A stretch of DNA of 36,517 nt from assembly GCA_012518115.1 (NCBI GenBank), contig JAAYTD010000072.1, positions 1-36,517 on the forward strand. Reading direction: 5' to 3'. The translations under genes and the position numbers were made by a program. The notes under the pieces are model-generated. The model saw only the letters and a program-made list of their open reading frames with translations. It searched no databases and had not been told where the DNA came from. Source of the stretch: Ignavibacteria bacterium. Lineage in GTDB: Bacteria; Bacteroidota; Ignavibacteria; Kapaibacteriales; UBA2268. Below are positions 1 through 36,517 of this stretch, one piece after another; within the stretch, counting starts at the first letter, position 1; every line of letters starts with the position of its first letter.

Positions 1-704
1 TTATCCCACACATTTATAGCTTGCCATTCATCAAGACGTAACATAAAATTATCTCCTATCTTATGACCTGCACCATCCGTCACACAACCAGAGGTAGGAG
101 CTAGATTCCTACCGCGTAATTTTACAGCTACATTTGTATTATCTGAAATAGCACCTATGATAAAACCTGTATGTTTGTCATCATTACCTTCTTTATTGCT
201 TGTAAAACTACAATGAACATAATGTTTGCCAAGTACATTTACAGGTAAAGCCATATAACCTTCAGCAGTAGTACTTGCATGAGTACCAAAGTATACCATA
301 ATTTCTTTATCAGAATAAATGCGCAATGGTAAATTTTCAGGTTTTTCTTCTTTGCCTCTTATTTCATATTTTTGACTACTCATACGATGAACTGCTATAT
401 CATAAGGCTTAAGTATGTCATAAGATGCTATATGGCCTTCGCCAGCAGGTTGTTCTATATGAACTTTACAAGGTTCTTTTGCACCAATGTAAATCTCCGC
501 CAAATAATTAGGCATAGTTAAATCATTAGGAGTAACTACAACCATATATTCATTACCCAAACGAGTCTCTAATAATTTACTTTGTAATTTAGTACGCATC
601 TCATCTGTTATTAAACCAGATTCTGACTTATAGTTGCCAGAATAGGCTATTCCTGATAGAGATAACCAAGTTAAAAGTAAAAAAAGTAAGTTTAATTGTT
701 TCAT
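1..704 (-). CDS. Secreted protein with IgGFc-binding-type N-terminal domain (3' part missing)
   Basis: The frame reads from an ATG at 704 leftward for 234 codons with no stop, so the C-terminal part lies outside the window. The N-terminus (MKQLNLLFLLLTWLSLSG then IAYSG) is a Sec signal peptide. The mature part follows the plan of the IgGFc-binding N-terminal family: an early 'LGNEYMVVVTPND' strand, an 'AEIYIGA' strand, then 'LPLRIYSDKEIMVYFGTHA' and 'EGYMALPVNVLGKHYVHCSF', which match the family's usual 'I.I.S..pI.vya' and 'dg.laLPt..LG..Y.v' blocks. In Bacteroidota such domains usually sit at the front of large surface proteins carrying a T9SS signal at the end; that end cannot be seen here. 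Ligand and role are unknown. No clear TAnnTTTG box was found upstream. Confidence 0.75.
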   Translation of the reverse strand, partial: MKQLNLLFLLLTWLSLSGIAYSGNYKSESGLITDEMRTKLQSKLLETRLGNEYMVVVTPNDLTMPNYLAEIYIGAKEPCKVHIEQPAGEGHIASYDILKPYDIAVHRMSSQKYEIRGKEEKPENLPLRIYSDKEIMVYFGTHASTTAEGYMALPVNVLGKHYVHCSFTSNKEGNDDKHTGFIIGAISDNTNVAVKLRGRNLAPTSGCVTDGAGHKIGDNFMLRLDEWQAINVWD

Positions 705-1069
705 AAAACTTCTTTTAATTTTTGATAAAATAAATTAAATTAATATAATAACGTAAATAATTGAATTCTTGGAAACTGCTAAAAATACTCTTAACATTCC
801 AAAACTTAATAAGATATATAGCAATACTATAAAATGTAAGTTATTTTTTATACATAATGTACAAAAAATAAAACAAACTATGAGTTACAACTACTTATCA
901 TACTAATATTTAAATACAATTTAACATTTTTTTTGAAAATAAACAAAAAATATATAGAAAAACAACAAAAAAATATTCATTTTTTTACATTTATTGCTGC
1001 TATAGTTATGAGTATATAAATAAAAGTAAAATAAATTAACTGTGTTTTTTAAAAAAACAAAAAAATATA
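705..1069. other. A+T-rich intergenic stretch
   Basis: This stretch separates the divergent IgGFc-type gene and recJ. It is very A+T-rich with many short A and T tracts. I see no gene, no RNA gene and no repeat shared with the rest of the window. The recJ promoter begins at its right end. Confidence 0.6.
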
Positions 1070-1100
1070 TTGTTCAACTTAATTATTTTGTGTATATTTG
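1070..1100 (+). promoter_or_regulatory. Bacteroidota-type promoter of recJ
   Basis: The -7 box TATATTTG is at 1093-1100 and a TTG (partial -33 box) at 1070-1072, 20 bp apart. The predicted transcription start is near 1107, inside the longest open frame, so translation should begin downstream of it. Confidence 0.65.
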
Positions 1101-1129
1101 CAACAGTTTATTATTATATTGGAATTGTT

Positions 1130-2836
1130 TTGAATTTTCGTTGGACTTTTAAACAGAATGATTATGAAGAAACTCTACAGAATTTAGCCGAATCATTGAA
1201 AATCCCAATCAGTTTAGCAAGAGTATTGGCAGTACGAGGCTTGTATAAACTTGAAGATGCAAACAAATTTTTTAATCCTGATTTAGAAAACCTGCATGAT
1301 CCTTTTCTTTTAGAGGATATGCGAAAATCAGTCGAACGTATTTTAAGAGGGATAAAAGATGGTGAGCAATTTTGGATACATGGCGATTATGATGTAGATG
1401 GCACCGCTAGTGCTGCGATGCTAATTTTATTTCTGAGAGAATTAGGAGCTAAAGTAGACTACTTTATTCCGGACAGATTCAGTGACGGATATGGTTTATC
1501 TACAAAATCAATTATAGAAGCTGTTAAGATAAATACAAATATTCTTATAACAGTTGATGTTGGTATTACCTCTTATGAAATGCTGGATTTGGCATTTGAA
1601 CACAATATAGACACTATAATTTGTGATCATCACGAGCCGGGAGATCAAGCACCAAAAGCTTATGCTATATTAAATCCTTTTATACCCGGCTGTAAATATC
1701 CTTTTAAACCTTTGGCAGCATGTGGAGTTGTATTTAAATTGATGCAAGCTATAGCAAAAACTATAGGGAAACCTGATATTGTATTAAAGTATCTTGATTT
1801 TGTAGCTATTGCTTCAGCGGCAGATATGGCACCTTTAATAGATGAAAATCGAATTATGGTTCATCATGGTTTGCGTCTGATTAATGAAACACCAAGACCT
1901 GGTCTTAAAGGGTTAATTTATTGTACAGGATTGAAGCAAGGTAGATTAACTACTGCTAATATAGTTTACGCTATGGCACCACTTATTAATGCTGCAGGTA
2001 GATTAGGGCAAGCCAGTCGCGCTGTAGAGATGATGATACAAAAAGACGAGTTAGCTGCCTTTCGTATAGCTCAGCAATTAGAAGATGAAAATCGTAAGCG
2101 AAGAGTGTACGATCAACTACTTTTTGAAGAAGCATTACCCATTGCATATAAGCAAATAGAAGCGGGACATCGTTCATTGGTTATATATGGTGAAAACTGG
2201 CATACAGGGGTTATAGGAATAGTAGCTTCGCGTCTTGTCGATAAATTTCATATTCCGACTGTACTTTTGACTAAGATAGAAAATAAGGCTAAGGGGTCTG
2301 CGCGTAGTATAAATAACTTTGATATTCATACTACACTAAAAGAATGCGAAGATCTATTACTAGAATTTGGCGGTCATAAACATGCAGCAGGATTGTCATT
2401 AGAAATAGATAATATAGCAGCATTTCATAAAAAATTTGATGACATAGCAAAGCAAAATATTAGCGAAGAAATGCTTATACCTGAATTGCTGATAGATACA
2501 GAATTACAATTCAACGAATTATCTCCTAAGTTTTTTAGGATAATAAATAAATTCGCTCCTTTTGGTTTCTTTAACAATAAACCTTTGTTTTGTACACGAG
2601 GTGTAAGAGCGGTAAATGGAGCAAGAATTGTAGGAGCAAATAGTATTCGTTTTAGAGCTATTCAAAATAATTTTGTTATTGACGCTGTAGGACAAAACCT
2701 TGCTAACAAAGCACATATATGCAATTCAGGAAAACCGTTTTCTATATTATATAATTTAGAAACTTTCGGGGCGAATGGACAAAAAAACCCACAACTGTCA
2801 ATTAAAGATATAAAGTCAGAAAATGAAATATTTTAA
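1130..2836 (+). CDS. recJ: Single-stranded-DNA-specific exonuclease RecJ
   Basis: RecJ is the 5'-3' single-strand exonuclease of the DHH phosphoesterase superfamily, used in recombination and mismatch or base-excision repair. Motifs (numbered from the start chosen here): HGDYDVDG 84-91, DVGIT 143-147, DHHEP 166-170, NAAGRLG about 288-294, WHTGVIGIVASR about 357-368, and the DHHA1 signature GGHKHAAG 414-421. All metal-binding residues appear intact, and 568 aa is normal for the family. The open frame extends to a TTG at 1070, but those 20 extra residues (hydrophobic, not RecJ-like) overlap the promoter. I therefore place the start at TTG 1130 (NFRWTFKQ follows); there is no in-frame ATG nearby. 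Followed by a 187-bp gap before the M3 peptidase gene. Confidence 0.93.
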   Translation: MNFRWTFKQNDYEETLQNLAESLKIPISLARVLAVRGLYKLEDANKFFNPDLENLHDPFLLEDMRKSVERILRGIKDGEQFWIHGDYDVDGTASAAMLILFLRELGAKVDYFIPDRFSDGYGLSTKSIIEAVKINTNILITVDVGITSYEMLDLAFEHNIDTIICDHHEPGDQAPKAYAILNPFIPGCKYPFKPLAACGVVFKLMQAIAKTIGKPDIVLKYLDFVAIASAADMAPLIDENRIMVHHGLRLINETPRPGLKGLIYCTGLKQGRLTTANIVYAMAPLINAAGRLGQASRAVEMMIQKDELAAFRIAQQLEDENRKRRVYDQLLFEEALPIAYKQIEAGHRSLVIYGENWHTGVIGIVASRLVDKFHIPTVLLTKIENKAKGSARSINNFDIHTTLKECEDLLLEFGGHKHAAGLSLEIDNIAAFHKKFDDIAKQNISEEMLIPELLIDTELQFNELSPKFFRIINKFAPFGFFNNKPLFCTRGVRAVNGARIVGANSIRFRAIQNNFVIDAVGQNLANKAHICNSGKPFSILYNLETFGANGQKNPQLSIKDIKSENEIF

Positions 2837-2964
2837 TGAATTCAAAATTTATATTTAGATTGTTTTTATTATGCTAAACAATTTGAAGGAAATATTTTTA
2901 ATAAATAAGTAAGAAAAAATCCACACTTTTTCTATTTTCTTATGATTATTACAAAAAAAAGTAT

Positions 2965-2972
2965 TATCTTTA
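2965..2972 (+). promoter_or_regulatory. Weak -7-like box before the M3 peptidase gene
   Basis: TATCTTTA differs from TAnnTTTG at the last base. No convincing -33 TTTG is present, so this is only a candidate; it lies 51 bp before the start codon. Confidence 0.3.
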
Positions 2973-3023
2973 AAGATTATAAAAAATATTTCTGAAATTA
3001 TTAATCCTAAAATTTATGAGGGA

Positions 3024-5153
3024 ATGATGAAAAAAATTCTTTTAGTAATTATGACATTAGTAGTTACAATGAGTGCTTGTAAAAAACAAGAGGAAGCCGC
3101 AAAGACAACGGCTGAAAATCCATTTTTTGTGGAATGGACAACACCATTTGAGGTGCCACCGTTTGATTTAATAAAAATTGAACACTATAGACCTGCTTTC
3201 GACGAAGGTTTGAAGCAACATCAACAGGATATTGATGCTATTATAAATAATGCTGAAGAGCCAACATTTGAAAATACAATATTGGCGCTTGAAAATGCAG
3301 GTCTACTATTGACAAAAGTTATATCGGTATTTTTTAATATATCAAGTGCCGATGGAAATGATGAGATGCAAGCAATAGAAGAAGAGTATTCACCTAAAAT
3401 AACAAAACATTTTGATGAAATGAATATGAATGAAAAGTTGTTTGCGAAAGTTAAATCTGTTTACGATAATCGCGAAAAACTTGGACTTCAAGGTGAAGAA
3501 GCTAGGCTTGTAGAAAAATACTACAAATCTTTTGTTCGTGGTGGAACAAATTTATCTCCAGAAGATAAAGAAAAAATGAAAGAAATTAATACGGAGCTCG
3601 TTAATTTAACAACTCAGTTTGCTAAAAACTTGTTAAATGAAAACAGAAGATTCAGATTAGTTATAACAGAAGAAAGTGAGTTGGCAGGTTTACCTGAATC
3701 GAGTCGTGCAGCAGCAGCAGAGCTCGCAAAAGCAGAAGAAAAAACAGGATATGTCTTTACTCTTGACAAACCTAGTTGGATTCCTTTTATGCAATTTGCA
3801 GATAAAAGAGAGCTACGTGAAAAAATGTATAAAGCATATATTAATCGTGGCAACAATAATGACGATTTAGACAATAAAAAAATAATCCAAAAGATAGCTT
3901 CTCTTCGTGTGAAAAAAGCAAATCTAATGGGACATAAAACTTGGGCGGATTTTGTTATTAGCTATAATATGGCAAAGACTGCAAAAAATGCGAATGATTT
4001 AATACAAAATATTGCAAAAGCTACAGTACCTTTTGCAAAAGCAGAAGCTGTAGAATTGCAAAAAATGATTGACAAAGAAGGTGGAAATTTCAAATTAGAG
4101 CCTTGGGATTGGTGGTATTATACTGAAAAACTTCGTAAGGAAAAATACAATCTGAATGAAGAAGAAATACGTCCTTATTTTGAATTAAACAATGTTAGAC
4201 AAGGTGTATTTATTTTAAGTGAAAAATTGTTTGGATTGAAGTTTGAAAAGAGAGATGATTTGCCGGTTTATAATTCTGAATGTGAAACATTTGAAGTTAA
4301 AGAAGCTAATGGTGATTTAGTAGGAATTATGTACTTTGACTTTTTCCCACGTAGTGGAAAGAGAGGCGGCGCTTGGATGAACAATATAAGAGAGCAATAC
4401 TATCAAGATGGAAAACGTGTAGCTCCTGTTATTATAAACGTTTGTAACTTTACACGTCCAGTTGGCGATGTTCCTTCTTTATTAAGTATTGATGAAGCTG
4501 AAACTTTATTCCATGAATTTGGACATGCTTTACATGGATTACTAGCTAATAGTAAATATAAATCAATAGCCGGAACAAATGTTCCTAGAGATTTTGTTGA
4601 ATTACCTTCTCAAATACTTGAAAATTGGGTTTTAGAACCAGAACTATTGAAAATGTATGCTAAGCATTATAAAACTGGTGAAGTAATACCTGATGAATTA
4701 ATCAAGAAAATTCAAGATTCTAAAACTTTCAATCAAGGTTTTATAACTATGGAATTAATAGCTGCATCTATTCTTGATTTAGATTGGCATATGCTTACTG
4801 ATGCTAAAGAAGTTGATGCTATTGAATTTGAAAATGCTTCTAAAAAGAAAATGGGATTGATAAAAGAAATTGAGCCACGATATAGTAGCTGGTATTTCAA
4901 TCATATTTTTGGAAGTGATTTTGGATACTCTGCAGGATACTATGGTTACACTTGGTCAGCAGTTCTTGATGCTGATGCTTTCCAAGCTTTTGCAGAAACA
5001 GGCGATATATTTAATAAAGAAGTAGCTACTAAATTTAGAAAAAATATTCTTGAAGCAGGCGACTCAAAAGATGCTGACGAATTATACCGCGCATTCCGTG
5101 GTTCTGATCCAAAACCTGATGCATTCTTGAAAAGAAAAAATTTTATTAAATAA
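3024..5153 (+). CDS. M3 family zinc metallopeptidase (peptidyl-dipeptidase/oligopeptidase type), lipoprotein
   Basis: This is a zinc peptidase of the thimet oligopeptidase family (Dcp / oligopeptidase A branch) that cleaves short peptides. The zinc site is H497-E498-F-G-H501 with the third ligand E526 in 'DFVELPSQILENW', the classical HExxH plus Glu arrangement. The C-terminal 'YYGYTWS' Tyr-Gly block, typical of the family's substrate-binding side, is also present. The N-terminus has a lipobox ending MSAC, followed by KKQEE, so the protein is predicted to be a lipoprotein; the K and acidic residues just after the Cys resemble surface-export signals described in Bacteroidota (inference). Length (709 aa) is normal for exported Dcp-type members. 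Start ATG 3024 or 3027. A strong terminator follows at 5178. Confidence 0.92.
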   Translation: MMKKILLVIMTLVVTMSACKKQEEAAKTTAENPFFVEWTTPFEVPPFDLIKIEHYRPAFDEGLKQHQQDIDAIINNAEEPTFENTILALENAGLLLTKVISVFFNISSADGNDEMQAIEEEYSPKITKHFDEMNMNEKLFAKVKSVYDNREKLGLQGEEARLVEKYYKSFVRGGTNLSPEDKEKMKEINTELVNLTTQFAKNLLNENRRFRLVITEESELAGLPESSRAAAAELAKAEEKTGYVFTLDKPSWIPFMQFADKRELREKMYKAYINRGNNNDDLDNKKIIQKIASLRVKKANLMGHKTWADFVISYNMAKTAKNANDLIQNIAKATVPFAKAEAVELQKMIDKEGGNFKLEPWDWWYYTEKLRKEKYNLNEEEIRPYFELNNVRQGVFILSEKLFGLKFEKRDDLPVYNSECETFEVKEANGDLVGIMYFDFFPRSGKRGGAWMNNIREQYYQDGKRVAPVIINVCNFTRPVGDVPSLLSIDEAETLFHEFGHALHGLLANSKYKSIAGTNVPRDFVELPSQILENWVLEPELLKMYAKHYKTGEVIPDELIKKIQDSKTFNQGFITMELIAASILDLDWHMLTDAKEVDAIEFENASKKKMGLIKEIEPRYSSWYFNHIFGSDFGYSAGYYGYTWSAVLDADAFQAFAETGDIFNKEVATKFRKNILEAGDSKDADELYRAFRGSDPKPDAFLKRKNFIK

Positions 5154-5177
5154 TTGATAAAATAGTTTGCCAAAAAT

Positions 5178-5218
5178 AAAAAGGTTATTGTAGATAAATT
5201 AATACAATAACCTTTTTT
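5178..5218 (+). terminator. Rho-independent terminator after the M3 peptidase gene
   Basis: A 15-bp perfect stem (5178-5192 with 5203-5217), 10-nt loop and terminal T6. It lies only 25 bp upstream of the next start codon, so the ogt-like gene needs read-through or a very short leader. Confidence 0.85.
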
Positions 5219-5242
5219 ATTGCATACAAATATAGAAAAATT

Positions 5243-5707
5243 ATGATAAACAAAGCTTTCTATCATACAAAACTTGGTACATTACAAATCTGCTGTTCAG
5301 ATTCTGCAATTACTTCTGTGAATTTTGCTACTAAAAATGACAATACAGCAAAATCATTTCCAAATGATTTAAGCGAAGAAGCTATATTGCAAATTCGTGA
5401 ATACTTGGAACAAAAACGGCAAGTATTTTCTTTACCTTTGCATTTTGAAGGAACAGAGTTTCAAAAAAGTGTTTGGCGAGTTTTGCAAAGTATTCCATTT
5501 GGAGAAACGCGTTCCTATAAAGATATTGCTTGTGCAATAGGAAATTCTAAAGCATCGCGAGCAGTGGGAATGGCAAACAATCGAAATCCAATTGCGATTA
5601 TTATACCTTGTCATCGCGTTATTGGTAGCAACGGAAAAATGGTAGGATATGCAGGCGGATTAGATGTAAAACGGAAGCTTTTAGAAATTGAAGGTATTTT
5701 TTTGTAA
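5243..5707 (+). CDS. ogt: Methylated-DNA--protein-cysteine S-methyltransferase (Ogt/MGMT)
   Basis: A suicide DNA repair enzyme that moves the alkyl group from O6-alkylguanine to its own cysteine. The signature IIPCHRVIG places the acceptor at Cys123. Upstream 'FQKSVWRVLQSIPFGETRSY' matches the helix-turn-helix/Asn-hinge region, and 'GYAGGLDVKRKLLEIEG' is the normal C-terminal block. At 154 aa it is a single-domain Ogt type, with no AdaA/AraC fusion. It sits right behind the M3 terminator with no recognisable TAnnTTTG promoter of its own; how it is transcribed is unclear. The symbol is by family, not by demonstrated orthology. Confidence 0.93.
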   Translation: MINKAFYHTKLGTLQICCSDSAITSVNFATKNDNTAKSFPNDLSEEAILQIREYLEQKRQVFSLPLHFEGTEFQKSVWRVLQSIPFGETRSYKDIACAIGNSKASRAVGMANNRNPIAIIIPCHRVIGSNGKMVGYAGGLDVKRKLLEIEGIFL

Positions 5708-5774
5708 AAGAAAAATATGATATTAAAGCAGTAGATTTAATTTTATTTTTATAAAAATTGTTCATAGTTTTTTA

Positions 5775-5806
5775 TTTGTTTGATAATCAATAAATGTTTA
5801 TATTTG
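5775..5806 (+). promoter_or_regulatory. Bacteroidota-type promoter of the methyltransferase/glycosyltransferase pair
   Basis: TTTG at 5775-5778, a 20-bp spacer and TATATTTG at 5799-5806. The predicted start is near 5813, 45 nt before the first ATG. Confidence 0.75.
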
Positions 5807-5857
5807 AAATTCAAACGGAAACTAATTGCTATAAAAGTAAAGAAAATATAAATCAAT

Positions 5858-6646
5858 ATGGATATAAAGGAACTAAGCATACAAAATGAATGGAATAAAC
5901 AGAATCATCCTTGGGAATATGCGCGCTGTGTGGTTGTTAACTCTATTTTAAAGCGACACATAAAAAAAATTTCGCCAAATTCAACGGTTCTTGATGTAGG
6001 ATGCGGAGATCTTTTCTTTATTAATGATTTTTGTCAGCGGTATAATTCTTTTCGTCCGATTGCTGTTGATTCTGCTTTCGATGAAGAATTGATGGCAACT
6101 TTGAAGAATAAGTATAACAAAATAGATGTAAAACTTTATAAAGATATTGCTCAAGTTGAGACTGAAAGTAAAGTTTCTTTAGTTTTTTTATTAGATGTTT
6201 TAGAACATATTCAAGACGATAGAGCATTTTTAGATACTTTGTTACAACAGGAATATATTGGAAAAGATACGCAATTTATGATAACTGTTCCGGCTTTCAA
6301 TTCTGTCTATGTTGATAGAGATAAATGGTTAGGGCATTATCGCAGATATTCGCGTAAGCAAATAATGCAAGTAATGAAAGATAGTAACTTACAAATAATT
6401 GAAAGCGGTTATTTCTTTACATTTCCTTTATTAATTCGCTTTATTGAGAGCTTAAAGAAAGGGAAAGAACAAGAAGAACAAAATTTTAATACAGAAACGG
6501 GAATTGGTAGTTGGAGTGGTGGGAAATTGGTAACATACATATATAAAAGTATTTTATTATGCGATTTTTATTTTTTCAGATTATTTCATTTCTTAGGAAT
6601 AAAAGTACCGGGGCTATCAACTTATGTTGTATGTAAATTGGCATAA
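5858..6646 (+). CDS. Class I SAM-dependent methyltransferase
   Basis: A Rossmann-fold methyltransferase of the methyltransferase type 11/12 (UbiG-like) group. Motif I is VLDVGCGD (residues 44-51), the acidic strand end is 'IAVDSAFDEEL', motif IV-like is 'FLLDVLEHIQDD' (110-121), and 'ITVPAFNSVYVDRDKWLGHYRRYSRKQ' (142-168) is the block seen in members next to cell-surface glycan genes. The C-terminal third is aromatic and hydrophobic and may contact the membrane. The substrate cannot be told. The gene is followed after 34 bp by a polyprenyl-phosphate-type glycosyltransferase, so both probably act on the same lipid-linked sugar or envelope glycan (inference from context). Confidence 0.85.
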   Translation: MDIKELSIQNEWNKQNHPWEYARCVVVNSILKRHIKKISPNSTVLDVGCGDLFFINDFCQRYNSFRPIAVDSAFDEELMATLKNKYNKIDVKLYKDIAQVETESKVSLVFLLDVLEHIQDDRAFLDTLLQQEYIGKDTQFMITVPAFNSVYVDRDKWLGHYRRYSRKQIMQVMKDSNLQIIESGYFFTFPLLIRFIESLKKGKEQEEQNFNTETGIGSWSGGKLVTYIYKSILLCDFYFFRLFHFLGIKVPGLSTYVVCKLA

Positions 6647-6680
6647 AACATTAATTTTTGTAAAAGAGTAAGTTAAATAT

Positions 6681-7412
6681 ATGAAAAATATAATTGTAAT
6701 CCCTTGTTATAATGAAGCTTCGCGGCTTCCTAAAGATAAATTTATAGCGTATTCTGAAGAAAATCCCGATATAAAGTTCCTTTTTGTAAATGATGGTAGC
6801 AAAGATAATACATTGTTTGTTTTGCAAGAGTTATGTAAGAATAGAGAAAATTTTTTCTATATAGATTTAGAAAAAAACTCAGGAAAAGCTGAAGCGGTGA
6901 GGCAAGGAATGTGTTATTCTTTAGATGAAATGCAAGCGGATTACATAGGTTTTTGGGATGCGGACTTAGCTACACCTTTAGAAGAAATTAGGCATTTTTT
7001 AGATTTAATTGTCGAGCATGATTTTGATATTGTTACAGGTTTAAGATTGCAACGATTAGGTGCGGGAGTTAAAAGAAACAAACTAAGACATTATTTAGGA
7101 AGAATTTTTGCTACTGCTGCTTCTACAACATTAAAGTTACCTGTTTACGATACGCAGTGTGGTGCTAAGTTATATAATAAAAGAGTAGTAACATCTCTTT
7201 TTTCAGAGCCATTTACTTCTCGCTGGCTTTTTGATATTGAATTATTAGCGCGCTATATCACTGCGTATGGTTATGAAAAAGCTAAGACTAAAATATACGA
7301 ACATCCCATATTCAAATGGGAAGATGTTGAAGGTTCGCAATTGAAAGTAAAAGATTTTTTCAAAGCTCCGTATGAATTGTTCGTTATAAAAAAAAGATAT
7401 TTGATGAAATAG
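6681..7412 (+). CDS. Family 2 glycosyltransferase, dolichyl/polyprenyl-phosphate glucosyltransferase-like
   Basis: A GT-A fold glycosyltransferase. The nucleotide-sugar site is shown by IIVIPCYNEASRLP (4-17), 'FVNDGSKDNT' (35-44) and the DxD-like 'WDADLATPLEEI' (92-103). The block 'VTGLRLQRLGAGVKRNKLRH' and then 'VYDTQCGAKLYNK' follows the ALG5-like polyprenyl-phosphate glycosyltransferases, with 'SRWLFDIELLARY' as the last conserved piece. There are no C-terminal membrane helices, unlike many DPM-type relatives; 243 aa is a minimal catalytic domain. It is probably cotranscribed with the methyltransferase upstream and ends 21 bp from the convergent OmpA-like gene. Confidence 0.87.
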   Translation: MKNIIVIPCYNEASRLPKDKFIAYSEENPDIKFLFVNDGSKDNTLFVLQELCKNRENFFYIDLEKNSGKAEAVRQGMCYSLDEMQADYIGFWDADLATPLEEIRHFLDLIVEHDFDIVTGLRLQRLGAGVKRNKLRHYLGRIFATAASTTLKLPVYDTQCGAKLYNKRVVTSLFSEPFTSRWLFDIELLARYITAYGYEKAKTKIYEHPIFKWEDVEGSQLKVKDFFKAPYELFVIKKRYLMK

Positions 7413-7433
7413 ATATTTATCAAAAACATTGTT

Positions 7434-9389
7434 TTATCTAAGTATCCGAATAATAATACATCTATTTAAGAATCGTCCTACAGGTGTATTTTCATCAAAT
7501 TTTTCCGTATTTATTCCTGTTTCGATATTGAACTTATTGCCTGCCAGTTCGTTTATATAATCTCTTGTAACTTTTGAACGTCTATCCGATAGCTTTCTAT
7601 TGACTGCATCTCCGCCTAATGCGTCGGCACTTCCTAAAATTTGTATTGTACAATTTTCAGGTAGTTTTTGTATTAACTGTTGCAAAAGCTGTTTGTTTTC
7701 TTCTGACAATTGGCTACTATTATAAGTAAATCTTATTATAGCTTTGAACTTAGAATAGTCGGTATCGATTATGCGGTGCGGAATACTAGATAAATCTATT
7801 GTATCTAATATTACTTTCGTTATTTCAGGAGTTGCAAGAACAATTTCATCAACAACTAATTTTTCTTTTTCTAAACGTTTATTGACATTGAAAAAATATT
7901 CATAAATCTTTCCATCATTTGGAACTTTGCAGGAGCTATCTGCTTGCATTGAATAGATATTGCCGGGATCTTCCGAGTTAATAATGCGGGCATAATATCC
8001 GGCTTTTCCTACGAGTTCTGCAAATTGAATAAAAGAAGTATATTCTTGGAAATAAGCATTGTGTAATATAATATCTACGCGTTGATTTTCTTCTATTCCT
8101 TCAATATGTCTTGAATTTGATGGGAAACGTGGTGTCATACTTGTTTTAATTTGTATTTTATCTTTATTAGCTCCTAATTCAATTAATTTTTCTTTTATAT
8201 TTTCAGCCCGATTTTTTGCTAATGTTAATCCTCCTTCTTCGAAGCTTGTTCCTGCAGTAGCACCTTCTAAAGTAACATTAGCCTGAGGATTTTCTTTCAG
8301 AATTTCAACTACACGTGGCAAAATATAGTAATACTGTTCTGTTGGTTCTATTTTGAAGTAATCTTCTTTGTTAAGTTTGTTGAAGCGCAAGTTTTTAGGT
8401 AGAGTTGCTTTATTTTTATCAAAGAAAACGGCATTAACTAAAGGAGCAGTTGCTAAAAATTCATCACCAGTACGTACTTCGCCATCAAATTTGCCTGATT
8501 TTAAGGTCAAGTTTGGCGGTACAACAGTTTGTACAATTTCTTCTGGAATTATTTCTTGTTCTTGAGTAGTATCAGGTATTTCTACTTTAGGTTCTATTTT
8601 GTTAAAACGATAAGCTAGTCCTGTCATAAAATTGATTGAACCTTGTCGCCAATCTAAATTATGTGCAACAGGTGTAAAATTATAATCAAAACTTATTTGT
8701 TGTGTCCAAGTTAAAGATTCGCTAAGTTTCAAACTGTTATGTAAGCCGATTATACTACCTATTCCTATTTTGCTAATATTTCCTATCTCACCTTCAGCAA
8801 CTAAACGTGAAGAAGATCTGTTGCCGTTTTTATCAACAAAAAAAGCATCTGTTGTATTTACAATTGCTTCGCGTTGAACAAAATGATTCTTTAATGGTGA
8901 AAATATACGAACTCCTAGGATACAACGTAGTCCTAAATTAGGAGTCGTAATTAATGACAAACGAGCATCAGGTTGAATTTCAAAGTAATGTAAATCAGCT
9001 TCTAAAGTTGTTTCAAATTGTGCTGTTTTTATTTCGTCGTTATAGTTGCGGAATAAATAGTTAGTGTCAAAAGAAAGACGACTTGAACGATCTATATAAC
9101 TAGCTCCTAAAGATATATGAATAAAATCATTGAGCGGATAATTAAGTGCTAAATTAAATATAAGCCCTGAGCCGCTACCTTTAGAAAAAGTGCCACAAGA
9201 AACACCGTTTTTGAAATAATGTACATTTGCATTGTTGAAGTTGTAAACTTTGCCGGCTTGTATGTTAATAGAAAACTTCTCTTTTGAGAAAATAGAATTA
9301 ATATGATTGTCAGCAAATACAAAACAATGTGATATGAATAGAAATAGTGATGTTAATATAAAAATGTTGTGTGCTTTCAAAATCTGCAT
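7434..9389 (-). CDS. Outer-membrane protein with two C-terminal OmpA-like domains
   Basis: Residues 1-26 form a signal peptide (ending VFA). Residues about 35-265 show alternating strands of an outer-membrane beta-barrel, close in style to OprF/porin-family barrels. A Pro/Glu linker ('KVEIPDTTQEQEIIPEE') leads to two tandem OmpA-like domains, about 300-415 and 548-651. The second has 'ILGSADALGGDAVNRKLSDRR', keeping the Asp and Arg positions used to bind peptidoglycan diaminopimelate. The first has 'LEGATAGTSFEEGG' where the Asp is absent, then 'LAKNRAENI'. The likely role is anchoring the outer membrane to the wall. It has its own promoter divergent from the prolyl oligopeptidase gene. Confidence 0.85.
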   Translation of the reverse strand: MQILKAHNIFILTSLFLFISHCFVFADNHINSIFSKEKFSINIQAGKVYNFNNANVHYFKNGVSCGTFSKGSGSGLIFNLALNYPLNDFIHISLGASYIDRSSRLSFDTNYLFRNYNDEIKTAQFETTLEADLHYFEIQPDARLSLITTPNLGLRCILGVRIFSPLKNHFVQREAIVNTTDAFFVDKNGNRSSSRLVAEGEIGNISKIGIGSIIGLHNSLKLSESLTWTQQISFDYNFTPVAHNLDWRQGSINFMTGLAYRFNKIEPKVEIPDTTQEQEIIPEEIVQTVVPPNLTLKSGKFDGEVRTGDEFLATAPLVNAVFFDKNKATLPKNLRFNKLNKEDYFKIEPTEQYYYILPRVVEILKENPQANVTLEGATAGTSFEEGGLTLAKNRAENIKEKLIELGANKDKIQIKTSMTPRFPSNSRHIEGIEENQRVDIILHNAYFQEYTSFIQFAELVGKAGYYARIINSEDPGNIYSMQADSSCKVPNDGKIYEYFFNVNKRLEKEKLVVDEIVLATPEITKVILDTIDLSSIPHRIIDTDYSKFKAIIRFTYNSSQLSEENKQLLQQLIQKLPENCTIQILGSADALGGDAVNRKLSDRRSKVTRDYINELAGNKFNIETGINTEKFDENTPVGRFLNRCIIIRILR

Positions 9390-9438
9390 TGTTTCTTTAT
9401 TTAGTTAGGGCATAAATATCTAATTTAAATGTAAGATA

Positions 9439-9446
9439 CAAATATA
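9439..9446 (-). promoter_or_regulatory. -7 box of the OmpA-like gene (minus strand)
   Basis: On the minus strand this reads TATATTTG, 50 bp upstream of the ATG at 9389. No good -33 box was found. It is divergent from the +strand box at 9514. Confidence 0.6.
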
Positions 9447-9513
9447 CAATTATTTTTGTTATTTCTACTAAAATATTTATCTAAATATTAAATTAAAAAT
9501 AGAAAGTTTTTCG

Positions 9514-9521
9514 TATATTTG
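9514..9521 (+). promoter_or_regulatory. -7 box of the prolyl oligopeptidase/Tsp transcription unit
   Basis: TATATTTG; predicted transcription start near 9528, about 31 nt before the ATG at 9559. No clear -33 TTTG. Confidence 0.6.
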
Positions 9522-9558
9522 CATTCGTATTATTTTACAAACTATTGATTTGATATTT

Positions 9559-11649
9559 ATGAAATACTTTACAAAAGCTAGTATGATAGCTATCATTATA
9601 TGTAATTTTGCATCTATAAATCTTCTATCTCAATCTTTCAATCCACCTCAAACAAAATCAATTCCTGTCAAAGAAAATTTATTTGGATTTGAAATAACTG
9701 ATAATTATCGTTGGCTTGAAGACAAAAAAGATCCTGAAGTTTTGAATTGGTCTAAGGCTCAACATCAATATACTGTTGATTTTATCAAGAAAAATTTCAA
9801 AGAATATCCCGGTCTTGCTGACGAAATTCGTAAGATATACGATAGAGATATGATTTCAGCTCCTTCTTTTGTAGATGAAAGGGAATTTTTTACGAAGAAA
9901 ATGCGTGGCGAGCAACAATATAAGCTCTATACACGTCTTAAAGGTAAAGAAGTTTTACTTTTTGACCCTATGAAAATTGATCCTACGGGAAAATCTGCTA
10001 TTTCTTATATTGAATATACACAAAAAGGCGATAAGGTAGCTGTAGGTTTGCAGTTTCAAGGCAACGAAGTCAATACTTTCTATGTTCTTGATACACGTAC
10101 AGGCAAGCAAATTTGCGAGCCGATTTCTGGGCTTGCGGGTTTTAGTTGGACAAAAGATGAAAAATCGGCTTATTTAACTTTGCGTGACCGTGAAATGCTA
10201 GAAAAGCAAATACCTATGATAGTTACTTTACATAAATTAGGTGATAAACGTACTTCTGATAAGGAACTTATGCGAGCTCCTGATATGAAAAATTTTGTTA
10301 GTATTTGGGACGCAAAAGGCGAAGGAAATAATTATACTTTTGTGAGCGAGTCCGATTTTTGGTCTAACACACTATATATTATGCCGTTAGGTTCTGATTT
10401 ATCTAAGAAAAAGAAAATTTTTAGTAGTAAAGAGTTCCGTGCTACTCCTGTTATAAAAGACGGTAAAATATACGTTTATACAAACTATGAAGCTCCTAAT
10501 TGGAAAGTTATGATAGCAGATACTTCTGCTCCTGAATTTGAAAATTGGAAAGAATTTTATCCTGAAAAAGATACGAAATTAGAGAGTTTTGCTATAACTT
10601 CCGACTATTTTTTAGCTCATTATCGTCAAGATGTTTTATCGCGTTTAGATGTTTATGATAAAAATGGTAAGTTCATTAAAAACTTGGAACTTCCTGAAAC
10701 AGCTGATTTCGGCGGATTAAATTATAATAAAAAAATGAATACTGTATTTGTTTCGTTTTATGCTGCTGATCTTCCTACCAAAATATATAAACTGAACGGT
10801 AAAACTTTAGAGTGGGAGTTTTTCTGGCAAGATAATATTGATCTTGATACAAAAGATATTGTTGTTGAACAAAAGTTCTTCAAGTCTTATGACGATACTA
10901 AAGTTCCTCTTTTTATAATATACAAAAAAGGTATAAAGTTAGACGGTAACAATCCGACATTAATGTATGGTTACGGTGGATTTAACCATGTGGTTAAGCC
11001 GGGTTTTATAAGCCATTATCTTTCATTTTTAAATAGGGGTGGCATTTATGCGCTAGCTTGTATAAGAGGCGGCGGTGAGTATGGTGAGAAATGGCATCAA
11101 GACGGAATGTTAAAAAAGAAAGAAAATACTTTTTATGATTTTGCAGCAGCTTGTGAGTATTTAATAGACAATAAATATACTAATGCGAAAAAACTAGCTT
11201 TGCGAGGTGGTAGTAATGGCGGTATTTTAATTGGTTGGATGATGCTTCAACGTCCTGATTTATTTAATGCTGCTATTTGTGCTGTTCCGTTACTTGATAT
11301 GTTGCGTTATCATAAGTTTTTAATGGGACCTTACTGGATACCTGAGTATGGAACTCCTGATAAGAAAGAAGATTTTTTAACAATTTTGCGTTATTCACCT
11401 TATCATAATATAAGAGCAGGATTTAATTTTCCGTCTGTAATGGTTAAAGCAGGCGAAAATGATGCGCGCGTAGATCCTTTGCATGCTAAAAAATTTGCTG
11501 CCGCGTTACAAAATCATCCGGGACAAACAAATCCTATAATGCTTTATATTGATTTTGAAAGTGGACATGGAAGCGGACAATCTATTGACCAAATGGTTGA
11601 AAATTTAGAATTAGAGATGAGATTTATAATGGATAGAATAGGAATGTAA
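9559..11649 (+). CDS. Prolyl oligopeptidase (S9A family), exported
   Basis: A serine peptidase that cleaves after proline in short peptides. The N-terminus carries a signal peptide (KYFTKASMIAIIICNFASI then NLLSQS), so it acts in the periplasm or outside. After the family's first block ('DNYRWLEDKKDPEVLNW') comes the seven-bladed propeller region and then the alpha/beta hydrolase domain. The triad is visible: Ser552 in RGGSNGG, Asp635 in GENDARVDP and His670 in ESGHGSG. 'YGYGGFN' and 'ACIRGGGEYGEKWH' are standard S9A blocks, and 697 aa is normal. The open frame begins at a TTG (9550), but ATG 9559 is the sensible start. The Tsp gene follows after 51 bp without an obvious promoter, suggesting an operon of two exported proteases. 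Confidence 0.95.
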   Translation: MKYFTKASMIAIIICNFASINLLSQSFNPPQTKSIPVKENLFGFEITDNYRWLEDKKDPEVLNWSKAQHQYTVDFIKKNFKEYPGLADEIRKIYDRDMISAPSFVDEREFFTKKMRGEQQYKLYTRLKGKEVLLFDPMKIDPTGKSAISYIEYTQKGDKVAVGLQFQGNEVNTFYVLDTRTGKQICEPISGLAGFSWTKDEKSAYLTLRDREMLEKQIPMIVTLHKLGDKRTSDKELMRAPDMKNFVSIWDAKGEGNNYTFVSESDFWSNTLYIMPLGSDLSKKKKIFSSKEFRATPVIKDGKIYVYTNYEAPNWKVMIADTSAPEFENWKEFYPEKDTKLESFAITSDYFLAHYRQDVLSRLDVYDKNGKFIKNLELPETADFGGLNYNKKMNTVFVSFYAADLPTKIYKLNGKTLEWEFFWQDNIDLDTKDIVVEQKFFKSYDDTKVPLFIIYKKGIKLDGNNPTLMYGYGGFNHVVKPGFISHYLSFLNRGGIYALACIRGGGEYGEKWHQDGMLKKKENTFYDFAAACEYLIDNKYTNAKKLALRGGSNGGILIGWMMLQRPDLFNAAICAVPLLDMLRYHKFLMGPYWIPEYGTPDKKEDFLTILRYSPYHNIRAGFNFPSVMVKAGENDARVDPLHAKKFAAALQNHPGQTNPIMLYIDFESGHGSGQSIDQMVENLELEMRFIMDRIGM

Positions 11650-11700
11650 TGTACTATTTTATTTTACTTTTAATTAAATAAATTATTGATATTAAGAAAT

Positions 11701-13821
11701 ATGAAGATAAAAGTTTTTTTTATTTGTGCTTTGCTTTTTTTAGTTCAGCCTTGTTATTCTCAATCAAGTATTGAAATAACAAGGGACGCGTATATACAAA
11801 ATTTGATAAAAGAATTAGTAGATGAAATACATATCAATCAAGTAACTATAGATGATTCTTTTTCTGAGGTTAGTTTTAATGCTTATTTGAAAAACTTGGA
11901 CTACTACAAGCGTTTCTTTATTCAAAGTGATATTGACACTTTAAGTCATTATAGACATCTTTTAGATGATCAATTTAAAGAAGGAAAATTTGATTTTTTT
12001 AATTTATCACAAGAACTAATTCTAAAACGAATTAAGGAAGCGGAAAATTACTATAAAAATGCACTAAAAGAACCTTTTAATTTTGATAAAGAGGAATATA
12101 TTCAACTCAATGTTGATAGTATATCTTGGGAAAAGAATAAAGAAACATTAGAAAAACGTTGGTATCAACTTTTGAAATATGAAACATTGGCACGCGTTCA
12201 TTCTGATATTGAGGCACAAAAGAAAGCTAAAGAAAAAAGTGATACTGTAAAGGAAAAGAGTTTTTCAGAAATAGAAACTAAAGCGAGAGAATCTGTTTTG
12301 AAAAAATACAATAATTGGTTTGATTTTATTTCGCAATGGGAGCATAATGATTTATTTTCTTATTATATAAACTCATTATTGACTAAATATGATCCACATA
12401 CTGAATATTTCCCTCCAAAAGAAAAAGAAGATTTTGATATTAGATTTTCAGGGCAGTTGCAAGGTATAGGTGCTACACTTTCGCAACGAGACGGCTATAT
12501 TACTGTGGTGGATATTATACCGGGCAGTCCTTCTTGGCGACAGGGTGATTTAGAGGTAAACGATAAGATTTTGAAAGTAGCTCAAGGTGCTGAAGAACCT
12601 GTTGATGTTGTTGAGATGCGTTTAGATAAAGCTGTTAAGTTAATTCGTGGTCCTAAAGGAACGGAAGTTCGTCTGACAATACAAAAAATAGATGGTACGC
12701 AAAAAACTATTAAAATTATTCGCGATTTAGTTGTTATAGCGGAAACGTATGCAAAAACTATGATTATTACCGACAATGAAACGGATAAGAAGTTCGGTTA
12801 TATATATTTACCGTCCTTTTATGCTAATTTTAATGATCCACGGGGTCGCAGATGTTCAAAAGATATAGCAGATGCAGTTGAAAAATTGAAAGATGAAAAT
12901 GTAGAAGGAATTGTTTTTGATTTGAGAAATAATACGGGCGGTTCATTAATGGATTGTATAGATATAGCTGGACTATTTATTGAGACTGGACCTGTTGTTC
13001 AAGTCAAATCTAGTAACATTGTAAGAGTATATAATGATCGTGATGCAGACATATTATGGGACGGTCCTTTGGTTGTGATGATTAATCAATCGTCAGCATC
13101 GGCTTCCGAAATTTTTGCTGCTGCTATGCAAGATTATAAGCGTGCTATTGTTATGGGTACAAATAGTTTTGGAAAAGGTTCTGTGCAACGTTTTGAAGAC
13201 TTAGATGCAAGAGTTCAAGGAATGAACGATATAAAGCCGTTAGGAGCATTAAAAATTACTTTGCAAAAATTCTATCGTGTCAATGGTGGTTCTACGCAAT
13301 TAAAAGGGGTGGCGCCTGATATACCTGTAACAACTATGTATAAATATATTGACTATGGAGAGCGTGAGTTAGAACATCCTTTAGATTGGTCGGAGATAAA
13401 AGCTACAAAATATGATATTTGGAAAAATGATACTTGCGATTGGGAAACTATTAAAAATAATAGTTTAGAGCGTATGAGCAAAAATCCTTTCTTTATAAGA
13501 ATGGACGAAAATGCGAAACGATTAAAGAAAAATAGAGATAATACTGTATATCCTTTGAAATATAAAGATTATGCAAGTTATATTGATAAAGCCAACGAAG
13601 AAGCAGAAAAATTTAAAGATTTAGGTACAGATACTTTGGATATTGAAGCAGTTATTTTAACGGTAAACGAGGAAGATAAGAATGAAGAAAGCGATACGAC
13701 AGCTATAGAACGTAATAATAAATGGATAAAGCAGATAATTACAGACGATATATTATACGAAGCTTTAAAAGTATGTAATGATGTATTGCATTTAGATTGT
13801 TTTAGAAAGCCAGAAGATTAA
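11701..13821 (+). CDS. prc: Carboxy-terminal processing protease (Tsp/Prc, S41A)
   Basis: A periplasmic PDZ protease that degrades or trims proteins from the C-terminus. Signal peptide at residues 1-25 (ending CYSQ). A helical N-terminal region (about 25-225) is followed by a PDZ domain ('LQGIGATLSQRDGYITVVDI', then 'PGSPSWRQGDLEVNDKIL'), the S41 core and a C-terminal Lys/Glu-rich domain as in E. coli Tsp. The catalytic residues align exactly with E. coli Tsp spacing: Ser467 in SASASEIF, Asp478 in MQDY and Lys492 in FGKGSVQ (11 and 25 residues after the Ser). The start is ATG 11701; the frame's TTG at 11686 would precede the signal peptide. It ends 10 bp from the convergent dusB stop. Confidence 0.94.
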   Translation: MKIKVFFICALLFLVQPCYSQSSIEITRDAYIQNLIKELVDEIHINQVTIDDSFSEVSFNAYLKNLDYYKRFFIQSDIDTLSHYRHLLDDQFKEGKFDFFNLSQELILKRIKEAENYYKNALKEPFNFDKEEYIQLNVDSISWEKNKETLEKRWYQLLKYETLARVHSDIEAQKKAKEKSDTVKEKSFSEIETKARESVLKKYNNWFDFISQWEHNDLFSYYINSLLTKYDPHTEYFPPKEKEDFDIRFSGQLQGIGATLSQRDGYITVVDIIPGSPSWRQGDLEVNDKILKVAQGAEEPVDVVEMRLDKAVKLIRGPKGTEVRLTIQKIDGTQKTIKIIRDLVVIAETYAKTMIITDNETDKKFGYIYLPSFYANFNDPRGRRCSKDIADAVEKLKDENVEGIVFDLRNNTGGSLMDCIDIAGLFIETGPVVQVKSSNIVRVYNDRDADILWDGPLVVMINQSSASASEIFAAAMQDYKRAIVMGTNSFGKGSVQRFEDLDARVQGMNDIKPLGALKITLQKFYRVNGGSTQLKGVAPDIPVTTMYKYIDYGERELEHPLDWSEIKATKYDIWKNDTCDWETIKNNSLERMSKNPFFIRMDENAKRLKKNRDNTVYPLKYKDYASYIDKANEEAEKFKDLGTDTLDIEAVILTVNEEDKNEESDTTAIERNNKWIKQIITDDILYEALKVCNDVLHLDCFRKPED

Positions 13822-13831
13822 AAATAATAAT

Positions 13832-14875
13832 CTATCGTCTGCATTGCACTTTAGGTATTTCAGAATGATTATTAATGCTTAATCTATCATTTTCAACAAG
13901 ATAATCATAATAATCTGAAAGTATTTTCTTTATATCATTTATTTCTTCGGAAACGACAAGCTTTTGTCTAACGTTTGTTGCACCGAACATTCCTCTTAAA
14001 TAGCCGGAATAATGTTTGCGAAATTCATAGAGACCTTGTTGCCCTTTATATTCAATGCAATTTTCCAAATGTTTGATACAAACATCTATACGTTTTTGAA
14101 TTGTAGCTGGTGGCATTTCCTCACCATTTTCGAAAAGATACTTTGCCTCGCTAAATATAAAAGGATTTCCAACTGCGGCGCGTCCTATCATAATAGCATC
14201 AGCACCTTCTGTTTTTATTGCTTCTAAAGCTACTTGCGGAGATGATATATCGCCATTTAGAACGAGCGGAATAGATATTTCTTTCTTTATTTTTGGTATG
14301 AATGTCCAATCTGCTTTTCCGGTTATTTTCATATCGCGGGTTCGGCAATGTACAGTAATAGCTTTAGCACCAGCTTTTTCTTGAAGCTTAGCGATTTCAA
14401 ATATATTTATAGATTTTTTATCCCAACCTAATCTTGTTTTTATTGTTACGGGAATTTTAACACTTGCGGAGCATTCATTTGTAATTTCTGCCATTAGTTC
14501 AGGATTTTTCATAAGAGCTGCACCTGCATTATTATTTACAACTTTTTTTACCCAGCATCCATAATTAATATCAACAATATCAGCTCCTTCTTCTTCAGCT
14601 ATTTTTGCAGCTTCAGCCATAACTTTTGGATTACTGCCAAAAATTTGGATAGCTACAGGACGTTCTTTTTTATCTATTAACATTTTGTTGAACGATTTTT
14701 CAACATCTCTTATAAGTGCTTCAGATGCTACAAATTCTGTATATACAATATCAGCTCCTAACTCTTTACATAATAAACGAAATGGAAGGTCTGTTATGCC
14801 TTCCATAGGCGCTAGTAAAATAGCATTTTTTATTTTGATATTTTTATTCAGTTCAAAAGTTCTATCTACTAACAT
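13832..14875 (-). CDS. dusB: tRNA-dihydrouridine synthase (DusB-like)
   Basis: A flavoenzyme that reduces uridine to dihydrouridine in the tRNA D-loop. The TIM-barrel blocks are all present: 'LLAPMEGITDLPFR', 'QIFGSNPKVMAEAA', 'VDINYGC', 'PVTIKTRLGWD', 'AITVHCRTRD', 'PLVLNGDI' and the FMN-phosphate loop 'MIGRAAVGNPFIF'. The catalytic cysteine is Cys107; the residue after it is Trp (GCWVKK), where this family usually has Pro (GCPVKK). The start is taken as ATG 14875, giving 347 aa and a 14-bp overlap with the end of the upstream gene; a GTG at 14899 would add eight residues. It is the last gene of the motAB operon, probably by transcriptional convenience rather than function. Confidence 0.92.
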   Translation of the reverse strand: MLVDRTFELNKNIKIKNAILLAPMEGITDLPFRLLCKELGADIVYTEFVASEALIRDVEKSFNKMLIDKKERPVAIQIFGSNPKVMAEAAKIAEEEGADIVDINYGCWVKKVVNNNAGAALMKNPELMAEITNECSASVKIPVTIKTRLGWDKKSINIFEIAKLQEKAGAKAITVHCRTRDMKITGKADWTFIPKIKKEISIPLVLNGDISSPQVALEAIKTEGADAIMIGRAAVGNPFIFSEAKYLFENGEEMPPATIQKRIDVCIKHLENCIEYKGQQGLYEFRKHYSGYLRGMFGATNVRQKLVVSEEINDIKKILSDYYDYLVENDRLSINNHSEIPKVQCRR

Positions 14876-16103
14876 TTTGTTTTTTAACGTAAATATCACC
14901 TAATATCGGATTATATGAGGAATGTGCTATGATTTTATCAATAATAGATTGATTAATTATAGCTCCAGCAGACAATAATTTATTTCCATTTCCTGTATAA
15001 ATATCGCGTGCTAATATCATATTGGGTAATAGTTGTCCTAATGTTATAGCTTCATCGTCTGTTGCGAAGTCTGCCACATTAGATTTAAGGTAGTTTTCAA
15101 AAAGAATAACTACTCTTTGATCGTATGCTTTTTGTGATTGTTTTTTTATTTCTTCTAATGCGGCAGCAGGTAAATAATTTGAATATAGGCAGAGTTCTTC
15201 AAAATCAAGACTTACACGTATTATTCTAGAAGCTAGTGGAATTTGCCAAGCTCGTAAATGGGAAGGGAAACCACTTCCGTCTATATTTTCATAAATAGCA
15301 AATAAAATATCGCTTACATTAGAAAATTTAGGTATAGTTGATACTATTTCTTTTGTTGCTGCCGGCAAACTTAACATAAGAGATGAACTTGGTTTACCCT
15401 CAATTAGAACAGGTTGTTTAATAACACTATCAGGCAAAGAAAAGCGACCTGCTTGCGAAAAATAAGCAGCTAGCTCTATTTCTTGGATTTCGGATTTCTT
15501 AAACTTTCCTATTTGTTCAGCTACCCATACAGACGCTTTAGCTACTCTTTGTAACATTTGTGAAGAAGAAGGTAGTCTTGCGTGCATGAATTTTGTAGAA
15601 AGTTTAGCCATTCCTTGAACTATATCTTTCAGATTATCTGTAGTTTCGCGTAATTCTTTGTTTTCTTCTTTTAATTGATTTTGTAAATTTATTATTCTAA
15701 AAGCGGAACGTAATCTAGCTTCTAATACTTCAGTAATTATAGGTTTAGATAGAAATTCATCAGCTCCTAATTTTACTGCATCTCTTCTGTGGTGGCTATC
15801 GGAATTTGCAGTCAGCATAATAAAATACATACTGTCATATTCTTTGTTTTGTCTAACTGTTTTCAGAAGTTCAATCCCGTTCATAAGTGGCATATTATAG
15901 TCTGATAACACTAGGTCGGGCTTTTTATCTTCAATTATTTCTAAACCTGTTTGTCCTTCGTTTGCAGTATATATCTCTAAGTCGGGAAATATGTTTTCTA
16001 TAAGCTTACGCAAAGTAAAAAGAATACCTTTGTCGTCGTCAATTAAAAGAATTTTCGTTTTATATTCTATTTGTTCTTGTTTGTTTGTTATTTCATTTTC
16101 CAT
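14862..16103 (-). CDS. Receiver-domain response regulator fused to a degenerate HD-GYP domain
   Basis: The receiver domain (about 17-135) is complete: acidic pocket Asp22-24, phosphoacceptor Asp68 in SDYNMP, Thr98 and Lys120. A coiled linker (about 138-165) leads to an HD-GYP-type domain (about 178-340). The fold is recognisable from 'DGSGFPSHLRAWQIPLASRI' (275-294), the counterpart of DGSGYP..GL.G..IPl.aRI. The metal and catalytic residues are missing: the HD of HDIGK is Ser-Gln (SQAGR, 216-220) and the HHE before DGSG is IYEN. The C-terminal 'LPNMILARDIY...LLSAGAIIN' block (359-384) is typical of proteins of this class. It is therefore probably not an active c-di-GMP phosphodiesterase; it could sense or scaffold. 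Its ATG overlaps the motB stop (TAATG), so it is likely part of motor control. Confidence 0.85.
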   Translation of the reverse strand: MENEITNKQEQIEYKTKILLIDDDKGILFTLRKLIENIFPDLEIYTANEGQTGLEIIEDKKPDLVLSDYNMPLMNGIELLKTVRQNKEYDSMYFIMLTANSDSHHRRDAVKLGADEFLSKPIITEVLEARLRSAFRIINLQNQLKEENKELRETTDNLKDIVQGMAKLSTKFMHARLPSSSQMLQRVAKASVWVAEQIGKFKKSEIQEIELAAYFSQAGRFSLPDSVIKQPVLIEGKPSSSLMLSLPAATKEIVSTIPKFSNVSDILFAIYENIDGSGFPSHLRAWQIPLASRIIRVSLDFEELCLYSNYLPAAALEEIKKQSQKAYDQRVVILFENYLKSNVADFATDDEAITLGQLLPNMILARDIYTGNGNKLLSAGAIINQSIIDKIIAHSSYNPILGDIYVKKQNVSR

Positions 16104-17038
16104 TATCGCTCATTTCCCATATTATTGATAAATTGTTCTGAGGAGATGTGTTTTACTAATATACTTACTCTTCTATTTGATACATCAAACGGGTTACTTT
16201 CATTTTTTAATTTTTTGTCTGCATAGCCGGCAACAGTTATAATTTGACCGTTCCAAGTTCCATTTTGTTCAAGTACTTTTCGGGCAGCATTAGCTCTGTC
16301 GGTTGAGAGCTCCCAGTTTGAATAAATAGAAGGTGAAGAATATTTACGGCTGTCAGTATGTCCTGCTATTTCTATAGGATTAGGAAGCATACCTATTTTT
16401 TTAGCTAGTTGAGATAGAATTTGAACTGCAGCAGGTTTTAATTTTGCACTACCTATTTCAAAGAAATGATTATCTTGAGATTCTATAAGTTCAATTTGTA
16501 ATCCTTCAGGAGCTATTTCTATACTAAGAGAAGAGACTAGATCTTGCATTTCTAACGATTTACCCCTTAGTTCACTTACAGTTTGTCGTATATCATTACT
16601 AACTTGTTGCACTTTTTCTGCAGCAGCTACGCTATCTTGCATTGCCTGCATTAAACTTTGTTCTATTTTTAGAGTAGTGTCTTGGTCTTCTCCTTCACTA
16701 AAAGACCAAGTGAAACTCTTTGGTTCACTTCCTTTTCCTTCACCTTTTCCACCACCTTTCGCAGGAAATTCGTGCATATCAATAGGTGAGGTTTTTTGTC
16801 CAGTAAATATATCAAATTGGCTAGGGTCATTAAAGTATTCTGCAACTCCTGCTTTAGTTTCTTCGCCTTGCGCTAAGATCCACATTACAATAAAAAAAGC
16901 CATCATAGCAGTAACGAAATCAGAGTAAGCAACTTTCCATGCGCCTCCGTGATGTCCGTGTGCTGCTTTCTTTATCTTTTTTATTATAATAGGTTGTTCG
17001 GAACTTGATTGACTTTGTATTTCGTTTTCTTCTGCCAT
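16103..17038 (-). CDS. motB: Flagellar stator protein MotB
   Basis: MotB is the peptidoglycan-anchored half of the proton- (or sodium-) driven stator. The diagnostic N-terminal block is present: a His-rich cytoplasmic segment, then 'GGAWKVAYSDFVTAMMAFFI' (31-50) with the essential ion-carrying Asp40 at the start of the single membrane helix. A Gly/Lys linker and a helical plug/linker region (about 110-175) lead to the OmpA-like wall-binding domain (about 180-298), with 'IAGHTDSRKY' (224-233), 'NWELSTDRANAARKVL' (241-256) and a late 'NRR' (288-290). The 311 aa length is standard. Its stop shares a base with the next ATG (TAATG), and motA ends 39 bp upstream. Distinguished from ExbD/TolR by the WKVAYSDFVTAMMAFF block and the OmpA domain. 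Confidence 0.95.
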   Translation of the reverse strand: MAEENEIQSQSSSEQPIIIKKIKKAAHGHHGGAWKVAYSDFVTAMMAFFIVMWILAQGEETKAGVAEYFNDPSQFDIFTGQKTSPIDMHEFPAKGGGKGEGKGSEPKSFTWSFSEGEDQDTTLKIEQSLMQAMQDSVAAAEKVQQVSNDIRQTVSELRGKSLEMQDLVSSLSIEIAPEGLQIELIESQDNHFFEIGSAKLKPAAVQILSQLAKKIGMLPNPIEIAGHTDSRKYSSPSIYSNWELSTDRANAARKVLEQNGTWNGQIITVAGYADKKLKNESNPFDVSNRRVSILVKHISSEQFINNMGNER

Positions 17039-17077
17039 AATAATATATTTTTATTTATTTGAACAAATTTAAGTAAA

Positions 17078-17926
17078 TTATTTTCTATAGTGTTCTTCAG
17101 TTTCTTTGAATGTAGGACGATTTGCTGGATCTATAGATCTTCTACCAAATTCTACGGCGACATTTGAAGGAGCTCCTTTCGCATAGGATAAAACAGCTGC
17201 TTTTATAACCATTATATACTTACCTTCTATATTTGCATAAGTTCCCATTAAACTTGCAATTGGTCCAACGATACCATAAGACATAAGCACACCTAAGAAT
17301 GTACCAACTAATGCAGCACCAACGTGATGACCTACAGCTGCGGCACCTTGATCAATAGAACCCATCGTTACAATAATTCCAAGTACAGCGGCAACAATAC
17401 CAATTCCTGGAAAAGCATCAGCAACAACTTGCATTTGAGCTGATGGTACGTGTTCTTCTTCATGTATGCGTTCTAAGTCAGTGTCCATAAGCTCATCTAA
17501 ATCATGAGCAGGAACTCCACCAGAAAGTAAAACCTTTAATGTATCGCAAAGAAAATCAACAGCATGGTGATTAGCTAAAAAAGAAGGATATTTTGAAAAA
17601 ATACTACTTGATGTAGGATTTTCAACATGGGATTCAAGAGCGATTAAACCTTCGCGTTTTGAAAATTGAAAAACTTCATAAAGTAGTTTTAAAAGATCTA
17701 AGTATGCAGCTTTGTTGACGCTAGGACCTTTCAATGTTCCTAACATATCTTTTACAATTTTAATAACGGTAGGCAAGGGGTTAGCTATAAGAATAGAACC
17801 GAGAATTACACCACCTATAGTAACGAATTCAGAGACTTGTAGCAGGGTTAGAGGATTACCGCCCGCCATCATAAATCCGCCTAGCATACTGCCTAATACA
17901 ACAACAATACCAATAATTACAAACAT
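17078..17926 (-). CDS. motA: Flagellar stator protein MotA
   Basis: MotA is the membrane half of the stator that turns ion flow into rotor torque. Four membrane helices are visible: about 1-21, 32-50, 170-190 and 203-225. The torque-generating charged residues of the cytoplasmic loop are in 'SKREGLIALESHV' (89-101), Arg91 and Glu98, and the two functional prolines are Pro173 ('AFPGIGIVAAVLGI') and Pro222 ('GPIASLMG'), at the same numbering as in E. coli MotA. This makes it a genuine MotA rather than ExbB/TolQ. Its ATG immediately follows the upstream TPR gene's stop (TAA-ATG with no gap), so the two are very likely translationally coupled. No other flagellar gene lies in the window. Confidence 0.95.
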   Translation of the reverse strand: MFVIIGIVVVLGSMLGGFMMAGGNPLTLLQVSEFVTIGGVILGSILIANPLPTVIKIVKDMLGTLKGPSVNKAAYLDLLKLLYEVFQFSKREGLIALESHVENPTSSSIFSKYPSFLANHHAVDFLCDTLKVLLSGGVPAHDLDELMDTDLERIHEEEHVPSAQMQVVADAFPGIGIVAAVLGIIVTMGSIDQGAAAVGHHVGAALVGTFLGVLMSYGIVGPIASLMGTYANIEGKYIMVIKAAVLSYAKGAPSNVAVEFGRRSIDPANRPTFKETEEHYRK

Positions 17927-19591
17927 TTATATTTTCCTTTTGTTTTCTAACAAATTAGTTTCGTTTAACTTAACATTTAATTTACTTATTTTATCAATTA
18001 AATTATGATCGTTCGGAGATAATTGCAATGCTTGAGTATAAGCTTCTTTTGCTTCTTTATATTTCTCCATTTTCATATATATATCGGCTAAATGTTCAAA
18101 AACTTCTGCACTTTTTTCTCCTAATTCAATAGATTTCAAAATATATTCTAAAGCAACTTCATAATTTCCTAAATGATAATGAATCCAACCGTATGTATCG
18201 AGATAAGCCGAATTATTCGGTGAAATTTTTATTGCTTGTTCCGAATATAGTAAAGCTTTATCAAGATCTATATTTCTAACACATAAAGAATAAGCATAAT
18301 TATTATTTACAAGAGGATTTTCAGGTTCTAATTTTAATGCCTTTTTAAAATAAACATCTGCTTTGTCAAACTTTTTTAGTGCATCATAAATAGTTGCAAG
18401 CTGTGATAAATTCTCTATTTGTTCAGGACCACGTTCCAAAGATAACTTTGAAAAATGCAAAGCGTTTTCAAGATTATTATTTTGAAAATAATAAAGACTT
18501 AAATAAAATGGATATATCCAATTTTCAACATCTTCATTAGTAAACTCTAAAAGTTTAAGTTCATATTTATCAGGAAATCCGTAAGATAAATATGAAGCTG
18601 CTATCTCTAACGGTAAATTATAATCAGAGCTAGTATTTGTCAGTACACGGTTAAAATACTGAGCTGCTAAATTAGTATCAGATAGCGACAAAGCTATATT
18701 TGCTGATAAAAAATTTAATTTCCAATAAAAGTAAAATCTATTATCTATTAAATCTAAAAATTTGAATTTAATTTTATTAGGAACTTCCTTGCTTCTTATA
18801 AAATGATTTAGTATCATACTATAAGGATATTCTAACTTCACAGCTGAATAATGATCGTCTATAAATTTACAGTGTGCCAATAGTGAATCATAAAGCTTGT
18901 GTTTAATGTAATAATTTATGAGCTCATTTGTAAAAACAATATTGTCCGAAACATTTTTTGCTAATTTTGACAATGTTTTTAGATATAATGTTGAATCATT
19001 AGTTAAACGACAAAGCTCTAAAATTCGTAAATTTATTAAGCTGTTATTATATTTTTCTGTTGCAATTGTATAATAATGCAAAGACTTATTGATATTTTGA
19101 TACTCGTATATTTTTGCAAGAGCAATTAAATGTTTTTCATCTTCTTCAATTTTAACAGCAGTTTCTAATGAAAAAATTGCATTTTGCAAATCCATTTTTC
19201 TAAGGTAAGATTCTGCTAAAATATCATAAGCAGGAATAAAATTTTTATCATATTTTAAAGCTGTTAAAGCATTTTTTATTGCAAAATCCAACTTATCTAA
19301 TGCTAAATAAGATTTAGCTATTAGATAAAAAATTGTTGCTGAAGAATCGTAACGTAATGCCGATTGAAATTCTAAAACAGCTTCAGCGTAATTATTTTGC
19401 ATTTGACAAACTGAGCCTGCTATAAAATGCGAAGTTAATTTCTTATTTTGTTCTGTAGTATCAAAATAATTTAATTTTTTTTGCTGATACTTAAGCCATA
19501 AAAAATCATTTTGTTTATCTTTATTAAAAGAAGAACAAGAATTTAACAAAAATGAAAATAGAAATAATATAAAAAATAAGGGCTTAAGCAT
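17927..19591 (-). CDS. TPR-repeat lipoprotein at the head of the motAB operon
   Basis: A 554-aa protein with a lipoprotein signal (LFSFLLNSC, lipidated Cys19). The rest is almost entirely TPR-type helix pairs. Clear units include 'AGSVCQMQNNYAEAVLEFQS', 'IAKSYLALDKLDFAIKNALT', 'LAESYLRKMDLQNAIFSLET' and, after a more degenerate middle, four good units near the C-terminus ('LATIYDALKKFDKADVYFKK', 'NNYAYSLCVRNIDLDKALLY', 'YGWIHYHLGNYEVALEYILK', 'LADIYMKMEKYKEAKEAYTQ'). No enzyme motif is visible, so it is probably a protein-protein scaffold on the periplasmic or surface side of a membrane. It abuts motA without a gap, which suggests a link to the stator, but this is inference from gene order. 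It could equally be a general envelope TPR protein that happens to be first in the unit. Confidence 0.8.
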   Translation of the reverse strand: MLKPLFFILFLFSFLLNSCSSFNKDKQNDFLWLKYQQKKLNYFDTTEQNKKLTSHFIAGSVCQMQNNYAEAVLEFQSALRYDSSATIFYLIAKSYLALDKLDFAIKNALTALKYDKNFIPAYDILAESYLRKMDLQNAIFSLETAVKIEEDEKHLIALAKIYEYQNINKSLHYYTIATEKYNNSLINLRILELCRLTNDSTLYLKTLSKLAKNVSDNIVFTNELINYYIKHKLYDSLLAHCKFIDDHYSAVKLEYPYSMILNHFIRSKEVPNKIKFKFLDLIDNRFYFYWKLNFLSANIALSLSDTNLAAQYFNRVLTNTSSDYNLPLEIAASYLSYGFPDKYELKLLEFTNEDVENWIYPFYLSLYYFQNNNLENALHFSKLSLERGPEQIENLSQLATIYDALKKFDKADVYFKKALKLEPENPLVNNNYAYSLCVRNIDLDKALLYSEQAIKISPNNSAYLDTYGWIHYHLGNYEVALEYILKSIELGEKSAEVFEHLADIYMKMEKYKEAKEAYTQALQLSPNDHNLIDKISKLNVKLNETNLLENKRKI

Positions 19592-19621
19592 TTTTTAATA
19601 AACTACTTTTATAAATTTATA

Positions 19622-19629
19622 CAAATATA
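19622..19629 (-). promoter_or_regulatory. -7 box of the TPR-motA-motB-receiver-dusB operon
   Basis: On the minus strand this reads TATATTTG; the predicted start is near 19615 and the first ATG at 19591. No clear -33 box. It lies in the 75-bp gap after the glmU-like gene, so the operon is probably transcribed on its own as well. Confidence 0.6.
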
Positions 19630-19666
19630 ATGAAAATAATAAAAATTACTATGATGTTAAATTAAA

Positions 19667-20839
19667 TTATTTTTCATATAAACTTAAATATAGTTTTTTT
19701 TCTTCGTCAGTTAATTTTTTATTGCGTCTTTTTAGAACTATTTCTGCTGTTTTTATTGCTTTTTCAAAATCATACTTCTCTATTTTATTATAACTAGCTA
19801 GCCATGAAAAATCAGGTAAAAACTTAGGTGAGAAGCCGCTTTGAGCAAACATAGAAAATGCTCCGAAGACAGAACCTGTTGCAAGTGTTGAATTTATCGA
19901 GATTTTTGTATGGTCGCCACACATTAATCCTAAAAACAATCTATCTGTATGTATAGTGTTATCATAAAGTTGTACGGAAATTTTTGAATAATTATTTTTC
20001 AAATCTGAATTATTTGTTCCCGCTCCAATATTTACCCATTCGCCAATATAAGAATGTCCTAAAAATCCATCGTGTTGCTTGTTAGAATAGTTATGAAATA
20101 TAGTGTTTTCCAACTCGCCGCCAATTTTACAGTTTTCGCCAAAAGAACAATTTTCATAAATTTTAGCACCTATTTTTATTTTTGTGTTTTTGCCGATATA
20201 GCAAGGAGCTAGTATTGTAGAATTAGGTGTAATTTGAGCTTCGTCATCAATGATTATATATCCTTGATTTGTATCAAGAACAACATTATCAGAAATTTTC
20301 GTATCTTTTCCAACAAACAGATTATCTGAAATTTGCGAAAGATTTTTCAAGAACGGCAAATCATTTTTAATTTCTGTAGTTTGGTAATCTAAAACGTCCC
20401 ATAAATAATTTATAAATTTGACATTATCAATTTCAATTTCTTTATATTTAGTATGTGAGCTCTGTTTTCTTGTTGAAACATCAGGAAAGTAAGTTGCATA
20501 TTTTCTCTTACTTGAATGAAAATATATAACACAATCTTTATTAAGTTTGATTGTTTCTAACATAATTTTACTAATTTTTTCATCAATTAATATCGGAATG
20601 AAAAACTCTAAAATAGATTTTTCTTGAGAGCTAATATTTTGGAAAAGTTCTCTACTTAAAAAAGCATTTAAACGAAAATTGTCGGCAGTTTCATAATATA
20701 TGTTGCAGTTAGGAAAGTAGTTAGCTATTTTTTCAAATAGGCGTAGAGCTCCGCAACGAATTTCCCATATTAAGTGAGTAGCAGAGAAAGGAAAATAATT
20801 TTTTACATCGTCTGTGTTTTCATTTAAAATTATTTGCAT
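19667..20839 (-). CDS. GlmU-like sugar nucleotidyltransferase/acyltransferase (Bacteroidota alternative GlmU type)
   Basis: A 390-aa two-part protein. The N-terminal part is the divergent nucleotidyltransferase of the alternative bacterial GlmU family: it begins 'MQIILNENTDDVKNYFPFSA' and has 'EIRCGALRLFEKI' in place of the family's 'dIRiGILTirEKW'. The C-terminal part (about 165-330) is a left-handed beta-helix of hexapeptide repeats ('VFVGKDTKISDNVVLDTNQG'-like spacing, 'ITPNSTILAPCYIGKNTKIK', 'GHSYIGEWVNIGAGTNNSDL'), as in acetyltransferases such as GlmU. The expected role is making UDP-GlcNAc or a related nucleotide sugar for envelope synthesis; the exact substrate cannot be read. It starts 17 bp after coaX and is probably cotranscribed with it. 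Confidence 0.8.
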   Translation of the reverse strand: MQIILNENTDDVKNYFPFSATHLIWEIRCGALRLFEKIANYFPNCNIYYETADNFRLNAFLSRELFQNISSQEKSILEFFIPILIDEKISKIMLETIKLNKDCVIYFHSSKRKYATYFPDVSTRKQSSHTKYKEIEIDNVKFINYLWDVLDYQTTEIKNDLPFLKNLSQISDNLFVGKDTKISDNVVLDTNQGYIIIDDEAQITPNSTILAPCYIGKNTKIKIGAKIYENCSFGENCKIGGELENTIFHNYSNKQHDGFLGHSYIGEWVNIGAGTNNSDLKNNYSKISVQLYDNTIHTDRLFLGLMCGDHTKISINSTLATGSVFGAFSMFAQSGFSPKFLPDFSWLASYNKIEKYDFEKAIKTAEIVLKRRNKKLTDEEKKLYLSLYEK

Positions 20840-20856
20840 ATTTGTTTTTGTGTTCT

Positions 20857-21591
20857 TTATAAATTATTAATTGTTTTTTCTATACCTAAAATTACAAGGC
20901 CTTCAACAAACTGTGAATTATTTAGACAAGTTCTATTCATTACATCTTGTCCATAGCCACCTGTAAAAAATATATTCGGTGATTTATTCTGTAATTTGAA
21001 CTTTTGAATTTGTTCTACAGCATATTTTATTCCACCTATTGTTGCAACATTAATTCCCGCATTTATAGCATCTTTTGTATTGTTGCCACAAATGGAATTG
21101 TTTAGTTCAAACTCTATTTCTGGTAAATTGGAAGTAAAGTATTGCAGTGCTTTTGCCTGCGTGTAGCTACCGGTCATAATAATTCCACCTAAAGCTATTT
21201 TTTTTTCATCTAATATATTTATAGTAATTGCAGTGCCGCAATCTATGGTTATAATTGGCGGATTTGCTAAATATGAAGCAGCTATTAAACCAAACTTCCT
21301 ATCATTTCCCATTCCTGTTATATTGTCAAAATTTACTTTGTTTTGTGCGTCTAAAAAAAGTGATGCATCAATTAATTCAATAGCTTGTTCCGAATTTATT
21401 TTTGTTACAATTTCTTTTGTAAAAGCAAGTCCTTGTGTACTTACAGAAGAAAAAAAAAGTTTGTTTATATTGTTTGAGATTATTAAATCAATAATTTCTT
21501 TTTCATTTTTGGCAAGATAGTGGAAGCTATGTATAGAATCTCCAATTTTAATTTTAATTTTACTGTTTCCAATATCTAATATTGCTTTCAT
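20857..21591 (-). CDS. coaX: Type III pantothenate kinase
   Basis: CoaX phosphorylates pantothenate in the first step of coenzyme A synthesis; it belongs to the ASKHA fold and is insensitive to CoA feedback. Motifs: 'ILDIGNSKIK' (4-13, phosphate 1 loop with Asp6), 'GMGNDRKFGLIAA' (93-105, substrate/dimer loop), 'ITIDCGTAITI' (114-124, with Asp117) and 'ALGGIIMTG' (133-141, where many homologues have Pro-Gly at the end). 'FFTGGYGQDV' is the adenosine-side block. 244 aa is normal. It has a well-formed promoter and leads the GlmU-like gene. Confidence 0.92.
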   Translation of the reverse strand: MKAILDIGNSKIKIKIGDSIHSFHYLAKNEKEIIDLIISNNINKLFFSSVSTQGLAFTKEIVTKINSEQAIELIDASLFLDAQNKVNFDNITGMGNDRKFGLIAASYLANPPIITIDCGTAITINILDEKKIALGGIIMTGSYTQAKALQYFTSNLPEIEFELNNSICGNNTKDAINAGINVATIGGIKYAVEQIQKFKLQNKSPNIFFTGGYGQDVMNRTCLNNSQFVEGLVILGIEKTINNL

Positions 21592-21650
21592 ATTTTTTAT
21601 TAGCTAGCTAGTTTTATTAAAATATAACAACTTAATACCTTTTAATGTTA

Positions 21651-21682
21651 CAAAAATAACAAGAATTTTTTAGTATTACAAA
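21651..21682 (-). promoter_or_regulatory. Bacteroidota-type promoter of coaX
   Basis: Read on the minus strand: TTTG at 21682-21679, a 20-bp spacer and TATTTTTG at 21658-21651. Predicted start near 21644, leader about 53 nt. Confidence 0.75.
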
Positions 21683-21799
21683 TTTTTACAACAAAGATTG
21701 AGGAATATTTTTTAAACAGTAAAAAACGGATAAATAGTTATGATAATTATGTCTTACTATTATTTTTTTCAGTTGTTGATATTAAGTTTTTTAATAAAA

Positions 21800-21831
21800 T
21801 TTGTTATTTAAGTCAAAAAGTGTTATATTTG
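21800..21831 (+). promoter_or_regulatory. Promoter of tRNA-fMet
   Basis: TTTG at 21800-21803, a 20-bp spacer and TATATTTG at 21824-21831. The predicted start (near 21838) is about 7 nt before the mature tRNA 5' end. Confidence 0.8.
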
Positions 21832-21844
21832 TAAGTCTCAACAT

Positions 21845-21917
21845 CGCGGGGTGGAGCAATTGGTAGCTCGTCGGGCTCATAACCCGAAGGCTTCAGGTTC
21901 AAGTCCTGACCCCGCTA
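21845..21917 (+). tRNA. Initiator tRNA-fMet (anticodon CAT)
   Basis: A full cloverleaf of 73 nt. The anticodon loop CTCATAA is closed by the stem TCGGG/CCCGA, with three consecutive G-C pairs (positions 29-31 with 39-41), the hallmark of initiator tRNAs. The acceptor stem starts CGCGGGG and ends CCCCGCT, leaving position 1-72 unpaired (C against U), another initiator feature; E. coli has C against A. The discriminator is A and the next bases are CTA, so CCA is not encoded. It is a single-gene transcription unit with its own promoter and terminator. Confidence 0.97.
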
Positions 21918-21922
21918 CTAAC

Positions 21923-21958
21923 AACCTCATCTTAATTTTTTTAAGATGAGGTTTTTTT
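21923..21958 (+). terminator. Rho-independent terminator after tRNA-fMet
   Basis: Near-perfect stem of about 13 bp (21923-21935 with 21941-21953), 5-nt T loop and a T7 run at 21952-21958. The T7 is also the left end of the inverted repeat that bounds the next repeat element. Confidence 0.9.
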
Positions 21959-22370
21959 GTCTGAACCAAGATTAAATTAATATTATAGGATTACCAAGAT
22001 TTTTAAATTCAACTTCCCAGAAGGTCGGGCTGCAAATTCCCCTTCGGGACGAAGGGGTGGCAAGCGTTAGCTTGACGGGGTAGTCTATTAAATTCATAAC
22101 CACCTCGCCTGCTACGCAGGCACTCCTCCACAGGAGGAGAATTTTCAACCACCCCATTTTTTACAAGCAATTTGTTTCTTATCCCGTTAGGGATAGAATG
22201 TTGGTAAAAAAGTTTATGTTTTTCTCTGTTTCGCCCCATATGGGACAAGATTAGTAGTTTACATTTTTTTACCGATATTTTGTGCCTACGGCACATATTT
22301 ATGTTTAACTTTTTCTGTTTTGAACAAGATTACCAAAATTTCTCAAAATCATATAAATCACAGTTCAGAC
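21959..22370. repeat. Composite palindromic repeat element bounded by inverted ends
   Basis: The 412-bp island starts with GTCTGAAC (21959-21966) and ends with its exact complement GTTCAGAC (22363-22370); with the flanking T7 (21952-21958) and A7 (22371-22377) the inverted repeat is 15 bp. Just inside both ends are related AAGATTA/GATTACCAA tracts. The interior is a string of separate hairpins: CCCCTTC/GAAGGGG (about 22039-22057), CAAGC/GCTTG, GCCTGC/GCAGGC (22107-22121), CTCCTCC/GGAGGAG (22123-22139), TATCCC/GGGATA (22180-22195) and TGTGCC/GGCACA (22281-22295). There is no coding signal: open frames across it are repeat translations. It is not an IS (no transposase) and not a CRISPR. Confidence 0.75.
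22032..22092 (+). repeat. 61-nt dispersed repeat, copy A
   Basis: It matches copy B (34339-34399) at 60 of 61 positions; the only difference is T/C in the loop of the CAAGC-GTTA-GCTTG hairpin. It contains the CCCCTTC/GAAGGGG hairpin and ends in GACGGGGTAGTCTATTAAA. Confidence 0.9.
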
Positions 22371-22549
22371 AAAAAAATATATTTTTTAACATTTTTTTGA
22401 GCTAATTTACATAATTATTTTGTTATTATAAAAAAAAAGTGTATTTTTGTAGATTGTACTTAACAGTATTTTAACAGATCGTTGCGCGTGAAAAAAAAAT
22501 CGCGTATATGTTTAACTAATTTTATATTTAATTAAGAACAGGACAAAAT
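22371..22549. other. rpsA leader region
   Basis: This contains the rpsA promoter and a leader of about 95 nt. A short GC hairpin (about 22482-22505, TGCGCG with CGCGTA around an A-rich loop) is the only structure I see. Ribosomal protein S1 is autoregulated in other bacteria, but nothing here proves that. Confidence 0.4.
22419..22449 (+). promoter_or_regulatory. Consensus Bacteroidota promoter of rpsA
   Basis: TTTG at 22419-22422, exactly 19 bp, then TATTTTTG at 22442-22449; this is among the best matches in the window. Predicted start near 22456. Confidence 0.85.
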
Positions 22550-24640
22550 ATGTCTGAAGAATTAAAACAAGAGCCTAATGTTATGGAAGCAATTACTTCC
22601 AAGAGCTCTGAAAAAGAGGTGAGTTTAGCGGATTTCTTAGAAGCTAAATTTCAAAATTTAGATATGAGTGATGAGGAATATCTAGCATTATCTGAAAAAT
22701 CAGCTACCGTTATCAAAGAAGATGAATTGATAAAAGGTAAGATAGTAAAAATTATTAAAGACGAGGTATTCGTTGATATTGGTTTCAAATCTTACGGTAT
22801 TATTCCGAAGTCTGAATTAATAAATGCTGAAACCTATGTAGTAGGAGAAGAAATTGATGTATTTATTGAAAAGATGGAAGATGTTTCCGGTCGGATTTTA
22901 CTTTCTCGTCGTCGCGCTGATTTTATGCGTATATGGGAAGATATTCTTGCATTAAATGCTAATCAAGAAATTACAAAAGTTAAGATTTTACGCCGCATAA
23001 AAGGTGGTATGGTCGTTGATTTATTGGGAATTGAGGCGTTTTTGCCTGGTTCTCAAATAGATGTGCGTCCTATACGTGATTTTGATGCTTGGGTAGGCAA
23101 AACAATAGACGTTAAAGTTGTAAAAGTAAATCATCCTAGCGAAAACGTAGTAGTATCACATAAAGTTCTTCTTGAGGAAAATTTAGCAGAACAGCGTGAA
23201 GCTATTATGGCTAAGTTAGAGAAAGGCTTAGTTCTTGAAGGTATAGTTAAAGCTATATCTGATTTTGGTGTATTTGTTGACTTAGGTGGTATAGATGGTC
23301 TTGTTCACATAACAGATCTTAGTTGGGGACGTGTTTCACATCCATCTGAGGTTGTAGAACTTGATGTTACTGTTAAGGTAGTTGTATTAGATTATGATGA
23401 AGAGAAAAAACGTATTTCTCTTGGTATGAAACAACTTACTCCACATCCTTGGGATAATATAGGCGATAAATATGTTGAAGGTACAAAAGTTGAAGGTAAA
23501 GTTGTAAGTCTAACTGATTACGGTGCATTTATAGAAGTAGAAAAAGGTGTAGAAGGACTTATTCATATTAGTGAAATGTCTTGGACACAACATATTAAAC
23601 ATCCTTCACAAATGGTTTCTATGGGACAAGTAGTTGAAGCTGTTGTTCTAAATATCGATAAAGAAGAGAAAAAACTTGCTCTTGGCATGAAACAACTTAC
23701 TCCTGATCCTTGGGAAGATTTGATGAAACGTTTCCCTAATGAGTCAAAGCATCGCGGTATTGTTCGTAACTTAACAATATTTGGAGTGTTTGTTGAACTT
23801 GAACCGGGTGTAGATGGGCTTGTACATATTAGTGACTTAAGTTGGACTAAAAAAATACGTCACCCAGGCGAATTTGTTAAAAAAGGCGACGAACTTGATG
23901 TTGTTGTACTTAATATAGATCCAGAATTAAGACGTATTTCTCTTGGACACAAACAGCTTACAGAAAACCCATGGGATACTTTTGAAGAGAGATATGGAAT
24001 TGGAACAGAAACAGAAGCTAAGATTGAGAGAATTATCGAAAAAGGTATCATTATTGAATTACCTGACGGTGTTGATGGATTTGTTCCGGTTTCTCAACTT
24101 TCGTTTGCTCCTGTTAAGAAAATTAGCGATTACTTTACTCTTGGTGATACTCTTCCTTTGAAAGTTGTTGAGTTTGATAAAGAATCGAAAAAAATTGTTC
24201 TTTCTGTTGTTGAATGTTTACGTGGTAAAGATCAAGCGGTTATTGATGAATATAACGCTAAACATCCTGTTCCTAATGCTGATAAATATTCATCTGGTTC
24301 TGATTTACCTGAAGATGTTCCTGTATATCAACCAGGTGATAAGGAAATTGAAGAAGTATTGAGACAAGAATTTTCTTATCCTGAAACACCTCAAGATCTA
24401 TTAGGATATTCTCATGAGACAGAAAAAGATAATAGCGAAGATTCTTCTACAGAAGAAAAAGTAGAAAAAGCAGAAGTTCCAGAAACGACAGAAGCTCCGT
24501 CTTCAAATATAGTAGAAGCACTGGAAACTTCAGAAGAAACTCTATTGTCAGATGCAACAGAAGTTGTTCCAGAGACGCCAGAAGGTGAAACAAAGGAAGC
24601 AGAAGAAAAGGAAGAAACAGAAGAAACAGAAAATAATTAA
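22550..24640 (+). CDS. rpsA: 30S ribosomal protein S1
   Basis: S1 binds mRNA and helps load it onto the 30S subunit, which matters in Bacteroidota where Shine-Dalgarno sequences are rare. Six S1 (OB-fold) domains are visible at about 61-121, 141-206, 227-295, 312-383, 398-470 and 486-555. Domains 3-5 are the most alike, each with a 'GVFVdL..GvdGLvHisdlSW' core and a 'krIsLGmKQLt..PW' end. The first two are divergent, as is usual for the ribosome-binding half. An N-terminal 50-residue acidic extension and a long acidic Glu/Thr-rich C-terminal tail (about 600-696) are typical of Bacteroidota S1. The start ATG 22550 lies 94 nt after the predicted transcription start; no Shine-Dalgarno is obvious. 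Confidence 0.96.
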   Translation: MSEELKQEPNVMEAITSKSSEKEVSLADFLEAKFQNLDMSDEEYLALSEKSATVIKEDELIKGKIVKIIKDEVFVDIGFKSYGIIPKSELINAETYVVGEEIDVFIEKMEDVSGRILLSRRRADFMRIWEDILALNANQEITKVKILRRIKGGMVVDLLGIEAFLPGSQIDVRPIRDFDAWVGKTIDVKVVKVNHPSENVVVSHKVLLEENLAEQREAIMAKLEKGLVLEGIVKAISDFGVFVDLGGIDGLVHITDLSWGRVSHPSEVVELDVTVKVVVLDYDEEKKRISLGMKQLTPHPWDNIGDKYVEGTKVEGKVVSLTDYGAFIEVEKGVEGLIHISEMSWTQHIKHPSQMVSMGQVVEAVVLNIDKEEKKLALGMKQLTPDPWEDLMKRFPNESKHRGIVRNLTIFGVFVELEPGVDGLVHISDLSWTKKIRHPGEFVKKGDELDVVVLNIDPELRRISLGHKQLTENPWDTFEERYGIGTETEAKIERIIEKGIIIELPDGVDGFVPVSQLSFAPVKKISDYFTLGDTLPLKVVEFDKESKKIVLSVVECLRGKDQAVIDEYNAKHPVPNADKYSSGSDLPEDVPVYQPGDKEIEEVLRQEFSYPETPQDLLGYSHETEKDNSEDSSTEEKVEKAEVPETTEAPSSNIVEALETSEETLLSDATEVVPETPEGETKEAEEKEETEETENN

Positions 24641-24672
24641 ACAGTAAAAATTATAAATTATTTTTTCTATAT

Positions 24673-24708
24673 AAACTGTTCAAATAAATATATTTGGGCA
24701 GTTTTTTT
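24673..24708 (+). terminator. Rho-independent terminator after rpsA
   Basis: A 14-bp stem with two G-U pairs (24673-24686 with 24691-24704), AATA loop and T7 run. Confidence 0.85.
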
Positions 24709-24775
24709 ATTATTACAATAAATACAAATAAGTATAAAATCTTGGGAATTGTAAGGTTTTTTACTTTAAATTTAT

Positions 24776-24783
24776 TATATTTG
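24776..24783 (+). promoter_or_regulatory. -7 box of dxs
   Basis: TATATTTG, 19 bp before the ATG at 24803, giving a leader of only about 13 nt. No good -33 box. Confidence 0.6.
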
Positions 24784-24802
24784 AAATTTACTAAAGATAG
24801 AA

Positions 24803-26713
24803 ATGATAGAAGATACATTAGATATGTACAAATACAAGTACTTATCGCAAATTAATTCAGTAGAGGATTTGCGAAAATTAGATGAAGCAAACTTACCTGA
24901 ACTATGTTCTGAAATACGCGACTTTATGGTTAAGATTATTACTAAAGTCGGTGGACATTTAGGAGCAGGTCTTGGCGTTGTTGAACTAACGACAGCATTG
25001 CATTATGTGTTTGACACTCCTAAAGATAAATTAGTTTTTGATGTAGGACATCAAGGCTATCCTCATAAAATTCTTACAGGTCGTAAGGAAGTTTTCCACA
25101 CTATTCGTCAAAAAGACGGTATTTCAGGGTTTTTGAGAACAAGTGAAAGTGAATATGATGCTTTTGGTGCAGGGCATGCTAGCACAAGTATTTCGGCAGC
25201 TCTCGGTATTGCAGTAGCGCGTGATTTAAAGGGTGAAAATTTCAAATCTATAGCTGTGATTGGTGACGGTGCTTTAACGGGTGGTTTAGCTTATGAAGCT
25301 TTAAATAATGCAGGCTTTCAAAATCGTGATTTGCTAGTTATACTAAACGATAACAATATTTCTATAGATGAAAACGTCTCAGCTTTTTCTCATTATTTTA
25401 ATGATATTTATTCTTCACATCAAGTACAAACATGGAAGAATAATATTTATGATATTATGGGAAAAACAGGTGATCGTGGCGATAGAGTTAGGAAGTTAGT
25501 TTCGCGACTTGCTGGTGGTGTACGTGCAATAATTACCCCGGGTATGTTGTTTGAAGCTTTAGGTTTCAACTATTTCGGTCCAATAAATGGACATAATGTC
25601 CATAAAATTATAAAACTTTTACGAAATATAAAAAACATACAAGGTCCTACCCTATTACATGTTGTTACAGAAAAGGGAAAAGGATATGATCTTGCAGAAA
25701 AAGATCTTCGTAAATTTCATGCAGTTAGTTCCAATAGCAATGTAACTGGTGTTTCAGTAGCTAGTAAGAAAGATAATACGCCGAAGTATCAAGATACTTT
25801 TGGCGAAACAGTGCGACGTATTATGGATGACGATGATAAAGTTGTTGCTATTTCTGCTGCTATGATAGAAGGCACAGGTTTGGAAAAAGTTGCTAAAGAA
25901 TATCCTAAGCGTGTTATCGATGTAGGGATAGCTGAAGGACATGCAGTAACTTTTGCAGCTGGGCTTGCCACACAAGGGATAACACCTATTGTAGCTATAT
26001 ATTCTACATTTTTGCAACGTGCTTTTGACAACATTATCCATGATTGTGCACTTCAAAACTTACATATTGTTTTTGCTTTAGATAGAGCAGGATTAGTTGG
26101 TGAAGACGGCGCAACTCATCATGGCGTATTTGATCTTGCTTATTTACGAATGATTCCTAATCTATCTATCTTAGCTCCAAAAGATAATCAAGAACTAGTT
26201 AATATGCTATACAGTGCGGTATATGATTATAAAGAATGTGTAGCTATCCGCTATCCGAGAGGAGTGGGTATAGGCGTTCCTGATTTTTCCAAAAGAGATA
26301 GTATCGCTTTCGGACGCGGTGAAATACTATCTGAAGGTAGCGATGCCTGCGTTTTTGCTATTGGACGTATGGTGGATATAGCTATGGCGGCAAGAGAAAT
26401 TTTATTGAAAGAAAATATCAATATAGAAGTTATAAATGCTCGTTTTGTAAAGCCATTAGATACAGAATTGTTTGATAAAATGATAGAAAAACATAAGCTC
26501 ATATTTACGCTTGAAGACGGGCAAAAAACAGGTGGTTTCGGTTCAGCTGTTTTAGAATATATTAACAGTCGAAATTTATGTGTCAATTTGCAAATTATAG
26601 GAATTGATGATAAATTTATTGAACATGGTAATGTAAAAGAACTTTTATATGATAACAGATTAGATGCTCAAAGTATAGCTACACAAATAATGAATAGATT
26701 GGAAAAACAATAG
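24803..26713 (+). CDS. dxs: 1-deoxy-D-xylulose-5-phosphate synthase
   Basis: DXS joins pyruvate and glyceraldehyde-3-phosphate, the entry step of the MEP isoprenoid pathway, and is thiamine-diphosphate dependent. Visible blocks: 'GGHLGAGLGVVELT' (50-63, with catalytic His52), 'FDVGHQGYPHKILTGR' (79-94), the ThDP/Mg motif 'GDGALTGGLAYEALNNAG' (from Gly154, Asp155) ending with 'LNDNNISID', 'VTEKGKGY', and the pyrimidine-domain piece 'DVGIAEGHAVTFAAGLA'. 'FALDRAGLVGEDGATHHGVFD' and the C-terminal transketolase domain are also intact. 636 aa is normal. The gene is monocistronic, between the rpsA terminator and a terminator shared with nuoM. Confidence 0.97.
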   Translation: MIEDTLDMYKYKYLSQINSVEDLRKLDEANLPELCSEIRDFMVKIITKVGGHLGAGLGVVELTTALHYVFDTPKDKLVFDVGHQGYPHKILTGRKEVFHTIRQKDGISGFLRTSESEYDAFGAGHASTSISAALGIAVARDLKGENFKSIAVIGDGALTGGLAYEALNNAGFQNRDLLVILNDNNISIDENVSAFSHYFNDIYSSHQVQTWKNNIYDIMGKTGDRGDRVRKLVSRLAGGVRAIITPGMLFEALGFNYFGPINGHNVHKIIKLLRNIKNIQGPTLLHVVTEKGKGYDLAEKDLRKFHAVSSNSNVTGVSVASKKDNTPKYQDTFGETVRRIMDDDDKVVAISAAMIEGTGLEKVAKEYPKRVIDVGIAEGHAVTFAAGLATQGITPIVAIYSTFLQRAFDNIIHDCALQNLHIVFALDRAGLVGEDGATHHGVFDLAYLRMIPNLSILAPKDNQELVNMLYSAVYDYKECVAIRYPRGVGIGVPDFSKRDSIAFGRGEILSEGSDACVFAIGRMVDIAMAAREILLKENINIEVINARFVKPLDTELFDKMIEKHKLIFTLEDGQKTGGFGSAVLEYINSRNLCVNLQIIGIDDKFIEHGNVKELLYDNRLDAQSIATQIMNRLEKQ

Positions 26714-26734
26714 GAATGATTAAGCATTAAGTAT

Positions 26735-26769
26735 AAAAAAAAGAGGCTGCTTAAACAGTCTCTTTTTTT
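26735..26769. terminator. Bidirectional terminator between dxs and nuoM
   Basis: A 14-bp stem with one G-U pair (A7-GAGGCTG at 26736-26749 with 26756-26769). It is flanked by A7 on one side and T7 on the other, so it can serve both convergent genes. Confidence 0.88.
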
Positions 26770-26795
26770 ATTTGTATTTTTTATGTTTTTTGTTT

Positions 26796-28433
26796 TTAAG
26801 GTAATGTAGGTATATTTGTAACAAATGGAGCTACTACATCAATAAGATGATTTACAGAAGAAGTCATCATACCTACCATATAATTAGGTTGTATGCCTAA
26901 AAATATTACAATTAATGCCAATGGTACAAGAGCGGCTAATTCTAAAGCATTAACATCATCTGTTTTATACTTTTTACCTGTTGGATCCCAAGGACCTTCC
27001 CATCTAGGGTTAGGTTTTCCAAAGAAGATTTTTTGTAGAGCCCAAAGCATATAAGTTGCTCCTAAAACTATTCCTAAACCAGCAAACATTGTTGGAACAG
27101 GGAAAGCTTTGAAACCACCTATAAACACCATAATTTCACTAACGAATCCACTTAAACCTGGCAATCCTATAGCAGCAAAGAAAGCTATTGACATTAAACC
27201 TGTATAAATCGGCATCTTGTTTGCAAGTCCACCGAAATCGTCCATGCAACGAGTGTGAGCGCGGTCATAAATAACACCAACAATAAGGAATAACATAGCG
27301 GTAATTGTACCGTGATTAAACATCTGAAATATAGCGCCTGTAACACCTTGCGAGTTAAGAGCTGCAACGCCCAACATAACGTATCCCATATGTGAAACGG
27401 AAGAATAAGCTATCATCTTCTTTAAGTCGCGTTCGCCGACCTTATGTTGTCCCAAAGCACATAATGCTCCATATACAATACCGATGACACCAATAATAGC
27501 TATAGCATATTGGAAATATCCAAAAGCATCAGGGAAAATAGGCCAGCAAATTCGTAACATACCGTAAACTCCCATTTTCAAAAGCACTCCTGCAAGGATT
27601 ACAGAAATCGGTGTCGGTGCTTCAACGTGAGCATCAGGGAGCCAAGTATGGAATGGAAAAGTCGGTACTTTTATTGCAAATCCAACAAATAATGCTGCAA
27701 AAGCAATGTATCGCCAAGAAGTATTCAGTCCGCTGAAAATAGAACCAGGTCTAAATATTTCTTGATTAGTAAGTTCAATTAAATTGAATGTTCCGGTACT
27801 TACATAAAGACCAATCATTACTAAAAGGATAAATACCGAACCAAAGAACGTATATATGAAAAATTTGATAGCTGCATACTCGCGACGCGGTCCGCCCCAA
27901 ATACCAATGAGAAAATACATCGGTAACAGCATTATTTCCCAGAAAAGGAAAAATAGGAAGAAATCTAATGCACAGAAAAGTCCCATCATACCGAAATCGA
28001 GAAGTAAATACATCGCAAAATAGCCTTTTTGCAATTTCCCAACACTCCAAGAAGCAAAAGTTGCAACAAAGCAAATTAAAGCAGTGAGCAATAACATAGG
28101 GGCTGATATTCCATCAATTCCCATAAAATAGTCTATGTTCAAATCTCCCATAATAGGTAAAGCTTTAAGCTCGATCCAACGTACTTTCTCTACAAATTGT
28201 AAAGAAGATTCATCGGTAACACCGGATAACGACCAGTCGAAATTCGCATAAATTCCAATAGCTATTAATAATTGTAAAAAAGTAAAACCGACTGTTATCC
28301 AACGATATAAATTTGTTGATTTTTGTTTTGCCAATTCATCTTTTCCGCTAGGAATGAGTAAAATTACAATCATTCCTAAAAGTGGTAAGAAGGTAATGAG
28401 CGACAAAGTGCCTATTCCTAAAAAAGAGAACAT
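26796..28433 (-). CDS. nuoM: NADH-quinone oxidoreductase subunit M (proton channel)
   Basis: NuoM is one of the three antiporter-like membrane subunits of respiratory complex I. The protein has about 14 hydrophobic helices. Proton-path residues are in place: Glu166 in 'FLFWEIMLLPMYFLIGIWGG', Lys255 in 'GFAIKVPTFPFHTWLPDAH' and Lys286 in 'AGVLLKMGVYG' (counterparts of E. coli Glu144, Lys234, Lys265). 'KKMIAYSSVSHMGYVMLG' and 'FGGLANKMP' are further family blocks. 545 aa is slightly long for the family. Oddly, no nuoL or nuoN lies beside it: upstream is its own promoter and a divergent gene, downstream a terminator and dxs. Its M identity rather than an Mrp antiporter subunit is favoured by the overall block pattern. 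Confidence 0.93.
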   Translation of the reverse strand: MFSFLGIGTLSLITFLPLLGMIVILLIPSGKDELAKQKSTNLYRWITVGFTFLQLLIAIGIYANFDWSLSGVTDESSLQFVEKVRWIELKALPIMGDLNIDYFMGIDGISAPMLLLTALICFVATFASWSVGKLQKGYFAMYLLLDFGMMGLFCALDFFLFFLFWEIMLLPMYFLIGIWGGPRREYAAIKFFIYTFFGSVFILLVMIGLYVSTGTFNLIELTNQEIFRPGSIFSGLNTSWRYIAFAALFVGFAIKVPTFPFHTWLPDAHVEAPTPISVILAGVLLKMGVYGMLRICWPIFPDAFGYFQYAIAIIGVIGIVYGALCALGQHKVGERDLKKMIAYSSVSHMGYVMLGVAALNSQGVTGAIFQMFNHGTITAMLFLIVGVIYDRAHTRCMDDFGGLANKMPIYTGLMSIAFFAAIGLPGLSGFVSEIMVFIGGFKAFPVPTMFAGLGIVLGATYMLWALQKIFFGKPNPRWEGPWDPTGKKYKTDDVNALELAALVPLALIVIFLGIQPNYMVGMMTSSVNHLIDVVAPFVTNIPTLP

Positions 28434-28504
28434 CGAGCCTCCAGTATTTTTTAGTTAATAATTATAAGTCTCTTTTTGTTTTTTTAATGCTAAAATAACA
28501 GCTA

Positions 28505-28535
28505 CAAATATACAAATAATTTGTAATATAGCAAA
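28505..28535 (-). promoter_or_regulatory. Consensus Bacteroidota promoter of nuoM
   Basis: Read on the minus strand: TTTG at 28535-28532, exactly 19 bp, then TATATTTG at 28512-28505. Predicted start near 28498, leader about 65 nt. Confidence 0.8.
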
Positions 28536-28615
28536 AAAGAAACAAATGATTTTTTGATATTTTAATATTTTTTTTATCTTTATAATATAAGACTAATTAT
28601 TTTAAATAATTTTCG

Positions 28616-28623
28616 TATATTTG
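28616..28623 (+). promoter_or_regulatory. -7 box of the 28663 gene
   Basis: TATATTTG, 39 bp before the ATG, in the intergenic region divergent from nuoM. No clear -33 box. Confidence 0.6.
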
Positions 28624-28662
28624 TAAAGATATTTAACTTAGGAAAATATAAGCAAAATAAAA

Positions 28663-30258
28663 ATGAAATATATAAAACATATACTTTTTTTGTCATTTTT
28701 ATTAATACTAATTAACAATTTTGAAGTTAATGCAACAGAACTAATTTCTGCAAAGATTGAACCATTGAATAGATTGTCGTTAAGTTTAACTAATTTAGAT
28801 GGTGAGATAAATCATAAATTGTCAGCAGACAAAAAGAAAATTACTGCTGAATTAGATTATCTGTTAAACAATAAATTCAAAGATACAATTTTATTTGGTG
28901 AAGGTATTATAAAACAAGTTAAGTTTGATAAGAACTCTGTGGAAATAGAGCTTAAAGAAGTTCGCGGTTATACTGTGGCTGAGTTACCTTATACTAACGA
29001 GATTGTTATAGAAGTATTTGACTGGAACAAACTGTCGGAAGGGGAAGAAGCTTATAGAATGGCACTTTTAGGGTTAGAAGATGATTTAATTGAAGTAGCT
29101 AAACCTGACCTATTAAGAGCTGTGAAAAGCGATATTGCAGATGCCGGAACTTTCTTAGGCTTGATTTTGTTGAAAGAAGGAAAAATTAATTCAGCGCAAA
29201 AAAACTTCCAATTTGCAGAATTAAAAGGCTCTATCTTCGCTGAAAATTATGCCGCATTGACGCAAATATATAAAATAAAAAAAGATACAACAAACTCAAA
29301 GTTGTATGAAGAAAAATATAAGGAAAAAACAGGGAACAATAATATCCCTCAAATTGATTTGCCTGAAATAATAGAAAAAGAAGAGGAATGTTTAGAACCA
29401 GTTAGCCATTTAGATGAATTTTTAGATAAATATAAAAAAGAAGCCGATACAACAGACAAGCAAAAAGAAGAAAATAGTTTCCAAAATATATTGGCAAAAG
29501 ATACAACTACAAAAGATATAGGAAAAATTGATACTTATAAAACTATTGCAAAATATGCAATTGCGGTGGTTGCAGCTTTCGCATTATTATTGCTGTATTG
29601 GTATCTAAAATGGAGAAAAAAACAATTAGAAAAAATAGAACAAAAAAAAGTAACGCAGCAGAAAGTAAATAAAAAAGAAGCCGATACAACAGGTAAACAA
29701 AAAGTAAAGAAAAATCATAAAGATAATAAAAACGAAAAATCAAATAATGAAAAACAGAGCTTCGGGACTGTCATAGATAGAACAATAGCGGAAGAAGTGC
29801 CTTATATTCAGAATATCCAGACACAAAAAGTCGCAAAAACTGAAAATAAAGAAACAGAAACTGATAAATACAGTATTAACGAACAAGACAATAATATAAG
29901 ACAACAACAAACGACGCTGGAATATCCAAGTTCTCCTGAAGAAAGGTCGCAAAAAGCAAATGAACTTTTAGCGATAATGCAAGAAAATATAAAAAAAAGT
30001 GAAACTAATAACGCTAAAACGCAAAAACAATTGCCGACTGTTGAACTAGCTAGCAGACTTGCTGATGAACAGAAAAGAATAAAAGAAAAACAATTGTCGG
30101 ACTTGCCTGAAATTTTAGAATTAGACGAGAATAAAATAAATGCTATATCTAAAAAAATAGGTATCGAAAAAAGTGGGTTAGAAACAAGAAAAACTTTGAA
30201 CAAAATTGAAAATGATGAAGAAGAAATTTCAAAATTAAGTAAAAAATTTAAAATGTAA
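28663..30258 (+). CDS. Unknown single-pass membrane protein with TPR-like periplasmic part and charged cytoplasmic tail
   Basis: I do not recognise the family. A signal peptide (1-24, ending EVNA) is followed by a beta-rich segment (25-122). A short TPR-like helical region (about 125-222, 'AYRMALLGLEDDLIEVAKPD', 'AGTFLGLILLKEGKINSAQK', 'ENYAALTQIYKIKKDTTNSK') leads to an acidic linker. One membrane helix ('IAKYAIAVVAAFALLLLYWY', 295-314) precedes a long Lys/Glu/Gln-rich tail to residue 531. This order (exported part, one helix, charged tail) recalls FimV-like assembly proteins, but no LysM domain is seen, so the likeness is only in layout. An 11-residue segment KKEADTTxKQK occurs at 258-268 and again at 337-347, encoded by a 24-nt exact repeat that brackets the helix. 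The next genes are T9SS-type envelope genes. Confidence 0.7.
   Translation: MKYIKHILFLSFLLILINNFEVNATELISAKIEPLNRLSLSLTNLDGEINHKLSADKKKITAELDYLLNNKFKDTILFGEGIIKQVKFDKNSVEIELKEVRGYTVAELPYTNEIVIEVFDWNKLSEGEEAYRMALLGLEDDLIEVAKPDLLRAVKSDIADAGTFLGLILLKEGKINSAQKNFQFAELKGSIFAENYAALTQIYKIKKDTTNSKLYEEKYKEKTGNNNIPQIDLPEIIEKEEECLEPVSHLDEFLDKYKKEADTTDKQKEENSFQNILAKDTTTKDIGKIDTYKTIAKYAIAVVAAFALLLLYWYLKWRKKQLEKIEQKKVTQQKVNKKEADTTGKQKVKKNHKDNKNEKSNNEKQSFGTVIDRTIAEEVPYIQNIQTQKVAKTENKETETDKYSINEQDNNIRQQQTTLEYPSSPEERSQKANELLAIMQENIKKSETNNAKTQKQLPTVELASRLADEQKRIKEKQLSDLPEILELDENKINAISKKIGIEKSGLETRKTLNKIENDEEEISKLSKKFKM
29432..29692 (+). repeat. 24-nt in-frame direct repeat pair inside the 28663 gene
   Basis: Identical 24-nt copies at 29432-29455 and 29669-29692, 237 nt (79 codons) apart. 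The 79-codon unit contains the sole membrane helix. The repeat encodes KKEADTT plus neighbours in the same frame both times. Confidence 0.9.
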
Positions 30259-30324
30259 AAAATATATAAAAGTAAATAACTTAATATAAATATTGGTGAA
30301 TATCAACCAAAAATAAATTAGAAA

Positions 30325-30832
30325 ATGAAACAATACATACAATTTTTTTCCATATTTATACTATTTATTGTAGTATCTTTTCAAGATGTAATTGCTAATG
30401 ATTACAACGAATTATACGGCAAAAGTAATGATTATACTACTGATTATTTAGATAATTATCAAGAGGCTGGCACAAAAGTTGTTGGGAATTATAGAAAGCA
30501 AAAGAAATATAAAAAAGGAAATACAACGAATAGATGAAGCGGACACAAATAATAGAAATAAAATCAAAAAAATTTGGGAAAACTCATCAGGTGTTTTGAA
30601 TGTTACAGCGAATTTAATAGATACAAATATAGCTGTAAAAATTAATGCTTATAATATGTTAGGAAAGAAAGTAGCTGAAGTTTTTTCAGGAATACCATCA
30701 AATAAAAATGGAGACGGTGAATATCATTTTACTTCTGATACAGCAACAAATCTTCCTAAAGGTGTTTATGTTTTAGTTATCCAAAGCAGCCGGTTTCGTA
30801 TCGCTGAAAAATTTATAATTACCAAAAATTGA
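30325..30832 (+). pseudogene. Frameshifted small secreted protein with T9SS-type C-terminal domain
   Basis: Two overlapping frames make one gene. The first (from ATG 30325) has a signal peptide ('QYIQFFSIFILFIVVSFQDV', then IANDYNEL) and runs to a stop at 30537. The second, in the +1 frame and ending at 30832, has no sensible start of its own. It encodes a T9SS type A-like sorting domain: 'VLNVTANLIDTNIAVKINAY', 'NMLGKKVAEVF', 'LPKGVYVLVI', 'RIAEKFIITKN'. The join is near the A6 tract at about 30510-30517, where 'KKYKK' of frame one meets 'EIQRIDEAD' of frame two; the rebuilt protein is about 168 aa. This may be a real inactivating indel, a homopolymer error in the sequence, or recoding. The A6 context does not give the canonical -1 slippery arrangement in the first frame. 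Confidence 0.75.
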
Positions 30833-30935
30833 TTTTTGAATTTTTCTTTCCTTTGTAGCTAGTATTTACATAAGCCTTATATTTATTTTGCTTTAATAAA
30901 AAATATAATTCTTTTTATTCAACGGATTATAATTT

Positions 30936-32030
30936 ATGATTATGAGCAAATTTCCAATTTTAAATAGCAAAAACAATATTTTTGTAGCTAAGAAAACAAA
31001 AATAATATGTTTTATAGCCTGCATCTTACTACTAAACAACTTGCAAGCCCAAGAAAGTGGAGGTGGATATGCGGGAAGTTGGTTGTTCCGAAACGAATGT
31101 GCCCGTCCTATCGCATTAGCTGGTGGATTTACAGCGATTTCAAACGATCCAAGTGCAATAATTTATAATCCTGCTGGATTAAGTAACTTACATTATGAAC
31201 CACAAATTATAAGCTCTGTAAGTATGCTCGGTTTAGGACGAACTGGAGCAACATTAGCATGGGCTCAACAGATATATGACAACTTAGGTGTTGGAGTTTC
31301 CTTTAACAATCTTTACACAGGAACGTTTACGGCACGAGACCAATTAGGACACGCTTATGGCGAATATTCAAATTATCAATATGCAATAGCTGCTGCTGCT
31401 TCATACAAAATAGCTTATGCAAGTTTTGGAGCTACAGCAAAATATCTTACAAATAATTTGCAAGGCTCAGAAACTTTTGCTAACGGTTTTGCAGTGGATT
31501 TCGGCGCTATGTTTGATATATTTGATATGTTTAATTTCGGAATTACATTACAAAATGCTTCAGGTATGATGTTTTGGAATACTGTAAATAGTGATATAAT
31601 GACAATTCCATGGCGAATTAAAGCCGGAGTAGCTACGCGCTTCGGATTAAATGCCGAAGTCTATACAGATAGAAGTACAGCGACAGGAGAACTTGAAGAA
31701 ATTTATGTTCCCGCTACGCGCTCTATTTTAATAGGATTAGATGCTTCTTTTACTCAATTCGCAATGTCGCCGACCTTTACTCTCGCTACAGAAATTGTAG
31801 CTCACGAACTTATTACTTTCCGTGGCGGAATAGCAATATATGGAGAAAAATGGGGACGCCCACAACTTTTCCCAATGAATCTTTGGGGTGCCGGTGTATC
31901 TGTCTATCCCGACCTAAGCGAAATTGTTGAAGAATTACCTTTCTCTTTCTCAATAGATTATTCCGTAACAAATGATTTGCTAAATTCAAACGGTATTTCT
32001 CATCACATATCTTTATCAGTAGATTTTTAA
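30936..32030 (+). CDS. PorV/PorQ-like outer-membrane protein (UPF0164 type)
   Basis: A 364-aa predicted outer-membrane beta-barrel. After a signal peptide (to about residue 39, 'CFIACILLLNNLQAQ') comes the family signature 'ARPIALAGGFTAISNDPSAI' followed by 'IYNPAGLSNL', shared by PorV, PorQ and UPF0164 barrels of the FadL-like class. The rest alternates short amphipathic strands and ends in Phe (SVDF), as outer-membrane proteins do. In T9SS, PorV shuttles cargo to the sortase PorU; whether this copy is PorV itself or a paralogue cannot be told. The neighbours, a T9SS-type frameshifted gene before and a T9SS cargo after, fit such a role. Start ATG 30936 or 30942. A TATATTTA box (30878-30885) may be its promoter. 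Confidence 0.8.
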   Translation: MIMSKFPILNSKNNIFVAKKTKIICFIACILLLNNLQAQESGGGYAGSWLFRNECARPIALAGGFTAISNDPSAIIYNPAGLSNLHYEPQIISSVSMLGLGRTGATLAWAQQIYDNLGVGVSFNNLYTGTFTARDQLGHAYGEYSNYQYAIAAAASYKIAYASFGATAKYLTNNLQGSETFANGFAVDFGAMFDIFDMFNFGITLQNASGMMFWNTVNSDIMTIPWRIKAGVATRFGLNAEVYTDRSTATGELEEIYVPATRSILIGLDASFTQFAMSPTFTLATEIVAHELITFRGGIAIYGEKWGRPQLFPMNLWGAGVSVYPDLSEIVEELPFSFSIDYSVTNDLLNSNGISHHISLSVDF

Positions 32031-32149
32031 GAAAATTTGATAAATAGTCAAACTATTTTTTACACCGTACCGCAAAAACAATGACAAGAAAACATAGTTG
32101 TTTTTTTATATTTTACTAAAAATGTTGCAATTAAGTAAATTTATTTTTG

Positions 32150-32157
32150 TATATTTA
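32150..32157 (+). promoter_or_regulatory. -7-like box before the T9SS cargo gene
   Basis: TATATTTA, one base off TAnnTTTG; 99 bp before the start codon. Confidence 0.4.
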
Positions 32158-32243
32158 AATTAGATAAAACAATTCTAAACAGATGTTTTTTGCAATAAAT
32201 TCTTTTGTACTCTCAAATCATTAATTATATAAAAATAAAAACT

Positions 32244-32248
32244 AGGAG
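32244..32248 (+). promoter_or_regulatory. Unusual Shine-Dalgarno sequence
   Basis: AGGAG, 8 bp before the ATG at 32257. Most starts in this window have no such site, as expected for Bacteroidota, so this one stands out. Confidence 0.55.
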
Positions 32249-32256
32249 AAAATAAT

Positions 32257-34005
32257 ATGAAAAAAACAACTGATAACCCACAAAAATTGATTAAAACTAT
32301 TCGCGACTATTCTAAAAACAGACTAAAAACTACTAGTTTATTAGCAGTATGTGTATTACTTATTTCTTATATTTTCAGCTATGATGCTGCAGCTCAAAGT
32401 ATTGTTTGGCAACATAGTATGGATTTTCCAGAAGAGGCAGCAGTATCCCCCAGTGATTATAATGGTACGCCTTTAATTCCTACAAGTGATAATAATTATC
32501 TACTTAGTTATAATTTTTATAAGCTGATAGGTATGGAATATAGAGAGGGTGGCGGGACTTTTGTTAAGAATTATGAGCCTTGTATTATTAAATTTGATGA
32601 TTTAGAAGGCAAATTTATTTTTAAAAAAACATATCCTGATGAAAATATTCGTAAATATGAAGGCAAGATTTATAAACATCAATTTGAAAAGTTTGACTTT
32701 ATAATGGAAAAGAAAAGCGGTGAGTATTGGTTCGCAGGGCATTCTCATTGGACGACATATGTTGAAAGCGGCAATTCATATGTAACAGGTGCTCTTATGC
32801 TTAAGTTTCCTTATCTTGTTAAAACGAATGCTAATGGAGAAATTATTAGTATGAAGAATGTCCAAAAAGAAGTTTTTAATTCAGGCAAGGGACCTTCTAA
32901 TGAAAGATCTTTTGTTGGGTCTCAAGGTAAATTATTTTATGATTCGGAACGTGAACTGTTTGTTCGTTTTGTAGTTAATAAAAATTTTTTAGTAATTCAA
33001 GAATTTGACACAAATTTTACGAAAATTAACGATAATAAAGTTTCCAGATTTCAACTTTCTACAGAGTTAAATGAGACAAACTCGTCTAATCTATTAGTTA
33101 AGAAACTTTTAAACGGCAATTATGTTGTTTTTGTTAAACTCAATTTGAAGGGTGGTGATTATTACGGAGGATTATTTCGTACTTATACATCTAATTTAGA
33201 AATAGTAGAAGATAAGTATTTTGATGATTCGGAAAAAGTAGAATTAATGCATACTTGCCAAATAGATGAAACTAAAGATGGAAATATATTACTTGTTTCT
33301 TTAACAGATACGAATTTTATCATCAGAGAAATAACACCTGAATTTAAAAATGTAAGTTCAAAAACATTAAACCTTACGGAAAAATTTGATAATAAGGAAA
33401 TTACTCCACGAGGAGTTTTATTTTTAGATAACAAAATTCTTTTTATGGGTACGACAGACACAACGATATATTATAAAGCTTCTTCTACTGCACCTAAATT
33501 ATCAGAAAGGAAGCATTATAAACTACATCTTTTAGAAACCGATTTAGCTTATAATAATCAGCGGAAATTTAGTTTAAATGATTCTTCTTTTACGTATCTT
33601 AGTTTTGTTGTACGTCCCAGTATAGATAATAAAAATTATATTGTAGCTACTGTTAGTAGAGATATAATAACTGGGAGACGTAGTTTGTACTTAGCCAAGA
33701 TTGGCTCTTTTACTCCTATTTCTACCCCTGACTTAGTTACTTCTTCCACTGTTTCCACTGTCTTTCCGAATCCTATAGTAGCGGGCGAGGCTCAATTAAG
33801 TTTAGAATTAAAGCAATCTTGTGATGTACGCATTGTTTTAAGTGATGTTTTAGGTAGAGAAAAATTAAATATATTTTCAGGTTTTTTAGAAGCGGGTCGT
33901 TTTACTAAGTTTTTTGATGTAAGATGCTTAGCTAGTGGAATTTATTTTATAAAGACTTCTATAGGTGATAAATTTATAGTTGACAAATTAATAATTAATC
34001 GGTAA
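32257..34005 (+). CDS. T9SS cargo protein with C-terminal type A sorting domain
   Basis: A 582-aa secreted protein. The N-terminus is a long signal peptide: a basic stretch of about 25 residues, then 'SLLAVCVLLISYIFSYDAAAQ'-type hydrophobic core with cleavage near AAAQ-S. The body (about 48-495) is made of short strands with recurring 'G.YVVFVKLN' / 'DGNILLVSLTDTNFIIREI' patterns, compatible with a beta-propeller-like fold; no enzyme motif is seen. The C-terminal about 80 residues form a T9SS type A sorting domain: 'STVFPNPIVAGEAQLSL', 'CDVRIVLSDVLGREKL', 'LASGIYFIKTSIGDKF' and a final 'KLIINR'. It follows a PorV-like gene. It has an AGGAG site and a strong terminator (34045). Confidence 0.88.
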   Translation: MKKTTDNPQKLIKTIRDYSKNRLKTTSLLAVCVLLISYIFSYDAAAQSIVWQHSMDFPEEAAVSPSDYNGTPLIPTSDNNYLLSYNFYKLIGMEYREGGGTFVKNYEPCIIKFDDLEGKFIFKKTYPDENIRKYEGKIYKHQFEKFDFIMEKKSGEYWFAGHSHWTTYVESGNSYVTGALMLKFPYLVKTNANGEIISMKNVQKEVFNSGKGPSNERSFVGSQGKLFYDSERELFVRFVVNKNFLVIQEFDTNFTKINDNKVSRFQLSTELNETNSSNLLVKKLLNGNYVVFVKLNLKGGDYYGGLFRTYTSNLEIVEDKYFDDSEKVELMHTCQIDETKDGNILLVSLTDTNFIIREITPEFKNVSSKTLNLTEKFDNKEITPRGVLFLDNKILFMGTTDTTIYYKASSTAPKLSERKHYKLHLLETDLAYNNQRKFSLNDSSFTYLSFVVRPSIDNKNYIVATVSRDIITGRRSLYLAKIGSFTPISTPDLVTSSTVSTVFPNPIVAGEAQLSLELKQSCDVRIVLSDVLGREKLNIFSGFLEAGRFTKFFDVRCLASGIYFIKTSIGDKFIVDKLIINR

Positions 34006-34044
34006 TTTTTAGTGAAATATAACTAAAAAATATAACTAAAATAT

Positions 34045-34079
34045 AAAAAACAGACTATAAAAATATAGTCTGTTTTTTT
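34045..34079 (+). terminator. Rho-independent terminator after the T9SS cargo gene
   Basis: A perfect 15-bp stem (34045-34059 with 34064-34078), AAAA loop and T7. Confidence 0.9.
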
Positions 34080-34139
34080 ATTAACATCAAATTGAATAAT
34101 ATGACAGTAGGGGTGTTTCTTGTGGTCGCCATTATTTAA

Positions 34140-34205
34140 AATTTCCCTTCGGGACGAATGTCGGGGCGTGTCGCGACACGCCCTACGAAGTTTGACGGGG
34201 TAGTC
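34140..34205 (+). repeat. Dispersed repeat, mosaic copy C with a 20-bp palindrome
   Basis: Both ends match copies A/B (CTTCGGGACGAA at the left, TTTGACGGGGTAGTC at the right, nearly as in the others). The middle is replaced by a perfect 20-bp palindrome at 34164-34183 centred on TCGCGA. Confidence 0.8.
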
Positions 34206-34270
34206 ATTTGGAAACAGAAGACAGAAGTCGGAAAACGGAAACAATGAACAATGGATAATGATCGTTTAAC

Positions 34271-34309
34271 CGCAAAGAACATAAAGAGTTACGCAAAGAA
34301 CGCAAAGAA
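34271..34309 (+). repeat. Short direct repeats CGCAAAGAA
   Basis: Exact CGCAAAGAA at 34271, 34292 and 34301, the last two directly adjacent. Confidence 0.8.
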
Positions 34310-34338
34310 GTCAGAAGATTTTCCACTCTTCGCTAGGA

Positions 34339-34399
34339 GCAAATTCCCCTTCGGGACGAAGGGGTGGCAAGCGCTAGCTTGACGGGGTAGTCTATTAAA
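34339..34399 (+). repeat. 61-nt dispersed repeat, copy B
   Basis: 60 of 61 bases identical to copy A (22032-22092), same orientation, 12.3 kb away. Confidence 0.9.
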
Positions 34400-34400
34400 A

Positions 34401-34476
34401 ATGTCACCTCTACGGGGTTTTATAAAAAAATGTATTTCACAATGCTATAATAATGTCATCCCTACGGGATTTTATA
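34401..34476 (+). repeat. Two tandem ATGTCA-CTACGGG units
   Basis: Related units start at 34401 and 34453 (52-bp period), each with ATGTCA, CTACGGG and TTTTATA. The second contains the hairpin ATCCC-TAC-GGGAT (34458-34470), similar in design to the hairpins of the first island. Confidence 0.75.
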
Positions 34477-34529
34477 GGATACTACATTTTGGGCAAATTA
34501 TTATTCAAAATTGTATAAAAATACAAAAA

Positions 34530-36401
34530 TTACTTTGAAAACAAATTTTCAAATTGAAGTTTAGCATTTTTATCATATCCGCCACCTTTGCTAATTAATT
34601 CATTATCTTTTGAAATAATAAAATAACTTGGTGTGGTAAAAGGTACGTTCAAATATTGTATGAGCTTATGAGGATTCTTTACTAAAAAAGTATAATCATT
34701 ACGATAAGCATCTAATTTAAGTAGTTCTTCAATATTATCTAATGTTACAACGAATATAGTTATGTTACCATTAGATTTTTGTTTTGCCGCTTTAATATCT
34801 TTTAGTAATTGATGACAAGGGCTACAAGATACTGAAGAAAATAAAATCATTTTAGTAGTTTTTACGTCGTTGATATTTTTTTTGCTTCCGTCACTTAACT
34901 CTATTTCAGGAAAATCTGTTAATTTTATTTGTTGGATTGGATATTTTGCAGTTAGTTCAGTAATTTTGCTATCTATATCAATATTCGGATTTTCTTTATG
35001 AATTTTTAGAAGTCGTTTTTTTATATTTACTCGTTCAGGAAACATTTGATATGCTTTGAAAATATAAGCGTCTGCGGAATCTAAATTTTTCATCTCTACA
35101 AACAATTCGCTAATTATATCATAAGTCATTCCGCGAAACATATCATATTCAGGAATATCTTTCAGCAAAGTATCGCGTAAAAAAGATATTGTTTCTTGAT
35201 ATTTATGGTTTGCTTTTGCTTGTTCTAACAATACAGATTGTAAAAAATTTCTCTTCATTTTATAATGCAAAAACGCATCATATCCTTCTAAATCGGAACG
35301 TTTTGCAACAAATGCTTTTTTTAATTCTGCGGTAATTTCTTCAAGTGCTTGCAAAGAATCAGGTAGCAAGTGTGATAAACAATTTGCTTTATAATTTTTA
35401 TAATCATTTATATTTCTTTGCATATTCATATTAGCATTAGCGATTTTTATACCTAACTTTGCAAATGTCTCTTTATATTCAGCTGATTTTTTATGAAACC
35501 TATTAAAAAAACCAGCATGGAACCTACCCTGTAACCATATAGAATTTATATTATTTTCCATCAATTTTGTCATCATATTAATATAATCTTTTTCTTCAAG
35601 ATTAAGGGTCCCTATGTAATCATCTATCAACTGGGCAAAAAGCTCATTAGCTAAAGATTGAGGTGATTTAGTTTCAACAATTTTATGGAAAGCTGTTTTT
35701 GCTTTGTTTTCGTCATTTAAGGCTAAATAAGCAGCAAGTTGTAAAAAAGCTAGTTCCTTGTTTGTACTATAGTTAGTTTCTAAATACTCTAAATCTGCTT
35801 TTATTAGATCAATAAACTGCTCATTAGTTAATTTCTTTTTATCTTTATTCCATTTTGCAAAATAAATTGTAATATTATCGGGATATTGTTCACGTTCTTC
35901 TTCAAAGATTTTCATATAATTTGTATCATCACTTTCTTCAAGCAGAAAATAACGAGCTCCATATTCATAATCATTCGCATTTCTATAAACAGGAATTGCT
36001 AAAGGCATATCTACTAAATCGTTATATTTTAAATTATCTCCTGATATTTGCAAAGTTAAACTTGCAGTGTTTTCAGGCAGTTTGAATTTACAAGTAAAAA
36101 TTGAATCGTCTTGTTGTTCTAATTTTATACATTTCTCATAAAAATTTGTAGATAAGAATTGGTATCCTCGTATATCTAAATATATATTTTCCGAAAGGCA
36201 TGATTTTTCTTTCACATAAACTAAATTATATTCTTGGTTGTTTACAATTTTTTGTTTTGGCAAATTTTTATCAGATGCGTATATGTGTACTTCGCCGGGC
36301 GTAAATTCAGTTTGGTTATTTTTTTCTTTGTTTTGTGAACAGGAGAAAAAGCAAGGAAGTAACACTATGCAAGAAAACAACACTATAATAAGACGTTTCA
36401 T
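34530..36401 (-). CDS. Lipoprotein with C-terminal thioredoxin-like (TlpA-type) domain
   Basis: A 623-aa lipoprotein (signal 'VLFSCIVLLPCFFSC', lipidated Cys at the end, then SQNKEKNN). The N-terminal 150 residues look beta-rich. The middle (about 155-490) is helical with TPR-like stretches ('YFAKWNKDKKKLTNEQFIDL', 'LFVEMKNLDSADAYIFKAYQ', 'MFPERVNIKKRLLKIHKENP'). The last 120 residues form a thioredoxin fold with the redox motif Cys526-Ser-Pro-Cys529 in 'LFSSVSCSPCHQLLKDI' and the cis-proline loop 'PFTTPSYFII'. This domain order resembles the TlpA-family proteins with large N-terminal regions that are common in Bacteroidota. The likely role is thiol-disulfide exchange in the periplasm; the partner is unknown. 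A promoter lies at the right edge of the window. Confidence 0.85.
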   Translation of the reverse strand: MKRLIIVLFSCIVLLPCFFSCSQNKEKNNQTEFTPGEVHIYASDKNLPKQKIVNNQEYNLVYVKEKSCLSENIYLDIRGYQFLSTNFYEKCIKLEQQDDSIFTCKFKLPENTASLTLQISGDNLKYNDLVDMPLAIPVYRNANDYEYGARYFLLEESDDTNYMKIFEEEREQYPDNITIYFAKWNKDKKKLTNEQFIDLIKADLEYLETNYSTNKELAFLQLAAYLALNDENKAKTAFHKIVETKSPQSLANELFAQLIDDYIGTLNLEEKDYINMMTKLMENNINSIWLQGRFHAGFFNRFHKKSAEYKETFAKLGIKIANANMNMQRNINDYKNYKANCLSHLLPDSLQALEEITAELKKAFVAKRSDLEGYDAFLHYKMKRNFLQSVLLEQAKANHKYQETISFLRDTLLKDIPEYDMFRGMTYDIISELFVEMKNLDSADAYIFKAYQMFPERVNIKKRLLKIHKENPNIDIDSKITELTAKYPIQQIKLTDFPEIELSDGSKKNINDVKTTKMILFSSVSCSPCHQLLKDIKAAKQKSNGNITIFVVTLDNIEELLKLDAYRNDYTFLVKNPHKLIQYLNVPFTTPSYFIISKDNELISKGGGYDKNAKLQFENLFSK

Positions 36402-36460
36402 TATTTAACACTCCATAATAAATTCAGTTTTTTAATATTTTATCTAATAAACTAATATTA

Positions 36461-36490
36461 CAAAAATAAATAAAAAACAAACAAAAACAA
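36461..36490 (-). promoter_or_regulatory. Promoter of the thioredoxin-like lipoprotein gene
   Basis: Read on the minus strand: TTG at 36490-36488, a 19-bp spacer and TATTTTTG at 36468-36461. Predicted start near 36454, leader about 53 nt. Confidence 0.65.
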
Positions 36491-36517
36491 CAAGTATTTT
36501 TTCTAAAAAAGTAAAAA

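Follow-up and report, generated by a model that had tools for sequence, protein, structure and literature searches.

Stator genes that stand apart from all other flagellar genes raise two questions: what the stator drives, and what the genes packed around it contribute. Such a locus is found in a stretch of 36,517 nucleotides from an Ignavibacteria bacterium (the window), where five open reading frames, tightly packed on the minus strand, encode a TPR lipoprotein, MotA, MotB, a protein with a receiver and a degenerate HD-GYP domain (the receiver protein), and a tRNA-dihydrouridine synthase. How bacteria with two stator sets choose between them is an open question. Among stator regulators, PilZ proteins are the best known, and MotI is an example of a c-di-GMP motor brake. 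A preliminary description of the locus suggested that either a flagellum is encoded elsewhere or the stators power something else, and that the TPR lipoprotein, MotA, MotB and the receiver protein form a four-protein module. The reading that we favor, with a probability of about 0.7, is that the MotA1/MotB1 encoded here form one of the two stator sets of a normal flagellum and are accompanied by a dedicated regulator (the receiver protein), a separate envelope protein (the TPR lipoprotein) and a chance neighbor (dus).

Results and Discussion

The stator genes belong to a flagellum encoded elsewhere in the genome

Domains were called with Pfam, and all five proteins scored well over the cut-offs. 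The motA1 product (17078..17926, minus strand) matches MotA_N (83.4 bits) and MotA_ExbB (41.2 bits), and scores 344 bits against TIGR03818 (MotA1; cut-off 303.8). When it was aligned with solved MotA sequences, R91, E98, P173 and P222 were all present. We assign it as the A subunit of a flagellar stator of the MotA1, or E. coli, type from this match, the motor residues and its distribution. The motB1 product (16103..17038, minus strand) contains MotB_plug (63.3 bits) and OmpA (55 bits) domains, both over cut-off, and its D40 is unchanged in all 43 sequences of an alignment. The motor residues were thus kept as the preliminary description had reported, and the same is true of the gene content and of the two junctions: the TAA stop codon of the TPR gene is followed immediately by the ATG of motA, and the end of motB and the start of the receiver gene have TAATG in common. 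It was also right that no other flagellar genes lie nearby: none beyond the stator pair was recognized in the window.

Flagellar genes are present on other contigs of the same genome, namely flhA, fliF, fliG, fliH, fliI, fliN, flgI and flgK, as the first of the two earlier suggestions anticipated; a FlgL-type flagellin-like protein is also encoded. They were identified by searching for individual families and reading selected regions of the genome. The genome furthermore carries a second, MotCD-like stator pair (MotA2/MotB2), whose closest curated models are PRK09109 MotA and MotD, with scores below the curated cut-offs. We compared 60 relatives, 49 with FlhA or FliG and 11 without. MotA1 of the window's type occurs in 45 of the 49 and in none of the 11, and this confinement to flagellated relatives, together with the flagellar genes of the genome itself, leaves a non-flagellar role of the stators unsupported.

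That the stators instead power another machine, such as a gliding or type IX secretion motor, could be suggested by the absence of other flagellar genes from the window and by the T9SS type A sorting tail on one of its proteins, but it is refuted as a general account by the flagellar set and the distribution just described, by the match of the proteins to the MotA1 and MotB models, with no GldL/GldM-type match at the locus, and by the presence of the same genes inside flagellar clusters in other orders, and we consider it extremely improbable. The window's stator genes are ordinary flagellar motor genes of a flagellated relative of the Bacteroidetes.

motA1, motB1 and the receiver gene form a conserved unit

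According to the preliminary description, a flagellar gene set elsewhere, combined with the absence of the TPR and receiver genes beside motAB in relatives, would reduce this to an ordinary stator locus with chance neighbors. The flagellar set is there, but the two genes do accompany motAB in relatives: all four genes are adjacent in 31 of 45 (the window counted), a recurrence too frequent for chance. The receiver gene (14862..16103, minus strand) lies directly 3' of motB1 in 41 of the 45 and accompanies motB1 at another locus in two more (43/45 in total), and none of the 11 non-flagellated relatives has it. In other orders of the class the cluster reads flgL-motA2-motB2-fliW-(csrA)-motA1-motB1-receiver, and FlhA is present in 21 of the 22 other-order genomes that carry such clusters. 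Within a single genus, the non-flagellated genome G025, when compared with G342, has lost precisely motA-motB-receiver and has kept the TPR gene; G342 was the main comparison, and L052, labelled Desulfobulbaceae, was set aside as a misassigned contig.

Throughout the class, motA1-motB1-receiver is a conserved flagellar unit whose genes are inherited together and lost together. The unit is old, and the four genes have two histories, with three of the four behaving as a unit. Two observations mark its bounds. MotA1B1 occurs without the receiver gene in one genus (G024, G395 and G398) and in G043, so that the receiver gene is dispensable, and a second paralogue of the receiver protein lies away from motAB in many genomes of the family, so that this protein family is not strictly stator-bound.

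The fifth gene, dus (13832..14899, minus strand), encodes a Dus domain (PF01207, 302 bits). None of the other loci fetched had it beside the stator genes, and it is a chance neighbor.

The TPR lipoprotein has a flagellum-free history

The TPR gene (17927..19591, minus strand) encodes a protein with a lipobox and matches to TPR families of Pfam, and it abuts motA1 in 33 of 45 relatives. By analogy with MotK, PflA and the collar proteins, we at first favored a motor scaffold, and set this aside because of the orthologues in non-flagellated genomes and the deletion that separates G342 from G025. In its full form this explanation holds that the lipoprotein is a periplasmic stator scaffold, comparable to PflA/PflB of Campylobacter, MotK/MotC of alphaproteobacteria or the spirochaete collar, and that the four genes make up one motor module. 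The close junction with motA1 speaks for it, and so does precedent, as periplasmic TPR proteins that stand beside or work with the stator, binding MotB or the E-ring, are already known, and the gene for MotK lies in a fliL-motE-motA operon (PMC10954123, PMC13023049). A periplasmic stator scaffold would, however, be expected to be restricted to flagellates, and in this the window's protein differs from those systems: orthologues occur in five non-flagellated genomes (G025, G026, G036, G041 and G049), they lie at separate loci in seven flagellated genomes, and none is present in the flagellated G020, G034, G048 and G055. In G025, where motA-motB-receiver was lost, the gene is intact and kept under purifying selection (branch dN/dS 0.071). 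Elsewhere it neighbors genes for DUF4292 and LptD; a literature search on DUF4292 and Kapabacteria returned nothing useful. The AMIN domain of MotK was not seen in the window's protein, and fold searches with its model returned generic TPR proteins and LbcA, with no PflA, PflB or collar protein among the matches listed, which leaves room for kinship with these. On its distribution and its retention in G025, a scaffold role appears improbable.

On its repeats, lipobox and distribution, the TPR lipoprotein is probably a periplasmic or outer-membrane envelope protein with a function of its own, outside the flagellar unit, that has its place upstream of motA1 in this order; its abutment in 33 of 45 relatives means that it may have an added motor role there. 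Of the proposed four-protein module, the part that stands is the receiver gene as a class-wide partner of motAB, and the part that falls, by distribution, is the TPR lipoprotein. The case carries a caution, as an adjoining, apparently co-transcribed gene can resemble a member of a module and yet have a flagellum-free history, revealed here by a natural deletion.

LbcA (PA4667), the outer-membrane TPR lipoprotein that serves as adaptor of CtpA, is of similar length and also built of TPRs, and it gave one long profile match (152-545) and a match over 483 residues by structure; with about 15% identity and an rmsd of 15.6, this may be generic TPR similarity. LbcA raised the idea that the lipoprotein is an adaptor of the tail-specific protease encoded at 11686-13821, for which we found no evidence.

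A candidate regulator of stator choice

Pfam, the motif alignment and synteny define the receiver protein, with Response_reg (86.7 bits) and HD_5 (80.9 bits) domains. The window's receiver domain has the residues expected for phosphorylation (DDD, D68, T98 and K120), and this set is incomplete in 17 of 42 sequences of the order. The HD metal-binding pair expected of an HD-GYP phosphodiesterase is intact in none of the 42, S or C standing at the H position, and this loss suggests that the protein has no phosphodiesterase activity. ENxDGxGxP is invariant in the same alignment, where the pseudo-HD-GYP domain has 16 invariant positions and the receiver domain none. The model has a long helix (124-176), and the matches listed by its fold search were almost all receiver-domain proteins.

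In our reading, the MotA1B1 set comes with this protein as a dedicated partner that probably tunes or selects that stator, the mechanism being our inference. The receiver protein would be a cytoplasmic regulator, tied to the stator by a link that is genetic only, and would act by binding, probably as a coiled-coil dimer, rather than by phosphodiesterase activity. The partner of its invariant ENxDGxGxP surface may be the stator, the rotor or a c-di-GMP enzyme, a contact that phosphorylation could modulate where the receiver is intact. In a dual-stator motor, such a protein would be most useful if it engaged or disengaged MotA1B1 with respect to the MotCD-like set. We tentatively propose, as one possible mechanism, that it binds MotA1B1 (or its rotor contact) and, in response to phosphorylation or c-di-GMP, selects this stator in preference to the MotCD-like one, which would make it a stator-selection switch of a previously undescribed type.

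The protein might otherwise act on cellular c-di-GMP enzymes and not on the stator, being co-transcribed with motAB for co-expression only. Among curated models it comes closest to the NosR family (NF053512), with a score of 212 bits where the cut-off is 400 (class-level orthologues, 227-231), and NosR-type regulators likewise combine a receiver with an HD-GYP domain of altered HD motif, the match taking in the C-terminal extension, and are proposed to work by way of other c-di-GMP enzymes (PMC12570481). The paralogue that lies away from motAB also fits this explanation. The score is, however, half of the cut-off, neither nosP nor nosK (for the NosP sensor and NosK kinase) lies beside the gene, which in the window is flanked by motB and dus, and the fixed site after motB1 throughout the class and the joint loss of receiver and stator genes speak for a role linked to the stator, although contact is unproven by these. 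We therefore regard it as rather unlikely that the receiver protein bypasses the stator.

For the stator-linked role that we prefer, which would be post-translational control of a stator set, functional parallels are the c-di-GMP motor brakes YcgR and FlgZ (reviewed in PMC13432727); MotI is another. They are PilZ-domain proteins, whereas the window's protein joins a receiver to a pseudo-HD-GYP domain, and Pfam found no PilZ domain in it. In PMC13432727, one of the few open-access papers that treat HD-GYP, stators, MotB and response regulators together, no stator operon with a receiver/HD-GYP gene was seen. Fixed behind motB1 across the class, and in sister orders following directly on the second stator set and fliW, the receiver gene offers a concrete candidate for stator choice that can be tested.

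Pseudomonas, with MotAB and MotCD, likewise has two stator sets per genome. Here one is of the MotA1 type and the other is nearest to the PRK09109 MotA and MotD models, the MotA2/MotB2 scores lying under curated cut-offs. To our knowledge no receiver/pseudo-HD-GYP gene lies downstream of Pseudomonas MotAB, whereas here one follows MotA1B1.

Stator genes and flagellum of the organism

The five minus-strand genes lie where the preliminary description had placed them, and each has a strong Pfam match: dus at 13832-14899, a gene for a receiver/pseudo-HD-GYP protein (hereafter the receiver gene) at 14862-16103, motB at 16103-17038, motA at 17078-17926, and a TPR lipoprotein gene at 17927-19591. The MotA protein scores 344 bits against the curated MotA1 model, above the cut-off of 303.8, and retains the motor residues R91, E98, P173 and P222 named from the sequence alone; D40 of MotB is likewise present, and invariant in an alignment of 43. 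As first read, there is no gap between the TPR stop and the motA start, and TAATG is shared by motB and the receiver gene. The presence of dus beside the stator genes is incidental. A tail-specific (Prc/Tsp-type) protease gene on the opposite strand (11686-13821) has its end 10 bases away from that of dus. In one relative, G002, motB1 is broken into two frames (locus L077, 5438-6266), by a sequencing error or a recent frameshift.

The closest named MotA matches are from Ignavibacteria- and Kapabacteria-like metagenome genomes. The genome containing the window contig C56 (2.48 Mb, 97% complete) does encode flagellar genes elsewhere, with FlhA on contig C72 and FliG on contig C24, near which are found FliF, FliH, FliI, FliN, FlgI, FlgK, an FlgL-type flagellin-like protein and a rod protein. 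A second MotA adjoins the flgL-like gene on C72 and a second MotB is on contig C2; the curated models closest to them are PRK09109 and MotD, with scores under cut-off in both cases. By this gene content the organism is a flagellate with two stator sets. Type IX secretion is also probable besides the flagellum, since a window protein (32257-34005) bears a T9SS type A sorting tail (TIGR04183).

Distribution of MotA1 and a natural deletion

It had been suggested that these stators might power something other than a flagellum. Among 60 relatives, 48 have FlhA and 45 the window-type MotA (MotA1), and the sole MotA1 genome without FlhA, G043, has FliG. If a genome with FlhA or FliG counts as flagellated, MotA1 occurs in 45 of 49 flagellated genomes and in none of 11 non-flagellated ones (Fisher p 4e-9, indicative only, the genomes being akin to each other), a distribution that speaks strongly against these stators having a general role outside the flagellum in the group. 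In G039, flhA is broken into two frames, with fliG, motA and motB absent; its flagellum is apparently in decay.

Two genomes of one genus, G342, which is flagellated, and G025, in which FlhA, FliG, MotA1 and MotB_plug were all looked for and not found, have collinear loci with 88-91% identity on both flanks. Exactly the motA-motB-receiver interval (L260, 8039-11018) is absent from G025, and comparison with locus L052 gives the same picture. The TPR gene of G025 is intact, with a branch dN/dS of 0.071 vs 0.11 in G342, the former being an average over a branch part of which may predate flagellum loss. L052 is labelled Desulfobulbaceae, is collinear with both loci at 79-86% or more, and was probably assigned to the wrong organism.

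The receiver gene as partner of motB1

The preliminary description proposed a four-protein module, of which three members stand: motA1, motB1 and the receiver gene are a single flagellar unit. The receiver gene lies immediately 3' of motB1 in 41 of 45 relatives, window included, and in two more (G029, G051) motA1 is by itself while motB1 and the receiver gene are together at another locus. It is absent from G024, two further genomes of that genus (G395, G398) and G043; in G024 (locus L097), G395 and G398 TPR-motA1-motB1 is kept, and the receiver gene is therefore dispensable for having the stator.

Profile search found no receiver-gene orthologue in any of the 11 non-flagellated genomes (best scores ≤108 bits, mainly from the receiver domain). 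Of 22 searched genomes carrying class-wide long orthologues (scores above ~178 bits), 21 have FlhA, and the usual order in the other orders sampled is flgL-motA2-motB2-fliW-(csrA)-motA1-motB1-receiver. In the tree, class-level receiver sequences form one group and unlinked second copies in family UBA2268 another; these paralogues, away from motAB in many genomes of the family (L251-L259), are one clade with varied neighbours.

Besides the receiver, the predicted model (pLDDT 90.8) has a ~50-residue helix (124-176), a helical domain resembling HD-GYP and, C-terminally, a further small domain. The HD pair is missing in all 42 sequences of the order, and other orders mostly have HE at this position, the rest of the domain being nearer canonical, with HE-IGK and ENYDGTGYP kept (L262-L270); this suggests a stepwise decay of the HD-GYP domain inside the stator operon. 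Invariant positions number 16 in the pseudo-HD-GYP domain vs 0 in the receiver domain, and only 25 of 42 receivers have the complete phosphorylation set, which fits a putative binding domain whose phospho-control was lost in some lineages. Among curated families NosR (NF053512), whose HD-GYP is likewise degenerate (PMC12570481), comes nearest; scoring at about half of the cut-off, the protein is not a NosR member by that test.

From genetic linkage we infer that the receiver protein acts on the stator. The fixed linkage would be most simply explained by a putative stator-dedicated regulator in a dual-stator motor. What is new is the class-wide tie of this gene to a stator operon, of which no description was found in the open-access literature searched.

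A separate history for the TPR lipoprotein

The proposed fourth member, the TPR gene, probably does not belong to the module. It adjoins motA1 in 33 of 45 relatives, mostly with a lipobox, but profile search revealed clear orthologues in non-flagellated genomes (G025, G026, G036, G041, G049). Others are at separate loci in flagellated ones (G044, G050, G042, G038, G054, G047, G043), and none was found in the flagellated G020, G034, G048 and G055. Downstream of the TPR gene, several families of the order have genes for a DUF4292 lipoprotein and LptD; in other Bacteroidota a related TPR gene is directly upstream in 13 of 30 DUF4292 loci, DUF4292 itself being present in 118 of 118 Bacteroidota searched. 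The TPR gene is probably an envelope gene situated upstream of motA1 in this order. The best full-length solved relative of its product, similar in length and architecture, is LbcA, the adaptor of a tail-specific-type protease.
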